DNA from: Flavobacteriaceae bacterium GF1 | GTDB taxonomy: Bacteria; Bacteroidota; Bacteroidia; Flavobacteriales; Flavobacteriaceae | Length of the DNA stretch: 64,000 nucleotides | NCBI GenBank assembly: GCA_009797885.1 | Contig: WNKP01000004.1 | Location: 1 to 64,000 of the forward strand | Direction: 5' to 3' | In this document: piece after piece, positions 1-64,000 of the stretch | Layout of the letters: every line of letters begins with the position of its first letter | Position numbering within the stretch: position 1 is the stretch's first letter | Translations under genes and position numbers: made by a program | The notes under the pieces: model-generated | Told to the model about the DNA's origin: nothing | What the model saw: the letters and a program-made list of their open reading frames with translations, nothing else | Database searches by the model: none

Positions 1-83
1 CAATTTCGCTTCCGCTCCATTGAAAACACTCGAAGTGACGCAATGAAATTGATAATCATGAAATTTGGATTACGTTGATACTG

Positions 84-125
84 TCAGTTCGAGTGTCCGA
101 CGAAGGAGGATGTATCGAGAACCAT
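84..125. repeat. Dispersed intergenic repeat fragment downstream of hisIE
   Basis: The 156 bases before the hisIE stop contain no gene. They hold a GTCAGTTCGAGTG start and a TATCGAGAACC end, a pattern that resembles short repeats scattered between genes in flavobacterial chromosomes. A related-looking string lies at the hisD/hisC junction (about 7484-7513). Assignment as a repeat family rests on recall, because no second full copy is visible here. Confidence 0.35.
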
Positions 126-156
126 CGTACCAGAAAGGCTTCCCGATACATTTTCA

Positions 157-753
157 CTAATGCCTGTTTTCCAGAACTTTGACAACATCCTTCAATGAAT
201 AGCCTTTGGCCTGTAATAAAATCAAATAGTGGAACAATAAATCCGCACTTTCGTTTAAGAACAGTTCTTCGTCATTATCCTTGGCCTCAATAACAGTTTC
301 CACGGCTTCTTCCCCCACTTTCTGGGCAATCTTATTGATTCCTTTTCGGAACAGTGAGGCTACATAACTCTTTTCATCCTCTTGGTTTTCCTTACGGGAA
401 GCGATAATTTCCTCCAATTGGGATAAAAAGCCAAAAGATGGTTCATTCATCTCTCCCCAACAGGTGTCCGTTCCTTCATGACAGGTTGGCCCTACCGGAT
501 TGGCGCGCACCAATAGCGTATCGTTATCACAATCCACTTTTACATCGACCAATTCCAAAAAATGACCACTCTCCTCCCCTTTTGTCCATAGGCGTTGCTT
601 GCTACGGCTAAAAAAAGTAACCTTTTTGGTATGCTGTGTTTTTTGAAGGGCTTCCTCGTTCATATAACCCAACATGAGAACAGCTTTGGTCTTGGCATCC
701 TGAACAATTGCCGGTACGAGCTCGTTACCGTCTTTTTGAAAATCTATTTTCAT
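157..753 (-). CDS. hisIE: Bifunctional phosphoribosyl-AMP cyclohydrolase / phosphoribosyl-ATP pyrophosphatase
   Basis: HisIE catalyses the second and third steps of histidine synthesis: hydrolysis of PR-ATP to PR-AMP, then opening of the adenine ring. The 198-residue protein has the HisI domain first (about 1-115), with zinc ligands Cys75, Cys91 and Cys98 in the CDNDTL and GPTCHEGTDTC segments. The HisE helical domain follows (about 125-198) with the KVGEEAVETVIEA segment at 145-157. It is the last gene of the minus-strand his operon, 19 bases after the cupin gene. The length is normal for the fused enzyme. Confidence 0.97.
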   Translation of the reverse strand: MKIDFQKDGNELVPAIVQDAKTKAVLMLGYMNEEALQKTQHTKKVTFFSRSKQRLWTKGEESGHFLELVDVKVDCDNDTLLVRANPVGPTCHEGTDTCWGEMNEPSFGFLSQLEEIIASRKENQEDEKSYVASLFRKGINKIAQKVGEEAVETVIEAKDNDEELFLNESADLLFHYLILLQAKGYSLKDVVKVLENRH

Positions 754-772
754 TTCTTTCTAATTGGAGACA

Positions 773-1114
773 TTAATCAATGGGTTCCCTATCATTATGC
801 GAATGGGGCTGCGAAATCACAACAAACTCCAAATCGCTATCGGATTCATTCTTTATTTGGTGCACTTGATTTTTCCGAATGTGGATTCCTTCATGCGCTT
901 TTACAATGGCAACCTGACCTTCTACATCAAGGGTCGCCTTACCCTTAAGAACAAAGAAAAATTGTTGGCAGTTCAAATGCTTGTGCTTGACCTCCGCCGT
1001 ATGTGGTGGCATAAGTTCCTGAATAACACTTAACGCTTCGGTATTCACCAAATGCCAGCCTAAGCAGTTGCTTCCCCAGCTGTATTTTCTGCTATTTTCC
1101 TTAGTTGTTTTCAT
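773..1114 (-). CDS. Small cupin-domain protein
   Basis: A 113-residue single-domain cupin, probably cytoplasmic. Cupin motif 1 is visible as HKHLNCQQ at 44-51 (His44, His46, and Gln where a metal-binding Glu is usual), ending at Gly58. Motif 2 lies around His85-Asn89. Such small cupins are usually annotated as mannose-6-phosphate isomerase-like, but the substrate cannot be inferred. It sits between hisF and hisIE on the same strand, so it is probably cotranscribed with the his operon. Nothing here shows a role in histidine synthesis. Confidence 0.85.
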   Translation of the reverse strand: MKTTKENSRKYSWGSNCLGWHLVNTEALSVIQELMPPHTAEVKHKHLNCQQFFFVLKGKATLDVEGQVAIVKAHEGIHIRKNQVHQIKNESDSDLEFVVISQPHSHNDREPID

Positions 1115-1205
1115 CTTCTTCCTTGTTACACTTCATGCGGAACCCATTCGTTTTCCTAGTTCTTGCTTTTCTTTGATAAACTAAGACGAGATGTAGGAAT
1201 GACCA

Positions 1206-1961
1206 TCATATTCTCACCGGAATCCCTTCCTTTTTTAATTCCTGCTTTAAGTCCTTAATGGCAATTTCCTTAAAATGAAAAACGCTTGCCGCCAAGGCGG
1301 CATCGGCCTTCCCTTGCACAAAAGTATCGGCAAAATGAACCATTTCCCCGGCACCCCCCGAAGCAATCAATGGGATGTTCACCATTTCCGAAAGTTGCGC
1401 CAGCGCTTCATTGGCAAATCCGTTTTTTGTGCCGTCATGGTTCATACTGGTAAACAGGATTTCCCCGGCGCCACGTTTTTCCACCTCTTTGGCCCATTGG
1501 AACAAATCCAATTCGGTGGGTACTTTGCCCCCGACCAAATGTACTTTCCACTGTCCGTTGATCCGTTTGGCATCTATGGCCACCACTATGCATTGTGAAC
1601 CAAATTTGGCCACCAGCTCATTGATCAATTCGGGCCGTTTTACGGCCGAGGAATTGATGGAGACCTTATCGGCCCCATTTTTCAGTAAAATATCCACATC
1701 TTCAACAGAGGAAATTCCACCCCCAACGGTAAACGGAATATTGAGTTTCTCCGCCACATGATAGACCAAATCCGCAAGTGTCTTTCGCTTTTGTTCCGTT
1801 GCGGAAATATCCAAAAAGACCAGTTCATCGGCTCCCTCTTCTGCATAGCGCTGGGCCAATTCCACCGGGTCCCCGGCATCACGCAAATCCACAAAATTGA
1901 TTCCCTTTACAGTCCGACCATCTTTGATGTCTAGGCAGGGTATGATTCGTTTGGTCAACAT
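1206..1961 (-). CDS. hisF: Imidazole glycerol phosphate synthase, cyclase subunit
   Basis: HisF forms the (beta/alpha)8 barrel cyclase half of IGP synthase. It uses ammonia from HisH to convert PRFAR into imidazole glycerol phosphate and AICAR. Both catalytic aspartates are present: Asp11 in IPCLDIKDG and Asp130 in VVAIDAKR. The 251-residue length is typical. Unlike the usual hisA-hisF adjacency, hisA is separated from hisF by a DinB-like gene and an S23 gene with its repeat arrays. The hisF start is next to a 7-bp repeat array at 1964-2005. Confidence 0.98.
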
Positions 1962-1963
1962 CT

Positions 1964-2005
1964 GTTTAATTTAGAGTTTAGAGTTTGGAATTTAGAATGA
2001 CGAGT
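1964..2005. repeat. Heptamer array, stop-codon side of S23 gene 1
   Basis: Six tandem 7-bp units fill the gap between the hisF start and the S23 stop codon. On the plus strand the units include GTTTAAT, TTAGAGT (twice), TTGGAAT and TTAGAAT, and the last unit reaches the first base of the stop codon triplet at 2005. Read towards the S23 gene, the units end in GAAT or GAGT. The array on the other side of the gene has the same unit form on the opposite strand. Confidence 0.85.
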
Positions 2006-2367
2006 CATGGTTTTGACTGGTTCAACCTTTTTCTAACTGTTTTTATTGAACTGACGGCTATGGCCAAAAGCTCATTCCCCTCTTCCCACAATTTTTGAAT
2101 AGTATCTTGTTTTCTTACCTCTGTTCTCTTCAACATTTCTAGCCAAAACATGCTTTCATCTACCTCTTCCTCAACTATTTTGAGCTTATTGATGAAATCT
2201 TTATCTGATTTTGCCCTACAAGCTGCTCTGTAATTGGCCCCTACGGAGCTTGAACTTCTAATAAGCTGCCTTACCCAAGCATCATATTCCCTGGACTTTG
2301 GGAACTCTTTGCAAAGCTTCCAACATTCAAAAGCAAAATCTTTAGTGCGCTTTTTCAAATCGTTCAT
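2005..2367 (-). CDS. Four-helix-bundle protein, S23/IVP family (copy 1)
   Basis: A 120-residue, all-helical, charged protein. It matches the 23S rRNA intervening-sequence protein family (four-helix bundle, PF05635-like), which is structurally related to the Avd subunit of diversity-generating retroelements. Family-typical segments are QLIRSSSSVGANYRAA near 34-49, the [15 protein letters not shown] helix near 54-68, and NELLAIAVSSI near 98-108. My hand alignment to the second copy at 3751-4113 gives 73 identical positions of 120. The gene lies between the DinB-like gene and hisF and is flanked on both sides by tandem 7-bp repeats. The molecular function of the family is not established, and the gene is not inside rRNA here. 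Confidence 0.9.
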   Translation of the reverse strand: MNDLKKRTKDFAFECWKLCKEFPKSREYDAWVRQLIRSSSSVGANYRAACRAKSDKDFINKLKIVEEEVDESMFWLEMLKRTEVRKQDTIQKLWEEGNELLAIAVSSIKTVRKRLNQSKP

Positions 2368-2376
2368 GGCTCCTTT

Positions 2377-2432
2377 ATTCCAATTCTAAAATTCATCATT
2401 ATCTATTCGCAATTCGTCATTCGTCATTCAGC
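2377..2432. repeat. Heptamer array, start-codon side of S23 gene 1
   Basis: Eight consecutive 7-bp units run upstream of the S23 start and overlap the last 16 bases of the DinB-like gene. Plus-strand units include ATTCATC, ATTCGCA and two exact ATTCGTC. On the coding strand this reads as GACGAAT-type units. The final codons of the DinB gene (Leu-Asn-Asp-Glu-stop) are made of repeat sequence, so the array has written itself into the neighbouring gene's 3' end. Confidence 0.85.
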
Positions 2433-2935
2433 ATCGTAAGATCATGTCCATCATAAAACCCTAATTGCGCATTGTGCAATTGTTTGACCCAAAAGGCAAT
2501 CTGCCCCGTATGGTATGAAAAATGTTCGACCACATGGATACAGTTGCCAATGCCGGAGAACTGAAATCCCTGTACTTGTTTTTGTTTTAGAAAACGTTCA
2601 ATAGTGGTGCTATTGAAGGTATCTTTTACGGTATTCACCGTTTCTTCAAGCAGGGCGAGCAACTGCTGCTTGGTATACCCGCCAGAAGTGGTAAATTCCT
2701 TATCCCTTTCCCGCCGATCTTCACTTTCCTCCAAAGAGGCAATTCCGTATTGGGTCATATTGCCACAGAGGTGCAAAACTAAATTGCCAATACTGTTCAA
2801 GGACGAATTGGGTTTCTGCCAGACCTGTGCTTCGGAAACCCGTTGCAAGGCAATTTGGATCATTCGCAAACTCTCATCCATTCGAAAGCAACAATTCTGA
2901 ACAAACTCGACTTTAAAACGTTTAATATCATCCAT
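2417..2935 (-). CDS. DinB-like (DUF1572/YfiT-type) putative metal-dependent protein
   Basis: A 172-residue helical protein of the DinB superfamily, which forms metal-binding four-helix bundles of mostly unknown substrate. Candidate ligands are His56 in NLVLHLCGN, plus the [12 protein letters not shown] stretch near 134-145 with its HxxxHxG-like arrangement. The start codon overlaps the hisA stop by 8 bases, indicating translational coupling to hisA. The C-terminal codons run into a heptamer repeat array. A link to histidine synthesis is not known. A second DinB-like gene lies at 34011-34526. Confidence 0.8.
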
Positions 2936-3707
2936 ACTGTACTCTATAATTTTCCAATTCCTTTAGGGATATCCTGTTCTCGTATATCGCCTTTCCGATG
3001 ATTACCCCTTCACAACCTATTCGCTTAAGTTTTGGCAATTCCTCCAATGTTGAAATACCCCCACTTGCAATCAATTTGATGCCATTTTCCTCAATGTCCA
3101 CAACACCACTACCTCCAATTTCAGTTCTGATGACCTTGGTTTTATTCAACAACTCTTTATAGACATCAAACGAAGGCCCCTCCAACATTCCGTCCTTCGA
3201 AATATCGGTACAAATCACATACCGCACCCCCTCTTTTTGAAACTTTTTCACAAATGGAACCAGTTGTTGCTTGGACTCCTCTTGCCAACCGGAAACGGCG
3301 ATGTTCCCGTCTTTGGCATCGGCCCCAAGAATAATCTTAGTACTACCATAGGTTTTGAGCCAACCCAAAAAAGTAGCTTCATCCTTTACTGCAATGCTCC
3401 CTCCCGTTATTTGGTGGGCGCCACTTTCAAAGGCAATATGCAAATCCTCATCCGCTTTTAACCCACCCCCAAAGTCAATCTTTAAATCGGTCTTGGTAGC
3501 GATCTGTTCCAGAACCTTATGATTGACGATATGCCTGGATTTTGCCCCATCCAGGTCAACCAAATGCAGGTATTGGATGCCGTGGTCCTGAAATTGTTTT
3601 GCGACCTCCAAAGGATTTTCGTTGTACACCTTCTTCGTGTCATAGTCCCCTTTGGACAGGCGTACACATTTGCCATCAATAATATCAATCGCCGGAATGA
3701 TTCTCAT
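2928..3707 (-). CDS. hisA: ProFAR isomerase
   Basis: HisA is the (beta/alpha)8 barrel isomerase converting ProFAR to PRFAR. Asp8 in IPAIDIIDG is the first catalytic Asp, and a second Asp lies in [10 protein letters not shown]. The longest open frame starts at 3770, but family proteins begin at the MRIIPAIDI motif, whose ATG is at 3707. The extra 21 codons run through the heptamer array and into the neighbouring S23 gene. I therefore use 3707, giving 259 residues, which is normal. Confidence 0.96.
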
Positions 3708-3742
3708 CTTAAACTGGAAATTAGAAATACGAAAATTAAAAT
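3708..3742. repeat. Heptamer array, stop-codon side of S23 gene 2
   Basis: Five 7-bp units fill the 43-base gap between the hisA start codon and the second S23 stop codon. Plus-strand units include TGGAAAT, TAGAAAT and TTAAAAT. Units of the form NNNAAAT point towards the S23 gene. TGGAAAT and TAGAAAT also occur, on the other strand, in the array on the far side of the gene. Confidence 0.75.
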
Positions 3743-3750
3743 GTTTGTTC

Positions 3751-4113
3751 TCAATTCCATTTTTTATCAAGTCTTTTTCGAGTCGTATTTATGGATGATA
3801 CGGTAATAGCCAATAATTCATTGGCTTCATCATAAAGTTTTTTGAATTCGTTTTGATTTTCTTCCGTTATCTCCATGAATATTTCCAACCAATACAAACT
3901 TTCATCGCACTCTTCTTCAACAATCTTCAGCTTATTGATGAAATCCTTATCAGATTTTCCCCTTTGAGAAGCTCTAAAATTTGCCCCAACAGCGCTGGAA
4001 CTTCGAATTAACTGATTGACAAAAGCATTGTATTTTCTTGACTTTGGAATTTTAGTACATAGTTTCCAACAATCAATTGCAAATTGTTTTGTTCTTTGTT
4101 CAACATTTTTCAT
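3751..4113 (-). CDS. Four-helix-bundle protein, S23/IVP family (copy 2)
   Basis: A 120-residue paralogue of the protein at 2005-2367, about 61 percent identical by hand alignment. The same conserved blocks are present: [31 protein letters not shown] and [11 protein letters not shown]. It is inserted between the GNAT gene and hisA. The 5' and 3' flanks are A/T-rich heptamer arrays with units different from those of copy 1. Two separate copies in one operon, each with its own repeat borders, suggest independent insertion or duplication of a cassette. Confidence 0.9.
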
Positions 4114-4121
4114 ATAACGAA

Positions 4122-4170
4122 ATCCCTAATCTCCTATTTCTAATTTTGTATTTCATATTTCCAATTTATG
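4122..4170. repeat. Heptamer array, start-codon side of S23 gene 2
   Basis: Seven 7-bp units separate the S23 start from the GNAT gene and overlap its stop codon and the codon before it. Plus-strand units include ATTTCTA, ATTTCAT and ATTTCCA. On the coding strand they read TAGAAAT, ATGAAAT and TGGAAAT. The orientation is inverted with respect to the array at 3708-3742. Confidence 0.85.
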
Positions 4171-4588
4171 GTTTGTTCTTTTTAAACATCCAGGTTTCGG
4201 GGTCAGGAATTTTAGTGAAGCCAAATTGACGATATAAACCATGTGCATCACTTGTGCGCAAACCGAAACCATTGACATTTTGTAAATCTGGATGGTTCAA
4301 TATCTGATTTACCAACATTTTTCCGTAGCCTTTACCTTTAAATTCATCGGTAACAAACACATCCATTATCCAGGCAAAAACAACATAATCTGTGGCAACC
4401 CTTGCAAAACCGATTTGACTATTCGATGCTTTGCAAAACAAACTAAAACACAAAGAGTTCGCAATGGATTGCTTTACATCCTCCAGGGAACGCCCTTTGG
4501 CCCAATAGGACGTATAGGATAGATACCTATGGACAAATTCCAAATTGATCCTGTCTTTATCCGTTGATATTTCAAGTGCTTGTTCCAT
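4166..4588 (-). CDS. GNAT-family N-acetyltransferase
   Basis: A 140-residue single-domain acetyltransferase. The acetyl-CoA binding loop is visible as the DEFKGKGYGKML segment (residues about 81-92, an R/QxxGxG/A-type motif). The C-terminal GLYRQFGFTK segment is typical of the fold's last strands. The start shares one base with the hisH stop (TAATG), so it is translationally coupled to hisH. The substrate is unknown, and a role in histidine synthesis is not implied by the family. Confidence 0.88.
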   Translation of the reverse strand: MEQALEISTDKDRINLEFVHRYLSYTSYWAKGRSLEDVKQSIANSLCFSLFCKASNSQIGFARVATDYVVFAWIMDVFVTDEFKGKGYGKMLVNQILNHPDLQNVNGFGLRTSDAHGLYRQFGFTKIPDPETWMFKKNKP

Positions 4589-5166
4589 TAAAGATTCAAA
4601 AAGTTTTGAAGGATTTTGGAACCGTATTCGCCTGACTTTTCCGGATGGAATTGAACGCCATAGAAATTGTCCTTCTGAAGGGCAGCGCTATATTCCAGAC
4701 CATATGTAGTCGTCGCGATAGCTTCATTTGTCTTAGGGGCATAAAAACTATGTACCAGGTAAATAAAGTCATTGTTCAAACCATTGAACAGTTCTCCCTT
4801 AAGGTTTTCAATCTTGTTCCAACCGATTTGAGGTACCTTAAGACCAGAATTGAATTTTACAACATCTGCATCAAAAATTTCCAAACCTTCGGTATTGCCT
4901 TCTTCTGATGAATTGCACATCAATTGCATACCTAAACATATACCCAGAACCGGTTGGGTCAAATCGGGGATCAAATCATGTAATCCGCTTTCCCAGAGCT
5001 TGCCCATGGCACTGCTCGCCTCACCTACACCAGGAAAAATGACTTTATCCGCCTTACTTATGGTTTCGGCATCATTGCTCAACATCGCCTCAACGCCCAG
5101 CCGTTGAAAGGCAAATTTTATGCTTTGGATATTTCCGGCACCGTAATCGATAATGATCAGATTCAT
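4588..5166 (-). CDS. hisH: Imidazole glycerol phosphate synthase, glutamine amidotransferase subunit
   Basis: HisH is a class I glutaminase that feeds ammonia to HisF. The catalytic triad is readable as Cys77 in GICLGMQLM, with His174 and Glu176 in FHPEKSG. The length of 192 residues is normal. It is separated from hisB by 133 bases containing a four-unit heptamer array. It overlaps the downstream GNAT gene by one base. Confidence 0.97.
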   Translation of the reverse strand: MNLIIIDYGAGNIQSIKFAFQRLGVEAMLSNDAETISKADKVIFPGVGEASSAMGKLWESGLHDLIPDLTQPVLGICLGMQLMCNSSEEGNTEGLEIFDADVVKFNSGLKVPQIGWNKIENLKGELFNGLNNDFIYLVHSFYAPKTNEAIATTTYGLEYSAALQKDNFYGVQFHPEKSGEYGSKILQNFLNL

Positions 5167-5173
5167 TAAAATA

Positions 5174-5201
5174 GGTTAATGGTTAATGGTTAATGGTTAA
5201 A
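5174..5201. repeat. Heptamer array without S23 gene, hisH-hisB gap
   Basis: Four tandem units of GGTTAAT (the last is GGTTAAA) start 8 bases from the hisH start codon. The remaining gap to the hisB stop at 5300 is about 98 bases in which I recognise no gene. This is the most regular heptamer array in the window and has no S23 gene attached. Confidence 0.9.
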
Positions 5202-5299
5202 AGTATCAGGTACAACATAGAAGGTATGGATTTCTCAAAACAGTTCATCAAACATTATTTTTTATTCATCCTTGCCCTTTTAATTGAGGCCACAACAAT

Positions 5300-6436
5300 T
5301 CAAATCATTCCCTTTGTGGAAGGTAAAACCATTTTTTCCACATCCCTTTTCACCGCCATTTTAATGGCCTTGGCAAAGGCCTTGAAAATAGCTTCTATCT
5401 TGTGATGCTCATTGGTTCCCTCGGCCTTGATGTTCAAATTGGCCTTAGCGCCATCGCTAAAGGATTTAAAAAAATGATGGAACATCTCCGTAGGCATGTC
5501 ACCGACCATTTCACGTTTGAATTCAGCTTCCCAAACCAACCAGTTCCTACCGCCAAAATCAATGGCCACCTGTGCCAGGCAATCATCCATGGGCAAACAA
5601 AATCCATAACGTTCAATTCCCAGTTTTTCACCAAGGGTCTTGTAAAAAACCTCTCCCAGTGCGATTCCCGTATCTTCTATGGTGTGATGTTCATCCACTT
5701 CCAGATCGCCATTCACCTTAATGGTCAAATCCATCTGACCGTGTCTTGCCAATTGATCCAGCATATGGTCAAAAAACTTAAGGCCGGTATCGATGTTCGC
5801 CTCCCCTTTGCCATCCAAATCAAGTTCAATCCGGATGTCGGTTTCCTTGGTTTTTCTCTGGATTTTTCCAGTACGATTTGACAGTTTTAAAAACACGTAA
5901 ATCGCTTCCCAGTCGTTGGTCTCCAGCGCGATATAGTCAGAAAGGTCTGTCTTCGAAATGGTGATTTCATCCAGTCCTAGGCGCGTTTCGTCATTGATGA
6001 AAATGCCTTTGGCCCCCAAATTCTTCGCTAATTCCATATCCGTAAGTCGGTCCCCAATCACAAATGAGTTGGGAAGGTCGTATTCTTCTGTCAGAAACCC
6101 TTCCAGTAAGCCGGTATTGGGTTTCCTTGTGGGGGCATTATCCTTGGCAAAGGTCCTATCTATCAGAACTTTTGAAAACCGAATCCCTTCATTCACCAGG
6201 GACTGCACCATAAAATTGTGGACGGGCCAAAATGTCTCTTCCGGAAAGGTTTCCGTACCCAAACCATCCTGGTTGGTGACCATAACCAGTTCAAAATCCA
6301 ACTCTTTGGCAATTTTGCCCAAATACGTGAACATTTTGGGGTAAAACTCCAACTTCCCAAAGGCATCCAATTGTTCATCATCTGGTTCTTTGGCCAAGGT
6401 TCCGTCCCTATCAATAAACAAAACTCGTTTTCCCAT
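5300..6436 (-). CDS. hisB: Bifunctional histidinol-phosphatase / imidazoleglycerol-phosphate dehydratase
   Basis: A 378-residue fusion. The N-terminal HAD phosphatase (about 1-165) has the nucleophile motif DRDGT at 9-13. The C-terminal IGP dehydratase (about 185-378) has the paired metal-binding signatures DEHHTIED and NEHHKIEA. It carries out the sixth and eighth steps of histidine synthesis. It lies immediately downstream of hisC (1-base gap), inside the his operon. Domain order and length match the enterobacterial-type fused HisB. Confidence 0.97.
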
Positions 6437-6437
6437 T

Positions 6438-7481
6438 CTAAATCGTTCTTAGTACTTCAATCAATTTTTTATTTTCCTGTTCCGTGCCAATGGTAAACCT
6501 AAGGGTATTGTCACAAAGGGGTTGCGAACTTCTATTGCGCACCACTACCCCATGCGAAACCAATTGTTGGTAGCGCAAATCGGCCTTGTCCACCTTTACC
6601 AATACAAAATTGGCATCCGTTGGATATATTGTTTGTACAAAAGGGATTTGCCCAAGGGCCCTAATCAAATTATCTCGTTCCCTTAAAATACGGGCCACCT
6701 CCTGTTGTACCCTATTGGGTTGTGCTACCCGCTCCAACGCCCGTTGTTGTGTCAATTGGTTGACGTTATAGGGCGGTTTTATTTTTTTTAGGATTGTAAT
6801 AATAGCTTCTGAAGCGTAGCAAATACCCAAACGGACACCGGCCATCCCATAGGCTTTGGACAAGGTTTGGGTAATGATAAGGTTTGGAAATTCCCCAAGT
6901 CTTGGTGACCAGCCCTCCTTGCTGGAAAAATCAATGTAGGCTTCATCAATGATTACCAATCCATTGAATTTTAACATAAGCTCCTCTACTTTTCCGGCAT
7001 CAAATCCATTTCCCGTAGGATTGTTGGGCGAGCATAAAAACAACAATTTGGTATGCTCGTCCGATTGGTGTAAGATATGTTCCACAACGGGTTGAAAGTC
7101 CTCCCCGAGCAATACCTCCCTGTTTTCCACGGCATTGGTTTCTGCCAATACTTTGTACATACCGTAGGTAGGCGGCAGCGTAATCACATTATCTTTATGG
7201 GGTTCGCAAAATGCCCGGAAAATCAAATCCAGGACCTCATCGCTGCCATTGCCCAATAATGTCCGGGCGGTTTGTACCCCTTTTTGTTCCGCCAAAACTG
7301 ATTTTAGGCTGCGCTGATGTGGATCGGGATAGCGGTTCACCCCATTTTCAAAAGGGTTTTCATTGGCATCCAAAAATACCATGTCCCTATCAAAATCCTT
7401 AAACTCATCACGGGCCGATGAATAGGGTTTTAACCGTTTTACGTTTTCCCGTACCAAACTATCCAGTTTAAACTTCTTCAT
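6438..7481 (-). CDS. hisC: Histidinol-phosphate aminotransferase
   Basis: A fold-type I PLP enzyme converting imidazole acetol phosphate to histidinol phosphate with glutamate. The PLP lysine lies in [14 protein letters not shown], and SPNNPTGNG and IIDEAYIDF are further family motifs. An in-frame ATG at 7514 overlaps the hisD stop (TAATG) and would add 11 residues. Those codons run through a string like a dispersed repeat, and family proteins begin at [13 protein letters not shown], so I prefer 7481 (347 residues). Confidence 0.95.
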
Positions 7482-7483
7482 AT

Positions 7484-7513
7484 TTAAATCTCTCGACTCC
7501 GTTTGAAATGACA
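7484..7513. repeat. Dispersed-repeat-like string at hisD/hisC junction
   Basis: On the minus strand the junction begins GTCATTTCAAACGG and continues GTCGAGAGATT. This looks like a short GTCATTTCGAGCGGAGTCGAG-type intergenic repeat common in flavobacteria (from memory, not verified). It creates the extra in-frame N-terminal codons of hisC. Confidence 0.35.
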
Positions 7514-8800
7514 TTAGCTCTTTAGTTCTTCCAATCTAAGGGTTACTGCGTTTTTATGGGCCTGTAAGCCTTCGGCCTCAGCCATCAATTCCACACTCTT
7601 TCCAATATTCTGAATTCCCTCTTTGGATATTTTTTGAAACGTCATGCTCTTCATAAAACTGTCCAAATTTACCCCGCTATATTGTTTGGCATAGCCATTG
7701 GTAGGAAGCGTATGATTGGTTCCCGAAGCATAGTCCCCCGCGCTTTCGGGCGTATAGTTTCCAATGAACACCGAACCTGCGTTCATTGTATTATCGATGT
7801 AAAAATCTTCGTTTTCCACACAGACAATATAGTGTTCCGGGCCATAGGCATTAATGAGTTCCAATGCCGTTGTATCATCTTCAACATAGATCAACCTACT
7901 GTTTTCAATGGCCCTTTTTGCAATATCCTTTCGGGGAAGCTCCTGAATTTGCTTTTCAATTTCCATTTCCACCTGCTCCATAAAAGGCGCTGAAGTGGAA
8001 ACCAAAACGACCTGACTATCCACCCCATGTTCAGCCTGACTCAACAAATCTGAAGCAACAAATGCTGCATTGGCAGTTTCGTCCGCGACCACCAACAATT
8101 CACTTGGACCTGCGGGCATGTCAATGGCAACGCCCAGTTTAGTGGCGTACTGTTTCGCAACGGTTACATATTGGTTGCCCGGGCCAAAAAGCTTGTATAC
8201 CTTGGGAATGGTATCGGTGCCATACGTCATTCCAGCTATGGCCTGGATACCTCCAATTTTAAAAATTCGCGTAACTCCACACAGTTTGGCCGTATAAATA
8301 ATGGTCGCATCCAGATTGCCCTTTTCATCCGGGGGACTGCACAGCACAATCTCCTCACACCCTGCCAACTTTGCGGGAATGGCCAACATCAAAATTGTTG
8401 AAAACAAAGGGGCCGTACCACCGGGGATATATAGTCCCACTTTTTGAATGGGCCTTTTTTCCTGCCAACATTTTACTCCGGGCATGGTTTCCAAAACAAC
8501 CTTCGTTGTTTTTTGCGCTTGATGAAATGATTCTATATTTGATTTGGCAATTTGGATGGCCGCTTTCAATTCTTCGGAAACACTGGCATCTGCTTGGGCC
8601 ATTTCTTTTTGGTTGACCGTAAAATGGGATAGTTCCACCCCATCAAATTTTTTGGTAAAGGCTTTTATGGCGCTATCCCCGTTCTGGGACACTTCTTTAA
8701 ATACCTCGGCCACGGTGGGTTCAATGGCCTCAAAAGATTGTGTGGGTCTCGCCAAGATTTCTGCCCAATGTGCACTATCCGGATTTTTATATTTTTTCAT
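7514..8800 (-). CDS. hisD: Histidinol dehydrogenase
   Basis: HisD performs the last two NAD-dependent oxidations from histidinol to histidine and is a zinc enzyme. The 428-residue protein shows the family segments MPAGPSELLVVAD, LLSQAEHGVDSQ and the C-terminal SGVNLDSFMK. The start at 8800 (MKKYKNPDS) is the only sensible one. It lies between hisG and hisC, with a GC-rich palindromic repeat in the gap upstream. Confidence 0.97.
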   Translation of the reverse strand: MKKYKNPDSAHWAEILARPTQSFEAIEPTVAEVFKEVSQNGDSAIKAFTKKFDGVELSHFTVNQKEMAQADASVSEELKAAIQIAKSNIESFHQAQKTTKVVLETMPGVKCWQEKRPIQKVGLYIPGGTAPLFSTILMLAIPAKLAGCEEIVLCSPPDEKGNLDATIIYTAKLCGVTRIFKIGGIQAIAGMTYGTDTIPKVYKLFGPGNQYVTVAKQYATKLGVAIDMPAGPSELLVVADETANAAFVASDLLSQAEHGVDSQVVLVSTSAPFMEQVEMEIEKQIQELPRKDIAKRAIENSRLIYVEDDTTALELINAYGPEHYIVCVENEDFYIDNTMNAGSVFIGNYTPESAGDYASGTNHTLPTNGYAKQYSGVNLDSFMKSMTFQKISKEGIQNIGKSVELMAEAEGLQAHKNAVTLRLEELKS

Positions 8801-8870
8801 ATACCTCCTTAACTTCCCTCAAACAGGAATTTTGTTCTTTCATTTCCTTCTTTTAATCACCTACACCACA

Positions 8871-8900
8871 CCTCCTCCCTTCTGGGAAGGTCGGGAGGGG
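8871..8900. repeat. GC-rich palindromic (REP-like) element between hisG and hisD
   Basis: The string beginning CCTCCTCCCTTCTGGGAAGG and ending GGGAGGGG forms an imperfect hairpin, CCTCCC on one side and GGGAGG on the other. It contrasts sharply with the surrounding AT-rich sequence and lies one base past the hisG stop. It resembles short palindromic repeats dispersed in Bacteroidota genomes, and it may also stabilise or process the mRNA between hisG and hisD. Confidence 0.5.
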
Positions 8901-8901
8901 C

Positions 8902-9756
8902 TTATAACACCATTTTTTCAATTGGACAGACCAAAATACCTTCGGCACCGGCCAACCTCAATTCATCGATTACCTCCCAGAATTTGTCCTTGTTGATTAC
9001 CGTATGTACGGAACTCCAGCCCTCGTCTGCCAGGGGCAATACCGTAGGGCTCCGCATCCCCGGTAAGATCTTCAATATTGCATCAAGACTGGTGTTGGGT
9101 ACGTTCATCAGTACATAACGGTTTTTTCTTGCTTGCAGCACGGATCGGATCCTAAACCTAAGTTTATCCAGAATTTGCCTTCGTTCTTGATCGATTTTTG
9201 GGGAAACGGCCAAAACCGCTTCGCTCTTTAACAGTACTTCAACCTCCTTCAAATTGTTCTTGAACAAGGTGCTGCCGCTGGATACAATATCGCATATCAC
9301 ATCGGCCAGGCCAATATTGGGGGCTATTTCAACGGAACCATTGATCAAATGGATGTCCGCTGTTATTCCCCAACCCTCCAAAAACTTCTGTACTGTATGG
9401 GGGTATGAGGTGGCAATGCGTTTGCCCTCAAAATCCTTGTAATTACTGTAAGTTTTGCTTTTTGGGATGGCCATGGAAACTTTGCATTTTGAAAAACCGA
9501 GTTTTTCCGCGACTTCTATCCCCTCCCCTTTTTCAAAAAGTACATTTTCCCCTATTACGGCAATGTCCACCACACCATCCTTTAAATACTGTGGAATATC
9601 GCCATTGCGCAAATAAAAAACGTCCATAGGGAAATTCCTGGCACTGGCCTTTAGCTGGTCCTTACCATTGTCAATGGAAATCCCGCATTCCTTTAAAATC
9701 TTAAGGGAGTCTTCGTTGAGCCTTCCACTTTTTTGAATTGCAATCCTTAGGTTCAT
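8902..9756 (-). CDS. hisG: ATP phosphoribosyltransferase, long form
   Basis: HisG is the first and feedback-inhibited step of histidine synthesis, joining ATP and PRPP. The start at MNLRIAIQKSGRL (9756) matches the family. The longer frame from 9795 adds 13 atypical residues. The 284-residue length indicates the long form with a C-terminal regulatory domain (about 205-284), so no HisZ is needed. The phosphate-binding DIVSSGSTL segment is visible. It is the first structural gene after the leader attenuator. Confidence 0.97.
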   Translation of the reverse strand: MNLRIAIQKSGRLNEDSLKILKECGISIDNGKDQLKASARNFPMDVFYLRNGDIPQYLKDGVVDIAVIGENVLFEKGEGIEVAEKLGFSKCKVSMAIPKSKTYSNYKDFEGKRIATSYPHTVQKFLEGWGITADIHLINGSVEIAPNIGLADVICDIVSSGSTLFKNNLKEVEVLLKSEAVLAVSPKIDQERRQILDKLRFRIRSVLQARKNRYVLMNVPNTSLDAILKILPGMRSPTVLPLADEGWSSVHTVINKDKFWEVIDELRLAGAEGILVCPIEKMVL

Positions 9757-9871
9757 AACTTCTTGTCTTTCCTGCTTGTCACCCTGACCGCCCACCTGAA
9801 TGCCAAGAGCGGGCAGTTAGTCGAAGGGTAGGCAGGAATCTAATTTAACTTTACAACTTATTTTAGTGCTA

Positions 9872-9885
9872 CCCACTTTCGTGGG
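9872..9885 (-). promoter_or_regulatory. Small hairpin after the his leader terminator
   Basis: A perfect 5-bp stem (CCCAC/GTGGG) closes a 4-base loop, GAAA on the minus strand, a stable GNRA tetraloop. It follows the U-tract of the attenuator, inside the 5' region of transcripts that read through. The role is unknown; mRNA stabilisation is possible. Confidence 0.45.
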
Positions 9886-9887
9886 AA

Positions 9888-9918
9888 TAAAAAAACCCGC
9901 TTGATTGCTCAAACGGGT
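9888..9918 (-). terminator. Attenuator terminator of the his operon
   Basis: On the minus strand a 10-bp stem (ACCCG outer arm, one G-U wobble, GCAA loop) at 9918-9895 is followed by a run of seven T. The wobble is a C-A mismatch on the plus strand, which shows that the minus transcript is the functional one. It starts 29 bases after the stop of the His-rich leader ORF. A GCTCAGG segment inside the leader ORF can pair with the CCTGA and TGAGC segments near the terminator 5' arm, giving a plausible antiterminator. The alternative folding is inferred, not calculated. Confidence 0.85.
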
Positions 9919-9947
9919 CAGGTTATTTTGACTTACACAAAATATCG

Positions 9948-10001
9948 TTACCTCGCCTGAGCGATGCTATCGATATGATGGTGTGTAAATTTGTTTCTCA
10001 T
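9948..10001 (-). CDS. hisL: His operon leader peptide
   Basis: A 17-residue ORF, MRNKFTHHHIDSIAQAR, with three consecutive histidine codons (CAC CAT CAT). It ends 29 bases before an intrinsic terminator and about 190 bases before hisG. This is the textbook arrangement for ribosome-stalling attenuation: scarcity of charged tRNA-His stalls translation at the His run and should favour the antiterminator. It was too short for routine gene calling. Position, codon content and terminator together make it convincing. Confidence 0.85.
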   Translation of the reverse strand: MRNKFTHHHIDSIAQAR

Positions 10002-10047
10002 TTCGTTGACGAAGGTAAAATTTAATTTCTATACAAAAAAGAAATTA

Positions 10048-10863
10048 TTAGTTATTTCCCAAAATCAAGGGAAGGCCATCATCTCCTGAACCAACGACCA
10101 CTACTTTGGCATTTGGGGATTGCGATAGCTTTAAGGTGGCCTCTATACCCTTGTCCTGCAAAATCTTGTCCGTAAGGGACGCGCTCAAAATCTTGTTCGC
10201 ATCGGCCTTACCTTGTGCCTCTATACGCTGACGTTCGGCTTCCTTCTCGGCGGTAACCAGTCGAAATTCATATTCCAAGGACTCCTGTTCCTGTTTTAAT
10301 TTACGCTCAATCGCTTCCTTAATAGTTGGGGGGAGGGTAACATCGCGCACCAAGATTTCGTCGAGAACAATATGCTGGTCTTCCACGATTTTCTTGGTTT
10401 CTTCGAAAATCTCGGCCTGAATGGCATCCCTTTTACTGGAATACAATTGCTCAGGGGTGTAACGACCCACTACCGAACGTGCGGCAGAGCGTATGGTAGG
10501 CAGCAAAATCCTATCCAAATACCCTTCACCGATCTGTTGGTGAAGCTGGCCCAATTCCCCATATTTGGGCATATACCATGCCGAGGCATCCAATTGAATA
10601 TCCAAACCATTGGAGGAAAGTACTTTCATTTTCTCAAATACCTCCTGTCTTCTTACTTCGTATATATACACCCTGTTCCAAGGGGCCACTAGATGAAAGC
10701 CTTCTCCCAAGGGAGGTTCGTCAGTAACCACACCACCACTAAAACGCTTCCAAAGTACCCCGGCTTCACCGGCACCAATGTTTATGGCCGATTTGGAAAT
10801 TAAAATGAACACTAAAATTATGACCACCACGGTGGGCAATGCAATTTTTGGTAATCTATCCAT
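10048..10863 (-). CDS. Prohibitin/SPFH-domain membrane protein
   Basis: A 271-residue protein with one N-terminal membrane segment (about 7-26). The SPFH/band 7 domain follows (about 30-200), then a charged helical region rich in Glu, Lys and Gln (about 175-230) as in prohibitins. Such proteins form ring-like scaffolds at the inner membrane, and the bacterial clients vary. It follows the VWA gene by 13 bases, so they likely form one unit. The his leader starts 47 bases after its stop. Confidence 0.88.
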   Translation of the reverse strand: MDRLPKIALPTVVVIILVFILISKSAINIGAGEAGVLWKRFSGGVVTDEPPLGEGFHLVAPWNRVYIYEVRRQEVFEKMKVLSSNGLDIQLDASAWYMPKYGELGQLHQQIGEGYLDRILLPTIRSAARSVVGRYTPEQLYSSKRDAIQAEIFEETKKIVEDQHIVLDEILVRDVTLPPTIKEAIERKLKQEQESLEYEFRLVTAEKEAERQRIEAQGKADANKILSASLTDKILQDKGIEATLKLSQSPNAKVVVVGSGDDGLPLILGNN

Positions 10864-10876
10864 AAGTTCTATTCTT

Positions 10877-12901
10877 TTATAATAATCCGTTATATTTTCT
10901 TATAAACCATTCCAGGGCAAGGGCAAAAACCATAATGCCCAACACTATGCTAAAATCTATTAAAGATACTACATTCTTTGTGCTTTTCTGAACTGGAAGA
11001 AATTGATTTTCGTTCAATAAATCTGTTATGAGACCAGAAACCTGGGAAGGGTAATACAAGTTCCCGGAATTGTTCTCCGCCAATCTTCTTAACTTTACAT
11101 GATTGGCATTTAAGAACTGCTTTTCCAAATCAAAATCCAAAATTGTAAACTGCCCCGATTTGGAAATACGTTCCATGGTTTCCGTAACCGTAAAGCTATA
11201 CTCCCCTTCTTCCAAGTCGCTCAAGTCTGCCTGAAATTGATTTCCTTTTAAAAGCATGGGAATGTCCCGGACCAGTCCATCATTACTTTTCAGATTTAAA
11301 TTGAGACTGGCATTTTCATCAAAGCTATAGGTATTATCAAAAAAGGAGGCTTTGATTAAGGTTTCCGAAGTGTTTTCATAGGTTGTTTCAAAATCCAACT
11401 GCAATCGTTCCCTTTTCCCTGAGTTGGAAAGGTAGAATATGAGTTTTCCCATGAGTTCATCAAAGCCTGAAAAATCCTTTTCGTTCCTGTAGGTACGCAA
11501 CCGCCACTTCCAAATATTGGCACCCAAAAGAAACGCCTGTTTATTGCCATCGGGGAGGACAAACCATAACGGTTCCTGCAAATTTACCCTACGAATCTGC
11601 TGGTAGGCAATTATACTGGGTTCCGTGTTGAATCGCAATTCCCCCAGTTCCCCTTCCAAAGGCGGAAATCCATCCATTAGGAAATTGGCAATATCAAATA
11701 CCTCAAAAGCGGCATTTTTGAACGGAAGGATTTCCTCGCCCTGACCAAATGCTTCCATGGTAAAACCTTCCAATTTGGTATTTAAAAAGCTCCAATCCGT
11801 TTCGGGGCCCGTAATGGTAAAAACGCCCCCGCCCCGCTGTTTGATAAAATCATAGATGCTTCGAAAGGAGGCGTTGGGTTGGTAAAGGACAAAAACGTCA
11901 ATGGCTTCCAACCTTTCCACGGGTGTATTGGGGGCCATGATGACCACCTGCCGTTGTTCATTGGATTCGATGGCTTTTTTTAAGGCCCCGATATCCGGAT
12001 GCTTAAAGGAAGATACGATACCAACAACCGTTTTTTCATCAATGACCTCTATAGTGGTGCGCTTTACATTGTTTAAGACATTCCTTTCGTTTTCCAAGGC
12101 GGACAGGGCCACTTCAATGGTTTTGATGCCCGTAGATTGCGCCTTTAGGAGTATGTTGATGTTATGGGAGCGTTCATTTTTGGAAAACTGCAAGGATTCC
12201 CTGTGGACAACACGGCCGTCCATCGTGATCCTAACAGTGGTTCCAACTGTGAATTCCCCTGAATACACAAGCTGGGCCTCTAGTGGAAACTGATTGTCCA
12301 AGAAGGCATATTTGTTCAGGTTCACCAAACCCACCCCAACATCTTGATAGGATGTGGTATCCCCAACAACTATGGTATTGAGTTGTACTTGATTTCCCAA
12401 ATCCAGGTACTCATAATCCCTTCCATAGGTCTGGTTTCCATCAGAGACCAGAATTACCGCATTATTTCCGCTGGCAAAGGTCTCCTTTAGGGTCGCCAGT
12501 CCATTTGAAATGTCAGTTCTTTTTCCAGTGAAATCCAGACTATCCAGAGGTTTTACCTCTTTTGAAAAAGCATACTGTCGGATGGAGAACTTTTCCTGCA
12601 ATCCTTCATCCTGGGAAAATTGATTGACCAAATCCCTGACCCGCCCGGACTGTCCAAGGTTGGAAATGGAGGAGGATCCATCCACCAAAAGCACCAGATT
12701 AGACTTTTCCAGATGATAACCGTTCTTGGTAAATTCCGGGTTGATGAGCAACAAAAATCCCGAGAACAGCATCACAAAACGAAGTGCTATCAAAAGGATT
12801 TTTTTGGTTGCCCCACCTGTATATTTCCGGTAATGGAAAACTACAATACCCAGCGCCACGAGAAAGGCTATCAGCATCAGTACTATGGTCTGGATCTGCA
12901 T
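10877..12901 (-). CDS. Large membrane protein with von Willebrand factor A-like domain
   Basis: A 674-residue protein with two N-terminal membrane helices (about 4-22 and 34-54) and one at the C-terminus (about 645-665). This is the BatA/CoxE-like layout, with the bulk in the periplasm. A VWA-like metal site is visible as VLLVDGSSSIS near 72-82 (DxSxS variant, Asp-Gly-Ser-Ser-Ser), with a VSDGNQT motif near 154-160. The substrate and partners are unknown. It is cotranscribed with fabG upstream (13-base gap) and the prohibitin-like gene downstream. Confidence 0.8.
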   Translation of the reverse strand: MQIQTIVLMLIAFLVALGIVVFHYRKYTGGATKKILLIALRFVMLFSGFLLLINPEFTKNGYHLEKSNLVLLVDGSSSISNLGQSGRVRDLVNQFSQDEGLQEKFSIRQYAFSKEVKPLDSLDFTGKRTDISNGLATLKETFASGNNAVILVSDGNQTYGRDYEYLDLGNQVQLNTIVVGDTTSYQDVGVGLVNLNKYAFLDNQFPLEAQLVYSGEFTVGTTVRITMDGRVVHRESLQFSKNERSHNINILLKAQSTGIKTIEVALSALENERNVLNNVKRTTIEVIDEKTVVGIVSSFKHPDIGALKKAIESNEQRQVVIMAPNTPVERLEAIDVFVLYQPNASFRSIYDFIKQRGGGVFTITGPETDWSFLNTKLEGFTMEAFGQGEEILPFKNAAFEVFDIANFLMDGFPPLEGELGELRFNTEPSIIAYQQIRRVNLQEPLWFVLPDGNKQAFLLGANIWKWRLRTYRNEKDFSGFDELMGKLIFYLSNSGKRERLQLDFETTYENTSETLIKASFFDNTYSFDENASLNLNLKSNDGLVRDIPMLLKGNQFQADLSDLEEGEYSFTVTETMERISKSGQFTILDFDLEKQFLNANHVKLRRLAENNSGNLYYPSQVSGLITDLLNENQFLPVQKSTKNVVSLIDFSIVLGIMVFALALEWFIRKYNGLL

Positions 12902-12914
12902 AAAAAGGTTTACG

Positions 12915-13661
12915 TTAAGTCAGCATACCACCGTCCACGTTCAAGACCTGACCCGTTACATAAGCAGAAAGGTCAGAAGCCAGGAACAAACAGGCATTGG
13001 CAACATCTTCCGGTGAACCTCCCCTTTTCAAGGGAATGGCATCCCGCCAGCCCTGGACGGTTTTTTCATCCAACTTGTCGGTCATCTCGGTTTCGATAAA
13101 GCCTGGAGCGATTGCATTGCATCGAATATTTCGGGAGCCCAATTCCAGGGCGACCGATTTTGTGAAACCGATCATTCCGGCTTTGGAAGCCGCATAATTG
13201 GTTTGACCTGCATTTCCCTTAACGCCCACAACACTGCTCATATTAATGATGGAACCGGACCTTTGCTTTAAAAGGGTACGTTGCACGGCTTTGGTCATAT
13301 TGAAAACGGACTTCAAATTGACCTCAATTACCTTGTCAAAATCTTCTTCCCCCATACGCATCAACAAGTTGTCCTTTGTGATTCCCGCATTGTTGATCAA
13401 TACATCTATTCCGTCAAAATCTTGCAATACCGAAGCTACCAATTGCTCCGCTTCCTCAAAACTGGCAGCGTTGCTTTTGTAGGCTTTGGCTTTCACTCCC
13501 AAGGAGTTAAGCTCCTTTTCCAATTCCAGGGCAGGGCCTTCACTGGAACTATAGGTAAAGGCCACATTGGCTCCATGACGTGCAAATACTTCCGCAATTC
13601 CTTTGCCTATGCCCCTGCCGGCCCCGGTAATGATTACATTCTTATCGTCTAAAAGTTTCAT
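12915..13661 (-). CDS. fabG: 3-oxoacyl-ACP reductase
   Basis: A 248-residue classical short-chain dehydrogenase. The NADPH-binding GAGRGIGKGIA loop is at 13-23, NNAG at about 88-91, the catalytic YAASKAG near 153-159, and the C-terminal NVDGGML is typical of FabG. It reduces beta-ketoacyl-ACP in fatty acid elongation. Other SDR activities cannot be excluded, but length and ending match FabG closely. Confidence 0.92.
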   Translation of the reverse strand: MKLLDDKNVIITGAGRGIGKGIAEVFARHGANVAFTYSSSEGPALELEKELNSLGVKAKAYKSNAASFEEAEQLVASVLQDFDGIDVLINNAGITKDNLLMRMGEEDFDKVIEVNLKSVFNMTKAVQRTLLKQRSGSIINMSSVVGVKGNAGQTNYAASKAGMIGFTKSVALELGSRNIRCNAIAPGFIETEMTDKLDEKTVQGWRDAIPLKRGGSPEDVANACLFLASDLSAYVTGQVLNVDGGMLT

Positions 13662-13720
13662 AGGTTTTAATTAAGGTTGGTAAAATTCAAATATAGGATT
13701 TGTGAGGGTATAAGCCCATA

Positions 13721-13746
13721 AAAAAATCCCGACCTGGCCGGGATTT
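13721..13746 (-). terminator. Intrinsic terminator after sucD
   Basis: An 8-bp stem, AAATCCCG/CGGGATTT, with a 7-base loop is followed on the minus strand by further T residues. It lies 22 bases past the sucD stop and 60 bases upstream of fabG, so it separates the two transcription units. The A-run on the other side would make it partly bidirectional. Confidence 0.85.
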
Positions 13747-13768
13747 AGTATTGTTTTAACGGATTGCC

Positions 13769-14641
13769 CTACGCCATCACCTGTTTTACCGTGATGCCAA
13801 TTTTGGCCGGAGAATCCACCACATGGATTCCACATTCCCGCATAATACGTTTTTTGGCCTGTGCCGTATCGTCACTACCTCCAACAATGGCGCCGGCATG
13901 GCCCATGGTACGACCGGCAGGTGCGGTTTCTCCCGCAATAAATCCGACTATCGGTTTTTTACTGCCACTTGCCTTATACCAATTGGCAGCATCGGCTTCC
14001 AATTGTCCCCCAATTTCGCCGATCATGACCACACAATCGGTATCTGGGTCATTTATTAAAAGTTCAACGGCTTCTTTTGTGGTAGTTCCGATGATGGGAT
14101 CTCCACCAATTCCAATTGCCGTGGTTATTCCCAAACCTTGGCGAACCACTTGATCTGCGGCTTCATAGGTCAATGTTCCGGATTTGGAAACGATACCTAC
14201 ATTGCCTTCCTTAAAGACAAAGCCGGGCATGATCCCAACTTTGGCCTCACCAGGGGTGATCACACCTGGACAATTGGGTCCTATCAACGTGCAATCCAAG
14301 TCCTTGATATAGTCGTTTGCTTTTACCATATCGGCCACCGGAATACCTTCGGTTATCGTTATGATCACTTTTATCCCTGAATTGGCGGCTTCCATGATGG
14401 CATCTGCAGCAAAGGCAGGGGGCACAAAGATAATCGATGTATCGGCTCCAACCTTTTCAACGGCATCCGCTACCGTATTGAACACGGGCTTCCCTAGATG
14501 TTCCTGTCCACCCTTCCCCGGGGTGACCCCACCAACAACATTGGTTCCGTAAGCTATCATTTGTTCTGCATGAAAGGTTCCTTCACTTCCGGTAAAACCC
14601 TGTACAATTATTTTTGAGTCCTTATTGACCAATACACTCAT
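13769..14641 (-). CDS. sucD: Succinyl-CoA synthetase alpha subunit
   Basis: The alpha subunit of succinate-CoA ligase in the TCA cycle. It binds CoA and carries the phosphohistidine. Of its 290 residues, the CoA-binding [13 protein letters not shown] is near 15-27, the IGPNCPG segment follows, and the active-site GHAGAIVGG lies near 246-254. The beta subunit gene sucC is not adjacent in this window. The length is standard. Confidence 0.97.
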
Positions 14642-14704
14642 TATATCTTTTTTAAAAAGTTCGACAAAAATAGGATATCATCAATGAATAATAAAGTCCG
14701 TTCC

Positions 14705-15640
14705 TTAAATGTTCTTTACTTTTTCCAATATACTAGGAATCTGTTTTACGCTTGCCATTTGCTTCAACTTTTCCCGGGCTTCTTCGGCAGGACTCCCAAA
14801 ATAGGTTTTCCCGCCCTTTAAGGATTTTGCAATACCTGTCTGGGCAAGGACCACGGCTTTTTTTCCTACGGTAATTCCACTGGTCACGCCTACCTGTCCC
14901 CAAAGGGTGACCTCATCTTCAATGACCACACAACCTGCAATACCACATTGTGATGCAATGAGACATTTTTTACCAATAACGGTGTCGTGTCCAACCTGGA
15001 TTTGATTATCCAATTTACTTCCTTCTTTGATTGTTGTATCTCCGGTAACTCCCCTGTCAATGGTACAACCGGCACCAATCTCGACCTCATCTTCAATTAT
15101 TACCCGGCCTACTGAGAAAAACTTATCCCATTTTTCATCTCGCTTGTTGTAGTAAAAGGCGTCTCCCCCAAGGACCGTTCCTGAATGTATAATCACATTG
15201 TTCCCTATAATGCAATTATCATTAATGGCCACATTTGAATGAATTAGGCAATTTTCCCCAATCCTTACATTGTTTCCAATGAATACGTTGGGTTGAATTA
15301 TGGTGTTCTTTCCAATGGTAGCGGATTCTGCGATACTTTGCGAAGCAGGTTGGAAGGGTTTGAAATGTGTTGTTAATTTATTGAAATCCCGAAACGGGTC
15401 ATCGGAAATCAATAGGGATTTGCCTTCGGGACAATCCACTTTTTTATTGATCAATACGGTGGTCGCTGCCGAATCCAAGGCTTTTTGGTAGTATTTCGGA
15501 TGGTCTACGAATACGATGTCCCCTGCTTCAACCACATGGATTTCATTCATTCCCAGCACCTCAAAATCGGGTGCACCTACAAATTCGGCTCCTATGAGTT
15601 CCGCAATTTCGCTTAAGGAGTATGGCCTGGCAAACTTCAT
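14705..15640 (-). CDS. LpxD-like UDP-3-O-acylglucosamine N-acyltransferase paralogue
   Basis: A 311-residue protein with an N-terminal uridine-binding-like domain (about 1-95). A left-handed beta helix of hexapeptide repeats (about 105-270, many I-G-N/V-I-G turns) and a short helical end follow. It is clearly related to LpxD at 18393-19430 but shorter and divergent. Flavobacteria commonly carry this second copy beside efp. It may acylate a different sugar nucleotide or chain, which cannot be told from sequence. It lies 9 bases downstream of efp. Confidence 0.85.
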   Translation of the reverse strand: MKFARPYSLSEIAELIGAEFVGAPDFEVLGMNEIHVVEAGDIVFVDHPKYYQKALDSAATTVLINKKVDCPEGKSLLISDDPFRDFNKLTTHFKPFQPASQSIAESATIGKNTIIQPNVFIGNNVRIGENCLIHSNVAINDNCIIGNNVIIHSGTVLGGDAFYYNKRDEKWDKFFSVGRVIIEDEVEIGAGCTIDRGVTGDTTIKEGSKLDNQIQVGHDTVIGKKCLIASQCGIAGCVVIEDEVTLWGQVGVTSGITVGKKAVVLAQTGIAKSLKGGKTYFGSPAEEAREKLKQMASVKQIPSILEKVKNI

Positions 15641-15649
15641 CGCTACTTC

Positions 15650-16216
15650 TTATTCCTTGGCCCTTTCTTGATACGAGGCCGTTGCCGTATCTATTTTTAT
15701 CCTGTCGCCTTCATTGATGAAAAGCGGAACATTGATCCTTGCTCCCGTCTCCACTGTTGCGGGTTTGGTCGCATTGGTCGCCGTGTTTCCCTTTACTCCG
15801 GGTTCGGTATGGGTTACTTCCAATATCACGCTTGCAGGCATTTCAACCGATAAGGGCATTTGGTCCTCCGTATTGAAGATTATGGTCACTACCTGTCCTT
15901 CCTTCATTAAGTCCGGTGAATCCAAGGCATCTTTCTGCAGTGCAATTTGATTGTAATCATCCGTATTCATGAAATGGAAGGTATCCCCCTCCGCATATAA
16001 ATACTGATAGGAACGGGTCTCCACCCGTACATCCTCAATTTTATGACCTGCGGAAAACGTATTGTCGATGACCTTTCCCGTAGTAACACTTTTTAATTTG
16101 GTACGTACAAAAGCCGGTCCTTTTCCGGGTTTCACATGAAGGAATTCAACAATTTTATAAATATCATTGTTGTACTTGATGCACAACCCTTTTCTAATAT
16201 CCGAAGTATTTGCCAT
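15650..16216 (-). CDS. efp: Elongation factor P
   Basis: EF-P relieves ribosome stalling at polyproline stretches. The 188-residue protein has the usual three beta-barrel domains. The modification loop near residue 32 reads HVKPGKGPAFV, with a Lys (KPGKG) at the position modified in other bacteria. The gene is placed between lpxA (2-base gap) and the LpxD paralogue, apparently in one transcript with lipid A genes. Confidence 0.97.
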   Translation of the reverse strand: MANTSDIRKGLCIKYNNDIYKIVEFLHVKPGKGPAFVRTKLKSVTTGKVIDNTFSAGHKIEDVRVETRSYQYLYAEGDTFHFMNTDDYNQIALQKDALDSPDLMKEGQVVTIIFNTEDQMPLSVEMPASVILEVTHTEPGVKGNTATNATKPATVETGARINVPLFINEGDRIKIDTATASYQERAKE

Positions 16217-16218
16217 AA

Positions 16219-17004
16219 TTAGTTGTTGCTAAAATAACCTTTCATTATCCCTCGCTGGGAATCCCTAATAAACTGAAGTATCTCATCCCTTTCCGGAGTA
16301 GCTTCCATCTCGGCCTCTATAATTTCCGCAGCTTGGGAATTGTTGTAATTATTTTGATACAGTATTCTGTAAATGTTTTGAATCTCGCGAATCTTGTGGG
16401 ATTCGAACCCCCTCCGTCTTAAGCCAACGGAATTGATTCCAACATAGGAAAGCGGTTCACGGGCCGCTTTTACGAACGGGGGAACATCTTTCCGCACCAA
16501 TGATCCTCCGGTTACAAAGGCATGCCTTCCTACGGATACAAATTGGTGTACGGCCACCATTCCCGCCAATACTACATTTTCACCTACCGTGACATGACCG
16601 GCCAATGTTGAATTATTACTGAAAATACAACCGTCGCCCACCAAACAGTCATGGGCCACATGGCAGTAGGCCATAATTAGGCAATTGTTGCCAATGATTG
16701 TTTTCATACGATCTGAAGTCCCTTTATTGATGGTAGCACATTCCCTAATGGTAGTATTATCCCCAATATGGACGGTGGTTTCCTCGCCTTTGTATTTGAG
16801 ATCCTGTGGTATGGCCGAAATTACGGCTCCAGGATAAATATTACAGTTTTTCCCGATTCGTGCGCCTTCCATGATGGTCACATTCGAACCAATCCAGGTA
16901 CCCTGACCAATGGTTACATTATTATGGATGGTGGTAAATGGCTCAATGACCACATTTTTTGCGATTTTGGCTCCCGGATGGACATATGCCAAAGGTTGGT
17001 TCAT
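16219..17004 (-). CDS. lpxA: UDP-N-acetylglucosamine O-acyltransferase
   Basis: LpxA transfers the first 3-hydroxyacyl chain from ACP to UDP-GlcNAc in lipid A synthesis. The 261-residue protein is mostly hexapeptide repeats (left-handed beta helix, about 1-190). It contains the AYCHVAHDC catalytic histidine region near 118-126, then a helical C-terminal domain. It follows lpxC-fabZ by one base. Confidence 0.96.
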   Translation of the reverse strand: MNQPLAYVHPGAKIAKNVVIEPFTTIHNNVTIGQGTWIGSNVTIMEGARIGKNCNIYPGAVISAIPQDLKYKGEETTVHIGDNTTIRECATINKGTSDRMKTIIGNNCLIMAYCHVAHDCLVGDGCIFSNNSTLAGHVTVGENVVLAGMVAVHQFVSVGRHAFVTGGSLVRKDVPPFVKAAREPLSYVGINSVGLRRRGFESHKIREIQNIYRILYQNNYNNSQAAEIIEAEMEATPERDEILQFIRDSQRGIMKGYFSNN

Positions 17005-17005
17005 G

Positions 17006-18412
17006 CTAATTTCCTTTTACTTTTGTTATTTGTGCCATTATTTCCGCTTCGGAAACCAATTTACCGTTTGCGTAAGCCCGTGCCTGCATCTGACATATTC
17101 CCCGTCTTATGGGGGACAATAGGTCCAATTTGAATATTAGCGTATCTCCTGGAACCACCTGATGTTTATACCTAACATTGTCAATTTTCAAAAGATAGGT
17201 CAGATAATTTTCCGGATCGGGCACCGTGCTCAGTACCAATATCCCTCCGGTCTGTGCCATAGCCTCAATCTGAAGTACTCCGGGCATCACGGGAGCTCCG
17301 GGAAAATGCCCCACAAAAAACGGTTCGTTCATGGTCACGTTCTTCATGCCAATGACATGCTCCTCTGACAGTTCCAAAATTTTATCGACCAATAAAAAAG
17401 GAGGGCGATGGGGAAGCATTTCCATAATTTGGTTGATGTCCTTTACGGGGGGAGCGTGCAAATCCACATCGGGAACATAATTTCTACGTTCCTGCTTTAT
17501 AATTTTTTGAAGCTTTTTGGCAAATTGGGTATTCACAAAATGCCCCGGCTTATTGGCAATGACCTTTCCCCGTATCCGTGTACCTGTTAGGGCCAAATCC
17601 CCTACGACATCCAAAAGCTTGTGCCTGGCCGCTTCATTGGGCTGGTGCAGCGTAAGGTTATCCAATATCCCATTGGGTTTTACGGAGAGCTTTTTCTTGT
17701 CAAATGCCTTTTCCAATTTTTTCATGGTAGATTCGGAAATTTCCTTGTCCACATACACAATGGCATTGTTTAAATCGCCTCCTTTTATGAGGCCATGCTC
17801 CAACAGCATTTCCAGCTCATGCAAAAAACTAAAAGTTCTAGCACTGGCAATCTCGGATTTGAAATCCGACATATGTTCCAGGGTGGCATTTTGTGTCCCC
17901 AGGACTTTGGTGCCAAAATCCACCATCGTTGTTACCTGATATTCCTCGGCGGGGATTATGGTAATCTCACTATTTGTGGCTTCGTCCTTATAAGAGATAA
18001 CGTCCTTTACCACATATTCATCCCGATCACCTTCCTGTTCCACAATTCCGGCTTCTTCCAGGGCTTCCACAAAAAAACGGGACGAGCCGTCCATAATGGG
18101 AGGTTCCGGGGCATCCAGTTCAATAAGTACATTATCGATGTCCATTCCGACCAAAGCGGCCAAAACATGTTCGGAGGTTTGAATCTTTACGCCGTTCTTC
18201 TCCAAATTGGTCCCCCGTTGGGTGTTCACCACATAGGAAGCATTGGCTTCTATGACCGGCTCACCTTCCAAGTCCACCCTTTTAAAAGCAAAACCGTGAT
18301 TTTCCTTTGCAGGGACAAAGGTCATGGTCACATCTTCTCCTGTATGCAGACCTACACCTTTTAAAGTAACTGACTTAGCAATGGTTTTTTGCTTAGTGCT
18401 GTTGGCTTTCAT
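17006..18412 (-). CDS. lpxC-fabZ: Fused UDP-3-O-acyl-GlcNAc deacetylase / 3-hydroxyacyl-ACP dehydratase
   Basis: A 468-residue fusion typical of Bacteroidota. The LpxC domain (about 1-300) has KGVGLHTGE near the start and the zinc-binding SEHVLAALVGM segment. The FabZ domain (about 315-468) has LPHRPPFLLVD and the active-site GHFPGAPVMPG. It couples the committed step of lipid A synthesis to fatty acid dehydration. I use the ATG at 18412 (MKANSTKQK). The longer frame from 18499 runs inside lpxD. The start overlaps the lpxD 3' end by 20 bases. Confidence 0.96.
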   Translation of the reverse strand: MKANSTKQKTIAKSVTLKGVGLHTGEDVTMTFVPAKENHGFAFKRVDLEGEPVIEANASYVVNTQRGTNLEKNGVKIQTSEHVLAALVGMDIDNVLIELDAPEPPIMDGSSRFFVEALEEAGIVEQEGDRDEYVVKDVISYKDEATNSEITIIPAEEYQVTTMVDFGTKVLGTQNATLEHMSDFKSEIASARTFSFLHELEMLLEHGLIKGGDLNNAIVYVDKEISESTMKKLEKAFDKKKLSVKPNGILDNLTLHQPNEAARHKLLDVVGDLALTGTRIRGKVIANKPGHFVNTQFAKKLQKIIKQERRNYVPDVDLHAPPVKDINQIMEMLPHRPPFLLVDKILELSEEHVIGMKNVTMNEPFFVGHFPGAPVMPGVLQIEAMAQTGGILVLSTVPDPENYLTYLLKIDNVRYKHQVVPGDTLIFKLDLLSPIRRGICQMQARAYANGKLVSEAEIMAQITKVKGN

Positions 18413-19430
18413 GGTTGAATTTCTTTTCCAGTTCGTTAACTTGATTGATGATCTTTGGTAAGTTCTTAAAATGAACATAGGATTTGTTGTAATCCCCATA
18501 GTTCAGCGCAGGAGAACCCTGCAGTACTTCATCATCCTTGATATTTCTTCCTATACCGGACTGTGCCTGAATTTTTACCCTGTCCCCAATGGTAATATGC
18601 CCAACAATACCCACCTGGCCACCAATAAGGCAATACTTGCCAATTTTGGTGGACCCCGCAATTCCCGTTTGGGCCGCAATGGCGGTGTGTTCCCCAATTT
18701 CAACATTGTGGGCTATCTGTATCTGATTATCCAGTTTTACCCCTTTCCTGAGTACGGTTGACCCCAAGGTGGCCCTATCTATGGTGGTTCCGGCGCCAAC
18801 ATCAACATTGTCCTCCAAAATCACATTGCCGGTTTGTGGTACCTTGCTGTACTCACCATTGGTATTGGGTGTAAATCCAAAACCATCGGCACCGATAATC
18901 GCCCCACTGTGGATCACACAGTCATTGCCAATAATCGATTCCGAATAAATCTTGGCTCCTGCAAAAATGACGCAGTCGTTGCCTATGGTCACATTGTCCC
19001 CAATATATACATTGGGATAAACCTTTACATTGTTACCAATCTCCACATTATCGCCCAAATATGAAAACGCACCCAAATAAAAAGCTTCCCCATATTTGGC
19101 GGATTCCGAAACAAAGGAGGGTTTTTCAATCCCAACCTTGTTATTCTTTACCTGATTGTAGTATTCCAACAATTTGGAAAAGGACTTATAGGCATCATCT
19201 ACCTTGATCAAAGTAGTGGTCAGTTCCTGTTCCGGAACAAAATCCTTGTTCACAATAGTTATGGATGCCTGGGTCGTGTAGATGTACGAAGTATACTTCG
19301 GGTTTGCGAGAAATGTAAGACTACCGTCCACTCCCTCTTCAATTTTGGAGAGTTTATGAACCATGATTTGGGGATTGCCTTCAATTTCTCCTCCAAGAAT
19401 TCCGGCAATTTGGGCAGCTGTAAACTTCAT
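18393..19430 (-). CDS. lpxD: UDP-3-O-(3-hydroxyacyl)glucosamine N-acyltransferase
   Basis: LpxD adds the second 3-hydroxyacyl chain to UDP-acylglucosamine. The start at MKFTAAQIAGILGG (19430) matches the family; the longer frame from 19478 overlaps the HD gene. The 345-residue protein has the N-terminal uridine-binding domain (about 1-100), hexapeptide beta helix (about 105-290) with IAHNVEIGEH containing the catalytic His, and a C-terminal helix. This is the canonical copy, being adjacent to lpxC and lpxA. Confidence 0.95.
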   Translation of the reverse strand: MKFTAAQIAGILGGEIEGNPQIMVHKLSKIEEGVDGSLTFLANPKYTSYIYTTQASITIVNKDFVPEQELTTTLIKVDDAYKSFSKLLEYYNQVKNNKVGIEKPSFVSESAKYGEAFYLGAFSYLGDNVEIGNNVKVYPNVYIGDNVTIGNDCVIFAGAKIYSESIIGNDCVIHSGAIIGADGFGFTPNTNGEYSKVPQTGNVILEDNVDVGAGTTIDRATLGSTVLRKGVKLDNQIQIAHNVEIGEHTAIAAQTGIAGSTKIGKYCLIGGQVGIVGHITIGDRVKIQAQSGIGRNIKDDEVLQGSPALNYGDYNKSYVHFKNLPKIINQVNELEKKFNHESQQH

Positions 19431-19453
19431 TGCGGCAAAAGTAAGAAAATTTG

Positions 19454-20677
19454 TCAAACGCTTGCCTTGGGGTAACAAACATAGTATTTCACCACTTTGT
19501 TCGAGAGTGACCCAAGATTGAAATGATCCGAAGCCCTTGCTACATCGATCAGCTTTCCACTTTTGGTCAAAATATGGATGTTCTGATCTTTGGCATTATA
19601 GGCCTGATTGCTGATTTCCCCTTCAAAAACATAATACTCCAATTCCGCCTCCCCAATACCATAATTCATTTTGGTCCAGGCTCTCCGTTGTTCCAGTTTT
19701 ACCTTATTATAGGGCTTGTCCTTGATCTTTATTTTCAAAAGGTTCCGGTGTAAAAGGCGTTTTGATAGATCGGAAAGGATAAAATCATCGTGGTATTGCC
19801 ATTCTTTTAGGGCGGAAATCACATCCACATCGTCCAATTCCGAAAAGCACGCTAGATTTCCCCTATCAAAATCCGTTACTTCTTGCTGCAAAAATCCTAT
19901 AAACGCCCCCGAACCCTTTAGGGATTTGCCTTCCTTCAATACATGTTTGGCCCTTTTTATCAGTTTTATCAACAAAGCCTCCGCAACCAGACTCGTTTTA
20001 TGCAGGTATACCTGCCAATACATAAACCTGCGCGCCATTAAGAATTTCTCCACGGAATAGAGTCCCTTTTCCTCCACGACCAATTCGTTATTGGCCACAT
20101 TCAACATCGTGATCAAGCGGTCCGAGCTAATGTTCCCTTCGGTTACTCCCGTATAAAAGCTGTCCCGCTTCAGGTAATCCAACCGATCCATATCCAGTTG
20201 GCTGGATACCAATTGGTTCAGGTATTTTTTGGGATGCTCCCCTTTAAAAATTTGCAGGGCCACTTCCAGTTCCCCTCCAAATTCCCCGTTCAACTCTTCC
20301 ATGAACAACAGGGAAATCTGCTCGTGACTGCTATTGGGGATCAGGGAATGTTCCAGGGCGTGGGAAAAAGGGCCATGTCCAATATCGTGCAATAAAATGG
20401 CACAGAACAGTCCATTTTCCTCCTCAGGGGTAATCTCCACATGCTTGTACCGCAAAATCTGTACGGCCTTCTGCATTAAATGCATACAGCCCAGGGCATG
20501 GTGAAAACGCGTATGGTGCGCCCCGGGATAGACCAAGTAGGAAAGCCCCATTTGGGAAATCCTCCGCAAGCGCTGAAAATAGGGGTGCCCAATTAATTTA
20601 AAAATCAATTCACCGGGTGTCCCAATAAATCCATATATGGGATCGTTAAATATTTTAAGCTTGTTGGTCTGTGACAA
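19454..20677 (-). CDS. HD-domain phosphohydrolase
   Basis: A 407-residue HD-superfamily protein related to dGTPase/SAMHD1-type enzymes. The metal-binding set is visible: HHTRFHHALGC near 53-63 (first His), then LLHDIGHGPFSHALEH near 93-108. It commonly lies next to lpxD in flavobacteria. The nucleotide substrate is unproven. It is divergent from porX with only 35 bases between the starts, so they share a promoter region. Confidence 0.9.
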   Translation of the reverse strand: MSQTNKLKIFNDPIYGFIGTPGELIFKLIGHPYFQRLRRISQMGLSYLVYPGAHHTRFHHALGCMHLMQKAVQILRYKHVEITPEEENGLFCAILLHDIGHGPFSHALEHSLIPNSSHEQISLLFMEELNGEFGGELEVALQIFKGEHPKKYLNQLVSSQLDMDRLDYLKRDSFYTGVTEGNISSDRLITMLNVANNELVVEEKGLYSVEKFLMARRFMYWQVYLHKTSLVAEALLIKLIKRAKHVLKEGKSLKGSGAFIGFLQQEVTDFDRGNLACFSELDDVDVISALKEWQYHDDFILSDLSKRLLHRNLLKIKIKDKPYNKVKLEQRRAWTKMNYGIGEAELEYYVFEGEISNQAYNAKDQNIHILTKSGKLIDVARASDHFNLGSLSNKVVKYYVCYPKASV

Positions 20678-20712
20678 TAGGCTTATTTTGAAGACGCAAA
20701 GATAGCACTATA

Positions 20713-22263
20713 ATGAGCATGAAAAAGATATCCATTCTATGGGTCGATGATGAAGTTGACCTTTTAAAGCCACACATCCTTTTTTTGGAAAACAAAGGCT
20801 ATGGACTGACCACCGTTCAAAGTGGGCAGGAAGCTTTGGACGAAGTAGATCGCCAACGTTTTGATATTGTCTTTTTGGATGAGAATATGCCCGGGCTTTC
20901 CGGTCTGGACACCCTGGGTGAAATCAAACAACGGGAAGCCTCCCTGCCCGTGGTCATGATCACCAAGAGTGAGGAGGAATACATTATGGAAGAGGCCATT
21001 GGCAGTAAAATTGCGGACTATTTAATCAAGCCTGTCAATCCCAATCAAATCCTGCTTTCCCTAAAAAAGAATTTGGACCATTCCCGACTGGTATCCGAAC
21101 GGACTACGGCCAATTACCAACAAGAATTCCGGAAGATTGCCATGGACCTTTCCATGGTCAATTGTTGTGAAGAGTGGGCGGAACTGTACCAAAAATTAAT
21201 TTTTTGGGAATTGCAATTGGAGGAAATCGAGGATCAGAGCATGTTCGAAATATTGGAATCCCAAAAAGTGGAGGCCAATTCGCAGTTCAGCAAATTTGTG
21301 GATAAAAGGTACCGTTCCTGGTTCGAGGAGGATGATGGACCCGTACTTTCCCATATGTTATTTAAAAAGTGGGTGGTTCCAGAGCTAAAGGGTTCCAAAA
21401 CACTTTTTGTGGTCATTGACAATCTGCGGTACGATCAATGGCTCGCTTTTGAGGACACGGTTTCCAATTTTTACCGAAAGAAAACGGAGCGCGCCTATTT
21501 TAGCATCCTGCCCACGGCAACCCAGTATGCCCGTAATGCCATCTTTTCGGGACTGACCCCTTTGGAGATGGAAAAACGGCATCGCGAATGGTGGAAAAAC
21601 GATACCGATGAGGGTGGAAAAAACCTTTATGAAGCCGAGTTCCTGGGCGCACAACTTAAACGGTTGGGGCTGGACCTAAAGTGGGAATACCATAAAATAA
21701 GTAGCCTGAAGCAGGGAAAACAGTTGGCACAGAACTTTAACTCCCAAAAGGACAATGACCTAACCGCCATTGTATACAATTTTGTGGATATGCTGTCCCA
21801 TTCCAAAACGGAAATGGAGGTGATTCGGGAACTGGCCAGTAACGATAAGGCCTATCGGTCCTTGACCCTTAGTTGGTTCAAAAACTCCCCTTTACTGGAA
21901 ATCATCCAAAAGGCCCAAGCCCTGGGAATGAAACTTATCATTACCACCGATCACGGCACCATAAACGTAAAACAGCCGTCGAAGGTCATTGGCGATAGGG
22001 ATACCAGCCTTAATCTGCGCTACAAAACGGGGCGGAGCCTAAGTTATAATGAAAAAGAGGTGCTGGCCGCCAAAGAACCCGCCAAGGTGCATTTACCCAA
22101 TATTAATGTGAGCAGCTCCTATATTTTTGCCAAAAACGATCTGTTCTTTGCCTACCCCAACAATTACAACCACTACGTAAGCTATTATCGAAATACGTAC
22201 CAACATGGAGGTATAAGTCTGGAGGAAATGATCATCCCCTTTGTGGTTTTGGAGGTGAAATAG
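20713..22263 (+). CDS. porX: Response regulator with PglZ domain, PorX
   Basis: A 516-residue two-domain regulator of type IX secretion and gliding in Bacteroidota. The receiver domain (about 1-125) has the acidic pair DDE at 12-14, the phosphorylation site Asp56 in FLDENMPG, and a Lys in LIKPV. The C-terminal half (about 200-515) is an alkaline-phosphatase-like PglZ domain, with VIDNLRYDQW and TTDHGT metal-binding segments. The start could also be the ATG two codons later (MKKISILWVDDE). It is not part of a BREX cluster. Confidence 0.93.
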   Translation: MSMKKISILWVDDEVDLLKPHILFLENKGYGLTTVQSGQEALDEVDRQRFDIVFLDENMPGLSGLDTLGEIKQREASLPVVMITKSEEEYIMEEAIGSKIADYLIKPVNPNQILLSLKKNLDHSRLVSERTTANYQQEFRKIAMDLSMVNCCEEWAELYQKLIFWELQLEEIEDQSMFEILESQKVEANSQFSKFVDKRYRSWFEEDDGPVLSHMLFKKWVVPELKGSKTLFVVIDNLRYDQWLAFEDTVSNFYRKKTERAYFSILPTATQYARNAIFSGLTPLEMEKRHREWWKNDTDEGGKNLYEAEFLGAQLKRLGLDLKWEYHKISSLKQGKQLAQNFNSQKDNDLTAIVYNFVDMLSHSKTEMEVIRELASNDKAYRSLTLSWFKNSPLLEIIQKAQALGMKLIITTDHGTINVKQPSKVIGDRDTSLNLRYKTGRSLSYNEKEVLAAKEPAKVHLPNINVSSSYIFAKNDLFFAYPNNYNHYVSYYRNTYQHGGISLEEMIIPFVVLEVK

Positions 22264-22321
22264 GTCTTTTTAAATTACTGTTCTTAACTAAGGACTAGAT
22301 AAATGTATTGTAATATATTAA

Positions 22322-22353
22322 AATCCAGTTCTCCATGTAATGAGAACTGGATT
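22322..22353. terminator. Bidirectional hairpin between porX and the peptide operon
   Basis: A perfect 12-bp stem, AATCCAGTTCTC/GAGAACTGGATT, with an 8-base loop lies between two convergent units: 59 bases past the porX stop and 27 bases past the stop of the small ORF at 22380. On the minus strand the stem is followed by TTAATATATT, a weak U-rich tract. Confidence 0.7.
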
Positions 22354-22379
22354 CTATATCATCTAAAAGGCACTCAAAT

Positions 22380-22520
22380 TTAGAAGCTGATCAGACTTTC
22401 GGGATGCATAAGAAAAGAGTCTTTCCCAATTTCATAGAACAGACTAATTAAAAACACTACTATAAAAAGTGCACAGAAAAAAATTCCAATTAATCTATTT
22501 TCTTTGCTTTCAGTTTTCAT
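22380..22520 (-). CDS. 46-residue membrane peptide, candidate immunity protein
   Basis: A short unlisted ORF, MKTESKENRL then one hydrophobic helix (about 10-29), then FYEIGKDSFLMHPESLISF. There is no Gly-Gly leader. Its tail GKDSFLMHPESLI almost copies GKDSYELHPESLI at the end of the bacteriocin-like peptide encoded just upstream. Small one-helix membrane proteins next to class II bacteriocin genes are often immunity proteins, hence the suggestion. It could instead be a degenerate or leaderless duplicate of the peptide. It is the last gene before the operon terminator. Confidence 0.6.
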   Translation of the reverse strand: MKTESKENRLIGIFFCALFIVVFLISLFYEIGKDSFLMHPESLISF

Positions 22521-22543
22521 AACCTTTTGAATTATCGTTAACA

Positions 22544-22702
22544 CTAGATTAAACTTTCAGGGTGTAATTCGTATGAATCTTTTCCTAATTGATAAAAGAA
22601 ACTAGTCACTGAAATCGCTGCTGCAATAGCCCAATGACCGCCATCAATACTCTTCAAATCGTTTCTAGAAATCTCTTCAATACTATTTTCATGTGGTTTC
22701 AT
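22544..22702 (-). CDS. Double-glycine leader peptide, bacteriocin-like (peptide 1)
   Basis: A 52-residue precursor starting MKPHENSIEE. The leader ends ISRNDLKSIDGG, with Ile-15, Ile-12, Leu-7 and Ile-4 all at the positions recognised by C39 peptidases. The predicted mature part is 30 residues, begins HWAIAAAIS, is hydrophobic with an AxxxA motif, and ends GKDSYELHPESLI. A longer frame from 22756 adds 18 atypical residues. Substrate processing by the ABC exporter at 23336-25513 is inferred from motif and linkage. Confidence 0.75.
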   Translation of the reverse strand: MKPHENSIEEISRNDLKSIDGGHWAIAAAISVTSFFYQLGKDSYELHPESLI

Positions 22703-22724
22703 AAAGATAAAAATTTTAAAATTA

Positions 22725-22886
22725 TTATAAATAAAAGTCAAAAAAACCTCCCCCATCTTTCATATACTCTATTCTTCTACCTAAAAAAAATGCCCCTACT
22801 GCAAAGCCAATTAATCCACCTCCATTGGTGTGATTCAAGTCTTCTTCAGTCAATTCTGTGACATTTAATGATTTCAAATTATTCAT
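22725..22886 (-). CDS. Double-glycine leader peptide, bacteriocin-like (peptide 2)
   Basis: A 53-residue precursor starting MNNLKSLNVTEL. The leader ends LTEEDLNHTNGG, with Val-15, Leu-12 and Leu-7 as expected but Thr at -4. The predicted mature peptide is 30 residues, begins GLIGFAVGAFFLG (contains a GxxxG motif), and has a second Gly run, KDGGGFF, near the end. The ORF is too short for routine calling. It lies 22 bases upstream of peptide 1 on the same strand. A two-peptide bacteriocin is one possibility; a signalling peptide is another. Confidence 0.7.
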   Translation of the reverse strand: MNNLKSLNVTELTEEDLNHTNGGGLIGFAVGAFFLGRRIEYMKDGGGFFDFYL

Positions 22887-22976
22887 TGTTTGATATTTTT
22901 TGGATTAAACATTCATTTTACACCAAAACCAGAAATTCTGTTGCGCGCTGTTTTGATGCTTTGGTAAAGATGGACA

Positions 22977-23003
22977 ATGACACTCTCATTTTTTGAGAGT
23001 CAT
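22977..23003. repeat. Hairpin between the HTH gene and the peptide genes
   Basis: An inverted repeat with arms ATGA..CTCTCA and TGAGAG..TCAT and a T-rich loop lies in the 130-base gap before peptide 2. It has no clear U-tract on the minus strand, so it may be a processing or attenuation site that sets the ratio of peptide to exporter transcripts. I could not identify a convincing separate promoter in the gap. Confidence 0.4.
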
Positions 23004-23016
23004 GGGGCCACAACTG

Positions 23017-23328
23017 TTAAAATTTCATCAATCTTTCAATAGTTTCAAAACCAAACCCACCGGTGAGGTCACGTTGGGCACCCTCATCCAAACTTTCCAT
23101 AAAAAAGCCGCATTTAAATTCCGTAGGCTCCGAATACGCATAACTCTGTTGGACCACATCATAATACACCGGGGCGTTCAATTCCTTCATCGTTTCGATC
23201 ATCCGAAACACGGTGGCTTCGGACACTTCAAGACATTCGGCCAATTTTTTGGGTTTTCCCGTTGCCCTTAACCGTATCAATCGGTCCACACGTTCCAAGA
23301 GGGCTATCTGTTTTGTTAATTGTCGCAT
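23017..23328 (-). CDS. Small HTH protein with C-terminal Gly-Gly motif
   Basis: A 103-residue protein. Residues about 7-50 form a DeoR/YafY-like winged HTH (LLERVDRLIRL, then PKKLAECLEVSEATVFRMIE). The C-terminal part ends MESLDEGAQRDLTGG at 77-91, followed by the 12-residue tail FGFETIERLMKF. This segment has hydrophobic residues at -4, -12 and -15 relative to GG, as in exported peptide leaders, but Gln at -7. It lies 7 bases after the C39 exporter gene, so it may be both regulator and exporter substrate. That is inference; alternatively it is only a local regulator. Confidence 0.75.
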   Translation of the reverse strand: MRQLTKQIALLERVDRLIRLRATGKPKKLAECLEVSEATVFRMIETMKELNAPVYYDVVQQSYAYSEPTEFKCGFFMESLDEGAQRDLTGGFGFETIERLMKF

Positions 23329-23335
23329 AGCATGT

Positions 23336-25513
23336 TTAACTCGCTGATTTTAGTTTATAGGTCAATCTGGGCAATTGTTGCCTCCACAATTGGTAGTACC
23401 GGCCCTTTTTTGCATACAGGGATTCATGGGGCCCTTGTTCAATAACCTTACCTTTTTCCAGTACCACAATGGTATCGGCATTTACCACCGTACTCAAGCG
23501 ATGGGCTATAAGGACAATCGTCTTGTTCTTTTGCCGCAATTCCATAATGGCTTTCTGGACAAAGTTTTCGGATCCGCTGTCAAGCGATGAGGTGGCTTCA
23601 TCCAATACCAAAATCTCAGGTTTTTTATACAAGGCACGTGCAATGGCAATTCGCTGTTTTTGCCCACCCGAAAGGGTAGCGCCATTCTCACCAAGATAGG
23701 TTCCGAAGCCATTGGGCAAACTTTCAATGAACTCCATTATTCCCATTTGCTTACAGATTTCAATAATACATTCCATATCGGGCTCCAAATCGCCCACCGC
23801 AATGTTCTCGATTACATTCCCAGCAAAAAGATCTATTTTTTGGGGTACCACGGCCACCAATTTGCGCAAACTCTCATTATCCAAATAGGCAAGGTTGGCA
23901 CTTCCTATGTGTATGGTTCCCTGATTAATTGGGTACATATTTTGGAGCAATGAAACCAAAGTAGATTTTCCGGAACCACTTTCACCTACAAAAGCGGTAA
24001 TCTTCCCTTTTTTGATACCGAGGTTGAAATCTTTGAATACCTCTACTCGTGTTCCATAACTAAAACCAACGTTTTCAAAGGAGATATCCCCAATACCCTC
24101 TTTTGTCAAGGTAATCTTTTCCCCATGTTCCTCCCGCTCCAAGTCCAATATTTCAAACAAACGGTCCGCGGCAATCAAAGCATTTTGGATTTCCTTGTTC
24201 GCCCCGATCAAACTCACCAGAGGCCCCGTAAAATAACCTATAATGGCATAAAATGACAACAATTCCCCAGGGGTAATCTCCTTATCAATCACAAATCCTG
24301 AGCCAGCCCATAGAAGGATAATCACGAACAGTTGGGAAATAGTATTTGAAGAGGTATTGGAGAAAATGGAATTTAAAGCCGATTTATAACCACTGTAAAG
24401 CAGTTTAATAAACCTTGTTTCCGTTTTCACATTGGCGAAATCCTCCAATCCAAAACGTTTGATCGTACCCACAGCATTCAACGACTCCACCAATTGGCTT
24501 TCCAAATCCGCCCCATCTTCCATGACCTTGCGCTCCACCTTTCTGTTCAGTCGATTTACTACCCAATAGATAATGATATAAATGGGAATGATCACGGCCA
24601 TAATCAAAGCGAGCTTCCAATAATAGGTGAACATCAAAACAAAGGAGAAAACCACGATTAAAATATTGACCGCCAGCGAGAGGGCCACCCCATTGATAAA
24701 ATTTCGAATTTTCACCGCATCCCCAATCCGGGAAATGATCTCCCCTACCCGCATGGTATCAAAAAACTGTTGGGGCAATTTTAACAAGTGCTTGTAGTAA
24801 CCAAGAATAAGCCTTGCATCAATCTGCTGGCCCGTCTTGATCAAGAAAATATCCTTAAATGCCCCGATGAACACCTTTGCGAGAAGTAAGGCGAGCATTA
24901 TAAAGCTGAGTAGGTTCAGCAATTTCATATTTCCATCTACAAGCACATGATCTGTGATTTTTTGAATATAGATTGAGGTCGAAAATCCAAGCAGGGTATA
25001 TAGCACAGCGCCTGCAAAAGCTTGGATCAAAACCGTTTTATGGGGCTTTAGAAGAAACCAAAAACGTTCCATGTTCGACACTTTTTCACTGCCTTCCATA
25101 AAGCCCTGGTTGGGCACCAAGAGGACCAGGACACCTGTCCATTCCTTTTTGAAATCCTCATGCAAAATTTTTTCCATCTTCCCTTTTCCCGGATCCATGA
25201 CGAGCACATGGGTTACGGTAATGCCATAAATGACCACATAGTGATGCAATCGTTCTTTGACAATTACATGTGCTATGGCAGGTTTGGGAATTTTGAACAA
25301 GCTTTCAAAATCCCCCCGGACTCCTTTTGCGTCAAAACCCAACTTTTCTGCCGCTCTTATCAGACCAAAAACATTGGTCCCTTTTTTATCGGTTCCGGCA
25401 TATTGCCGAATCCTGGCAATGGGGAATTTAAGACGATGGTGGGCAGCAATGGAAGCCAGACATGCAGCACCGCAATCCGTAATATCATGTTGTTTGATTA
25501 CTTTTTTGGGCAT
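23336..25513 (-). CDS. Peptidase-domain (C39) ABC exporter for double-glycine peptides
   Basis: A 725-residue bacteriocin-type exporter. The N-terminal C39 peptidase (about 1-135) has its nucleophile Cys14 in TDCGAACLAS, His in LHHYVVIYG and Asp in VMDPGKG. Six membrane helices follow (about 165-430). The ATPase (about 480-715) shows Walker A GESGSGKST, signature LSGGQKQRIA and Walker B ILVLDEATSSLD. It should cleave leaders after Gly-Gly and export the peptide. It ends 7 bases before the HTH gene and starts one base after the HlyD gene. Confidence 0.95.
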   Translation of the reverse strand: MPKKVIKQHDITDCGAACLASIAAHHRLKFPIARIRQYAGTDKKGTNVFGLIRAAEKLGFDAKGVRGDFESLFKIPKPAIAHVIVKERLHHYVVIYGITVTHVLVMDPGKGKMEKILHEDFKKEWTGVLVLLVPNQGFMEGSEKVSNMERFWFLLKPHKTVLIQAFAGAVLYTLLGFSTSIYIQKITDHVLVDGNMKLLNLLSFIMLALLLAKVFIGAFKDIFLIKTGQQIDARLILGYYKHLLKLPQQFFDTMRVGEIISRIGDAVKIRNFINGVALSLAVNILIVVFSFVLMFTYYWKLALIMAVIIPIYIIIYWVVNRLNRKVERKVMEDGADLESQLVESLNAVGTIKRFGLEDFANVKTETRFIKLLYSGYKSALNSIFSNTSSNTISQLFVIILLWAGSGFVIDKEITPGELLSFYAIIGYFTGPLVSLIGANKEIQNALIAADRLFEILDLEREEHGEKITLTKEGIGDISFENVGFSYGTRVEVFKDFNLGIKKGKITAFVGESGSGKSTLVSLLQNMYPINQGTIHIGSANLAYLDNESLRKLVAVVPQKIDLFAGNVIENIAVGDLEPDMECIIEICKQMGIMEFIESLPNGFGTYLGENGATLSGGQKQRIAIARALYKKPEILVLDEATSSLDSGSENFVQKAIMELRQKNKTIVLIAHRLSTVVNADTIVVLEKGKVIEQGPHESLYAKKGRYYQLWRQQLPRLTYKLKSAS

Positions 25514-25514
25514 G

Positions 25515-26681
25515 TCAATTATTTAATGTAACATTTTTCCGGTATCCAGGATTCAACCAATCGTCCATTTTATCATAAAGCAGTTGGTACACCGTTCGTT
25601 CCGTTAACTCAAATCTTGCCGTAAGGGTCATCCCTTTTCCAATTTGCCCTTGGTATCCATTTTTTAGGTAGAGTACCTTATTTTCTATGCGACATTGAAT
25701 TTTATACGTGGGTTGATTTTCAATTAGCTCAACATCCGCGGCAATACTTGTGATTTTGCCATACAGAAAGCCCCATTGGTTGTAATTGAAAGCGTCTACC
25801 TGAAATTTCACTTCCTTACGGGCATCAATGAGTCCAATATCGCCGGGGGAAACATAGCATTCGGCAATCAATTCCGTATCGGGCGTTATTTCTCCAAGGA
25901 TACTACCTGCATTAACAAAGCTCCCTATTTGCAGTCCCTCGGCGTTGATCAACGTACCCTGAATCGGTGCTTTGATGACATAGTTTTTCTTGTCCCCCAA
26001 GAGCTGTTGTATCGTATTTTCCAGTTCTTGTTTGGTATTTACTGACTCCGTCAAATTGGCCTGCCAACTATTGGCCTGCTGTTTTTGTAATTGATATAGG
26101 GCATTTTCAGCAAGATCATATGTCAATTTAACGTCTTCATATTCTGCCCGGGCAATAACCCCTTTTGCCAATAGTTTTTTATTCCTTTTATAGTCCTCCT
26201 TTAATTTCTTTATGGTGGTGTAGTGCTCGGTTACACTGGATTGGTAGGCAATAAGTTCCTTTTGATATTTTGGGGTCATCAGTTTTTTTGGGTTTCGGTA
26301 TTTTTCCGAGACGAGATACTCCAAATCCTGAATTTCTTCGCTCAGTTGTTTGGCTTTTTTAGTATTGAGGTCAAGTTGTTCGTCCAAGACATTGGTTTCC
26401 AGAAGGATTATAGTATCCCCCTGATGTACATCCCGGCCATTCTTAAAGTTTAGAAAAGCAATCCTGCCAGGATGTATGCTGGTTAAGGACACCCGCTCTA
26501 TACTTGGCTTGATATACCCACGGGCCGAGGAATAAATAGGTATGCTAACAAAAGGCATACTTAAAAAACCAAATCCCAAGATCAGAAGAATTAACGTATA
26601 GATGCTTTTACTCCTCACAGTGTTCTTAGGGATAAAGTGCTGAACGGAATGTTCAATGATTTCTTTTGGGAATATTTTCAT
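25515..26681 (-). CDS. HlyD-family membrane fusion protein
   Basis: A 388-residue periplasmic adaptor. The membrane anchor is at about 25-48, a lipoyl-like half near 60-90 is followed by a long coiled coil (about 95-225), and a second lipoyl/beta-barrel part (about 230-375) includes VIKAPIQGTLINAEG. It connects the C39 exporter to an outer membrane channel, which is not encoded nearby. It is the first gene of the exporter operon. Confidence 0.93.
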   Translation of the reverse strand: MKIFPKEIIEHSVQHFIPKNTVRSKSIYTLILLILGFGFLSMPFVSIPIYSSARGYIKPSIERVSLTSIHPGRIAFLNFKNGRDVHQGDTIILLETNVLDEQLDLNTKKAKQLSEEIQDLEYLVSEKYRNPKKLMTPKYQKELIAYQSSVTEHYTTIKKLKEDYKRNKKLLAKGVIARAEYEDVKLTYDLAENALYQLQKQQANSWQANLTESVNTKQELENTIQQLLGDKKNYVIKAPIQGTLINAEGLQIGSFVNAGSILGEITPDTELIAECYVSPGDIGLIDARKEVKFQVDAFNYNQWGFLYGKITSIAADVELIENQPTYKIQCRIENKVLYLKNGYQGQIGKGMTLTARFELTERTVYQLLYDKMDDWLNPGYRKNVTLNN

Positions 26682-26774
26682 AAGAGCTATTCGATATCCA
26701 AATATAAAGTATTTTCGATAAATTAATAATTATTTACACCTTATTTGAGTATTATTTCTCAATAATCTTTACTG

Positions 26775-26809
26775 TTTATTGACCAAATCAATAAAAAAGA
26801 GTATATTCG
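26775..26809 (+). promoter_or_regulatory. Possible Bacteroidota-type promoter of the XRE-like gene
   Basis: TATATTCG at 26802-26809 differs by one base from the TAnnTTTG -7 consensus. An ATTG/TTGA element about 19-20 bases upstream could serve as the -33 box. It would place transcription start about 15 bases before the ATG at 26830. The neighbouring 26682-26775 is AT-rich and holds nothing else I recognise. Confidence 0.35.
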
Positions 26810-26829
26810 CTATACCTATCCTCAAAAAA

Positions 26830-27213
26830 ATGGTAAAAACTATTGACCGTATCATACAGTTTATCCAATACGCAGGGCTGAGCGCCCGGAAGTTTGATAT
26901 GTCCATTGGGGCCAGTAACGGCTATACCTTACGAATGAAGAAGAACCATGCTTCTGTGGGCAGTGATGTTATTGAAAATATTGTACGCACCTACCCGCAG
27001 TTGAACTTAATTTGGTTGATTACAGGCGAAGGGGAAATGCTCAATCCGGATGAGGCGGTTTTACATACGGGAAAGCTTTCCAAATCCCAGATTAAGGAAA
27101 TAGAAGAGATTGTGGAAGCCAAGATCAAGGAACGCCAAGAAAGGGAACTCAAGGAAATGTTGGAGGATATTGCACACGAAATCACCAAAAGAACACGGGC
27201 AAAAGACAATTAA
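26830..27213 (+). CDS. XRE/phage-repressor-like HTH regulator (copy A)
   Basis: A 127-residue protein. The HTH region is about 5-45 (IIQFIQYAGLSARKFDMSIG), followed by the WLITGEGEML segment typical of Bacteroidota HTH proteins and a C-terminal Glu/Lys-rich helix (about 85-125). I use the ATG at 26830. The frame from 26779 adds 17 residues and includes the likely promoter. It is related to the protein at 35377-35739, sharing the YP-x-x-NLxW-x-x-xGxGE block. It is divergent from the HlyD-exporter operon and may regulate it (inference). Confidence 0.75.
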   Translation: MVKTIDRIIQFIQYAGLSARKFDMSIGASNGYTLRMKKNHASVGSDVIENIVRTYPQLNLIWLITGEGEMLNPDEAVLHTGKLSKSQIKEIEEIVEAKIKERQERELKEMLEDIAHEITKRTRAKDN

Positions 27214-27239
27214 CCTTGTTCCTATTCCACATCGATTCT

Positions 27240-28277
27240 TTACATCCGCTTTAATCGATCTTCCACTTCCTTCTTAAGCTTTAAAAGCGCATCCGTAGTG
27301 CCATCGGAAACCTCTGCCTGTTTTAGTTTATCCAATCTTTCCTGGGCCTCCTTTATTCTTTTGGTACTTTGGTCATGTTTACCGGATAGGTATTTTTCGA
27401 CCCTTTGTGTAGCTTCATGGTATATGACTTTAAACCGGTATTGGTCCCGTGCGTTTTTGGATAGGGCCATCAATAGCAAAATGACCAGGCCAAAAATGGG
27501 TAAAGCGTTTAAAAACTCATATTCATCAAAATAGTATTCATCAGGTTTTAAAATAAGTCGTATTTGATGAACCATTACCAAAATTGGACTGAACAAAGCA
27601 TATTTCCACCATTTCCTTTCCAGAATGAACCATAGCATTATCAACACTAAGAGGGTTATTTTAAAACCGAAGACCCAAAGAAACAATTCAACATCCATAA
27701 ACCCATAACTCTTCAGGGAAATAAAGGAAATACGCATCGTTTCGCCCACACCATCCGGAATCAGTTTATAGGCTATGGCAGGAAATAGAATTAGAATGGT
27801 CAATGCGTATACGATCCAGTTCCGTTTGTCTTTAAATATCCGCCTTTTTCGAAATGTCGAATATTTAAAATATGAATACCATGATAGAGGTGAATAGAGA
27901 ATGATTACAGCAAAAACAAATGCCACTAGGGATTTCATTTCTCGAATTTCGACGATACCATGAAGTAAGAACTCAAGTATTTCATAAAGGAAAAATAGCG
28001 CTATAAGGCGAATACCTTTCTTAAGATGTAAATTGGAAAAGCGGTAGGCCAATGCACAGTAAAACAGCACAACCAAATACCGCAATAGTACCCAAGCCAT
28101 CAATTGCTTTTCCCTGGGCGAACAATCAAAGGTCAATCCGAATATCTCTACAACCGGAAAAGCGGCTTCCTCAAACAATAGATGCAACAAGGGGGCAAAA
28201 GGCAGTAGAAATAAAGCAAAGGCCAAAAAGATTTCCTGCCGATAAACTTTCCCTACTTTTGACCTTTGTTTGACCAT
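27240..28277 (-). CDS. Polytopic membrane protein with C-terminal coiled coil, unknown function
   Basis: A 345-residue protein I do not recognise. About seven to eight hydrophobic helices are visible (about 15-35, 60-80, 88-105, 115-135, 153-171, 196-219, 226-240 and 257-272). A charged coiled coil runs from about 280 to 345. Residues about 180-275 align with the smaller protein at 29111-29665, sharing a KWW/HWW motif and a D/E-rich loop before LPI. Its start overlaps the tsaE start divergently by 12 bases. Confidence 0.7.
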   Translation of the reverse strand: MVKQRSKVGKVYRQEIFLAFALFLLPFAPLLHLLFEEAAFPVVEIFGLTFDCSPREKQLMAWVLLRYLVVLFYCALAYRFSNLHLKKGIRLIALFFLYEILEFLLHGIVEIREMKSLVAFVFAVIILYSPLSWYSYFKYSTFRKRRIFKDKRNWIVYALTILILFPAIAYKLIPDGVGETMRISFISLKSYGFMDVELFLWVFGFKITLLVLIMLWFILERKWWKYALFSPILVMVHQIRLILKPDEYYFDEYEFLNALPIFGLVILLLMALSKNARDQYRFKVIYHEATQRVEKYLSGKHDQSTKRIKEAQERLDKLKQAEVSDGTTDALLKLKKEVEDRLKRM

Positions 28278-28706
28278 ATATTAAAAATACAACCTTTGGG
28301 GGAAATAATCTATAACCAAAAGACTATTGTCGAAGTGGCACGGTCTTTACTGCTTTACCAAAAAAGTCCGCTACTGGCGTTTTATGGGGCCATGGGGGTA
28401 GGGAAAACCACCTTGATCAAAACCTTGGTCAACGAACTTGGAGGTATTGACCTGGGCCATAGCCCCAGTTTTGGATTGGTGAACGAATACCACGACAAAA
28501 ACGGAAATCTTTTGGCCTATCATTTTGATTTTTACCGCATCAATTCCCTGGAAGAGGCCTTGGATATTGGGCTGGAGGAGTATTTTTCCAGTGACGTCCA
28601 CCTCTTTATCGAATGGCCCGAGAAAATTGAACCACTTTTGCCAGAAGGGTACCACAAGGTTTTGCTGTATTTTATCGATGAAACAACCCGTCGTATCGAA
28701 TATTAA
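28266..28706 (+). CDS. tsaE: tRNA t6A synthesis ATPase TsaE
   Basis: TsaE is the ATPase partner of TsaB/TsaD in threonylcarbamoylation of tRNA A37. The 146-residue frame shows Walker A GAMGVGKTT near 41-49, SPSFGLVNEY, the HFDFYRI segment and FIEWPEK, all family hallmarks. No ATG is available at the N-terminus: the frame opens with TTG at 28266, and a second TTG lies 10 codons later. The exact start is uncertain. tsaB and tsaD are not nearby. Confidence 0.9.
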   Translation: MFDHILKIQPLGEIIYNQKTIVEVARSLLLYQKSPLLAFYGAMGVGKTTLIKTLVNELGGIDLGHSPSFGLVNEYHDKNGNLLAYHFDFYRINSLEEALDIGLEEYFSSDVHLFIEWPEKIEPLLPEGYHKVLLYFIDETTRRIEY

Positions 28707-28838
28707 GGGACTATTAAGGCCTTCTTAAACAATACTTCCTATATTCAAATCAAAGTTCCTTCTACCGACAAACGGGGCAAAACTTCGGTTGAAATGCAAA
28801 TAATCTCGATGAAATGCATTTTTAATCAAAACTTTTCC

Positions 28839-28846
28839 TACATTTG
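28839..28846 (+). promoter_or_regulatory. TAnnTTTG promoter element of small secreted peptide gene
   Basis: TACATTTG exactly fits the Bacteroidota -7 consensus. A T-rich TTTTT stretch about 16-20 bases upstream could be a degenerate -33 box. The expected transcription start is near 28852, leaving a 5' leader of about 36 bases before the ATG at 28888. Confidence 0.5.
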
Positions 28847-28887
28847 CCGTTGAATGAATTCATTTATTAACCAAAAATTTTAGTACG

Positions 28888-29028
28888 ATGAACACTAAGA
28901 AAGTAATTTTTGGTATTTTGGCTTGTTTGACCTTGATGGCCGCTACTGCTGCACCTTACGCAACTTTAGATGAAAATCAAGAACTGGGTGTCGATAAAAG
29001 AAAATTGAGAGCACCTACCAAAGAATAG
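28888..29028 (+). CDS. 46-residue secreted peptide, unknown function
   Basis: A short unlisted ORF with its own promoter element and terminator. It starts MNTKKVIFGILACLTLMA, a clear Sec signal peptide with probable cleavage after the Ala-rich stretch near residue 22. A charged mature part of about 24 residues follows, containing NQELGVDKRKLRAPTKE. I recall similar short 'GVDKRK' peptides in other flavobacteria but know no function. The transcript unit is monocistronic by the flanking signals. Confidence 0.7.
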   Translation: MNTKKVIFGILACLTLMAATAAPYATLDENQELGVDKRKLRAPTKE

Positions 29029-29047
29029 TCAAAATCTCGGATTTTTA

Positions 29048-29077
29048 AAAGGGCAATACTACATTGCCCTTTTTTTC
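29048..29077 (+). terminator. Intrinsic terminator after the small secreted peptide gene
   Basis: A 10-bp stem, AAAGGGCAAT/ATTGCCCTTT, closes a 5-base loop and runs into a T tract. It starts 19 bases past the peptide stop and 63 bases before the stem-free start of the next gene. Confidence 0.88.
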
Positions 29078-29110
29078 GTTATAGCCCTATACCAAATAGC
29101 TTGCCAAGAG

Positions 29111-29665
29111 ATGCGACGAGTAAAAACCGAAAAGGGGCAAAAGGCAAAAAAACGGATTCTAATCGAATCTGTTCTTGTATTTTTAATTATTCTGGCTCCT
29201 TTTCTTCATAAGGCATATGAGCTTTTTCCAGAAACTGAATCGATGGTTCTTTTTGGCATGGAACTACAAGGAGGTGCATGGTTTGATGTACGTACCTATG
29301 CATGGTTTCTTTTTTCCAAAATAGTGCCTTTGTACCTATTGTTCATTTGGTTTATGACCTGTAAGCATTGGTGGTATCATATTTTAATGATTCCCCTCAT
29401 CATGTATACTTTTCAATTCTTTGAAGCCATTTTCGACCAGGACAACAATGTGGATAGCGAAAACCTGCTTTGGTTATTACCCATTTGCGTTGTCATTATT
29501 CCTTTTGTCTATTTTATCCGATTAAAGCTATACGACAAACATGTACATGGGATCGATTTGGAAGCCATGGATGCCGAATTAAAGATCCTCAAGGAAAAAG
29601 AGGAACTGCGTAAAGAACGTGAAAAGCTGGAACAACGCAAGATTACCCTTTCAAAAAAAATGTAA
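29111..29665 (+). CDS. Small membrane/coiled-coil protein related to the 27240-28277 protein
   Basis: A 184-residue protein with four hydrophobic helices (about 17-33, 65-83, 88-106 and 118-136) and a C-terminal charged coiled coil (about 148-180). It resembles a truncated version of the 345-residue protein at 27240-28277: both have a W-W motif after the second helix of the pair, an acidic loop, then LLWLLPI/LNALPI and a coiled coil. No known family is recognised. It stands alone between a terminator and the alanine dehydrogenase gene. Confidence 0.65.
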   Translation: MRRVKTEKGQKAKKRILIESVLVFLIILAPFLHKAYELFPETESMVLFGMELQGGAWFDVRTYAWFLFSKIVPLYLLFIWFMTCKHWWYHILMIPLIMYTFQFFEAIFDQDNNVDSENLLWLLPICVVIIPFVYFIRLKLYDKHVHGIDLEAMDAELKILKEKEELRKEREKLEQRKITLSKKM

Positions 29666-29694
29666 CTTTGGCGTAAACATCCTGTTTACCTTAT

Positions 29695-30894
29695 ATGAAC
29701 CAGCCTTCTTCTCCGTTTAGCAAGCAACAGTTGCTTCCCCAGGAAGAAACCTTGGAAATCTTAAAACAAAAAGGGGAACTTTTTATAGGTCTTCCCAAGG
29801 AAAATCAATACCAGGAAAAACGTATCTGTCTCACCCCGGATGCGGTCAATGCCATTACCGCCCATGGACATCGCGTACTAATGGAGTCCGGTGCCGGCGA
29901 AGGGGCCAACTACTCTGATGTGGATTATACCAATGCGGGTGCGGAAATCACCAACGACACCAAAAAGGTATTCTCATGCCCTTTGATCCTTAAGGTGGAA
30001 CCCCCTACCCTTTCCGAAATTGATTTACTAAATCCTCAGGCGACCATTATTTCCGCCTTGCAAATCAAGACCCAAACCAAAAAATATTTTGAGCAACTCG
30101 CCAAAAAACGGATTACCGCCATTGCCTTTGAGTACATTAGGGATGAGGATGGGAAGTTTCCCGCGGTACGGTCCCTAAGTGAAATTGCGGGAATTTCTTC
30201 CATACTTATCGCATCGGAATTGATGGCGGTGACCAATCAGGGAAATGGATTGATGTTTGGCAACATCAGTGGGGTCCCACCGGTTGAAGTGGTCATCATT
30301 GGTGCGGGAACCGTTGGTGAATTTGCCGCAAGATCGGCCTTGGGCCTTGGGGCAAACATCAAAATTTTTGATAATTCCATTACCAAGCTCCGCAATATCC
30401 AAACCAATTTAAAGCAAACGGTGTACACCTCCACCATTCAGCCTAAAAACCTATTGAAGTCCTTAAAGCGTTGTGATGTGGCCATTGGTGCCGTACGCGG
30501 AAAGGACCGTTCCCCTATTGTGGTTTCCACCAGCATGGTGGAGCATATGAAGAAAGGTGCGGTCATTATTGATGTAAGTATTGATATGGGCGGTTGTTTT
30601 GAAACTACGGAAGTGACCGATCACGATCAACCTACCGTGGAAAAATATGGGGTCATCCATTATGGGGTTCCCAATATTCCCTCCAGGTACCCCAGGACCT
30701 CCACCATTTCCATAAGCAATATCTTCACTCCCTATCTCTTAAAAATTGGGGAGGACGGTGGTCTGGAGAACTCCCTGCGTTTTGATAAGGGGCTCCGCAA
30801 TGGGCTGTATATGTACCACGGAATTTTGACCAATAAATCGGTTGGGGATTGGTTTGGCCTGTCCTATAACGATATTAATTTCCTTATTTTTTAA
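29695..30894 (+). CDS. ald: Alanine dehydrogenase
   Basis: A 399-residue member of the alanine dehydrogenase/PNT family, catalysing NAD-dependent deamination of alanine to pyruvate. Visible are the substrate-binding KENQYQEKRICLTP segment near 40-53 and the nucleotide loop VVIIGAGTVGEFAAR near 200-214. VIIDVSIDMGGCFET follows further on. The N-terminus is about 35 residues longer than in classical Ald, as usual in flavobacteria. Its stop overlaps the next start by one base. Confidence 0.93.
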   Translation: MNQPSSPFSKQQLLPQEETLEILKQKGELFIGLPKENQYQEKRICLTPDAVNAITAHGHRVLMESGAGEGANYSDVDYTNAGAEITNDTKKVFSCPLILKVEPPTLSEIDLLNPQATIISALQIKTQTKKYFEQLAKKRITAIAFEYIRDEDGKFPAVRSLSEIAGISSILIASELMAVTNQGNGLMFGNISGVPPVEVVIIGAGTVGEFAARSALGLGANIKIFDNSITKLRNIQTNLKQTVYTSTIQPKNLLKSLKRCDVAIGAVRGKDRSPIVVSTSMVEHMKKGAVIIDVSIDMGGCFETTEVTDHDQPTVEKYGVIHYGVPNIPSRYPRTSTISISNIFTPYLLKIGEDGGLENSLRFDKGLRNGLYMYHGILTNKSVGDWFGLSYNDINFLIF

Positions 30895-31265
30895 TGAAAA
30901 GTGGCTTTTTAAAACGCCTGGGATGGTATCTCATTGGTTTTTCCATAGGGTTGGTATTCCTGGTGTTCTTCATCAAAAAGAAATCCGGGGAATCGGGCTT
31001 CGAGGTTTGCTATTTTCCCAATTGTAGGGTGTTAAAGGACATTCGTTCCAAACCCATTTCCTATGCCAATGGCCTTGAGGACACTTTTTCCAGGGATTCG
31101 GTTTTATGGTATTCCTTCTTTAAAGGGGGCACCATCGATTTTGGAAAAAGCGACACAAGGTCAGAGCCCTGCAAACGCTATCGTATTGAAAACGATGATG
31201 AAAAGGCCATTGTGGTCAAAAGCTGTCCGGAGGAGGTTATCGTGGAATCGTACAACTACCCTTAA
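30894..31265 (+). CDS. Membrane-anchored DUF4258-like protein
   Basis: A 123-residue protein with one N-terminal membrane helix (about 9-27) and a soluble domain of about 95 residues. It contains CYFPNCRVLKDIRSKP, a FKGGTIDF segment and a conserved-looking PCKRYRIE. It resembles the DUF4258 family that often follows alanine dehydrogenase in flavobacteria (recall only). It overlaps ald by one base and converges with the proline dehydrogenase gene, overlapping it by 4 bases. Function unknown. Confidence 0.7.
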   Translation: MKSGFLKRLGWYLIGFSIGLVFLVFFIKKKSGESGFEVCYFPNCRVLKDIRSKPISYANGLEDTFSRDSVLWYSFFKGGTIDFGKSDTRSEPCKRYRIENDDEKAIVVKSCPEEVIVESYNYP

Positions 31266-32428
31266 ATCTTACGCCGGGCCCTTTCCTTTTTCAACAACTC
31301 CATTTCCCTGGAGGTCTGTCCCGTTACCGAAGTATTCTCCTCCGCCCTTCTGATCAGATAGGGCATCACATCCCTGACCGGTCCGTACGGCAGGTATTTG
31401 GCCACATTATATCCGTGTTCCGCGAGGTTAAAGCTGATATGGTCACTCATCCCAAACAACTGCCCAAACCACACCCGATCGTCATCATGGGACAGTGCGT
31501 GCCCCGCAATCAATTCCATCAATTTATAGGAACTTTCCTCATTATGGGTTCCGGCAAAAATGGTAAAGGTGTCCAAATGATCGGCCATATAAGCAATGCC
31601 GTTATCAAAACTCTCGTCCGTCAGCTTTTTGGATGCACAGATAGGGCTTTTGTACCCTTGTTCCTCGGCCCTTTTGTTCTCCTTTTCCATATAAGCCCCC
31701 CGAACCGCTTTAATGCCCAGTTTAAATCCTTCCTGGACCGCTATTTGGTGGATTCCTTTTAAGAAATCCAATCGGTCCCAACGGTACATTTGGGCCGTAT
31801 TGAAGACCACGGCCCTTTGGGTATTGTATTTTCGCATCATCTGCAGACAAAGCTCGTCCGCTGCATCCTGTATCCAACTTTCCTCGGCATCTATAAGTAG
31901 GGAAACCTCCAAATCGAATGCTTTTTGACATACTTTTTCGTACCTGCCCACAATCCGGTCCCATTCGGCCTGTTCCCCATCGCTCAATGGTTCCCCGGCA
32001 CTCTTCTTCTCCAGTAAACCAAACCTTCCAAAGGCCGTGGGCTTAAAGACTGCAAAGGGAATGGCATTTTTTTCCTTTACAAAATCCAGGACCCGAAGTA
32101 TTTTTTCAAGGGCACTATCCAGCTGGTTCTCCACCTCTTTCCCTTCAACCGAGTAATCCAAAATGGAGCAGACCCTTTTTTGGTACATCTTATCAATGAT
32201 GGGGAGGCAATCCTCTTCACTGACCCCACCGCAAAAATGGTCGAATACCGTTGCCCTGATCAAGCCTTCAACAGGTAAATGCGCATTGATGGCAAAATTG
32301 GTTACTGCCGTACCAATACGCACCAGGGGCTCATTTGCAATAAGTCTGAAAAGGAAATACGCACGCTCCAGTTCGGAATCACTTTTTAGTGCAAATGCGG
32401 TTGCGGTATCTTCAAAAATTCGTCCCAT
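31262..32428 (-). CDS. putA-like: Proline dehydrogenase
   Basis: A 388-residue monofunctional FAD-dependent proline dehydrogenase (PRODH), oxidising proline to pyrroline-5-carboxylate. The barrel signature is readable in LLIDAEESWIQ, KLGIKAVRGAYMEKE and FAGTHNEES. The C-terminal LPYGPVRDVMPYLIRRAEEN carries the substrate-binding RR pair. The P5C dehydrogenase is not in the window. It is divergent from aroB. Confidence 0.94.
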   Translation of the reverse strand: MGRIFEDTATAFALKSDSELERAYFLFRLIANEPLVRIGTAVTNFAINAHLPVEGLIRATVFDHFCGGVSEEDCLPIIDKMYQKRVCSILDYSVEGKEVENQLDSALEKILRVLDFVKEKNAIPFAVFKPTAFGRFGLLEKKSAGEPLSDGEQAEWDRIVGRYEKVCQKAFDLEVSLLIDAEESWIQDAADELCLQMMRKYNTQRAVVFNTAQMYRWDRLDFLKGIHQIAVQEGFKLGIKAVRGAYMEKENKRAEEQGYKSPICASKKLTDESFDNGIAYMADHLDTFTIFAGTHNEESSYKLMELIAGHALSHDDDRVWFGQLFGMSDHISFNLAEHGYNVAKYLPYGPVRDVMPYLIRRAEENTSVTGQTSREMELLKKERARRKI

Positions 32429-32530
32429 ATTTGTTAATTTCTCGATTTGGTAAAGATAAGCAGGTGTTAAATATTCTTTTTGTCAATTTATGGTTTTCTT
32501 TGACCCATATTTTAAAGTAATAGAAGCGTT

Positions 32531-33592
32531 ATGGAAGCTGTTGTAGAAACCACCCATGAAATATACTTCAATGATGTAGCCAAGGCCGTCCTACATCAAA
32601 AATTGGGACAGCAGCGCTATTCCAAAGTATTTGTTCTGGTGGATGAAAACACCAAAACACATTGCCTACCGCTGTTCCAAGACCTATGTTCCCACCCGAT
32701 AGAGGGCATTATTTCCATTAAGCCGGGCGAGAACTATAAAACGATAGCAACCTGCTCAAGGGTCTGGGGCCAATTGTCCGAAATGGGGGGCGATCGCAAA
32801 AGCCTGCTGATCAATCTTGGGGGCGGCGTGGTTACGGACCTAGGTGGGTTTGTAGCGGCTACTTTTAAAAGGGGCATTGACTTTATCAACATACCCACCA
32901 CCCTATTGGCCATGGTGGACGCTTCCGTAGGTGGTAAGACAGGAGTGGATTTGGGCGTTTTAAAAAACCAAATAGGGGTCATCCAACAACCAAAAATGGT
33001 ATTGGTCTTCCCAGAGTTTTTAAAGACCTTGGAGGAGCGTCAGATAAAAAGTGGATTTGCGGAAATGCTCAAGCACGGATTGATTATGGACGACACCTAC
33101 TGGAACCATCTCCGATCGGAAGCCTTTTCGATCTATGACCAGGAACTGATAAAAACATCCATAAAAATTAAAGGAGGCATTGTTGCGAAGGACCCTACTG
33201 AACAAAACATTAGGAAAAAACTGAATTTTGGCCATACCCTCGGGCACGCCATAGAGTCCTATTGCCTTGAAAGCACGGAACGGGAGACCCTATTGCACGG
33301 GGAGGCCATTGCCATTGGAATGGTGTTGGAAAGTTACCTGTCCCATAAACTCACCGGATTATCAAAAATTGAATTGGACGAAATTAAAAGGGAGTTTAAG
33401 AAGTACTTTACACCCGTTGGCTTCTCCAAGGTCGAGATAGAAACAATCATAGCCCTTATGAAGCATGATAAAAAAAATCAGCATGGCAACATCAACTTTA
33501 CGCTCTTGGCCAGTATCGGAAATGCCGTCATCAACATTAGGGTACCCCATGAGCTATTGGTGGACTCTTTCCTTTACTACATGGATGGATAA
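32531..33592 (+). CDS. aroB: 3-dehydroquinate synthase
   Basis: AroB makes dehydroquinate from DAHP in the shikimate pathway, using NAD and a metal ion. The 353-residue protein has the NAD-binding LGGGVVTDLGGFVAATFKRG segment near 96-115. It also has TTLLAMVDASVGGKTG, the metal ligands in FAEMLKHG, and NFGHTLGHAIES. No partner shikimate gene is adjacent. Confidence 0.97.
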   Translation: MEAVVETTHEIYFNDVAKAVLHQKLGQQRYSKVFVLVDENTKTHCLPLFQDLCSHPIEGIISIKPGENYKTIATCSRVWGQLSEMGGDRKSLLINLGGGVVTDLGGFVAATFKRGIDFINIPTTLLAMVDASVGGKTGVDLGVLKNQIGVIQQPKMVLVFPEFLKTLEERQIKSGFAEMLKHGLIMDDTYWNHLRSEAFSIYDQELIKTSIKIKGGIVAKDPTEQNIRKKLNFGHTLGHAIESYCLESTERETLLHGEAIAIGMVLESYLSHKLTGLSKIELDEIKREFKKYFTPVGFSKVEIETIIALMKHDKKNQHGNINFTLLASIGNAVINIRVPHELLVDSFLYYMDG

Positions 33593-33684
33593 CTTCATAT
33601 ACTAAAAAAATAGTTTTGACAACTCTTTAGTCCCATGGGTGGCTATTTTTTTTAGCTTTAATTGTCTAACCTAAGATACCTACT

Positions 33685-34014
33685 ATGAGACGAGTAATTG
33701 TAGATTACAAAAGGCTGGATCGGGAGGTGGCCTCCCTGCTGATCGACCTTTATCCGCATGGCTATGGGGACAATGATATCATTGTCCTGAAAAAGCCCAA
33801 CGGGGAGTTGATCGAAGCGGTTGAGGTCAAAACCGATGATACCATTTACCTGGTAAAAATCAGTCAAAGCCTATCCAACTTCATTTCCAATTTTGAGGAA
33901 AACATTGAAAAGGAACTGGGCAGTTCCGAGGAAGCGAAGCTTACCGAGGGGGCCGTTGATGGAAGTCCTGAAATAGAACCAGATTTCAGCTCGGATTCAG
34001 AGGATATTGCTTAG
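33685..34014 (+). CDS. Conserved small acidic protein, unknown
   Basis: A 109-residue soluble protein with no recognised domain. The first 80 residues look folded (MRRVIVDYKRLDREVASLL, YPHGYGDNDIIVLKKPNGE). The last 30 are strongly acidic and low-complexity (Glu, Asp, Ser). I recall similar flavobacterial hypothetical proteins but no function. The stop overlaps the end of the convergent DinB-like gene by 4 bases. Confidence 0.7.
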   Translation: MRRVIVDYKRLDREVASLLIDLYPHGYGDNDIIVLKKPNGELIEAVEVKTDDTIYLVKISQSLSNFISNFEENIEKELGSSEEAKLTEGAVDGSPEIEPDFSSDSEDIA

Positions 34015-34526
34015 AAATAATAATCTTCCAAAACCTTTAAATGGTGTGCCTGGTGACCACAAATCACATAGCCTAATGCCCTTACGCTCATCTTAACCCC
34101 ACTGGCCGTTCCCATTCGTTGCAAACTATCTTCATTGAACGACTTGAACAGGGAAATACTGGCCTGACGAATACCCATGAATTCTTCTAAAATCTCCGCT
34201 TTTGTCCTTTGGTTGGCAAAGCTTTCCACCACATAATCATCTTGCTCAAATCCTGGAAGTTCCGAACGGTCATTTCTGGCAAAACGCAACGCCCGGTACT
34301 GGAAAATCCGTTCCGCATCCAATAGGTGCACCAAAACTTCCGCTACGGTCCACTTACCTGTATCGTACGCAAATGTCAATTTATGGTCTTCCAGACTGGC
34401 CATAAAGGATTGCATATCCTTAAGCCCTTCTTCCAGCGCAGGCAGCAATGGCACATCTCCCATGGCCTTGATATAGGTGGAATAGTACGGATGGTACTCG
34501 CTTGGTTCAGGTTTGGAGGTATTCAA
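34011..34526 (-). CDS. DinB-family protein
   Basis: A 171-residue four-helix metal-binding protein. The three-His set typical of DinB/YfiT is visible: VLVHLLDAERIF near 66-77 gives the first, and the CGHQAHHLKVL stretch near 155-165 gives the other two (HxxxH). Family roles include thiol transfer in some members and are otherwise unknown. It lies 9 bases downstream of the Lrp/AsnC gene and is probably cotranscribed. Confidence 0.85.
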   Translation of the reverse strand: MNTSKPEPSEYHPYYSTYIKAMGDVPLLPALEEGLKDMQSFMASLEDHKLTFAYDTGKWTVAEVLVHLLDAERIFQYRALRFARNDRSELPGFEQDDYVVESFANQRTKAEILEEFMGIRQASISLFKSFNEDSLQRMGTASGVKMSVRALGYVICGHQAHHLKVLEDYYF

Positions 34527-34535
34527 TCCCCTATT

Positions 34536-35015
34536 TTAGAGTTCATTGAAAATGGTATGCATCAATCTTTTCTTGTCATTGATACTTTCTTCCAGGGAAA
34601 TCATGGTTTCCGTTCTGCTGATGCCGTCAATATCATCAATCTTAAAAATAATATTCTTGGCATGTGTGGTATCCCTGGCCCGTATTTTGCAGAAAATATT
34701 GAACTTTCCTGTGGTGATATGGGCCACGGTGACATACGGAATCTGCGTAAGGCGTTCCAAAACAAACTTTGTTTGGTGCGTTTTCTCCAAAAAAATACCC
34801 ACATAAGCTATAAAGGAGTATCCCAACTTCACATAATCCAAGGTTAGGGAAGAACCTTTGATGATACCAGCTTCTTCCATTTTTTTTACCCGCACGTGGA
34901 CGGTTCCCGCAGAAATAAGGAGCTTCTTGGCGATATCCGTGAATGGGGTTCTGGTGTTGTCAATTAACATATCCAGAATCTGGTGGTCAATTTCGTCTAG
35001 CTTTACTTTGCTCAT
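34536..35015 (-). CDS. Lrp/AsnC-family transcriptional regulator
   Basis: A 159-residue protein. The N-terminal HTH (about 5-55) contains IDHQILDMLIDNTRTPFTDIA and SAGTVHVRVKKMEEAG. The C-terminal RAM/AsnC effector domain (about 65-150) contains FIAYVGIFLE, TTGKFNIFCKI and GISRTETMISL. Members sense amino acids as octamers. It may respond to amino acid supply, but targets cannot be read from the sequence. It is divergent from the XRE-like gene, with a 361-base gap. Confidence 0.92.
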   Translation of the reverse strand: MSKVKLDEIDHQILDMLIDNTRTPFTDIAKKLLISAGTVHVRVKKMEEAGIIKGSSLTLDYVKLGYSFIAYVGIFLEKTHQTKFVLERLTQIPYVTVAHITTGKFNIFCKIRARDTTHAKNIIFKIDDIDGISRTETMISLEESINDKKRLMHTIFNEL

Positions 35016-35148
35016 GCCAAAAGAATTTTCAGTAAAATTAATGAATTAAGAAATAAAATGTAATCAAAGCATTGCTTTTTTAAAAATAATGTAAGAATTC
35101 AGTGCCAGGTTTCGGTTCACACTTCAGTTCAAACTAAAAATACAAATT

Positions 35149-35171
35149 ACATCCGTAAACAGTACATCCGT
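35149..35171. repeat. Direct repeats ACATCCGT upstream of the two regulators
   Basis: Two exact 8-base copies of ACATCCGT are spaced 15 bases start to start, in the 361-base gap (35016-35376) between the Lrp/AsnC and XRE-like genes. The gap has no ORF and is very AT-rich. The repeats may be a binding site. Confidence 0.45.
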
Positions 35172-35194
35172 TGCCACTCGACACTTTTATCCAT

Positions 35195-35216
35195 TTGTAA
35201 ACATATCGGTTTACAA
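35195..35216. promoter_or_regulatory. Perfect 8-bp palindrome TTGTAAAC-N6-GTTTACAA
   Basis: An exact inverted repeat with a 6-base spacer, the geometry of a dimeric regulator site. It lies roughly midway between the divergent Lrp/AsnC and XRE-like genes. TTGTAAA half-sites recur near 35353 just upstream of the XRE-like start, which suggests one protein binds several sites here. Which regulator binds is unknown. Confidence 0.55.
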
Positions 35217-35353
35217 TTGCCTACATAAAACTTTTAAAACACTTATCTTTTTATTTATCAAATAATTATAACACTTAATATCAATTATTAATTGATATTT
35301 TTTAATCTCGTTTTCATTTTAATTTGCAAAAATATCACAAGAATATATGCAAT

Positions 35354-35364
35354 TGTAAATTACA
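35354..35364. promoter_or_regulatory. Palindrome TGTAAATTACA ahead of the XRE-like start
   Basis: A 5-bp inverted repeat around a central A, 12 bases before the ATG at 35377. It shares the TTGTAAA core with the palindrome at 35195-35216. The position near the start fits autorepression by the encoded HTH protein (inference). Confidence 0.45.
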
Positions 35365-35376
35365 TTTGTAACAGTT

Positions 35377-35739
35377 ATGATTGTAGAACGGCTTCAAAGC
35401 ATAATGTCCCATTACGAATTAAGCGCTTCCTCCTTAGCGGATGCCATTGGCGTGCCAAGGTCCAGCATCTCCCACCTCCTATCCGGGCGGAACAAACCAA
35501 GTTTGGATTTTGTCCTTAAACTCATTAAGGCCTATCCGGAGGTCAATCTTTATTGGTTCTTAAGCGGTAAGGGAGAATTCCCTTCCGAGATTTCCGTTTT
35601 GGATGGGGAACATAACCCAAAGAAGGATTTGGTAACAAACCTTAAAAACAAGCCAACGCAACCTAAGGGGAAATCGGTTTCCAAAATTGTTTTTTTCTAT
35701 GACGATGGTACATTTGAGACCTATCACCCCAAAAAATAG
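35377..35739 (+). CDS. XRE-family HTH regulator (copy B)
   Basis: A 120-residue regulator. The Cro/CI-type HTH at about 5-60 reads LSASSLADAIGVPRSSISHL then RNKPSLDFVLKLIKAYP. The NLYWFLSGKGEFP block follows. The C-terminal part (about 75-120) is basic and ends in a hydrophobic KIVFFYDDGTFETY strand. It is related to the regulator at 26830-27213. The operator-like palindromes upstream suggest autoregulation. Confidence 0.85.
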   Translation: MIVERLQSIMSHYELSASSLADAIGVPRSSISHLLSGRNKPSLDFVLKLIKAYPEVNLYWFLSGKGEFPSEISVLDGEHNPKKDLVTNLKNKPTQPKGKSVSKIVFFYDDGTFETYHPKK

Positions 35740-35754
35740 GGTTATTTTTACCCC

Positions 35755-36147
35755 ATGAAGTCTTCATTTGTACGCCCCTTCCTTCTCTTTTTGGCTAGTA
35801 TGGGAATCATGGCAAGCTGCCAAAGTCCCCCCCAACGAAACTGCACGGACTTTACCGAAGGGAAATTCAAGTTCTCCACTATTGTGGATGGAGATACGTT
35901 GACTACCGAGTTTCTAAGGCAAAAAAACATTGAAGTAGAGCATTTCGAGGGCAAACAGGACACCTCTTCCATACGATGGATCAACGATTGCGAATACGTC
36001 CTTAAGAAACTGAATCCAAAAAACAGGGCCGAGGAAAAATCCGTTCATATAAAAATCTTGACTACAACGGATAGTTCTTATACATTTGAATTTAGCACAG
36101 TAGGTGACCCAAAAAAGTTGCGGGGCACAGCTTTTAAAACACACTGA
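35755..36147 (+). CDS. Small lipoprotein, unknown function
   Basis: A 130-residue protein with a signal peptide and lipobox ending SMGIMASC (Cys21). A domain of about 105 residues follows, containing RNCTDFTEGKFKF, the IRWINDCEYVLKK segment and a C-terminal LRGTAFKTH. Similar proteins in databases are sometimes mislabelled as topoisomerase IV; there is no topoisomerase motif here. It precedes the TerC gene by 2 bases. Confidence 0.8.
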   Translation: MKSSFVRPFLLFLASMGIMASCQSPPQRNCTDFTEGKFKFSTIVDGDTLTTEFLRQKNIEVEHFEGKQDTSSIRWINDCEYVLKKLNPKNRAEEKSVHIKILTTTDSSYTFEFSTVGDPKKLRGTAFKTH

Positions 36148-36149
36148 CC

Positions 36150-36974
36150 ATGTTTGAAATCTTCACGAGTCCAGATGCCTGGATGGCATTGCTGACACTC
36201 ACCTTCCTTGAAATTATTCTGGGAATAGACAATATCATCTTTATTACCATTGCCGCAGGGAAACTGGAAAAAAAGGATCGGAAAAAAGCCACCAATATTG
36301 GACTTGTACTGGCCATGGTCATGCGGATTGTACTCTTGTTCGGAATTACCTGGCTCACTTCCCTTAAAAAGCCTTTTTTGGTCTTGAGCAAATCTTGGAT
36401 ACATGGCGGCATTAGTTGGCAGGCATTGATTTTATTTCTTGGTGGGCTATTCCTGCTCTACAAAAGCACCAAAGAGATCCATGAAAAGATTGAGGACCGT
36501 GGGCATGATGAACGTGAGGTTAAAAAAGGGCGTTCCTCCTCCTTAAAGAATGCCATTATCCAGATTACGGTCATCAATATTGTGTTTTCCTTTGATTCCA
36601 TTTTAACGGCCATAGGGATGACCAACGGCATCTCTCCCAACCCCAATGATGCCCTGATCCTTATGATTGTGGCCGTTGTCATTTCCGTTGTCATCATGCT
36701 GTTGTTCGCCAACCCGGTTGGGGAATTTGTGAACCAACATCCCTCCATACAGGTTTTGGGACTTTCGTTCTTGATCCTTATCGGTTTTATGTTGATTGCC
36801 GAAGCTGCCCACCTTTCCCACTTAGTGGTATTTGATCAGGAAGTAGGCTCCATCCCCAAAGGGTATTTATATTTTGCCATTGCGTTTTCCCTTATGGTAG
36901 AATTCTTTGATATGCGGATGATGCGCAATAGAAAAAAGAACAGGGATGCGGAAGAAGTTTTGGAAAACGGCTAG
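36150..36974 (+). CDS. TerC-family integral membrane protein
   Basis: A 274-residue protein with about seven membrane helices. The TerC signatures are LEIILGIDNIIFI near 21-33 and INIVFSFDSILTAIG near 138-152, each with a conserved Asp in the membrane. Family members are linked to metal (manganese) export. A tellurite role is only one historical label and is not supported by neighbours. It converges with the hydroxylase gene, overlapping it by 4 bases. Confidence 0.92.
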   Translation: MFEIFTSPDAWMALLTLTFLEIILGIDNIIFITIAAGKLEKKDRKKATNIGLVLAMVMRIVLLFGITWLTSLKKPFLVLSKSWIHGGISWQALILFLGGLFLLYKSTKEIHEKIEDRGHDEREVKKGRSSSLKNAIIQITVINIVFSFDSILTAIGMTNGISPNPNDALILMIVAVVISVVIMLLFANPVGEFVNQHPSIQVLGLSFLILIGFMLIAEAAHLSHLVVFDQEVGSIPKGYLYFAIAFSLMVEFFDMRMMRNRKKNRDAEEVLENG

Positions 36975-37927
36975 TTGGGCCGTTTAAAAGCCAGTTCCGG
37001 CTGCACTTTCTTTTGTTTCTTAAAGAGGCGTTGCTGTTGTTTTACTGTTAAGGTGCTCCCATCATGGCTCCATCCGGGAGGACCAAAAATATACATGAGC
37101 TTATGGGAAAATTTCTTCGCCTTTTTTACATCCCTCCAAATATCCTTGAACTCATGTGTTAGAATTACCACGGGATTGTAGGAATTGGGAGAGTGGATTA
37201 CTCCATATTTTACATCAATCCGATCGTCCAATTCCTTCCATGTTCCAAACATACGGTCAAAAATATTCAGGATTCCACCATGGTTCTTGTCCAGATATTC
37301 CACATTTTGGGAATGATGTACCTGATGCATGGTATGTGTGTTCAGGAATTTTTCCAAAAACCCAAGCTTGGGGATGTAAACGGAGTGCAATTGGAACTGC
37401 CAAAGTGCCTCTATCCCCAGGCAGACCACTACCATCTCCGGTGGAAACCCAATGGCCGGCATCCACATATAAAAAAGCGGTTTGTACAAGATGGTAAACC
37501 ATCCATTGCGTACCGCTGTTCCCAAATTAAAATTATCCGAAGAATGATGCACAATATGGGCCGCCCATAGAATGCGTATCTCATGATTGGCCCTATGGAA
37601 CCAATAATAGGTAAAATCATCTGCCAACATGCAAAAAATCCAAATGTACCAGGCGTAACCAAAAGATGCGTAACCCAAACGATTTGTACGAATTCCCTCT
37701 ACCATGGGATTGCACAACTCATAAACCCCTTCAAAAAGGACGACGGCAAAGATTACTTTGAACAAAGGGCCCAGAATTGCCGAACCCACTCCCATAAAAC
37801 CACTTGCGGCCAAATCCTTCCAATCGTATAAATGGTCGTCGCCGTGGGTTTTACTGTACGTAAGTTCAAATAGGATGAATGCGATAAAAACTGGCACGCC
37901 GTATACGAGCGGGTTGGTAAAATCCAT
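36971..37927 (-). CDS. Sterol desaturase / fatty acid hydroxylase superfamily protein
   Basis: A 318-residue membrane di-iron enzyme. The histidine clusters are visible: HRANHE near 118-123, HIVHHSSD near 131-138 and HQVHHSQN near 213-220. There are about four membrane helices. It may hydroxylate or desaturate a lipid, but the substrate is unknown. The C-terminal 45 residues are basic and family-specific. Confidence 0.92.
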   Translation of the reverse strand: MDFTNPLVYGVPVFIAFILFELTYSKTHGDDHLYDWKDLAASGFMGVGSAILGPLFKVIFAVVLFEGVYELCNPMVEGIRTNRLGYASFGYAWYIWIFCMLADDFTYYWFHRANHEIRILWAAHIVHHSSDNFNLGTAVRNGWFTILYKPLFYMWMPAIGFPPEMVVVCLGIEALWQFQLHSVYIPKLGFLEKFLNTHTMHQVHHSQNVEYLDKNHGGILNIFDRMFGTWKELDDRIDVKYGVIHSPNSYNPVVILTHEFKDIWRDVKKAKKFSHKLMYIFGPPGWSHDGSTLTVKQQQRLFKKQKKVQPELAFKRPN

Positions 37928-37992
37928 ATAGGGTATCTAAAAAATAAATGAGTAAATTTTCATAGCGGCGTTAAAGTAGGGAGAATATATGG

Positions 37993-40611
37993 TTAAAACA
38001 ATGATGTTTGATCAGCTTTTCCTATATCATCATCACTACTGGTCACATTTTCCTCGTCAACGACCTCAATTTCTTCCGCTTCCTGGGTCTCGGCCTCTTC
38101 AAAGGGCAAGGGATCGAGGGCATTTACATTTTTAAGTTTCAACGCGGTCAATTGATTTCCCAAAGCCTTTATGCCCTTGATCGTAATAAATTTTTCCAGG
38201 TCCACATTTTCATTGGGCCTAGGCTCCTTCCCCCGCAACTTTGTAAATTCCAACTCCACCATTGGCCGCCAGTCCATGGAAATCAGTTCCAATTGGGATT
38301 TGGGATGCTCGGAAATGACCAATTCTTCCCTGTTTGGATTTTCAATCAAAAACCGTTTTACATAATACCTGTCCTTCCCCCCTTCATAATAAATGACCGA
38401 TATGGGCTTTTTGGGATTCCATTTTTCCAGAACGATCATATCGTCATCAAAACGGGTGTTCAAATCTGGGGCAATGGTCTTTACAAATCCCCTTTGATTG
38501 GCCACCAACAACATGTCCTCTGCCCTGAACTCTCCTAATAATTCTCCCCTTCCATCCACATTTAACCGCTGTACCACCTCATCGAACCAAATCTTTCTGG
38601 GCTTTAGGGTGGACAATCCTTTTTCCTTGAGTTCAATACGCTTAACCGGATATTTGGTGACGATATTCCCCTTGGAAGCCCTTCCTTTTATCAATACATC
38701 GGCAAAGTCGAGGTCCCATTTCAATTTTTTGATACTCCCTGACTGTCTGAGGTGTACCGTAACCACCTCCGCCTCGCCATTGGGGTTGGCGCTAAAATAA
38801 AGCACATCCGAACTGGCCTTACCACTGGTCAAATCATACATTTTGTCCCTGGTGATGGAGGTCACGTTAAAGCGTTTGATATAGCTTGCACCTCCCCTTC
38901 CATCCTTATATATCATATTATAGGTTGTGCGCTTGTCCTTCTTTTTAAAGACCGCTACATAGATGATGTTTTTGTCAACAAAGGTTTTGGAATCCACCTT
39001 AGTGACCATCATTCCCCCTTTTTTGGTAAATACGATGATATCATCAATATCACTGCAATCCGTTACATATTCATCCCTTCTTAAGGAGGTCCCAATAAAA
39101 CCTTCTTCACGATTGACATATAATTTGGTATTGCGAATGACCACTTTGGTAGCTTCGATATCATCAAATATTCGAATCTCGGATTTGCGCTCCTTGCCCT
39201 TGCCGTATTTTTTCTTCAGATTTTTGAAATAGTCAATGGCAAAATCAATGAGGTTTTCCAGGTGATTTTTAGTTTCCTGAATCCGGTCTTCCAAACTTTC
39301 AATATGTTGTTTGGCCTTGTCCAAATCAAACTTGGAGATACGTTTGATCCGTATTTCGGTCAAACGGGTAATGTCCTCCTCGGTCACGGCCCGTTTCAAA
39401 TGTTTAACATAGGGCTTTAAACCCTTGTCTATGGCCCCAATTACTCCTTCCCAGGTCTCTTCTTCTTCTATGTCCCGGTAAATTCGGTTCTCGATAAAAA
39501 TGCGCTCCAACGAGGAAAAATGCCATTGCTCCTCGAGTTCGTTCAACTGGATTTCCAGTTCTTGCCGCAGCAATTCAACGGTATTGTCCGTTGAACGCTT
39601 CAACACCTCACTAATACCGAGGAATATGGGTTTATTATCCTCAATAATACAGCTCAAAGGGGATATGGATGATTCACATGCCGTGAAAGCATAAAGTGCA
39701 TCAATGGTTTTATCCGGTGATATCCCGCTGGGGATGTGCACCAAAATCTCGACCTCTGCCGCGGTATTATCCTCTATTTTCTTGACTTTTATTTTTCCTT
39801 TGTCGTTGGCCTTTAGGATGGAATCTATTAAACTGGAGGTATTACTGCCAAAAGGAATTTCCCGTATCACGAGCGTATTCTTGTCAAGACTCTCAATTCT
39901 TGCCCTAACCCGGACCTTACCGCCCCGTAAACCGTCGTTATAGTTCGTAACATCGATGATTCCCGCAGTTGGAAAATCCGGAAACAGCTTAAATCGTTGC
40001 CCTTTTAGATGTTTTATGGAAGCATCGATCAGTTCATTAAAATTGTGGGGAAGGATTTTGGTTGATAATCCAACCGCAATTCCCTCGGCGCCCTGGGCCA
40101 ATACCAGGGGGAATTTTACCGGTAGGTGCACCGGTTCCCTTTTCCTACCATCGTAGGAAAGCTGCCACTCCGTAATCTTGGGACTAAAAACAACATCCAA
40201 GGCAAACTTGGAAAGCCTGGCCTCAATATACCGTGAAGCTGCAGCACTGTCCCCGGTCAAAATGTTCCCCCAGTTTCCCTGGGTATCTATGAGCAGGTCT
40301 TTTTGGCCTATTTGGACCATCGCATCCGCAATACTGGCGTCTCCATGCGGATGGTATTGCATGGTATGCCCCACAACGTTGGCCACCTTATTGTAACGCC
40401 CATCATCCAATTCCTTTAGGGCATGCATGATACGCCGTTGTACGGGCTTAAATCCATCTTCAATGGCAGGAACGGCCCTTTCCAGAATTACATAGGAGGC
40501 ATAATCCAAAAACCAATCCTTGTACATTCCGGTTACCCTTGTTAAGGAGTCACCTTCATAATGTTCATTTTCTGATAAGTGTTCGTCGTTCAATTCGCCG
40601 TTCTCTTCCAT
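37993..40611 (-). CDS. parC: DNA topoisomerase IV subunit A
   Basis: The DNA-cleaving subunit of a type IIA topoisomerase, 872 residues. The N-terminal half has the QRRIMHALKELDDGRYNK region and the active tyrosine in SAAASRYIEARLSKFA (near 124-139). The middle has a long coiled coil (about 410-490). The C-terminal part is a beta-pinwheel-like region with divergent repeats, ending in an acidic tail. It is 19 bases downstream of parE. ParC rather than GyrA is favoured by pairing with this ParE. Confidence 0.95.
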   Translation of the reverse strand: MEENGELNDEHLSENEHYEGDSLTRVTGMYKDWFLDYASYVILERAVPAIEDGFKPVQRRIMHALKELDDGRYNKVANVVGHTMQYHPHGDASIADAMVQIGQKDLLIDTQGNWGNILTGDSAAASRYIEARLSKFALDVVFSPKITEWQLSYDGRKREPVHLPVKFPLVLAQGAEGIAVGLSTKILPHNFNELIDASIKHLKGQRFKLFPDFPTAGIIDVTNYNDGLRGGKVRVRARIESLDKNTLVIREIPFGSNTSSLIDSILKANDKGKIKVKKIEDNTAAEVEILVHIPSGISPDKTIDALYAFTACESSISPLSCIIEDNKPIFLGISEVLKRSTDNTVELLRQELEIQLNELEEQWHFSSLERIFIENRIYRDIEEEETWEGVIGAIDKGLKPYVKHLKRAVTEEDITRLTEIRIKRISKFDLDKAKQHIESLEDRIQETKNHLENLIDFAIDYFKNLKKKYGKGKERKSEIRIFDDIEATKVVIRNTKLYVNREEGFIGTSLRRDEYVTDCSDIDDIIVFTKKGGMMVTKVDSKTFVDKNIIYVAVFKKKDKRTTYNMIYKDGRGGASYIKRFNVTSITRDKMYDLTSGKASSDVLYFSANPNGEAEVVTVHLRQSGSIKKLKWDLDFADVLIKGRASKGNIVTKYPVKRIELKEKGLSTLKPRKIWFDEVVQRLNVDGRGELLGEFRAEDMLLVANQRGFVKTIAPDLNTRFDDDMIVLEKWNPKKPISVIYYEGGKDRYYVKRFLIENPNREELVISEHPKSQLELISMDWRPMVELEFTKLRGKEPRPNENVDLEKFITIKGIKALGNQLTALKLKNVNALDPLPFEEAETQEAEEIEVVDEENVTSSDDDIGKADQTSLF

Positions 40612-40630
40612 TTAAATCCTATCGTCTGAT

Positions 40631-42487
40631 TTACAATTGGTTTTCCTCTACCAAATCAAGTTCTACTTTCAAATTTTGTATGATGAATTGCTGCCTGTCC
40701 GGCGTATTTTTGCCCATGTAGAATTGGAGTAATTGGTCAATGGACATGGCCTTGTCCAACATCACCGGTTCCAAACGGATATCATCACCGATAAAGTGTT
40801 TGAACTCATCCGGGGATATTTCCCCCAATCCCTTAAAACGTGTGATTTCCGGTTTCCCTGAAAGTTTCGCAATCGCAGCCCTTTTCTCCTCCTCGGAATA
40901 GCAATAAATGGTCTCTTTTTTGTTCCGTACCCTAAAAAGCGGGGTTTGAAGGATGTATAGGTGGTTTTCTTTGATGAGTTCCGGAAAAAACTGTAAAAAG
41001 AAGGTAATGAGCAATAACCGGATATGCATTCCATCCACATCGGCATCCGTAGCAATTACAATATTGTTGTAACGAAGGTCTTCCAAGGAATCCTCAATAT
41101 TCAAGGCGGCCTGCAACAAATTGAATTCCTCGTTCTCGTATACAATCTTTTTGGACATTCCGTACGAGTTTAAGGGCTTCCCCCGTAAACTAAATACGGC
41201 TTGTGTATTCACATCCCTTGATTTGGTGATGGAACCAGAGGCAGAATCCCCCTCGGTAATGAAAAGGGTGGTTTCCAAACGCCTGTCTTTCTTCATGTCC
41301 TGGAGATGGACACGACAATCCCGTAGTTTTTTGTTGTGGAGACTGGCTTTTTTAGCCCGTTCCCGGGCCAGTTTTCGAATACCGGAAAGCTCTTTTCGCT
41401 CCTTTTCGGCCTGTAAAATTTTGCGCAATAGCGCGTCTTTTACATCCTGATTTTTATGAAGGTAATTATCGAGGTATTTCCCCACAAAATCATTCACATA
41501 GGTCCGAACCGTAGGTAGATTTCCTCCCATATCCGTGGAACCCAATTTGGTTTTGGTCTGACTTTCAAATACGGGTTCCATCACCTTGATGGAAATAGCG
41601 GAAATAATGGACTTGCGTACATCCGAGGCATCAAAATTTTTGTTGTAATGCTCCCTCACGGTCTTGACAATGGCTTCCCGAAACGCCGCTTGATGTGTCC
41701 CCCCCTGTGTGGTATGCTGCCCATTGACAAAAGAATGGTATTCCTCACTGTATTGGGTCTTGCTATGGGTAATGGCTACCTCAATATCATCCCCCTTTAG
41801 ATGGATAATGGGATACAGGAAGTCACTTTGGTTATTGTTATCCTCCAAAAGGTCCTTGAGGCCATTTTTGGAATGGTACTTTTCCCCATTGAACACAATG
41901 GTCAATCCCGGATTAAGGTAAACGTAATTCTTGAGCATGCGTTCCACATACTCATTTCGGTATTTGTATTTTTTAAAAATGGTCTCGTCCGGGATAAAAC
42001 TTACCAAAGTACCCCGTCGTTTAGAGGATTCGGCCTGATTTTCATTGACCAGGTTTCCCGTATTGAATTCCGCTGTTTTGGATTGTCCATCACGTGTGGA
42101 CTCTACTTTAAAAGAGGCGGATAGCGCATTTACGGCCTTCGTTCCAACACCATTCAATCCTACGGACTTTTTGAAGGCTCGCGTATCGTACTTCCCTCCG
42201 GTATTCATTTTGGATACCACATCCACGACCTTCCCTAAGGGGATACCGCGGCCATAATCCCGAACTTTTACCTCATTGTCCCTGATGGCAATTTCAATGG
42301 TCTTCCCTGCTCCCATGACAAACTCGTCGATACAATTGTCAATGACCTCTTTCAATAAAATGTAAATGCCATCATCGGCGGAAGAACCATCACCCAACTT
42401 ACCAATATACATTCCGGGACGCATACGGATATGCTCCTTCCAATCCAGCGAGCGTATATTCTCTTCAGTATATTGTGTTTGAGCCAT
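40631..42487 (-). CDS. parE: DNA topoisomerase IV subunit B
   Basis: The ATPase subunit, 618 residues. The GHKL ATP site has NCIDEFVMG and [10 protein letters not shown], then [14 protein letters not shown]. The TOPRIM part has [12 protein letters not shown] and [12 protein letters not shown]. It ends [15 protein letters not shown]. It acts with ParC to decatenate chromosomes. The 213-base gap upstream contains no gene. Confidence 0.96.
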
Positions 42488-42660
42488 GTAATGGTTGTGT
42501 ATTAAAGTTAACGGTCAATGGTAAAAATATGGAATAAAATCCTTGAAGGGAGCCTATCAATTTTTAACCAATAACGCTTAACTGCGAAGCGCAGCAAGGC
42601 CTTCGACCTGACTAATATAAAGTTTCGGGCCAAAAATCAAAATGTAGCAGTGGGAAAGTA

Positions 42661-42690
42661 ATCAACAATAATCGGAATGGGATTGTTGAT
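42661..42690. repeat. Inverted repeat ATCAACAAT-N12-ATTGTTGAT
   Basis: A perfect 9-bp stem with a 12-base loop lies just past the EamA gene stop (42701), in the 213-base gap before parE. There is no T tract after it, so it is a weak terminator candidate or a protein site. The rest of the gap (42488-42660) is AT-rich, with a short GC-rich string near 42583-42612 resembling a dispersed repeat (CGAAGCGCAG, CCTTCGACC). Confidence 0.5.
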
Positions 42691-42700
42691 AGCGGCATGC

Positions 42701-43606
42701 TTAGTACTCCCGCTTTCCCGGTAATGAGAGAAAAGTCACCCCAAAAATGACGACCATCATACCGGAAAGCTGTAGGTAGGTAAGTTCCTCCCCTAAAAAA
42801 ACATACGCCAAAAGTATGGTGGAAACCGGACCCAGGCTACCTAAGATGGAAAAATTGGACGCCCCCAATCGCTTAATGGACGTGGATACCAAAAATGAGG
42901 GAAGGAGTGTGGAAAGTATGGCCATCATAATACTGTACCCATAGACGGGCATTGGAAAGTTCCACAACTTCCAGTTTCCTTGCAACGCATAATGGACAAC
43001 GACACAAAAGGTGGAAACCAACATGGCGTAGCACGTAAAACGGAGCACCCCATATTTTGGAATCAGCCATCCGCTGCCCACAAGGTATGCAGCATAGGCT
43101 ACAGCGCTTAGCAGGACCAAAAAGCCTCCCCAAAGGGTCTTACTTCCCGAAATGTCCGCCTCATTCCAAAATATGATCAAAATCCCAAGATAGGTAATTC
43201 CAATGGCCAGGGCCTGGGGTTTGGTAATGGCACGTTTAAAAAACAGAAAGCCCAAAAGGACCACAATGGTTGGGTACACGAACAAAATGATCCGCTCCAA
43301 TCCAGCTTTGATATAATTCAGTCCCAAAAAATCGAAATAACTGGCCAGATAGTACCCCAAAAACCCAAATAAGAGTACCCAAAGAAAATCCCTTTTTTGA
43401 GGTTGGACAATCCCTTTTTCCTTTGTTAAAAAAAGAATGATCAGGTAAAAGGGAAAGGAAAAGAGCATCCTAAAAAGCAATAATTCCAAGGTATCCACTT
43501 CATACCGATAGGCCAACTTGACAAGGATCGCTTTCGTGGAAAATAGCACTACCCCCAAAATACCAAAAAGGATTCCCCAGCCTTTAAAGTCATTTTTGTT
43601 GGCCAT
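42701..43606 (-). CDS. EamA/DMT-family transporter
   Basis: A 301-residue protein with ten hydrophobic helices in two five-helix halves (about 10-145 and 155-298), the classic EamA drug/metabolite layout. The second half has LVSTSIKRLGASNFSILGSL then PVSTILLAYVFLGEEL. Possible roles are export of amino acids or metabolites; the substrate is unknown. Confidence 0.9.
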   Translation of the reverse strand: MANKNDFKGWGILFGILGVVLFSTKAILVKLAYRYEVDTLELLLFRMLFSFPFYLIILFLTKEKGIVQPQKRDFLWVLLFGFLGYYLASYFDFLGLNYIKAGLERIILFVYPTIVVLLGFLFFKRAITKPQALAIGITYLGILIIFWNEADISGSKTLWGGFLVLLSAVAYAAYLVGSGWLIPKYGVLRFTCYAMLVSTFCVVVHYALQGNWKLWNFPMPVYGYSIMMAILSTLLPSFLVSTSIKRLGASNFSILGSLGPVSTILLAYVFLGEELTYLQLSGMMVVIFGVTFLSLPGKREY

Positions 43607-43673
43607 GGATCAAAGCTATCCATCTTTGGGATGGTCGATGGATTTCCTTTTAGCGAATTACTATGTTCAGGTA

Positions 43674-44768
43674 TTACACGTTGAACCTAAAGTGCATCAC
43701 ATCACCGTCTTGCACCACGTATTCTTTTCCTTCCACGCGTATTTTCCCAGCCTCCTTGACTTTGGCCTCACTTCCATAATTCACATAATCCTCATAGGTA
43801 ATTACCTCGGCCCGAATAAATCCCTTTTCAAAATCGGTATGGATAACGCCCGCCGCTTGGGGTGCGGTAGCCCCTTTTTTTATGGTCCAGGCCCTAACTT
43901 CCTTTTCCCCGGCCGTGAAATAGGTTTCCAAACGCAATAATCTGTACGCCCCTCGAATCAGCTTTGCGGAACCCGGTTCCGAGAGCCCTAAATCTTCCAA
44001 AAACAATTGGCGTTCCTCATAATCTTCCAATTCCGCAATATCCGCCTCAGTACCGACGGCCAAAAAAATCACTTCCGCATTTTCATCCTGTACGGCTTCC
44101 TGGACCTGTTTTACATAAGCATTGCCCGTGGTTGCCGCTGCCTCATCCACATTACAGATATACATGACAGGTTTATCCGTGATCAATTGCAATGGTTTTA
44201 CGAATTCCGCATACCCTTCATCCCCAACGGCAATCGCCCTAACGGACTGTCCGGATTCCAGCCCGGTTTTAAGGGTGTTTAGAACTTCGGCTTCCTTCTG
44301 GGCGTCTTTGTTCCCGGTTTTGGCGGCACGCTTTACTTTTTCCAGTTTTTTTTCAACACTCTCCAAATCCTTCAATTGCAATTCCATATCAATGGTTTCC
44401 TTGTCCCGTATGGGGTCTACGGAACCATCTACATGAACCACATTATCGTTATCAAAACAGCGCAGTACATGGAGAATGGCATCGGTTTCCCGGATATTTC
44501 CCAAAAACTGGTTTCCCAGACCTTCCCCTTTGCTGGCCCCTTTCACCAAACCGGCAATATCAACAATTTCCACAGTGGCCGGAATGACCTGTTGTGGGTT
44601 GACCAACGCCTCAAGCTTTTCCAATCGCCTGTCGGGAACATTGACCACACCAATGTTGGGCTCAATGGTACAAAAAGGGAAATTGGCACTTTGTGCCTTT
44701 GCATTGGACAAACAATTGAATAATGTTGATTTCCCTACATTGGGCAATCCTACAATACCAGCTTTCAT
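43674..44768 (-). CDS. ychF: Redox-regulated ATPase YchF (OLA1-type)
   Basis: A 364-residue Obg-like P-loop protein. Walker A GLPNVGKSTLF is at 7-17. The G4 position has the non-canonical NVDE of ATP-preferring YchF proteins instead of NKxD. The C-terminal TGS domain (about 280-364) ends GDVMHFRFNV. It binds ribosomes and acts in stress responses in other bacteria. Confidence 0.97.
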   Translation of the reverse strand: MKAGIVGLPNVGKSTLFNCLSNAKAQSANFPFCTIEPNIGVVNVPDRRLEKLEALVNPQQVIPATVEIVDIAGLVKGASKGEGLGNQFLGNIRETDAILHVLRCFDNDNVVHVDGSVDPIRDKETIDMELQLKDLESVEKKLEKVKRAAKTGNKDAQKEAEVLNTLKTGLESGQSVRAIAVGDEGYAEFVKPLQLITDKPVMYICNVDEAAATTGNAYVKQVQEAVQDENAEVIFLAVGTEADIAELEDYEERQLFLEDLGLSEPGSAKLIRGAYRLLRLETYFTAGEKEVRAWTIKKGATAPQAAGVIHTDFEKGFIRAEVITYEDYVNYGSEAKVKEAGKIRVEGKEYVVQDGDVMHFRFNV

Positions 44769-44943
44769 ACAATCGATTTTAGAGCGTAAGACTTAAGGAG
44801 TCAGAAGGTTCAAACTGTGGTGGTCGGCACAATCAAAGGCCCGCAATTGGGTGTAGTCATAATAACCTATCCGTGAAGTTCTTGCTGCTAACGTCCCATA
44901 TCTTAAAACGGCTGCAAATATAGGGTGAAGTTTTACGGAAAAC

Positions 44944-45072
44944 CTAGAATCCCCGTATCAAATTAAATGCAAAAAGGACAATAATGGTGATGATTCCCAA
45001 AATGGCCAATGCCGACAGGAAACAGCCCAGTTTCATCCAAATTCCGGTATATTCGGCTTCTTTTTTTGACAT
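44944..45072 (-). CDS. 42-residue single-helix membrane protein
   Basis: A short unlisted ORF beginning MSKKEAEYTGIWMKLG, with a hydrophobic helix from about 14 to 37 (ALAILGIITIIVLF) and ending LIRGF. Codon use and start context look normal for the neighbours. It lies upstream of ychF on the same strand and divergent from the ureohydrolase gene. The function is unknown, and a non-coding origin is not excluded. Confidence 0.5.
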   Translation of the reverse strand: MSKKEAEYTGIWMKLGCFLSALAILGIITIIVLFAFNLIRGF

Positions 45073-45138
45073 GCACGGCAAGATACCATTTCAGCTTTCA
45101 CTTAGCAAGGAACTTTAGGATTTTGGTATATTTAGGTC

Positions 45139-45915
45139 ATGTCAAAAATCGTGGTACAAGGAATCCCATACGATGAAAAATCCTCTTTTTTACAAGGGCC
45201 TTCACTTGCCCCACCATTGATCAGGGAAGCGTACCACTCCCCTTCTGCCAATTACTATGCGGAAAATGGAACATTGCTTTCCAGTGAGCGACTTGTTGAT
45301 AAAGGGGACTTTGACATTACCGATTATTTTGAAATCGAAGAGTTGACCCTAAAACATCTGGAAAGTGGATTACCCCTATTGACCTTTGGGGGCGACCACT
45401 CCATTACCTACCCCATTATAAGGGCCTTTCACAAAAAATATGGACAATTTCCCATACTCCATATCGATGCCCATAGCGACCTATATCCAGATTTTGAAGG
45501 AGACCCGTACTCCCATGCCTGCCCTTTTTACCATATCATGAAGGAAAACCTATGTAACCATCTCACACAGATTGGCATTAGGACATTAAATGGGGAGCAA
45601 CGCAAAAACGCCTCTGAATTTGGCGTGACCATTGTTGGGATGAACGACTTGGCCGCTTTTAAAATACCCAAATACAAAACCCCCATTTACCTCTCTATGG
45701 ATATGGACGCTTTGGATCCGGCTTTTGCACCAGGTGTTTCCCACCATGAACCTGGTGGGTTATCGACCCGTCAAGTGCTGGAAATTATTCAAAGTATACC
45801 TGTCCCCATTTTAGGGGCGGATATTGTGGAATACAATCCCAAAAGGGATAATAATGGCGTTACCGCCATGGTATGTGCAAAACTGTTCAAGGAAATTGCA
45901 ACGAAAATGCTATAG
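45139..45915 (+). CDS. Ureohydrolase (agmatinase/arginase family)
   Basis: A 258-residue manganese-dependent amidinohydrolase. The metal-binding motifs are complete: GGDHSITYP near 77-85, HIDAHSDLY near 107-115, and SMDMDALDPAFAPG near 190-203. Agmatinase is more likely than arginase from the AFAPG ending, but formiminoglutamase-like or guanidino substrates remain possible. It converges with the ferredoxin gene 1 base away. Confidence 0.9.
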   Translation: MSKIVVQGIPYDEKSSFLQGPSLAPPLIREAYHSPSANYYAENGTLLSSERLVDKGDFDITDYFEIEELTLKHLESGLPLLTFGGDHSITYPIIRAFHKKYGQFPILHIDAHSDLYPDFEGDPYSHACPFYHIMKENLCNHLTQIGIRTLNGEQRKNASEFGVTIVGMNDLAAFKIPKYKTPIYLSMDMDALDPAFAPGVSHHEPGGLSTRQVLEIIQSIPVPILGADIVEYNPKRDNNGVTAMVCAKLFKEIATKML

Positions 45916-45916
45916 C

Positions 45917-46270
45917 CTACCCGTCCGGGTGCATGAACTTTTGCTTGCCCAAAAGTTCTTCTTCCGTCTCCACCCTGTCCTCATCGGGCACACAGCAATC
46001 CACGGGGCATACCGCAGCACATTGGGGCTCTTCATGAAAGCCCATGCATTCGGTACATTTATCGGGAGCTATATAATAAACCTCATCGCTTATGGGTTCC
46101 TGGACCTCATCCGCATTTACTGCCTTGCCATCCGGTAATACGACATCCCCTGTCAAGGAAGTCCCATCACTGTAGCGCCATTCATCGGCACCTTCATAAA
46201 TTGCGGTATTTGGGCATTCTGGCTCGCAGGCCCCACAATTAATACATTCGTCTGTTATAATGATTGCCAT
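45917..46270 (-). CDS. Ferredoxin with two 4Fe-4S motifs
   Basis: A 117-residue protein. The first cluster motif is [15 protein letters not shown] at 10-24. The second is split by an insertion: [20 protein letters not shown] near 73-92. Between them is a longer loop of about 45 residues, as in Chromatium-type/Alvin ferredoxins. It is divergent from the acyl-CoA reductase gene, and in Bacteroidota the two are commonly neighbours. Confidence 0.93.
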
Positions 46271-46329
46271 ACTGATTCCTTTTTCAATGCGTAATTTTAC
46301 ACAAAATTAAGTGCTAAAAACATAGTCTA

Positions 46330-46337
46330 CAAATATA
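46330..46337 (-). promoter_or_regulatory. TAnnTTTG promoter element of the ferredoxin gene
   Basis: TATATTTG on the minus strand (46337 to 46330) fits the Bacteroidota -7 consensus exactly. It places the start about 50 bases before the ferredoxin ATG. The element lies just before the divergent acyl-CoA reductase start at 46341. I see no good -33 TTTG at the expected distance. Confidence 0.45.
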
Positions 46338-46340
46338 ACC

Positions 46341-47408
46341 ATGGCTTACCCCAAACATTTACAGGCTTTTGTTAAACTGGGCGATTTATTTGCTAAATTT
46401 TGCGAAAGTAATACTACCAATTTGGACATATGGGCCCAAAAACTGGAAAATTGCATGTCCGAAGCAACAATCCAAAATGCCTGGTTCACCAAAGAAAACC
46501 TCCTATATGCCCTAAAAAATTGGGGCACACTTCTAAACGAAAGGGAGATATTGGATTGGCAATCCCAATATCCACAGACCGGGGGGCATATAAAAACCAT
46601 CGCTGTTATAATGGCCGGGAACATCCCTTTGGTTGGATTTCACGATTTTTTATGTGTTGTACTGTCCGGAAATCGTGTTTTGGCCAAATTATCTTCCAAT
46701 GACACCGTTTTGTTGCCCTTTATTGGAGAATTCCTGATGGCAAATGATGCTGGTTTAAAGGACAAAATTGAATTCACGGAGGGGAAAATGATCGGTTTCG
46801 ATGCCGTAATTGCCACAGGCAGCAACAATACTGGCCGTTACTTTGAGTATTACTTTGGCCAATATCCCCATATTATCCGCAGGAACCGAAACTCCGTTGC
46901 CGTTCTGACCCATGATACCACTGAGACGCAACTCGAAGGACTTGGGAATGACGTTTTTAGGTACTTTGGATTGGGATGCCGCAGTGTTTCCAAACTCTTT
47001 GTTCCCAAGGGATATCCCCTTGATGCACTTTTTAATGCCCTATTCCCATGGAAAACGGTACTGGAGCACCATAAGTACGTCAATAATTACGACTACAATA
47101 AAGCGGTGTATTTAATGTCCGATAGTAAAATCCTGGACAATGGGTTCCTCATCCTAAAAGAGGATAGCAACTACGGATCTCCCATCGCCACTTTATTTTT
47201 TGAATATTACGATGATAAGGAGGACTTGGCGAAAAGACTTGACGCCGAGGCCGAAGCCATACAATGTGTTGTTTCCGAAGGTTTTACGGATTCCGAAATT
47301 CCTTTTGGACAAACCCAATCCCCAAAATTGTCCGATTATGCAGATGGTATTGACACCATGAAATTCCTATGTCAACTTGAAGATGGGCCAAGGGAATTGA
47401 ATCCATAA
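46341..47408 (+). CDS. Acyl-CoA reductase (LuxC-like)
   Basis: A 355-residue aldehyde dehydrogenase-fold protein of the LuxC/acyl-CoA reductase family. Visible are IMAGNIPLVGFHDFL near 91-105, IATGSNNTGRYFE near 156-168 and the catalytic-Cys region DVFRYFGLGCRSVSKLFVPKG near 201-221. No luxAB genes are nearby, so bioluminescence is not implied; the family is common in Bacteroidota. It is followed by serC, 56 bases downstream. Confidence 0.85.
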   Translation: MAYPKHLQAFVKLGDLFAKFCESNTTNLDIWAQKLENCMSEATIQNAWFTKENLLYALKNWGTLLNEREILDWQSQYPQTGGHIKTIAVIMAGNIPLVGFHDFLCVVLSGNRVLAKLSSNDTVLLPFIGEFLMANDAGLKDKIEFTEGKMIGFDAVIATGSNNTGRYFEYYFGQYPHIIRRNRNSVAVLTHDTTETQLEGLGNDVFRYFGLGCRSVSKLFVPKGYPLDALFNALFPWKTVLEHHKYVNNYDYNKAVYLMSDSKILDNGFLILKEDSNYGSPIATLFFEYYDDKEDLAKRLDAEAEAIQCVVSEGFTDSEIPFGQTQSPKLSDYADGIDTMKFLCQLEDGPRELNP

Positions 47409-47464
47409 AATTTTCGGACCTTTGCCGAGCAATTTCAAAAGACCTTTTTTCAAAGAAGATTTAC

Positions 47465-48529
47465 ATGAAAAAACACAATTTTAGTGCAGGCCCGTGCATT
47501 CTGCCAAAAGAAGTAATGCAAAAAGCCTCAGAGGCCGTTGTAGAACTGGATGGAAGTGGGCTATCCTTAATAGAAATTTCCCATAGAAGCAAAGCCTTTG
47601 TCGATATTATGGAGACGGCCCGTTCCCTGGCCCTGGAGCTTTTAGGACTGGAGGGCAAAGGATACCAGGCCTTATTTCTGCAAGGTGGTGCCAGTAGTCA
47701 ATTTCTGAATGTGGCCTACAATTTACTGGAAAAACGGGCCGGCTATGTCAATACGGGAACCTGGAGCTTAAAAGCCATAAAGGAGGCCAGGCTCTTTGGT
47801 GAAGTCATGGAAGTGGCCTCTTCACAAGAGGATAATTTCAACCATATTCCAAAGGGGTATACCATCCCTGGGGACATGGATTACCTCCACCTAACCTCGA
47901 ACAACACCATTTTTGGCACACAGATCAAGGAATTTCCAAAAACCGACGTTCCCCTGGTCTGTGATATGAGCTCGGATATTTTTTCACGTCAACTGGATTT
48001 TTCCAATTTCGACCTGATCTATGCCGGAGCACAAAAAAATATGGGTCCTGCGGGCACTACTCTAGTCGTCGTCAAAGAAGATGCCCTGGGCAAAGTATCC
48101 AGAAAAATACCATCCATGCTGGATTACAAAGTCCATATCAACAAGGATAGTATGTTCAATACCCCACCCGTTTTTGCGGTTTACGTCTCCATGTTGACCC
48201 TACAATGGTTAAAGGATTTGGGGGGTATTGCTGCGATTGAGGAAATCAATGATAAAAAAGCGAACCTTATCTATTCGGAAATCGACCTGAACCCAGTATT
48301 CTCCGGTTTTGCCGCCAAGGATGACCGTTCCGCAATGAACGCAACCTTTAACATTACCGACGATACCTTAAAGGAAACATTTGACGAGATGTGTAAAGAA
48401 GCCGGTATCAATGGTATCAACGGACATCGGTCAGTAGGTGGTTATAGGGCTTCCATGTACAATGCCCTTAGCTTGGAAAGTGTGGGCGCTTTGGTGGATA
48501 TTATGAGCGAATTGGAACGTAAAGGATAG
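47465..48529 (+). CDS. serC: Phosphoserine aminotransferase
   Basis: A PLP enzyme converting 3-phosphohydroxypyruvate to phosphoserine (also used in PLP synthesis). The 354-residue protein begins KKHNFSAGPCILP and carries SSDIFSRQLDFSNFDLIYAG, then AQKNMGPAG with the PLP lysine. RSVGGYRASMYNA lies near the end. It is paired with serA downstream; a heptamer array fills the 34-base gap. Confidence 0.97.
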   Translation: MKKHNFSAGPCILPKEVMQKASEAVVELDGSGLSLIEISHRSKAFVDIMETARSLALELLGLEGKGYQALFLQGGASSQFLNVAYNLLEKRAGYVNTGTWSLKAIKEARLFGEVMEVASSQEDNFNHIPKGYTIPGDMDYLHLTSNNTIFGTQIKEFPKTDVPLVCDMSSDIFSRQLDFSNFDLIYAGAQKNMGPAGTTLVVVKEDALGKVSRKIPSMLDYKVHINKDSMFNTPPVFAVYVSMLTLQWLKDLGGIAAIEEINDKKANLIYSEIDLNPVFSGFAAKDDRSAMNATFNITDDTLKETFDEMCKEAGINGINGHRSVGGYRASMYNALSLESVGALVDIMSELERKG

Positions 48530-48534
48530 TTCTC

Positions 48535-48563
48535 AATTTGAAATTATAAATTTTAAGTTTTAA
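48535..48563. repeat. Heptamer array without S23 gene, serC-serA gap
   Basis: About four degenerate 7-bp units, such as AATTATA, AATTTTA and AGTTTTA, fill the gap between the serC stop and serA. They are less regular than the his operon arrays but keep the 7-base spacing and the NNNAAAT form. The upstream ATG of the longer serA frame (48564) lies at the array end. Confidence 0.55.
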
Positions 48564-48605
48564 ATGTCCAATATAGTTGAGGATAAGAGTTCTAAAGTTT
48601 TAAAA

Positions 48606-49556
48606 ATGAGAATACTTGCAAATGATGGCCTTTCCCAAATGGGGAAAAGCAAATTAGAGGAAGCCGGTTTCGACGTTAGCGAAACCAAAGTGGCGCAGGA
48701 ACAACTTGCAAACTACATCAATCAAAACCAAATAGATGTCCTCTTGGTAAGAAGTGCCACCCAGGTAGATAAAAAGATCATTGAAAACTGTGAAAGTCTA
48801 AAGTTGATCGGCCGAGGTGGTGTTGGGCTGGACAATATTGATGTGGACTATGCCAAATCAAAGGGAATACAGGTCATCAATACACCCGCAGCTTCTTCAG
48901 AATCCGTTGCGGAGTTGGTTATTGGCCATCTCCTCAATGGGGTTCGATTTTTGGCAGATGCAAACCGAAATATGCCGTTGGATGGGGATACCAAGTTTAA
49001 GCATCTTAAAAATCTATATCAAAAAGGAATAGAGTTAAAAGGGAAGACCCTGGGTATCATAGGGTTTGGACGAATTGGCCAAGCGGTTGCGGAAAGGGCC
49101 ATTGGCATGGGAATGACCGTGGTTTTCCATGACCACCATCCCGAGGAAAGGGAATTCATAATGGATTTTTTTGATGGACAAAAAATGACCTTTAAACTTT
49201 CGGGGATTCCTATGGATGAGTTACTGCAACGTTCCGATTTTATTTCCATACATGTGCCACAGACCAATGGATACGTCATTGGAAAGGAGGAATTGCAAAA
49301 GCTGAAGTCGGGAACGGGCATTGTCAATGCGGCCAGGGGCGGCGTCTTGGATGAAGTGGCCCTTGTGGAGGCCCTGGATTCTGGAAAAGTTGCGTTTGCC
49401 GGACTGGATGTTTTTGAATCGGAACCCAAGCCCGAAATACGGATTTTAATGCATCCCAAAATATCCCTAAGTCCCCATATTGGGGGGTCTACGGTAGAAG
49501 CACAGGATCGCATTGGCCTTGAGCTGGCGGAACAGATCATTTCAATTTTGCAATAA
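48606..49556 (+). CDS. serA: D-3-phosphoglycerate dehydrogenase
   Basis: SerA catalyses the first step of serine synthesis, NAD-dependent oxidation of 3-phosphoglycerate. From the ATG at 48606 (MRILANDGLSQMG) the protein has 316 residues. A frame from 48564 adds 14 residues that start beside a heptamer array and are atypical. NAD-binding GIIGFGRIGQAVAE and the catalytic set (Arg in NAARGGVLDE, Glu/His in SPHIGGST) are present. No C-terminal ACT domain, so it is a short form. Confidence 0.92.
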   Translation: MRILANDGLSQMGKSKLEEAGFDVSETKVAQEQLANYINQNQIDVLLVRSATQVDKKIIENCESLKLIGRGGVGLDNIDVDYAKSKGIQVINTPAASSESVAELVIGHLLNGVRFLADANRNMPLDGDTKFKHLKNLYQKGIELKGKTLGIIGFGRIGQAVAERAIGMGMTVVFHDHHPEEREFIMDFFDGQKMTFKLSGIPMDELLQRSDFISIHVPQTNGYVIGKEELQKLKSGTGIVNAARGGVLDEVALVEALDSGKVAFAGLDVFESEPKPEIRILMHPKISLSPHIGGSTVEAQDRIGLELAEQIISILQ

Positions 49557-49624
49557 GTACTTTTTTTCAAGGGTATTTACCTCCCAGTTTTGTACATTGA
49601 GCTTTCATTCTAAACACTAAAAAC

Positions 49625-50266
49625 ATGTCAGGATTATTGGATTTATTGGATAGCCCAATGGGCAAACAACTCATTAGTGGCGTAGCCGGACAAACGGGAC
49701 AATCGGAAGACAAAACCGCAGGGGTATTGAGTATGGCACTACCCCTATTAATGGGCGCTATGAAAAGAAATACTTCCACCCCTGGAGGGGCCCAGGGTCT
49801 TATGAACGCACTTTCTTCAAAGCATGATGGTAGTATTTTGGACAATTTAGGCGGTTTGTTCAGTGGTGGTGTTGACCAAAATGTTATGGATGATGGTGCC
49901 GGAATCTTGGGCCACATTTTAGGAAGCAAACAACCACAAGTTGAAAACGCTTTGAGTACCAAGTCTGGATTGGATGCAGGCTCCATATCGCAAATCCTAA
50001 GAGTGGCCGCTCCCATCCTTCTAGGGTTTTTAGGAAAACAAACAAGACAACAGAATGTCAGCAGTCCGGACGGACTGAACGGACTTTTAGGCGGCCTAAT
50101 GGGTGGTGGCAATGCAGCCAATCAACAACAATCCCTTATAGAGACCTTCTTGGATTCCGATGGTGATGGGAGCGTCCTGGATGATCTGGCCGGCATGGTG
50201 CTAAACAGTGGTGGACAGAAAAAAGGAGGACTTGGCGGATTGCTCGGTGGTCTTTTTGGGAAGTAA
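49625..50266 (+). CDS. DUF937 protein
   Basis: A 213-residue, Gly/Ser/Leu-rich protein of the DUF937 family. Two similar halves are visible, each with a GVLSMALPLLMGAM/RVAAPILLGFLGKQ helix and a Gly-rich turn. Acidic DSDGDGSVLDDLAG near 172-185 resembles a calcium-binding loop (DxDxDGxxxD). The function is unknown, and the start is unambiguous. Confidence 0.88.
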   Translation: MSGLLDLLDSPMGKQLISGVAGQTGQSEDKTAGVLSMALPLLMGAMKRNTSTPGGAQGLMNALSSKHDGSILDNLGGLFSGGVDQNVMDDGAGILGHILGSKQPQVENALSTKSGLDAGSISQILRVAAPILLGFLGKQTRQQNVSSPDGLNGLLGGLMGGGNAANQQQSLIETFLDSDGDGSVLDDLAGMVLNSGGQKKGGLGGLLGGLFGK

Positions 50267-50291
50267 ATCGCCCTGGAACTGGAATTAACAG

Positions 50292-50321
50292 GCCATTTGG
50301 AATTTTCCAAATGGCTTTTTT
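50292..50321 (+). terminator. Intrinsic terminator after the DUF937 gene
   Basis: A 9-bp stem, GCCATTTGG/CCAAATGGC, with a 6-base loop is followed by six T. It lies 25 bases after the DUF937 stop. The following 250 bases up to 50579 hold no supported gene. Confidence 0.88.
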
Positions 50322-50578
50322 GTGTTTTGAAGTTATCCCTATAAATACCCTTTCGTTTCCCTTCTTGGGTTCCCCATTGTTTTGGAATAAAAACCAAAGG
50401 TTTCCAGAACCCAAAATGGATGCCTCGTTACACGGACCCCCTATGGACTATAGCCTTAAAACGAACTTTGGCTACCATGTCTACTGCAATTTTGTCCAGT
50501 TTCAGTAACCTACCAATTAAAAATTTGGTCCGTTTTTACCTAGAATTTAATCCTTATTTTTACCATCATTTTTTATGG

Positions 50579-51094
50579 ATGGAAAAAATTAGAATTCGGT
50601 GGCAGATCACTAGAGATTGGCAGCTTTTATTTCCCTTCCTTGGAGCCTTTTTGGTCTTGCTCACGGCATACCTCTTTTCCAGACGTTTTTTGCATTTGTT
50701 TGGTTTGAACAACACCTTTTGGGAATGGCCGATGACCCTATTTCTTGTTGCCCTCTTTTATTGGATCATGGTAAGGTTTTTTCTTTGGTGCTTCAAAAAG
50801 CTTGAAAACCGTTGGGTAGTTGATCAACGTTGGGAGATGATCGCCATTTTTATTGTCTTCGCCATAACCGGTAGTGTTTCCGCAAAATTTGCGGAACCTT
50901 TGACCCATTTCATTGGAATAGATAGGGAAACCCACAGCGGATGGATCTATTGGCCCGTTCGAATTCTCATCATCTTACCGATATACCAAGTACTATTGGT
51001 CTTTTTTGGGTGGCTTTTTGGACAGTTTCGCTTTTTCTGGGATTTTGAAAAAAAGATGCTAAAACGCATGGGTTTGGGATTCTTTTTTCGTTAA
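50579..51094 (+). CDS. DUF6787-like four-helix membrane protein
   Basis: A 171-residue protein with about four hydrophobic helices (about 14-33, 47-66, 81-99 and 128-150), an aromatic-rich C-terminal WDFEKKMLKRMG end, and no signal peptide. The start at MEKIRIRWQITRDW fits flavobacterial proteins labelled DUF6787 (recall). The longer frame from 50420 adds 53 non-conserved residues. Function unknown. Confidence 0.75.
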   Translation: MEKIRIRWQITRDWQLLFPFLGAFLVLLTAYLFSRRFLHLFGLNNTFWEWPMTLFLVALFYWIMVRFFLWCFKKLENRWVVDQRWEMIAIFIVFAITGSVSAKFAEPLTHFIGIDRETHSGWIYWPVRILIILPIYQVLLVFFGWLFGQFRFFWDFEKKMLKRMGLGFFFR

Positions 51095-51150
51095 ACATTA
51101 TGAATTCCTTAACATAAGTGGTGCATTCAAAAAAGTTAGATTTGCAGCTT

Positions 51151-51456
51151 ATGAGGGCATCTAAGCTCATTTATTCGCTAGTTTTTCTCTCCTTATTAAT
51201 TTTTAAGGTATCTAATTTTCATGCCTACTCACATCACGAGGACCATTTAGATATAGAAAGCTGTGAGCTATGTGAAGATGCCATTACAAATCAGACAGGT
51301 GAATTCTTAACTTCACCACAATTAGCAATACCCTTCAGCAAAACAACACTAACAGTCGAACTTCCACCCAAGAACTTCGAAGCCTCTATTTTTTCCGTAC
51401 CATTATTCAAGTTTCCATTTTCCAGACCCCCTCCTACCGTTCATACCATTGCCTAG
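51151..51456 (+). CDS. Small CELC-motif membrane/exported protein (copy 1)
   Basis: A 101-residue protein with an N-terminal hydrophobic helix (about 5-22), a His/Asp/Glu-rich patch (HAYSHHEDHLDIESCELCEDA), and a C-terminal FSRPPPTVHT end. The CELC pair near 38-41, with nearby histidines, suggests metal or redox sensing. It precedes the TonB-dependent receptor by 43 bases and is likely cotranscribed with it. A TAGATTTG element at 51137-51144 would put the start near the ATG, which suggests a leaderless or very short 5' leader. Confidence 0.6.
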   Translation: MRASKLIYSLVFLSLLIFKVSNFHAYSHHEDHLDIESCELCEDAITNQTGEFLTSPQLAIPFSKTTLTVELPPKNFEASIFSVPLFKFPFSRPPPTVHTIA

Positions 51457-51499
51457 ATAGAACCATACCTTGCCCATAAGGGGATTGCAAATTAGTTTC

Positions 51500-53899
51500 A
51501 TGAGGATTTTATTAATCAATATGCTGTTTTTCAGCACTCTAACACATATCGTTGCACAAGACTGTGAAGCCCGTTTAACCGGTACGGTAGTGGATTACCA
51601 TGATAAAACCGTTCTAGAGGGAGCTTCCATCCTAATCATTGGAACACAGACCCGAACCTATAGTGCTAAGGACGGTAGCTTTGCCTTTACCGGTATTTGT
51701 AAAGGCGTTTATGAATTGGAAGTGGCCCATCCTACCTGCGAAACCCTCATTGTTCCAGTGACCGTAAATGGCGATACCGCTGTGGAAATCAAATTGGAGC
51801 ATCATTTGGAAGAACTGGAAGAAGTAAACGTTGTAGGTGATGTTATACGTAAAAAGACCAATTCCGCCCTGGAGGAATCCTTGAAATTGGAAACTTTGGA
51901 GAGCTACAGTGCGGCCAGTTTGGGTGATGCCCTTAAGGAACTTACCGGTATTTCGTCCTTAAATACCGGGGCAAACATAGTGAAGCCCATTATCCATGGG
52001 CTCAATGGCAGCAGGGTTTTGATTTTGAATGATGGTGTACGCATGCAGGATATGGAATGGGGCGATGAACATGCGCCCAATATCGATATCAATTCGGCGG
52101 GGACCATATCCGTAATCAAAGGGGCATCCGCACTTCAGTACGGTGGTGATGCCATTGGTGGGGTTATAGTTATGGAACAGGCCCGTGTTCCCAAAAAGGA
52201 TACCCTCTATGGAAAAACACTACTTAACGGAATTAGCAATGGTAGGGGTGGCAGCATTTCCTCTGAACTCATCCGTGCTTTTGAAGGAGGTTTTTTTATC
52301 CGGGGCCAAGGGTCATACAAACGCTTGGGCGATCGCGAGGCACCAGATTATATTCTTTCCAATACCGGGGTTCGGGAAATTGGAACGTCAATAAAGTTCG
52401 GGAAACATAAATTCATTTGGGGTTGGGACGTTAGGTACTCCTATTATAATGCCGAGATTGGCATTTTACGCGCATCCCATATTGGCAACAACGATGATTT
52501 GATCAGGGCAATCAACAGCGGTGAACCCCTGTTCATAAGACCTTTTACCTACGACCTGTTAAACCCCAAGCAAGATGTGACCCATCACTTAGGGAAGTTC
52601 AAATTCTATCATCGATTTGAAGGGCTCGGCAGACTGAACTTTCAATACGATTTTCAAAGTAACCGAAGGTTTGAGTTTGATATCCGAAGGGGAGACCGCG
52701 ACGATAGGGCTTCATTGGATCTTGAATTGACCACCCATACCCTGACCTCCGATTTTAAGTGGGATGCCAAGGAAAATGCGGAACTCCATTTTGGTTTAAT
52801 GGGGAGATATCAGGAGAATTTTGCCAATCCCGATACCGGTGTGCGAAGGTTGATTCCAGATTATGACAAATATGATTTTGGGGCCTTTATCACAGGGGAA
52901 TACCGCTTTGATAATTCCTTGCACCTGGAGGCTGGTATTCGTTACGATTTCAATAGAATTGATGCCCAAAAGTTCTACCTGACCTCCCGATGGGAAGAGC
53001 GGGGTTATGACAATGACTTTCAAGATCTGATCGTAGAGAACAGGGGAACGCAGTTGTTGGTGAATCCTGTTTTCGACTACCATAATATCTCCTCAACCTT
53101 GGGTGCGAAGTTCATTCTAGAAGATGAATACCTTATACGAGTGAACTATGCCCTGGCACAACGCGCACCTAATCCGGCAGAACTGTTCAGTGATGGCCTA
53201 CATCATTCCGCTGCTAGAATTGAGCTCGGTGACTTACGCATTGGCAACGAAACATCACACAAAATAACCGCCTCCTTGGAGCGGGATTTTGCTCATTGGG
53301 TTTTTGTAATAGAACCCTACGCCAATTGGGTCAATGATTTTATTCTATTGGAACCGACAGGAGTGGAATTGTCCATCCGGGGCGCCTTCCCAGTTTGGGA
53401 ATACAGACAGACCGATGCACGTTTATTGGGTGTTGATTTTTCGGCCTATGCCAACTGGACCAGCCATTGGACAAGTGGGCACAAGTTCTCCCTGGTCAAA
53501 GGAAACGATTTTGAAAATGATATTGCACTGATCAATATTCCGGCTGCAAATTTGAGGAACAGCATCACTTTTTCGAAAGCGGAATGGAACGATTTTGAAC
53601 TTACCCTGGAGAGCCAATACGTATTTCGGCAGAACGAGTTTCCCGATAATATCACGGTTTTTTCCCCGGAACAACAGCAAGATGTGCTTTTGGAAATCAA
53701 TACCCCTCCAGAAGCTTACCATCTTTTGGGATTGCAATCCAAAATTGGTTTCCAATTGGGAAAGACGACCGAATTAACAACCTCACTAAGAATAAACAAT
53801 ATAATGGATACGTCATTTAGGGACTATCTAAGCCGTCAACGCTTTTTTGCGGATGATTTGGGCAGAAATATCATTTTACAAGTAAAACTCAATTATTAA
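51500..53899 (+). CDS. TonB-dependent receptor
   Basis: A 799-residue outer membrane receptor. The signal peptide (about 1-20) ends near IVAQ. A carboxypeptidase-regulatory-like domain follows (about 22-105). The plug (about 110-235) has SLGDALKELTGISS and HGLNGSRVLILNDGVRM, and then the beta-barrel ends NIILQVKLNY. No SusD partner. Its neighbours (CELC proteins, a lipoprotein, an ABC-2 transporter, FecCD importer) suggest metal or siderophore/corrinoid uptake, but the ligand is not determinable. I use the ATG at 51500. Confidence 0.93.
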   Translation: MRILLINMLFFSTLTHIVAQDCEARLTGTVVDYHDKTVLEGASILIIGTQTRTYSAKDGSFAFTGICKGVYELEVAHPTCETLIVPVTVNGDTAVEIKLEHHLEELEEVNVVGDVIRKKTNSALEESLKLETLESYSAASLGDALKELTGISSLNTGANIVKPIIHGLNGSRVLILNDGVRMQDMEWGDEHAPNIDINSAGTISVIKGASALQYGGDAIGGVIVMEQARVPKKDTLYGKTLLNGISNGRGGSISSELIRAFEGGFFIRGQGSYKRLGDREAPDYILSNTGVREIGTSIKFGKHKFIWGWDVRYSYYNAEIGILRASHIGNNDDLIRAINSGEPLFIRPFTYDLLNPKQDVTHHLGKFKFYHRFEGLGRLNFQYDFQSNRRFEFDIRRGDRDDRASLDLELTTHTLTSDFKWDAKENAELHFGLMGRYQENFANPDTGVRRLIPDYDKYDFGAFITGEYRFDNSLHLEAGIRYDFNRIDAQKFYLTSRWEERGYDNDFQDLIVENRGTQLLVNPVFDYHNISSTLGAKFILEDEYLIRVNYALAQRAPNPAELFSDGLHHSAARIELGDLRIGNETSHKITASLERDFAHWVFVIEPYANWVNDFILLEPTGVELSIRGAFPVWEYRQTDARLLGVDFSAYANWTSHWTSGHKFSLVKGNDFENDIALINIPAANLRNSITFSKAEWNDFELTLESQYVFRQNEFPDNITVFSPEQQQDVLLEINTPPEAYHLLGLQSKIGFQLGKTTELTTSLRINNIMDTSFRDYLSRQRFFADDLGRNIILQVKLNY

Positions 53900-53914
53900 T
53901 CTTAATCTTTTGTT

Positions 53915-54511
53915 ATGAAAACAATCAAATTCTTATCAATGCTTGCCTTAACCGGTATCTTATTCACATCATGTTCAGATGATGACGATACACCGGAAGA
54001 GGTTAATGAAGAGGAAGTCATCACCACAATGACCGTTACACTTACCCCGCAAGGTGGTGGAACGAACATTACTTTGGTTTCCTTTGATGCAGATGGTGAC
54101 GATGGGCCCATAGAACCGGTATTGACCGTTTCCGGGGATTTGGCAGCAGACACCACTTATGATGGTACTATAGTGTTGCTCAATACCACAGAATCACCGG
54201 CGGAACTGGTAAACGAGGAAATTGAGGGTGAAGCCGATGAGCACCAATTCTTCTTCGTTGTTGGTGGGGGCCTTAATGTGACAACAGCCTATGCCGATGA
54301 TGAGTCGGACTATGTATCCGAGGCCACTGGGGAGAATTTTACCACAACCAATCCTGTCGGTATAGATTTTACCTTGACCACTGCCGCCGCAAGTAATGGG
54401 ACATTGAACATCACATTGCTTCATGAGCCCACCAAACCCAATGATGGAACGGTGGAAGGTGCCGGAGGGGAAACCGATATTACGGCAACTTTTGCGTTGA
54501 CCATCGAGTAA
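53915..54511 (+). CDS. Acidic lipoprotein downstream of TonB receptor
   Basis: A 198-residue lipoprotein: signal and lipobox end ILFTSC (Cys20), followed by an Asp/Glu-rich linker (DDDDTPEEVNEEE) and a Thr/Gly-rich beta domain. It contains VTLTPQGGGTN, VVGGGLNVTTAY and FTLTTAAASNGTLNI. Such proteins follow TonB receptors in flavobacteria and are sometimes called periplasmic-binding-fold proteins; no ligand is known. Cell-surface exposure is possible. Confidence 0.8.
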   Translation: MKTIKFLSMLALTGILFTSCSDDDDTPEEVNEEEVITTMTVTLTPQGGGTNITLVSFDADGDDGPIEPVLTVSGDLAADTTYDGTIVLLNTTESPAELVNEEIEGEADEHQFFFVVGGGLNVTTAYADDESDYVSEATGENFTTTNPVGIDFTLTTAAASNGTLNITLLHEPTKPNDGTVEGAGGETDITATFALTIE

Positions 54512-54574
54512 TGGATGGTTCCTAGGTAAATATATTAACGGGGGTGGAATAGTGTATTCCACTCCCTTTTTCCC

Positions 54575-54904
54575 ATGAGAGGCAACAAGGCAAGAAAGTG
54601 GTTTGGAATACTGTTGGCAACAGCGCTATTGGTACAGTTGTCATACCATACCATCCATGTCTTTACCTCCCATATATCGCATCCCCATATTGAGGGTGTC
54701 GATAATAATACCCAACTTCGCGATACCGCTTTTACCTGCGAACTATGCGCCAAACTATTAGGGCAAACGGCCTATTTCTGGCTTCTTCCAATTATACTGC
54801 CAATCGTTGTACCCACTTTTCTTGTCATACATGCAAGAACCTATTCTTTTGAGGCAGTAATTGAAGGTCCCCATTCCCTTAGGGATCCCCCTATGCCATT
54901 TTAA
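54575..54904 (+). CDS. Small CELC-motif membrane protein (copy 2)
   Basis: A 109-residue protein with an N-terminal helix (about 9-28), a His-rich segment (HTIHVFTSHISHPH), then TCELCAKLL near 54-62. A second helix (about 69-88) leads to the C-terminal SLRDPPMPF. The shared layout and CELC motif with the 51151-51456 protein suggest paralogues bracketing the TonB receptor and lipoprotein. The similarity is by eye, and the function is unknown. Confidence 0.6.
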   Translation: MRGNKARKWFGILLATALLVQLSYHTIHVFTSHISHPHIEGVDNNTQLRDTAFTCELCAKLLGQTAYFWLLPIILPIVVPTFLVIHARTYSFEAVIEGPHSLRDPPMPF

Positions 54905-54959
54905 AGGTAGTATATACCCCGTCAAGGCGAAGCCCTTGAACCCTGATGCACCAAAATGT

Positions 54960-54979
54960 GTAATCCACCATAGGATTAC
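54960..54979 (+). repeat. Hairpin GTAATCC-N6-GGATTAC between CELC copy 2 and the ABC operon
   Basis: A 7-bp perfect stem followed by a short TTTAT. A second hairpin, TCAAGG/CCTTGA, lies at 54922-54939. Together they may mark a weak termination or processing site. The first 17 bases after the CELC stop contain no gene. Confidence 0.4.
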
Positions 54980-55019
54980 TTTATGCGTGGTATAATGTAG
55001 TATTCAAATTTCTAAAATC

Positions 55020-55736
55020 ATGATTATAACGAATAACCTTACAAAACAATATGGTGGAAACACCGCATTGGACCACCTTAACCTCGAGGTTAAGGAAGGT
55101 GAGATCTATTGCCTTTTAGGGGCCAATGGTGCAGGTAAGACCACTACCATCAACTTGCTTTTGGGATTTATCCCCCCAAGTTCCGGCAGTGCCTTTATCA
55201 ACCAGTTGGATGTGCAGGAAAACAGTAAGGCCACCAAACAGTTTTTGGCCTATATCCCAGAAAACCTGATGCTGTACCCCAACCTGACTGCCTTGGAAAA
55301 CCTGGACTATTTTTCTGGAATCGCGGGGAAAACCTTGTCAAAGTCAGATTTAAAAATAGTTCTTGAAGAAGCCGGTCTGGAGCAGGAAGCCTTTGAAAAC
55401 CGGATATCCACTTTTTCAAAGGGAATGCGACAAAAGGTCGGCATAGCAATTGCATTGGCCAAGGATGCCAAAGTATTGCTGCTGGACGAACCTACCTCTG
55501 GGTTGGATCCAAAAGCCAGTAATGAATTTGGGTTACTTCTTCAAAAACTGCGTTCCAAGGGCGTTGCCACGCTCATGGCAACACACGACCTATTTCGGGC
55601 AAAGGAAGTGGCTACCCATATCGGCATTATGAAAGATGGTCAATTGAAACAACAATTTGTTGCCGATGCTATTTCCCTTCCCGAACTGGAAAAGGCCTAT
55701 CTCAACACTATGGAATATAAAGAACTGGTACCATGA
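55020..55736 (+). CDS. ABC-2 transporter ATP-binding protein
   Basis: A 238-residue ATPase. Walker A GANGAGKTTT is near 35-44, the signature reads FSKGMRQKVGIAIALA near 131-146, and Walker B is VLLLDEPTSGLD near 152-163. It pairs with the two permeases downstream, overlapping the first by 4 bases. NosF-like and generic ABC-2 ATPases share this form, and the substrate is unknown. Confidence 0.93.
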   Translation: MIITNNLTKQYGGNTALDHLNLEVKEGEIYCLLGANGAGKTTTINLLLGFIPPSSGSAFINQLDVQENSKATKQFLAYIPENLMLYPNLTALENLDYFSGIAGKTLSKSDLKIVLEEAGLEQEAFENRISTFSKGMRQKVGIAIALAKDAKVLLLDEPTSGLDPKASNEFGLLLQKLRSKGVATLMATHDLFRAKEVATHIGIMKDGQLKQQFVADAISLPELEKAYLNTMEYKELVP

Positions 55737-57139
55737 TTTCAAAAACCTTTCTCAAAGAAACCAAGGAATTGCTGCGCGATGGACGTGTGCGAATTGCCAT
55801 AATTATTGTCCTTTCGCTATTGGGGGTTGCCGTATGGATCAGTGCACGGCATTACCAAAATGTAAATGAGCAGTACGCCTTGGCCAAAACGGCCGAACGT
55901 GGCATATGGGACAATCAGGGCGAAAAGAATCCCCATTCGGCAGCACATTACGGCACCTATGCCTTTAAACCGAAATATCCCCTGTCCTTGGTCGACCAAG
56001 GGGTAGACAAATATGCGGGCACCTCCATATTCCTGGAGGCTCACAAACGAAATGAGGCTCAGTTCAGTGCAGCTGCGGACCAAACGGGATTGGCCCGTTT
56101 TGGGGATTTGACCCCAGACTTTATCCTACTCTTTATCATACCCCTTCTCATTATTCTTTTGGGATATAACAGTTTTACCAAAGAACGGGAAATGGGAACC
56201 CTAACCTTGTTAAAGAGCCAGGGAATATCCGGTTGGAAGTGGTTAATGGGAAAGTGGGCCGCACTTTTCCTGCCCATTTTTGGCATTACGGCCGTAGTAT
56301 TCCTATTGGCAGGGGTGCTATTGGGCAACCTTTCGGATTTTGGGGTCTTTCGTTGGAATTCCCTGCTGATGCTATTTCTGGTTTACATGGCCTATTACAT
56401 CATTTTCATCAATATTGTTTTATTGATTTCGTCCCGAACAAAGAAATCGGGGATTTCCCTTGTGGTATCCCTATGTGTTTGGATCATTACGTGTCTGGCC
56501 GCACCAAAGGCCGCCAGTAATATTGCAGAAACCAAACATCCCTATCCCACCCGACAGGAATTTGCGGCCAATGTCCTTAAGGACAAAAAAGAGGGGCTGG
56601 ATGGCCATAATCCCTGGAGTAAGGAAGCCAAACTACTGGAAGAACAGGTTTTAAGGGAATACGGTGTGGACAGCCTCCACCAATTGCCCTTCAATTTTGA
56701 TGGCTATCGCATGCAAAAGGGTGAGGAACACCAGGCAGAGGTCTATTTTAAGCATTACAATTACCTAAAAGAACAGTATACACAGCAGTCGAGGGTATAT
56801 AAAGGTTTGGCAGCCATTTCACCCTATTTGCCCACTCGTTTTTTGAGTATGGCCATTGCCCATACCGACTACGATACGCATTGGGATTTTGCGGATGCCG
56901 CGGAAACATACCGCATCGCCACCCAAAAATTTTTGAACGACAATTTTGCCGTAAATTCATCTTATGGCGAATGGAGTTATAGGGCCGATGCCACCACATG
57001 GAAAGAATTACCTGCCTTCGAGTATAATCCGCCGGAATTGAATACCATTCTTTCCAGAAATAGCTCCAACCTCGGGATTCTGGGCATTTGGTTGTTGGCC
57101 TCTTTTGGCCTTTTGTTATTCACCTCTAAAACCATTTGA
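55733..57139 (+). CDS. ABC-2 permease, DUF3526 type (1)
   Basis: A 468-residue permease. The N-terminal membrane helix (about 20-40) is followed by a long extracytoplasmic domain with an NQGEKNPHSAAHYGTYAF-like segment (about 50-125). Then come helices at about 125-150, 170-195, 210-235 and 240-262, a second large loop (about 270-440) and a final helix. This is the DUF3526 pattern. Its stop overlaps the next permease start by 4 bases. Confidence 0.9.
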   Translation: MISKTFLKETKELLRDGRVRIAIIIVLSLLGVAVWISARHYQNVNEQYALAKTAERGIWDNQGEKNPHSAAHYGTYAFKPKYPLSLVDQGVDKYAGTSIFLEAHKRNEAQFSAAADQTGLARFGDLTPDFILLFIIPLLIILLGYNSFTKEREMGTLTLLKSQGISGWKWLMGKWAALFLPIFGITAVVFLLAGVLLGNLSDFGVFRWNSLLMLFLVYMAYYIIFINIVLLISSRTKKSGISLVVSLCVWIITCLAAPKAASNIAETKHPYPTRQEFAANVLKDKKEGLDGHNPWSKEAKLLEEQVLREYGVDSLHQLPFNFDGYRMQKGEEHQAEVYFKHYNYLKEQYTQQSRVYKGLAAISPYLPTRFLSMAIAHTDYDTHWDFADAAETYRIATQKFLNDNFAVNSSYGEWSYRADATTWKELPAFEYNPPELNTILSRNSSNLGILGIWLLASFGLLLFTSKTI

Positions 57140-58572
57140 CCATGTTGTCCTACAATTTTAAATACGAATTAAAACTGTTGCTGCGCAGTCGTTGGATCCA
57201 ATTGTTGAGCATTGTGCTCTTATTACTCTTTGGGTTTTCTGTCTACAATGGCATGCAAAAAGTGGAAAAGCGCCAAAATGATATTGCCGCGGCCCAGCAA
57301 GAAGTAAAGGAAAATGATGCGATGATGTTGAAACTCCTGGACTCGGTGGAACGGGGAATGGAAGTAAGCGCTTCACCATGGACCATCCCCACCAGCCCCA
57401 TGGCAGTGGGCAACTACCATCCAAGGGTAGCCGCCATGGAAACCCAATCCATGTCCTTTGTTTCCACAGGGCAGGCAGATTTGTTTACCCACTACGTAAA
57501 ACCTACGGTAGCCGGGGACGATTTTGCCCTCAACTTTGCCGAGATGACCAGTCCGGTGCAACTGCTCTTTGGTAGTTTCGATCTGGCCTTTGTCATTATT
57601 TACCTTCTTCCCCTGCTCATTATTGCTTTTTCCTACAACGTACTTTCCTCGGAAAAAGAGAGCGGTTCGCTCCGCCTATTGGCCGCACAGCCCATAGGCA
57701 TCCAAAACTGGGTGCTCCAAAAACTGGGGCTACGTTTTTTCTGGCTATCGGTATTGGTCATCGCCGCGTTGATCATTGTTTTTCTCTCTTTGGGCCTCAA
57801 TCCGTTTGCTGGGACAACCCTCTTTTTTGGGCTGTTGGGTCTTATTCTGGTGTATATGCTCTTTTGGTTTGCTTTGGCGTTTTTGGTAAACCTGTGGGTA
57901 GGTAGTTCGGCAAAGAATGCTGTTGCCATGCTTGGTCTCTGGGTGGTTTTTGTGTTATTGGTCCCCTCGGTATTGAACCAATTGGGCAATACGATCTATC
58001 CCATGCCCTCACGTACCTTAATGATCAATGAAATGCGGAGTTTAAAGGCAGAGGTCACCAAAAAACAGGATGAGATATTGGACAATTTCCTAAGGGACCA
58101 CCCCGAGTATGCCCTAAATGACACCACCCAGTCCAGGGGGTTCTACCATCGCTATATGGCTTCCCAAAAATTGGTCAAGGAGGAACTGTCCCCCGTGGTA
58201 AACGCTTATGAGGAACAATTACAAAAACAGCAACATTGGATAGGTCGTTTCAAGTGGATCTCCCCAGCCATTATAGCGCAGGAATCCCTGAACCATATGG
58301 CGGGTACTTCCACCCAGGATTATGAAAACTTCAGAAAGCAGGTGATAGCCTTTGCTGGAACCTGGAGGGAACATTTTATGCCCTTTTTGTACAACAATCA
58401 AAATTTTTCGCAAAAGGATTATCCCAATTTGCCCAGTTTTACCTATATCCAAAAAAGCCAAAGCAGGCTAAGCGCCATACTCTTGCTTTTGGGTATGGCC
58501 ATCGGATTGTTTGGCCTGGGGTTTTTGGTTTCCAAAAAGGGAAAACATGTGAGCATATTGAATCAAGGATAA
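57136..58572 (+). CDS. ABC-2 permease, DUF3526 type (2)
   Basis: A 478-residue permease, homologous in layout to the preceding one. The N-terminal helix is at about 18-35, an external domain at about 40-140 includes a TQSMSFVSTGQADLF segment, central helices lie at about 145-285, and the last helix near 450-468. The two permeases probably form a heterodimer with the 55020 ATPase. The function may be export or membrane maintenance of the receptor system. Confidence 0.9.
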   Translation: MTMLSYNFKYELKLLLRSRWIQLLSIVLLLLFGFSVYNGMQKVEKRQNDIAAAQQEVKENDAMMLKLLDSVERGMEVSASPWTIPTSPMAVGNYHPRVAAMETQSMSFVSTGQADLFTHYVKPTVAGDDFALNFAEMTSPVQLLFGSFDLAFVIIYLLPLLIIAFSYNVLSSEKESGSLRLLAAQPIGIQNWVLQKLGLRFFWLSVLVIAALIIVFLSLGLNPFAGTTLFFGLLGLILVYMLFWFALAFLVNLWVGSSAKNAVAMLGLWVVFVLLVPSVLNQLGNTIYPMPSRTLMINEMRSLKAEVTKKQDEILDNFLRDHPEYALNDTTQSRGFYHRYMASQKLVKEELSPVVNAYEEQLQKQQHWIGRFKWISPAIIAQESLNHMAGTSTQDYENFRKQVIAFAGTWREHFMPFLYNNQNFSQKDYPNLPSFTYIQKSQSRLSAILLLLGMAIGLFGLGFLVSKKGKHVSILNQG

Positions 58573-58573
58573 G

Positions 58574-59164
58574 ATGAAAAGAATCGTTCCCAGTTCCATT
58601 TTTAGTTCATCTCCTTTGAGGTTGGGTCTGGTTTTCATCCTTTTCGCCAATAGTTTTTATACCGTTTATGCGCAATCCAATACGACCCCAAAACTTGAAG
58701 AAAGACGCAAAGGCACGGAAAAACTTGGTTTTCTTGTCGGTGAATGGGAAAGTGAAACTTGGTACTATTTGGATGGAAAGCGACCTAGTGAACCCGAAAA
58801 AGGAACCTACAAAGCGGAGTGGACTTTGAACGGTGCTTTTATCACGGACGACATTTCAGCTGCCCATCAGGGAAATCCGTATTTGGGAAAGAGCTATCAC
58901 ACATACAATCCCAATACCAAACTCTTTGAAACCTACTACTTTGATAGCGATGGACTGGTTGTACTGTACCCCAATGGGAAATGGGAAAATACGCAAACCT
59001 TGGTTTTCAGTGGCAAGGATGCTGACCATAGCAGGGTTATTGAAAAACGAACCTATTTTCAAATTCATTCAACAGATTCCTTTGATCTGGTAGAAAAACA
59101 GGATTATGGAGATGGTAAGGGATTTGTCACGGTTTTAGAAGTGAAATATCAACGAAAAAGGTAA
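58574..59164 (+). CDS. Secreted DUF1579-like beta-barrel protein
   Basis: A 196-residue protein with a signal peptide (about 1-34) and a lipocalin-like domain: FLVGEWESETWYYLDG near 53-68, YKAEWTLNGAFI, SYHTYNPNTKLFETYYFDSDG, and VVLYPNGKWENTQTLVFSG. These match the DUF1579 family. Ligand unknown. It follows the second permease by one base and precedes the SBP gene by 2 bases, so it belongs to one transcript. Confidence 0.8.
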   Translation: MKRIVPSSIFSSSPLRLGLVFILFANSFYTVYAQSNTTPKLEERRKGTEKLGFLVGEWESETWYYLDGKRPSEPEKGTYKAEWTLNGAFITDDISAAHQGNPYLGKSYHTYNPNTKLFETYYFDSDGLVVLYPNGKWENTQTLVFSGKDADHSRVIEKRTYFQIHSTDSFDLVEKQDYGDGKGFVTVLEVKYQRKR

Positions 59165-59166
59165 TC

Positions 59167-60408
59167 ATGAGGACTATACTCCCTATTTTTTTGATGGTGT
59201 TTTTTTTCCTTTTGGGGTGCAAATCCGAAAACAAAAAAGAGCAAGTAGTATCTGGAACTAGGGCAATACCGGATTGGAATACTTCCGGGCATAAGGTAGT
59301 CCCAAAATATGCCAAAAAATTTTCAGTATCCTATCACGGTACGTACAAAGTCGTTCGAACCAATGCGACCTTGTTTGACGACCGTTCCGAAGATGGTGGG
59401 TCTACGGATATTGAAGATGTAATGGTGCTTGTCCAAAAGGGTACGGAACCACCGGAATTGAAAGGTGAACTTCAGAACGCTACTATCATTCATATCCCCG
59501 TTGAGAGCGTTGCAGTCAATGTGCAGCATTCAGAGAGTTATCTACGGGAAATTGGACTCGAAAGCCACATCAATGCGATAGGCGGACTCTATTCCTACAA
59601 TAACGATATGCGGGAAAAAGCGCTTAACGGCACTATTGGTCAAATAGGATATAGTTGGCACAGTCCACCCAATTTTGAAGTATTGCTCCAAAGAAAACCG
59701 GAAGTTTTTTTAATGACTTTGGCCAGTTTAGGGCATCGGGAAAGTTTGGATAAATGCCGTCAATTTGGAATCCCTACCGTTACGGTTTTTGATTGGGCTG
59801 AGTTCGATTATTTGGCTAGGGCCGAATGGATAAAATTCTATTCGTTGTTTTTTAATGCCGAAAAGGAAGCCAACAAAGTCTTTGAAGCCATTGAAAGCAA
59901 GATTAATGGCCTAAAGGACCTGACAAGGAATATCAAGGTGAAGGAAAGTGCCTTATGGGGATATTATTCGAGCAAACAACGCTGGATCATGCAAATCAAT
60001 AGCATTCCTGCGCAGTATTTGGTGGATGCCGGTTTGGAAAATGTCCTTTCCAATAATACGAAGGCCAATGCAGACGGATTCCAAGCCTTGACTACTGAAG
60101 AGTTACTCCTTAAAGGAAAGGAAGCCAAACATTGGGTAATTGGAGACATCCATGCTGCTCCCCTGCCCCAGGAACGCATTATGAATCATTTTGAATCTTG
60201 GCGGGCAAATAAGCTATATCATAATTTAAAACGTGTTAAGCCCAAGGAAAATACATCGGATTGGTACGCCAAAGCAATTGTGCGTCCGGATATTGTGTTG
60301 GAAGATTTGATACGGCTGGTCTATCCGCACCTATTGCCGGAACATATTCCGGTTTTCATGGGATTTTATGATAAAGTTTCTGAAGGGCCAATAGAACAAC
60401 AGGGATAA
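59167..60408 (+). CDS. Lipoprotein substrate-binding protein (BtuF/FecB type) 1
   Basis: A 413-residue lipoprotein: lipobox ends FFFLLGC (Cys18). Two lobes joined by a helix: AKKFSVSYHGTYKVV and the VPVES segment, then IGYSWHSPPNFEVLLQRKPEVFL, VTVFDWAEFDYLARAEWIKF and SLFFNAEKEANKVFEAIE. It ends with the YPHLLPEHIP-like family closing. This class binds iron-siderophores, heme or cobalamin. It has a close tandem homologue downstream. Confidence 0.9.
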   Translation: MRTILPIFLMVFFFLLGCKSENKKEQVVSGTRAIPDWNTSGHKVVPKYAKKFSVSYHGTYKVVRTNATLFDDRSEDGGSTDIEDVMVLVQKGTEPPELKGELQNATIIHIPVESVAVNVQHSESYLREIGLESHINAIGGLYSYNNDMREKALNGTIGQIGYSWHSPPNFEVLLQRKPEVFLMTLASLGHRESLDKCRQFGIPTVTVFDWAEFDYLARAEWIKFYSLFFNAEKEANKVFEAIESKINGLKDLTRNIKVKESALWGYYSSKQRWIMQINSIPAQYLVDAGLENVLSNNTKANADGFQALTTEELLLKGKEAKHWVIGDIHAAPLPQERIMNHFESWRANKLYHNLKRVKPKENTSDWYAKAIVRPDIVLEDLIRLVYPHLLPEHIPVFMGFYDKVSEGPIEQQG

Positions 60409-60419
60409 CTCATTTTGGA

Positions 60420-61679
60420 ATGATGATAAAATCCACAAAAATAAAAACCCCACAAATCTTGCTGGTTGATACCACTGGTCTTCCCCATGTATTGCTATTT
60501 TTGTCCTTACTCGCTGTAGTTGGTGCTACGACCTTTAGTTGTGGCCCTCCAACAAAAAAGAATCAGATTGCTATTGAAAATGAAGGTTTGATCAGTCCTT
60601 TAATTGAAAAAGTAGCTGTTGAACATGCCAAAAACTTTTCAGTCACATACAGGGAAAACCATAAAATAGTCCACCTGCATTACAACAGCCCGGACAGAGG
60701 AGTGGTTTTTGATAGGAAATTGGTTTTGGTACAAAGGGGGACGGCCGCACCAGAGTTAACTGGTGAACTTGAGGATGCTTGGGTCGTGGAAGTGCCCCTA
60801 AAAACCATAGCTGCCAATGATGATGGCGAAATAACCCGAATAAAAGCACTTGGGTTGATGGAGCATATCATTGCCATGGGTGGAGGCGCTATTTATGATG
60901 CGGAGTTGAGACAGCGTTGGGAAGAAAAGAAAATTGCCTCCATAGGCTACAGTTTTCATAGACCGCCGCTACCAGAATTGATACTTTCCTTAAATCCGGA
61001 TATCCTGATCCAATACACCTACAATCACGATGGATTGACATCTTTGGAAAAAATGAGGGCATTGGGCATCAATGCCGTCCCGCAATTTGCATGGGCAGAA
61101 CCTTCTTTTTTGGGGAAAGCGGAATGGTTGAAGTTTACGGCGCTGTTCTTCAATAAGGAAAAGGAAGCCAACAACTTGTTCAAGGAAATCGTTGACCGAT
61201 GCGAACAACTTATGGGAAAAGTCGAGCAAGAACAGGAAAAAGTAACCTCCTTTTTGGTATACTATCCTTCCGAGAACAGCGACTGGTCTGCCCATCGAAA
61301 CGATTTTTACGCTTCTTTTTTGGAAGCTGCCGGTGCCATTAATGTGCTCGCCGATGATGGACCGACACATGCGGTAGGTATCAACAACGAAAAAATGCTC
61401 GACCTGGCCAAAGACGCAGATTTTTGGTTGGTGAACAGCGTATCTGATGGGACATGGCCAACAATTGAATACTTAAACGCCTTTAAGGCCTATCGTAAAG
61501 GGAATGTATACCACTATCAAAAGCGAACACGTTACGAGCACAACGCCTACGACTGGTATGAAACCCCAGAGGTCCGGCCGGATTTGGTACTGGAGGATTT
61601 GGTATCCATCTTTTACCCGAACGTCTTGCCCGATCACACACCTTTGTATTTTGAAAAAGTTAAGCTGACCAAAAACTAA
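60420..61679 (+). CDS. Lipoprotein substrate-binding protein (BtuF/FecB type) 2
   Basis: A 419-residue homologue of the preceding protein, sharing AKNFSVTYRENHKIV, IGYSFHRPPLPELIL, QFAWAEPSFLGKAEWLKF and ALFFNKEKEANNLFKEI. The lipobox ends TTFSC near residue 41, after an unusually long N-terminal segment (MMIKSTKIKTPQILLVDTTG). The two SBPs in tandem suggest different ligands or different redox or complex forms with one permease. The true start could be internal. Confidence 0.88.
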   Translation: MMIKSTKIKTPQILLVDTTGLPHVLLFLSLLAVVGATTFSCGPPTKKNQIAIENEGLISPLIEKVAVEHAKNFSVTYRENHKIVHLHYNSPDRGVVFDRKLVLVQRGTAAPELTGELEDAWVVEVPLKTIAANDDGEITRIKALGLMEHIIAMGGGAIYDAELRQRWEEKKIASIGYSFHRPPLPELILSLNPDILIQYTYNHDGLTSLEKMRALGINAVPQFAWAEPSFLGKAEWLKFTALFFNKEKEANNLFKEIVDRCEQLMGKVEQEQEKVTSFLVYYPSENSDWSAHRNDFYASFLEAAGAINVLADDGPTHAVGINNEKMLDLAKDADFWLVNSVSDGTWPTIEYLNAFKAYRKGNVYHYQKRTRYEHNAYDWYETPEVRPDLVLEDLVSIFYPNVLPDHTPLYFEKVKLTKN

Positions 61680-61684
61680 GTGGG

Positions 61685-62773
61685 ATGGAAACCTATTCAA
61701 ATAAAATCGAGACTCCCGTAGTAAGGCCCAAACTCCCTTCCCAAAAGCGGGTCTATCTTTTCCCAATCCTCATAATTGGTATTCTAGTTTTAACCCTGCT
61801 GGAGTTGGGTATTGGTACCGTTTCCATTAGTATCAATGAAATATTGGCCGCAATCTTTAACCTGGACAATGCAGACCCTACACACAGTACAATAATCAAG
61901 GAGTTACGGCTGCCCAGAACCATAGCGGCAGGCATTGGTGGAGCGGCCCTGGGCACCGCAGGGCTACAATTGCAGACCATGTTTCGAAACCCGTTGGCCG
62001 GGCCCTGGGCCTTGGGTTTAACGGCCGGTGCGCAACTGGGGGTAGCCATGGTTGTTACTGCAGCGGCGGTTGTAGGTTCATCATTCCTTGAGAATTTTGA
62101 AGTCCTTGGTAATCTGAGTATCGTAGCCGGAGCAATGTTGGGCTGTTTTCTGGTATTGGTCCTAATAGCTGGAATCGCACGATATGTGAGCACCATTACC
62201 TTATTGATATTTGGATTGATGTTGGGCTATTTGGCGCAAGGACTCATCAGTGCCATCCTACATTTTACGAATGAATCACAAGGCAAAATCTTCTCCGGTT
62301 GGAATGATGGTAGTTTTGCCGGGGTGTATTGGGAACATTTCCCCATACTTATCCCAATGGCAATCATTGGACTGATCAGCGGTTGGTTAATGGCAAAACC
62401 GTTGAACGCTTTTTTGTTGGGGGAGAATTATGCGCGCGCACTGGGTATGTCCATAAAACGTACACGAATTATCACCTTGGGCAGTGCCGTGCTATTGGCC
62501 GCCCCGGTAACTGCCTACTGTGGGCCAGTTCTTTTTTTGGGATTGATCATTCCCCATTTGGCACGTGGAATATTTGGCACCTCTGACCACAGGATTCTGA
62601 TACCGGCCGTGATGGTCTTGGGCTGTCTGGTTGCCATGGCCGCGGATCTATTTGTCCATCTCCCCTGGGAACGTCATTTTCTTCATCTCAATGCCGTAAA
62701 TGCATTGATAGGTGCCCCTGTGGTCATGTGGGTTTTATTGAGAAACCGTAAAATGCGAACCTTTGAATTGTAA
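61685..62773 (+). CDS. FecCD/BtuC-type iron-corrinoid ABC permease
   Basis: A 362-residue permease with about nine to ten helices. Family segments are LRLPRTIAAGIGGAALGTAGLQ near 78-98 and MFRNPLAGPWALGLTAGAQLG near 100-120. GLIIPHLARGIFGTSDHR is near 287-304. It starts 5 bases after SBP 2 and ends 4 bases before the ATPase. Confidence 0.95.
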   Translation: METYSNKIETPVVRPKLPSQKRVYLFPILIIGILVLTLLELGIGTVSISINEILAAIFNLDNADPTHSTIIKELRLPRTIAAGIGGAALGTAGLQLQTMFRNPLAGPWALGLTAGAQLGVAMVVTAAAVVGSSFLENFEVLGNLSIVAGAMLGCFLVLVLIAGIARYVSTITLLIFGLMLGYLAQGLISAILHFTNESQGKIFSGWNDGSFAGVYWEHFPILIPMAIIGLISGWLMAKPLNAFLLGENYARALGMSIKRTRIITLGSAVLLAAPVTAYCGPVLFLGLIIPHLARGIFGTSDHRILIPAVMVLGCLVAMAADLFVHLPWERHFLHLNAVNALIGAPVVMWVLLRNRKMRTFEL

Positions 62774-62777
62774 TACA

Positions 62778-63779
62778 ATGGATGAAGTTTTGAAATTGGA
62801 ACGGTTGTCCATAGGGTATTCCTTAAAATCGGGAAATAAAATGGTAGCTGGCAATATCTCCGAAACCCTAAAAAAAGGGGAATTGGTATGTCTCCTTGGT
62901 CCCAATGGTGCTGGAAAATCCACCTTGATTCGTACCATTTCAGGTTCTCAAAAACCCTTGGATGGTCAGGTTTTTTTAGATGGGAAGGACATTTTTCAAA
63001 TATCCTCACGAAAGTTGGCCCAAAAACTAAGTTTGGTACTTACAGAACGGGTTCATGGGGGTATGCTCAGTAGTTATGAAGTAGTTGGTTTAGGTAGGTA
63101 TCCTTACACACGATGGTCTGGCAAATTGGAGGCCAGGGATCACGAGGTAATCCAATGGGCCATTGCAAAGGTAGGCGCCGAAGAACTTACAGAACGTATG
63201 TTGTCAGAGCTCAGCGATGGGGAGCGGCAAAAAATAATGGTGGCCAAAGCGCTGGCACAAGAGCCTGAAATTATGATTCTTGATGAAATCACCGCATTTT
63301 TGGATTTACCTAGGCGCATCGAAATCATGCAATTGATGCGGCAATTGGCCAAAAGGGAGAACAAATGCATCTTGATGTCTACCCATGACATGGAACTGGC
63401 CTTGAAATATTCGGATAAACTATGGTTAATGCCAAAGAACGGCGAACTATCCATAGGTGCACCGGAAGACTTAGTGTTGAAGGGTACGTTTGCCAAGACC
63501 TTTGAAAGTGAAGGTATCCATTTTGATATGCAAAAGGGCGCTTTTCAAAGCCAAGAACCGTATTACCATAAAGTAGCGTTGAGCGGTTCTGGGCATGAGC
63601 TACTTTGGACAAAAAAAGCCTTGGAGCGTGCTCGAATCGAAATCGTTCAAGACGCCGAAATAGCTGTTTCCGTACTAAATGGGGATAACGGGATGTTCTG
63701 GGAAATCAATGTAAAGGGTAAAAAGAAAGGTACCCACTCCATCTACGAAATGTTACAAATGATAAATGAGGATGATTAG
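62778..63779 (+). CDS. FecE/BtuD-type ABC ATPase with C-terminal extension
   Basis: A 333-residue ATPase. Walker A GPNGAGKSTL is near 43-52, the signature reads LSDGERQKIMVAKALA near 142-157, and Walker B is IMILDEITAFLD. Typical members end near residue 255. This one has an extra tail of about 80 residues (ALSGSGHELLWTKKALERA, VSVLNGDNGMFWEINVKG). I use the ATG at 62778; a TTG frame start lies 15 bases earlier. The tail may be a regulatory domain. Confidence 0.92.
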   Translation: MDEVLKLERLSIGYSLKSGNKMVAGNISETLKKGELVCLLGPNGAGKSTLIRTISGSQKPLDGQVFLDGKDIFQISSRKLAQKLSLVLTERVHGGMLSSYEVVGLGRYPYTRWSGKLEARDHEVIQWAIAKVGAEELTERMLSELSDGERQKIMVAKALAQEPEIMILDEITAFLDLPRRIEIMQLMRQLAKRENKCILMSTHDMELALKYSDKLWLMPKNGELSIGAPEDLVLKGTFAKTFESEGIHFDMQKGAFQSQEPYYHKVALSGSGHELLWTKKALERARIEIVQDAEIAVSVLNGDNGMFWEINVKGKKKGTHSIYEMLQMINEDD

Positions 63780-64000
63780 AAAAAAGCATATTCGATTGAC
63801 CCTAAGTGGGATGGTGCTTTTTGCGCTTTGGGTTCAAAATGTCGCAGCCCAACAGGATGAAACCGACAATTTTCCCCCTCCGGAAACACCCGTTACCATT
63901 AGGGCTTTCAAAACCAAAGGCGTGATTACCGTGGACGGACGATTGGATGAATCCGACTGGGATGCAACGGAACCCGTTACCAATTTCTTTCGCGTGGAAC
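63772..64000 (+). CDS. CBM9/DUF5916-type exported protein, 5' end only
   Basis: The start of a gene cut by the window edge. From ATG 63772 (overlapping the previous stop by 8 bases; another ATG lies at 63766), about 76 codons are visible. A signal peptide ends near NVAAQQ, followed by the carbohydrate-binding family 9 motif IRAFKTKGVITVDGRLDESDW then DATEPVTNFFRVE. Flavobacterial members are DUF5916 outer membrane proteins of about 800 residues. It is likely the last part of the transport operon. Confidence 0.8.
   Translation, partial: MIRKKHIRLTLSGMVLFALWVQNVAAQQDETDNFPPPETPVTIRAFKTKGVITVDGRLDESDWDATEPVTNFFRVE

Follow-up and report, generated by a model that had tools for sequence, protein, structure and literature searches.

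Two S23 genes within the his operon

The window, a stretch of 64,000 nucleotides from Flavobacteriaceae bacterium GF1, contains a his operon within which two small S23-family genes lie on the minus strand. Copy 1 (2005..2367) occupies the junction between a DinB-like gene and hisF, and copy 2 (3751..4113) that between a GNAT gene and hisA. Both encode proteins of 120 aa assigned to PF05635/TIGR02436, which share 61% identity with each other and score 64.7 bits (copy 1) and 66.1 bits (copy 2) against PF05635 (curated cut-off 33.8), and 88.9 and 85.5 respectively against TIGR02436 (cut-off 24). The DinB-like, GNAT and HisA identities of the flanking genes were confirmed with Pfam, and the other his genes, including hisF, carry the names that we take them to have from a reading of the open reading frames. 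The sequence of copy 1 matches structure 2rld, a single entry with five chains (E 1.8e-15). To our knowledge, no function has been established for S23 proteins.

Each gene is bordered on both sides by tandem repeats of period 7, and all four arms are likewise read on the minus strand. The upstream arm of copy 1 (2368..2429) is imperfect (GAATGAC, GAATGAC, GAATTGC and so on) and is best developed at 2398-2429, whilst its downstream arm (1962..2007, best at 1970-1998) has TTTAGAG among its units when read towards the gene. At copy 2 the upstream arm (4114..4168, best at 4121-4167) consists of units such as GAAATAT and GAAATAC, and the downstream arm (3708..3753, best at 3711-3734) is an inverted array of the same period. 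Local period-7 self-match scores were compared with those of 2000 dinucleotide shuffles; the upstream and downstream arms of copy 1 score 15 and 16, equalled by none of the shuffles in either case, and those of copy 2 score 14 (P 0.0005) and 9 (P 0.001). The arrays proposed in the preliminary description are thus borne out for both genes (scores 9-16, P ≤0.001), and at seven further periods in the range 4-11 the scores are only 1-6. Tandem Repeats Finder also reports period 7 at 1968-1998 and 2412-2429 in the arms of copy 1, and gives no report for the more degenerate arms of copy 2.

The arrays reach the stop and start codons of the neighbouring genes at both copies, as had been described. 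The first units of the copy 1 upstream array, whose number differs among congeners, overlap the final codons of the DinB-like gene, and the downstream array runs between the S23 stop codon and the hisF start; at copy 2 the arms extend up to the GNAT stop codon and the hisA start codon. The proposal that the arms are inverted holds for copy 2, with a local match of 22 inverted against 8 direct (0/500 shuffles as high), but not for copy 1 on its own (10 against 6), where at P 0.156 the inversion is not significant, although a common unit form (GAATNNN / GAATTTA) is visible. S23 is the sole open reading frame between the arms of each window copy, with no transposase or recombinase there, and no Rfam RNA was matched in five elements (L006, L007, L062, L294 and L295).

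Association of S23 genes with repeat arrays

In the genus, 72 S23 genes were counted, spread over 10 of the 11 genomes at 0-17 copies per genome; among them are one match that scores 26.7 bits, less than the family requires, and several genes with stops. Their flanks peak at periods 7 and 14, with a period-7 score of 12.7 upstream and 9.6 downstream, compared to 3.0-4.4 for the other periods except 14.

The same enrichment, which the preliminary description had predicted relative to control flanks, is found in 150 further S23 loci from many phyla, where an array adjoins 92 of 150 S23 genes and 28 of 140 control genes, and arrays on both sides accompany 41 S23 genes and 5 controls (ten S23 genes among the original 150 controls were dropped). 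With those ten genes still among the controls, a period-7 or period-8 label is assigned to 132/150 further loci and 45/150 controls. Outside Bacteroidota 32 of the 35 loci that we counted carry such a label, and in cyanobacterial plasmids 7 of 8 S23 loci (eight of 34 matching records, two pairs among them near copies) score at least 12 at period 7 on both sides. No period label was given to 18 of the 150 broad loci and 15 of the 72 genus loci. Within the phylum, 157 of the 198 genomes sampled carry S23 genes, frequently more than one each, and phage records gave no match; one scan draws on the best 80 of 587 rows.

Inversion of the arms extends beyond the window. In 61 of the 72 genus loci the arms match better inverted than direct, and the inverted match of a locus's own arms is 13.2, compared to 8.1 direct and 8.4 with the arms of other loci. 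Across 173 of 174 loci (one was left out because its flank was cut) inverted beats direct in 135 and loses in 28. The arms, with a median length of 4.6 units, are predicted to pair as RNA, with a duplex energy of -25.9 kcal/mol for own arms and -15.7 kcal/mol for those of other loci.

Repeat period, protein clade and unit form

The heptamer proposed for the window applies there and at many other loci, but some S23 clades have 8-nt units in place of 7, and locus L190 has apparently 9-nt units. On a tree of S23 proteins (203 of 222 rows, leaving out proteins that contain stops, are of odd length or duplicate another exactly) the period changes 10 times, compared to 29.0 when shuffled (9 and 28.9 in another run), and this fit persists inside genomes that have both periods (1/300 within-genome shuffles). 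Single rows break the rule, with period 8 next to period 7, for example L167 and L160. Since the period follows the S23 clade, the protein and the repeat are linked, as had been suspected, and this allows a concrete guess at the S23 ligand.

The unit form found is TNAGWWN, and the units share its AG core. Of the 171 period-7 arms, 82% have this core, where the null gives 53% and at most 60%; for the 49 period-8 arms the share is 92%, with 66% and at most 80% under the null. The arms, which score at least 9, come from 109 of 116 period-7 and all 34 period-8 loci among 174. The unit letters follow protein identity weakly (r 0.18 over 162 loci, mostly from pairs more than 50% identical), and their similarity is also higher within the same host group (0.185 vs 0.138).

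Presence, absence and replacement at gene junctions

The suggestion that these genes are mobile or copy-variable at operon junctions, leaving the neighbours unbroken, agrees with the comparison of relatives. S23-less alleles are found at the his junctions, at ten congener sites (eleven minus G004:C1:910716, whose downstream piece lacks a listed match in G000, the window's own genome) and at a junction in Nostoc plasmids (8 of 28 matching records read). These sites show the general hallmark of a mobile element, in that the gene is present in one genome and absent from the same place in a close relative whilst the adjoining genes are intact. The his operon of relatives had been expected to give the exact insertion junctions; it yields the S23-less alleles. 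At the ten sites and on the Nostoc plasmids the arrays blur the ends, and no constant target-site duplication is seen by eye. In one case (L310:1423-1891) the block comprising S23 and its arms alone matches a Geminocystis plasmid at 72%. A search for near-identical S23 genes at different places lists pairs from related genomes, which may be either moved or inherited copies.

Unrelated S23 genes can occupy the same junction, with 18-31% aa identity at two sites. At the GNAT-hisA junction, copy 2 of the window and the S23 protein of the congener G004 are 61.5% identical with saturated dS, and are thus different S23s.

Remnants are present in the window itself. The hisB-hisH junction (5167..5299, minus strand) is read, by comparison with L062, as the last part of an S23 gene followed by a downstream array (TTAACCA, 5174-5200), and in G004 the same junction holds a longer S23 gene (PF05635 57.8 bits). 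On the plus strand, 48530..48605 consists of an upstream array (48535-48573) and the first S23 codons from 48564, followed by a deletion; the congeners G004 and G006 have an S23 gene at this junction (filled site G006:C40:101457).

A proposed minimal mobile element

The reading that we favour, with a probability of roughly 0.6, is that S23 and its arrays form one heritable unit and a minimal mobile element, related to the intervening sequences of 23S rRNA, in which the S23 protein reads the repeats. The element would be ~0.45-0.5 kb long, as measured in the window and in Nostoc plasmids, with the S23 gene between two arrays of ~3-9 imperfect tandem units of 7 nt (8 in some clades), the downstream array being in kind the reverse complement of the upstream one. 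It would settle in the gap that separates a stop codon from the following gene's start codon, for the most part in sense orientation and inside operons, and may afterwards be lost, replaced or cut down to solo arrays. Such settling points to a way for genes to move without damage to the genes on either side.

The S23 protein may read the repeats on a single strand, of RNA or of DNA, with one subunit per unit; two relatives have been crystallised with five chains. It may also carry the element about by using host enzymes, and the paired arms would form an RNase III-type stem in mRNA, as in 23S rRNA intervening sequences, which could be the same element at another site. Taken together, the data suggest a widespread and hardly described type of tiny mobile element.

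Orientation, selection and alternative explanations

In the genus, 66 of 71 S23 genes have the same orientation as the genes on both sides (control 52%) and none is opposite to both; in the further loci the figures are 114 and 6 of 133. Resident S23 genes, excluding copies with stops, have a median dN/dS of 0.10 (from the 36 pairs among 93 that could be used, at 12 sites), and copy 1 has a dN/dS of 0.02-0.03 relative to its counterparts at this junction in the congeners G004 and G006, its protein being 98-99% identical whilst HisA is less conserved at 95-96%. This purifying selection exceeds what pure selfishness needs, and counts against it.

The same observations would suit a resident regulatory or RNA-processing module, in which S23 and RNase III act on an arm stem in the mRNA to tune the downstream gene and mobility is incidental and rare. 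Low dN/dS at fixed sites, the conservation of copy 1 above that of HisA, the sense orientation within operons and the strong duplexes between own arms are all consistent with such a module, as is the excision by RNase III reported for the Coxiella intervening sequence in the accessible text of PMC4990558. We nevertheless consider it unlikely, given the patchy presence over 11 genomes, the replacement of one S23 by an unrelated one at a single junction, the deletion remnants, and neighbour genes that differ from site to site.

A less probable alternative still takes the arrays for ordinary short tandem repeats of these genomes, products of slippage like the STRRs of cyanobacteria, on which S23 merely lands or is tolerated. 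In keeping with this, S23-less arrays are common, lying beside the 28 control genes from the same S23-rich genomes and in 25 of 607 non-S23 intergenic regions, and the GNAT-hisA junction of congener G003 is a five-unit array without S23. The preliminary description had named arrays equally frequent beside unrelated genes as evidence against its idea; they are common there, but not equally so. Landing inside one array predicts direct arms, and inverted arms are observed; period 7 or 8 tracks the S23 clade within single genomes; and tight or short junctions without arrays exist in relatives at sites that are filled elsewhere (L289, L290, L292, L317, L318, L320 and L321). Furthermore, array density is 697 per Mb at distances of up to 300 bp from S23 and falls to 55 at 0.3-10 kb and 13 farther away, and the window's two period-7 arrays of score at least 14 that lack an intact S23 neighbour both adjoin S23 remnants. 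Generic slippage as the sole cause is rejected on these grounds. Among ten congeners, solo-array density shows no significant correlation with S23 number (rho 0.37, p 0.29).

Movement through an RNA copy, reverse-transcribed by an enzyme supplied in trans and with S23 acting like Avd, would explain the strong sense bias and would accord with the homology of S23 and Avd stated in the accessible text of PMC10053308, but is very improbable since PF00078 has no match in 7 of 11 genus genomes, including the window's, and six of those seven carry S23. With no PF00078 match in G000 (four of the 11 genomes have any), a diversity-generating retroelement is ruled out as the context.

Relation to known systems

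A minimal mobile element of the kind favoured here can be compared with several described systems. Intervening sequences of 23S rRNA with an S23 gene occur in Coxiella, Leptospira and Brucella. They share with the window elements an S23 gene in a small element and complementary ends, the latter being seen at copy 2 and in 135/173 loci (not significantly at copy 1, P 0.156), but the window elements lie between protein genes rather than in a 23S rRNA helix.

S23 elements also resemble RAYT/REP systems, in which a chromosomal gene for a Y1 tyrosine transposase is surrounded by inverted palindromic repeats with many dispersed copies. These differ in that S23 is a four-helix bundle and not a known nuclease, and its repeats are tandem arrays and not palindromes. 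The STRR heptanucleotide repeats of heterocystous cyanobacteria are intergenic tandem heptamers, and so share with S23 elements both repeat type and position between genes; we know of no link between STRRs and S23.

Avd of diversity-generating retroelements is a four-helix-bundle relative of S23 according to the accessible part of PMC10053308. The pairing of S23 with heptamers had been thought to be without prior description, and this did not stand: in the accessible text of PMC4990558, the Coxiella intervening sequence has two or three heptamers (GACAGAT) before the S23 gene, their number differs between strains and the element is termed selfish. In contrast, the elements described here have arrays at both ends and a period that depends on the S23 clade. 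No other account of the pairing was found in the literature seen, which comprised open papers, few subscription papers and no bioRxiv preprints.

A wider reading, to which we give slightly short of even odds, would be a pan-bacterial minimal mobile element that encodes neither transposase nor reverse transcriptase. Its four-helix-bundle protein would form a ring and read AG-core repeats, asymmetric between the strands, in a clade-fixed register (7, 8, perhaps 9 nt) with about one subunit per unit. The element would settle sense-wise at stop/start junctions, and decay of its gene would leave solo arrays, making it a source of the unexplained intergenic heptamer arrays seen in Bacteroidota and cyanobacteria, and perhaps of those in Beggiatoaceae; the intervening sequences of 23S rRNA would be this element at a different site. 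Scattered reports of rRNA intervening sequence heptamers and of such intergenic arrays would then become one testable system. Arrays of TAACTGA in Beggiatoaceae, cyanobacteria and five Bacteroidetes are described, in the portion of PMC4679880 available, as intergenic heptamers lying mostly just before start codons, with horizontal spread thought to occur by an unknown mechanism; in that portion the terms S23, four-helix and intervening sequence occur 0 times. Read in the other orientation, TAACTGA becomes TCAGTTA, which agrees with the TNAGWWN form of the S23 arrays.

S23 genes and their repeat arms

The genome of Flavobacteriaceae bacterium GF1 (G000; 5.28 Mb in 62 contigs) carries two S23 genes inside the his operon of the window, both encoding 120 residues on the minus strand, like their neighbouring genes: copy 1 (2005-2367) is flanked by a DinB-like gene and hisF, and copy 2 (3751-4113) by a GNAT gene and hisA. 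The two copies are 61% identical, and imperfect period-7 arrays are found on all four flanks (each P ≤0.001 against dinucleotide shuffles). In copy 2, one arm is clearly the inverse of the other in kind; for copy 1 the inversion is not significant when tested by itself. Copy 1 also has a weak sequence match to a chain of 9arw named Cmr5 (E 0.0017).

PF05635 is matched in 10 of the 11 genomes of the genus, including G000 (72 matches, 71 above the cut-off; 0-17 per genome). When the 80-nt flanks of all 72 were scored by mean local self-match at periods 3-15, period 7 reached 12.7 upstream and 9.6 downstream, compared to 3.0-4.4 for every other period except 14. The best period was 7 or 14 in 60/72 upstream and 51/72 downstream flanks, with a different best period in 12 and 21. 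The arms of one locus match at 13.2 when inverted and 8.1 when direct, against 8.4 for arms of other loci, and inverted exceeds direct in 61 of the 72 loci, falls below it in nine and ties in two. By eye, units vary between loci and are much alike in both arms of one locus, for example GTTCAAT at locus L002 and the AAGTACT-like unit at L016. Two long arrays (L061:10412-10606 and L062:18551-19127) contain many period-7 units that differ and keep a constant GT core, and are thus not explained by simple slippage. An eleven-unit GGTTGAT array (L068:1-78) lies at a contig end of G002, the genus genome without an S23 match.

Arrays away from S23

The preliminary description had linked heptamer arrays to S23 genes, and this association holds against controls: a self-match score of 12 is reached by 26/75 S23-adjacent intergenic regions and 25/607 others (719 kb), and, in the broad set of 150 loci, on either flank at period 7 or 8 by 92/150 S23 genes and 28/140 control genes (both flanks, 41/150 and 5/140). 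With orthologous stretches entered more than once, period-7 arrays scoring ≥14 number 28 in the 40.2 kb within 300 bp of S23, 29 in the 530 kb lying 0.3-10 kb away and two in the 150 kb beyond. At 0.3-10 kb there are also nine arrays of period 6, nine of period 9 and none of period 8. Windows not selected for S23, from ten genomes, contain five intergenic arrays (seven in total) in 900 kb. Arrays without S23 (solo arrays) are nonetheless genuine, and they are frequent in genomes rich in S23.

Repeat period follows the protein

Of 198 Bacteroidota genomes drawn, 157 have S23, and 70 loci (30 + 40 fetched) from 49 genomes were labelled by period, together with a scan of the best 80 of 587 S23 relatives in named genomes. 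Period 7 was assigned to 43/70 and 55/80 of these loci respectively, period 8 to 17/70 and 17/80, and neither to 10/70 and 8/80. Among those best 80, 35 loci classed by record title as outside Bacteroidota (Clostridia, Planctomycetota, Acidobacteriota, Nitrospirae, Desulfobacteraceae, Gammaproteobacteria, candidate phyla and others) include 24 of period 7 and eight of period 8; in the same 80, the closest named relative of one S23 of congener G003 is in Maribacter (L168, 72%), which makes Maribacter or a neighbouring genus a tentative placement. The arms of an Acidobacteriota S23 (L190) appear to have period 9 (TTTCGGAGG), which may be a third register. On cyanobacterial plasmids, 7/8 loci (from 34 matching plasmid records, and including two pairs of near copies) score ≥12 at period 7 on both sides. 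In a Pseudanabaena plasmid, an S23 with long GCTAAAA arrays (L315:1501-1860) has cas6 on one side and cas4 on the other.

On a weakly resolved tree of 203 S23 proteins (120 columns), the period label takes nine changes with FastTree and ten with IQ-TREE, compared to 28.9 and 29.0 for shuffled labels. One clade (support 93), in which 19/21 rows have period 8, brings together loci of Flavobacterium, other Bacteroidota, Nitrospirae, KSB1 and Desulfobacteraceae. On the tree, L167 (period 8) groups beside L160 (period 7) and so departs from the rule, as does M55, a row from the genus. Period-7 and period-8 loci coexist in nine genomes, mostly with S23s of different clades (a second analysis also gave nine, not all the same). 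When labels were shuffled only within genomes having both periods, as few changes arose in 1/300 shuffles (mean 16.4 against ten observed); period therefore tracks S23 clade even inside genomes, which a host-wide repeat process would not produce.

Unit letters track the protein weakly. Read towards the gene, the in-phase unit forms are TNAGWWN (period 7) and AGTNNCNA (period 8), and the consensus unit contains AG in 82% of 171 period-7 arms and 92% of 49 period-8 arms, compared to 53% (maximum 60%) and 66% (maximum 80%) in 40 permutations of positions inside units. Both classes have a median of 4.6 units per arm (10-90%, 3.2-8.8); arms shorter than two to three units would escape detection.

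Turnover at gene junctions

The S23 gene and its arrays form a heritable unit, in which the period is tied to the protein and which turns over at gene junctions. At GNAT-hisA, the genes touch or nearly so in 5/11 genomes (G005, G007, G008, G009, G010), S23 is present in four (G000, G001, G004 and, interrupted by stops, G006), a solo array occupies the junction in G003, and in G002 the junction is 28 nt with the palindrome-like AAGTACTT. Three different S23s have occupied this junction among the congeners: that of G001 is 18% identical to that of G000 and 25% to that of G004, and the latter two are 61.5% identical with saturated dS, compared to a dS of 0.20-0.21 for hisA, GNAT and copy 1.

In the close trio G000, G004 and G006, ten sites filled in one member were compared with 13 S23-less alleles, classed by reading: three plain short junctions (L289, L290, L292), three S23 deletion remnants (L297, L298, window 48529), four with REP-like palindromes, GTCATTCCTGTGAAAACAGGAATCC and kin (L288, L291, L296, L299), one broken GIY-YIG pseudogene read by eye (L293, G000), and two (L294, L295) with inverted period-7 arms around ~130 nt of non-S23 DNA. 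The last two have no Rfam match and may represent either a non-autonomous form or an S23 element that has decayed heavily. Relative to L292, the element of the filled G000 allele falls between stop and start codons that are 3 nt apart in L292. By reading, the window array at 5174-5200 follows an apparent S23 gene end, where G004 keeps a longer S23. Among eight alleles of remoter congeners (L300-L307), L305 retains an S23 end and the downstream array.

S23 and GIY-YIG genes seem to share landing places. At the DinB-hisF junction of G007, where relatives hold S23, there is an intact GIY-YIG gene (L079:2827-3105; 61 bits).

Eight of 28 records matching a Nostoc plasmid junction were examined: S23 with GGGAACA arms is present in two, four are empty (50-52 nt), one has similar arms without S23 (96.5% identical to a filled record over the 72% covered), and one (p057_H, L319) holds another insert of ~289 nt with internal ATTCAAA arrays and no annotated S23. 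The L319 insert has an apparent duplicated GTC at its ends. The direction of S23 gain or loss at all these junctions is what we infer from comparing sequences.

Orientation, constraint and possible mechanism

Among 71 genus loci, S23 runs in the same direction as both neighbours in 66 and opposite to both in none, whereas 52% of 611 control genes are sense to both; counted once per site, the figures are 21/24 and 0/24, and in the broad set 114/133 and 6/133.

In the Coxiella intervening sequence, variable heptameric repeats precede the S23 ORF, the ends are complementary and the sequence is excised by RNase III, according to Warrier et al. 2016 (PMC4990558), who also cite earlier guesses of mobility. 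TAACTGA arrays are described without S23 by MacGregor 2015 (PMC4679880). In candidate-phyla bacteria, rRNA genes carry insertions that code for S23 or for homing nucleases, including GIY-YIG (PMC11270868), and S23 and GIY-YIG likewise alternate here at protein-gene junctions. Among the papers searched, none was found that joins these three strands.

RNA is the likelier partner of S23, rather than DNA, because a transcript is what the arms, the bias towards sense orientation and the rRNA relatives cut by RNase III all suggest. An S23 ring would read the AG-core repeats; TRAP offers a precedent, being a ring that reads AG triplets set at intervals. No reverse transcriptase was found in G000. Resident S23s are constrained: of 93 pairs of intact copies at 12 sites, 36 were usable and gave a median dN/dS of 0.10. 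This suggests that residents have some function, possibly in maintaining themselves, possibly in benefiting the host.
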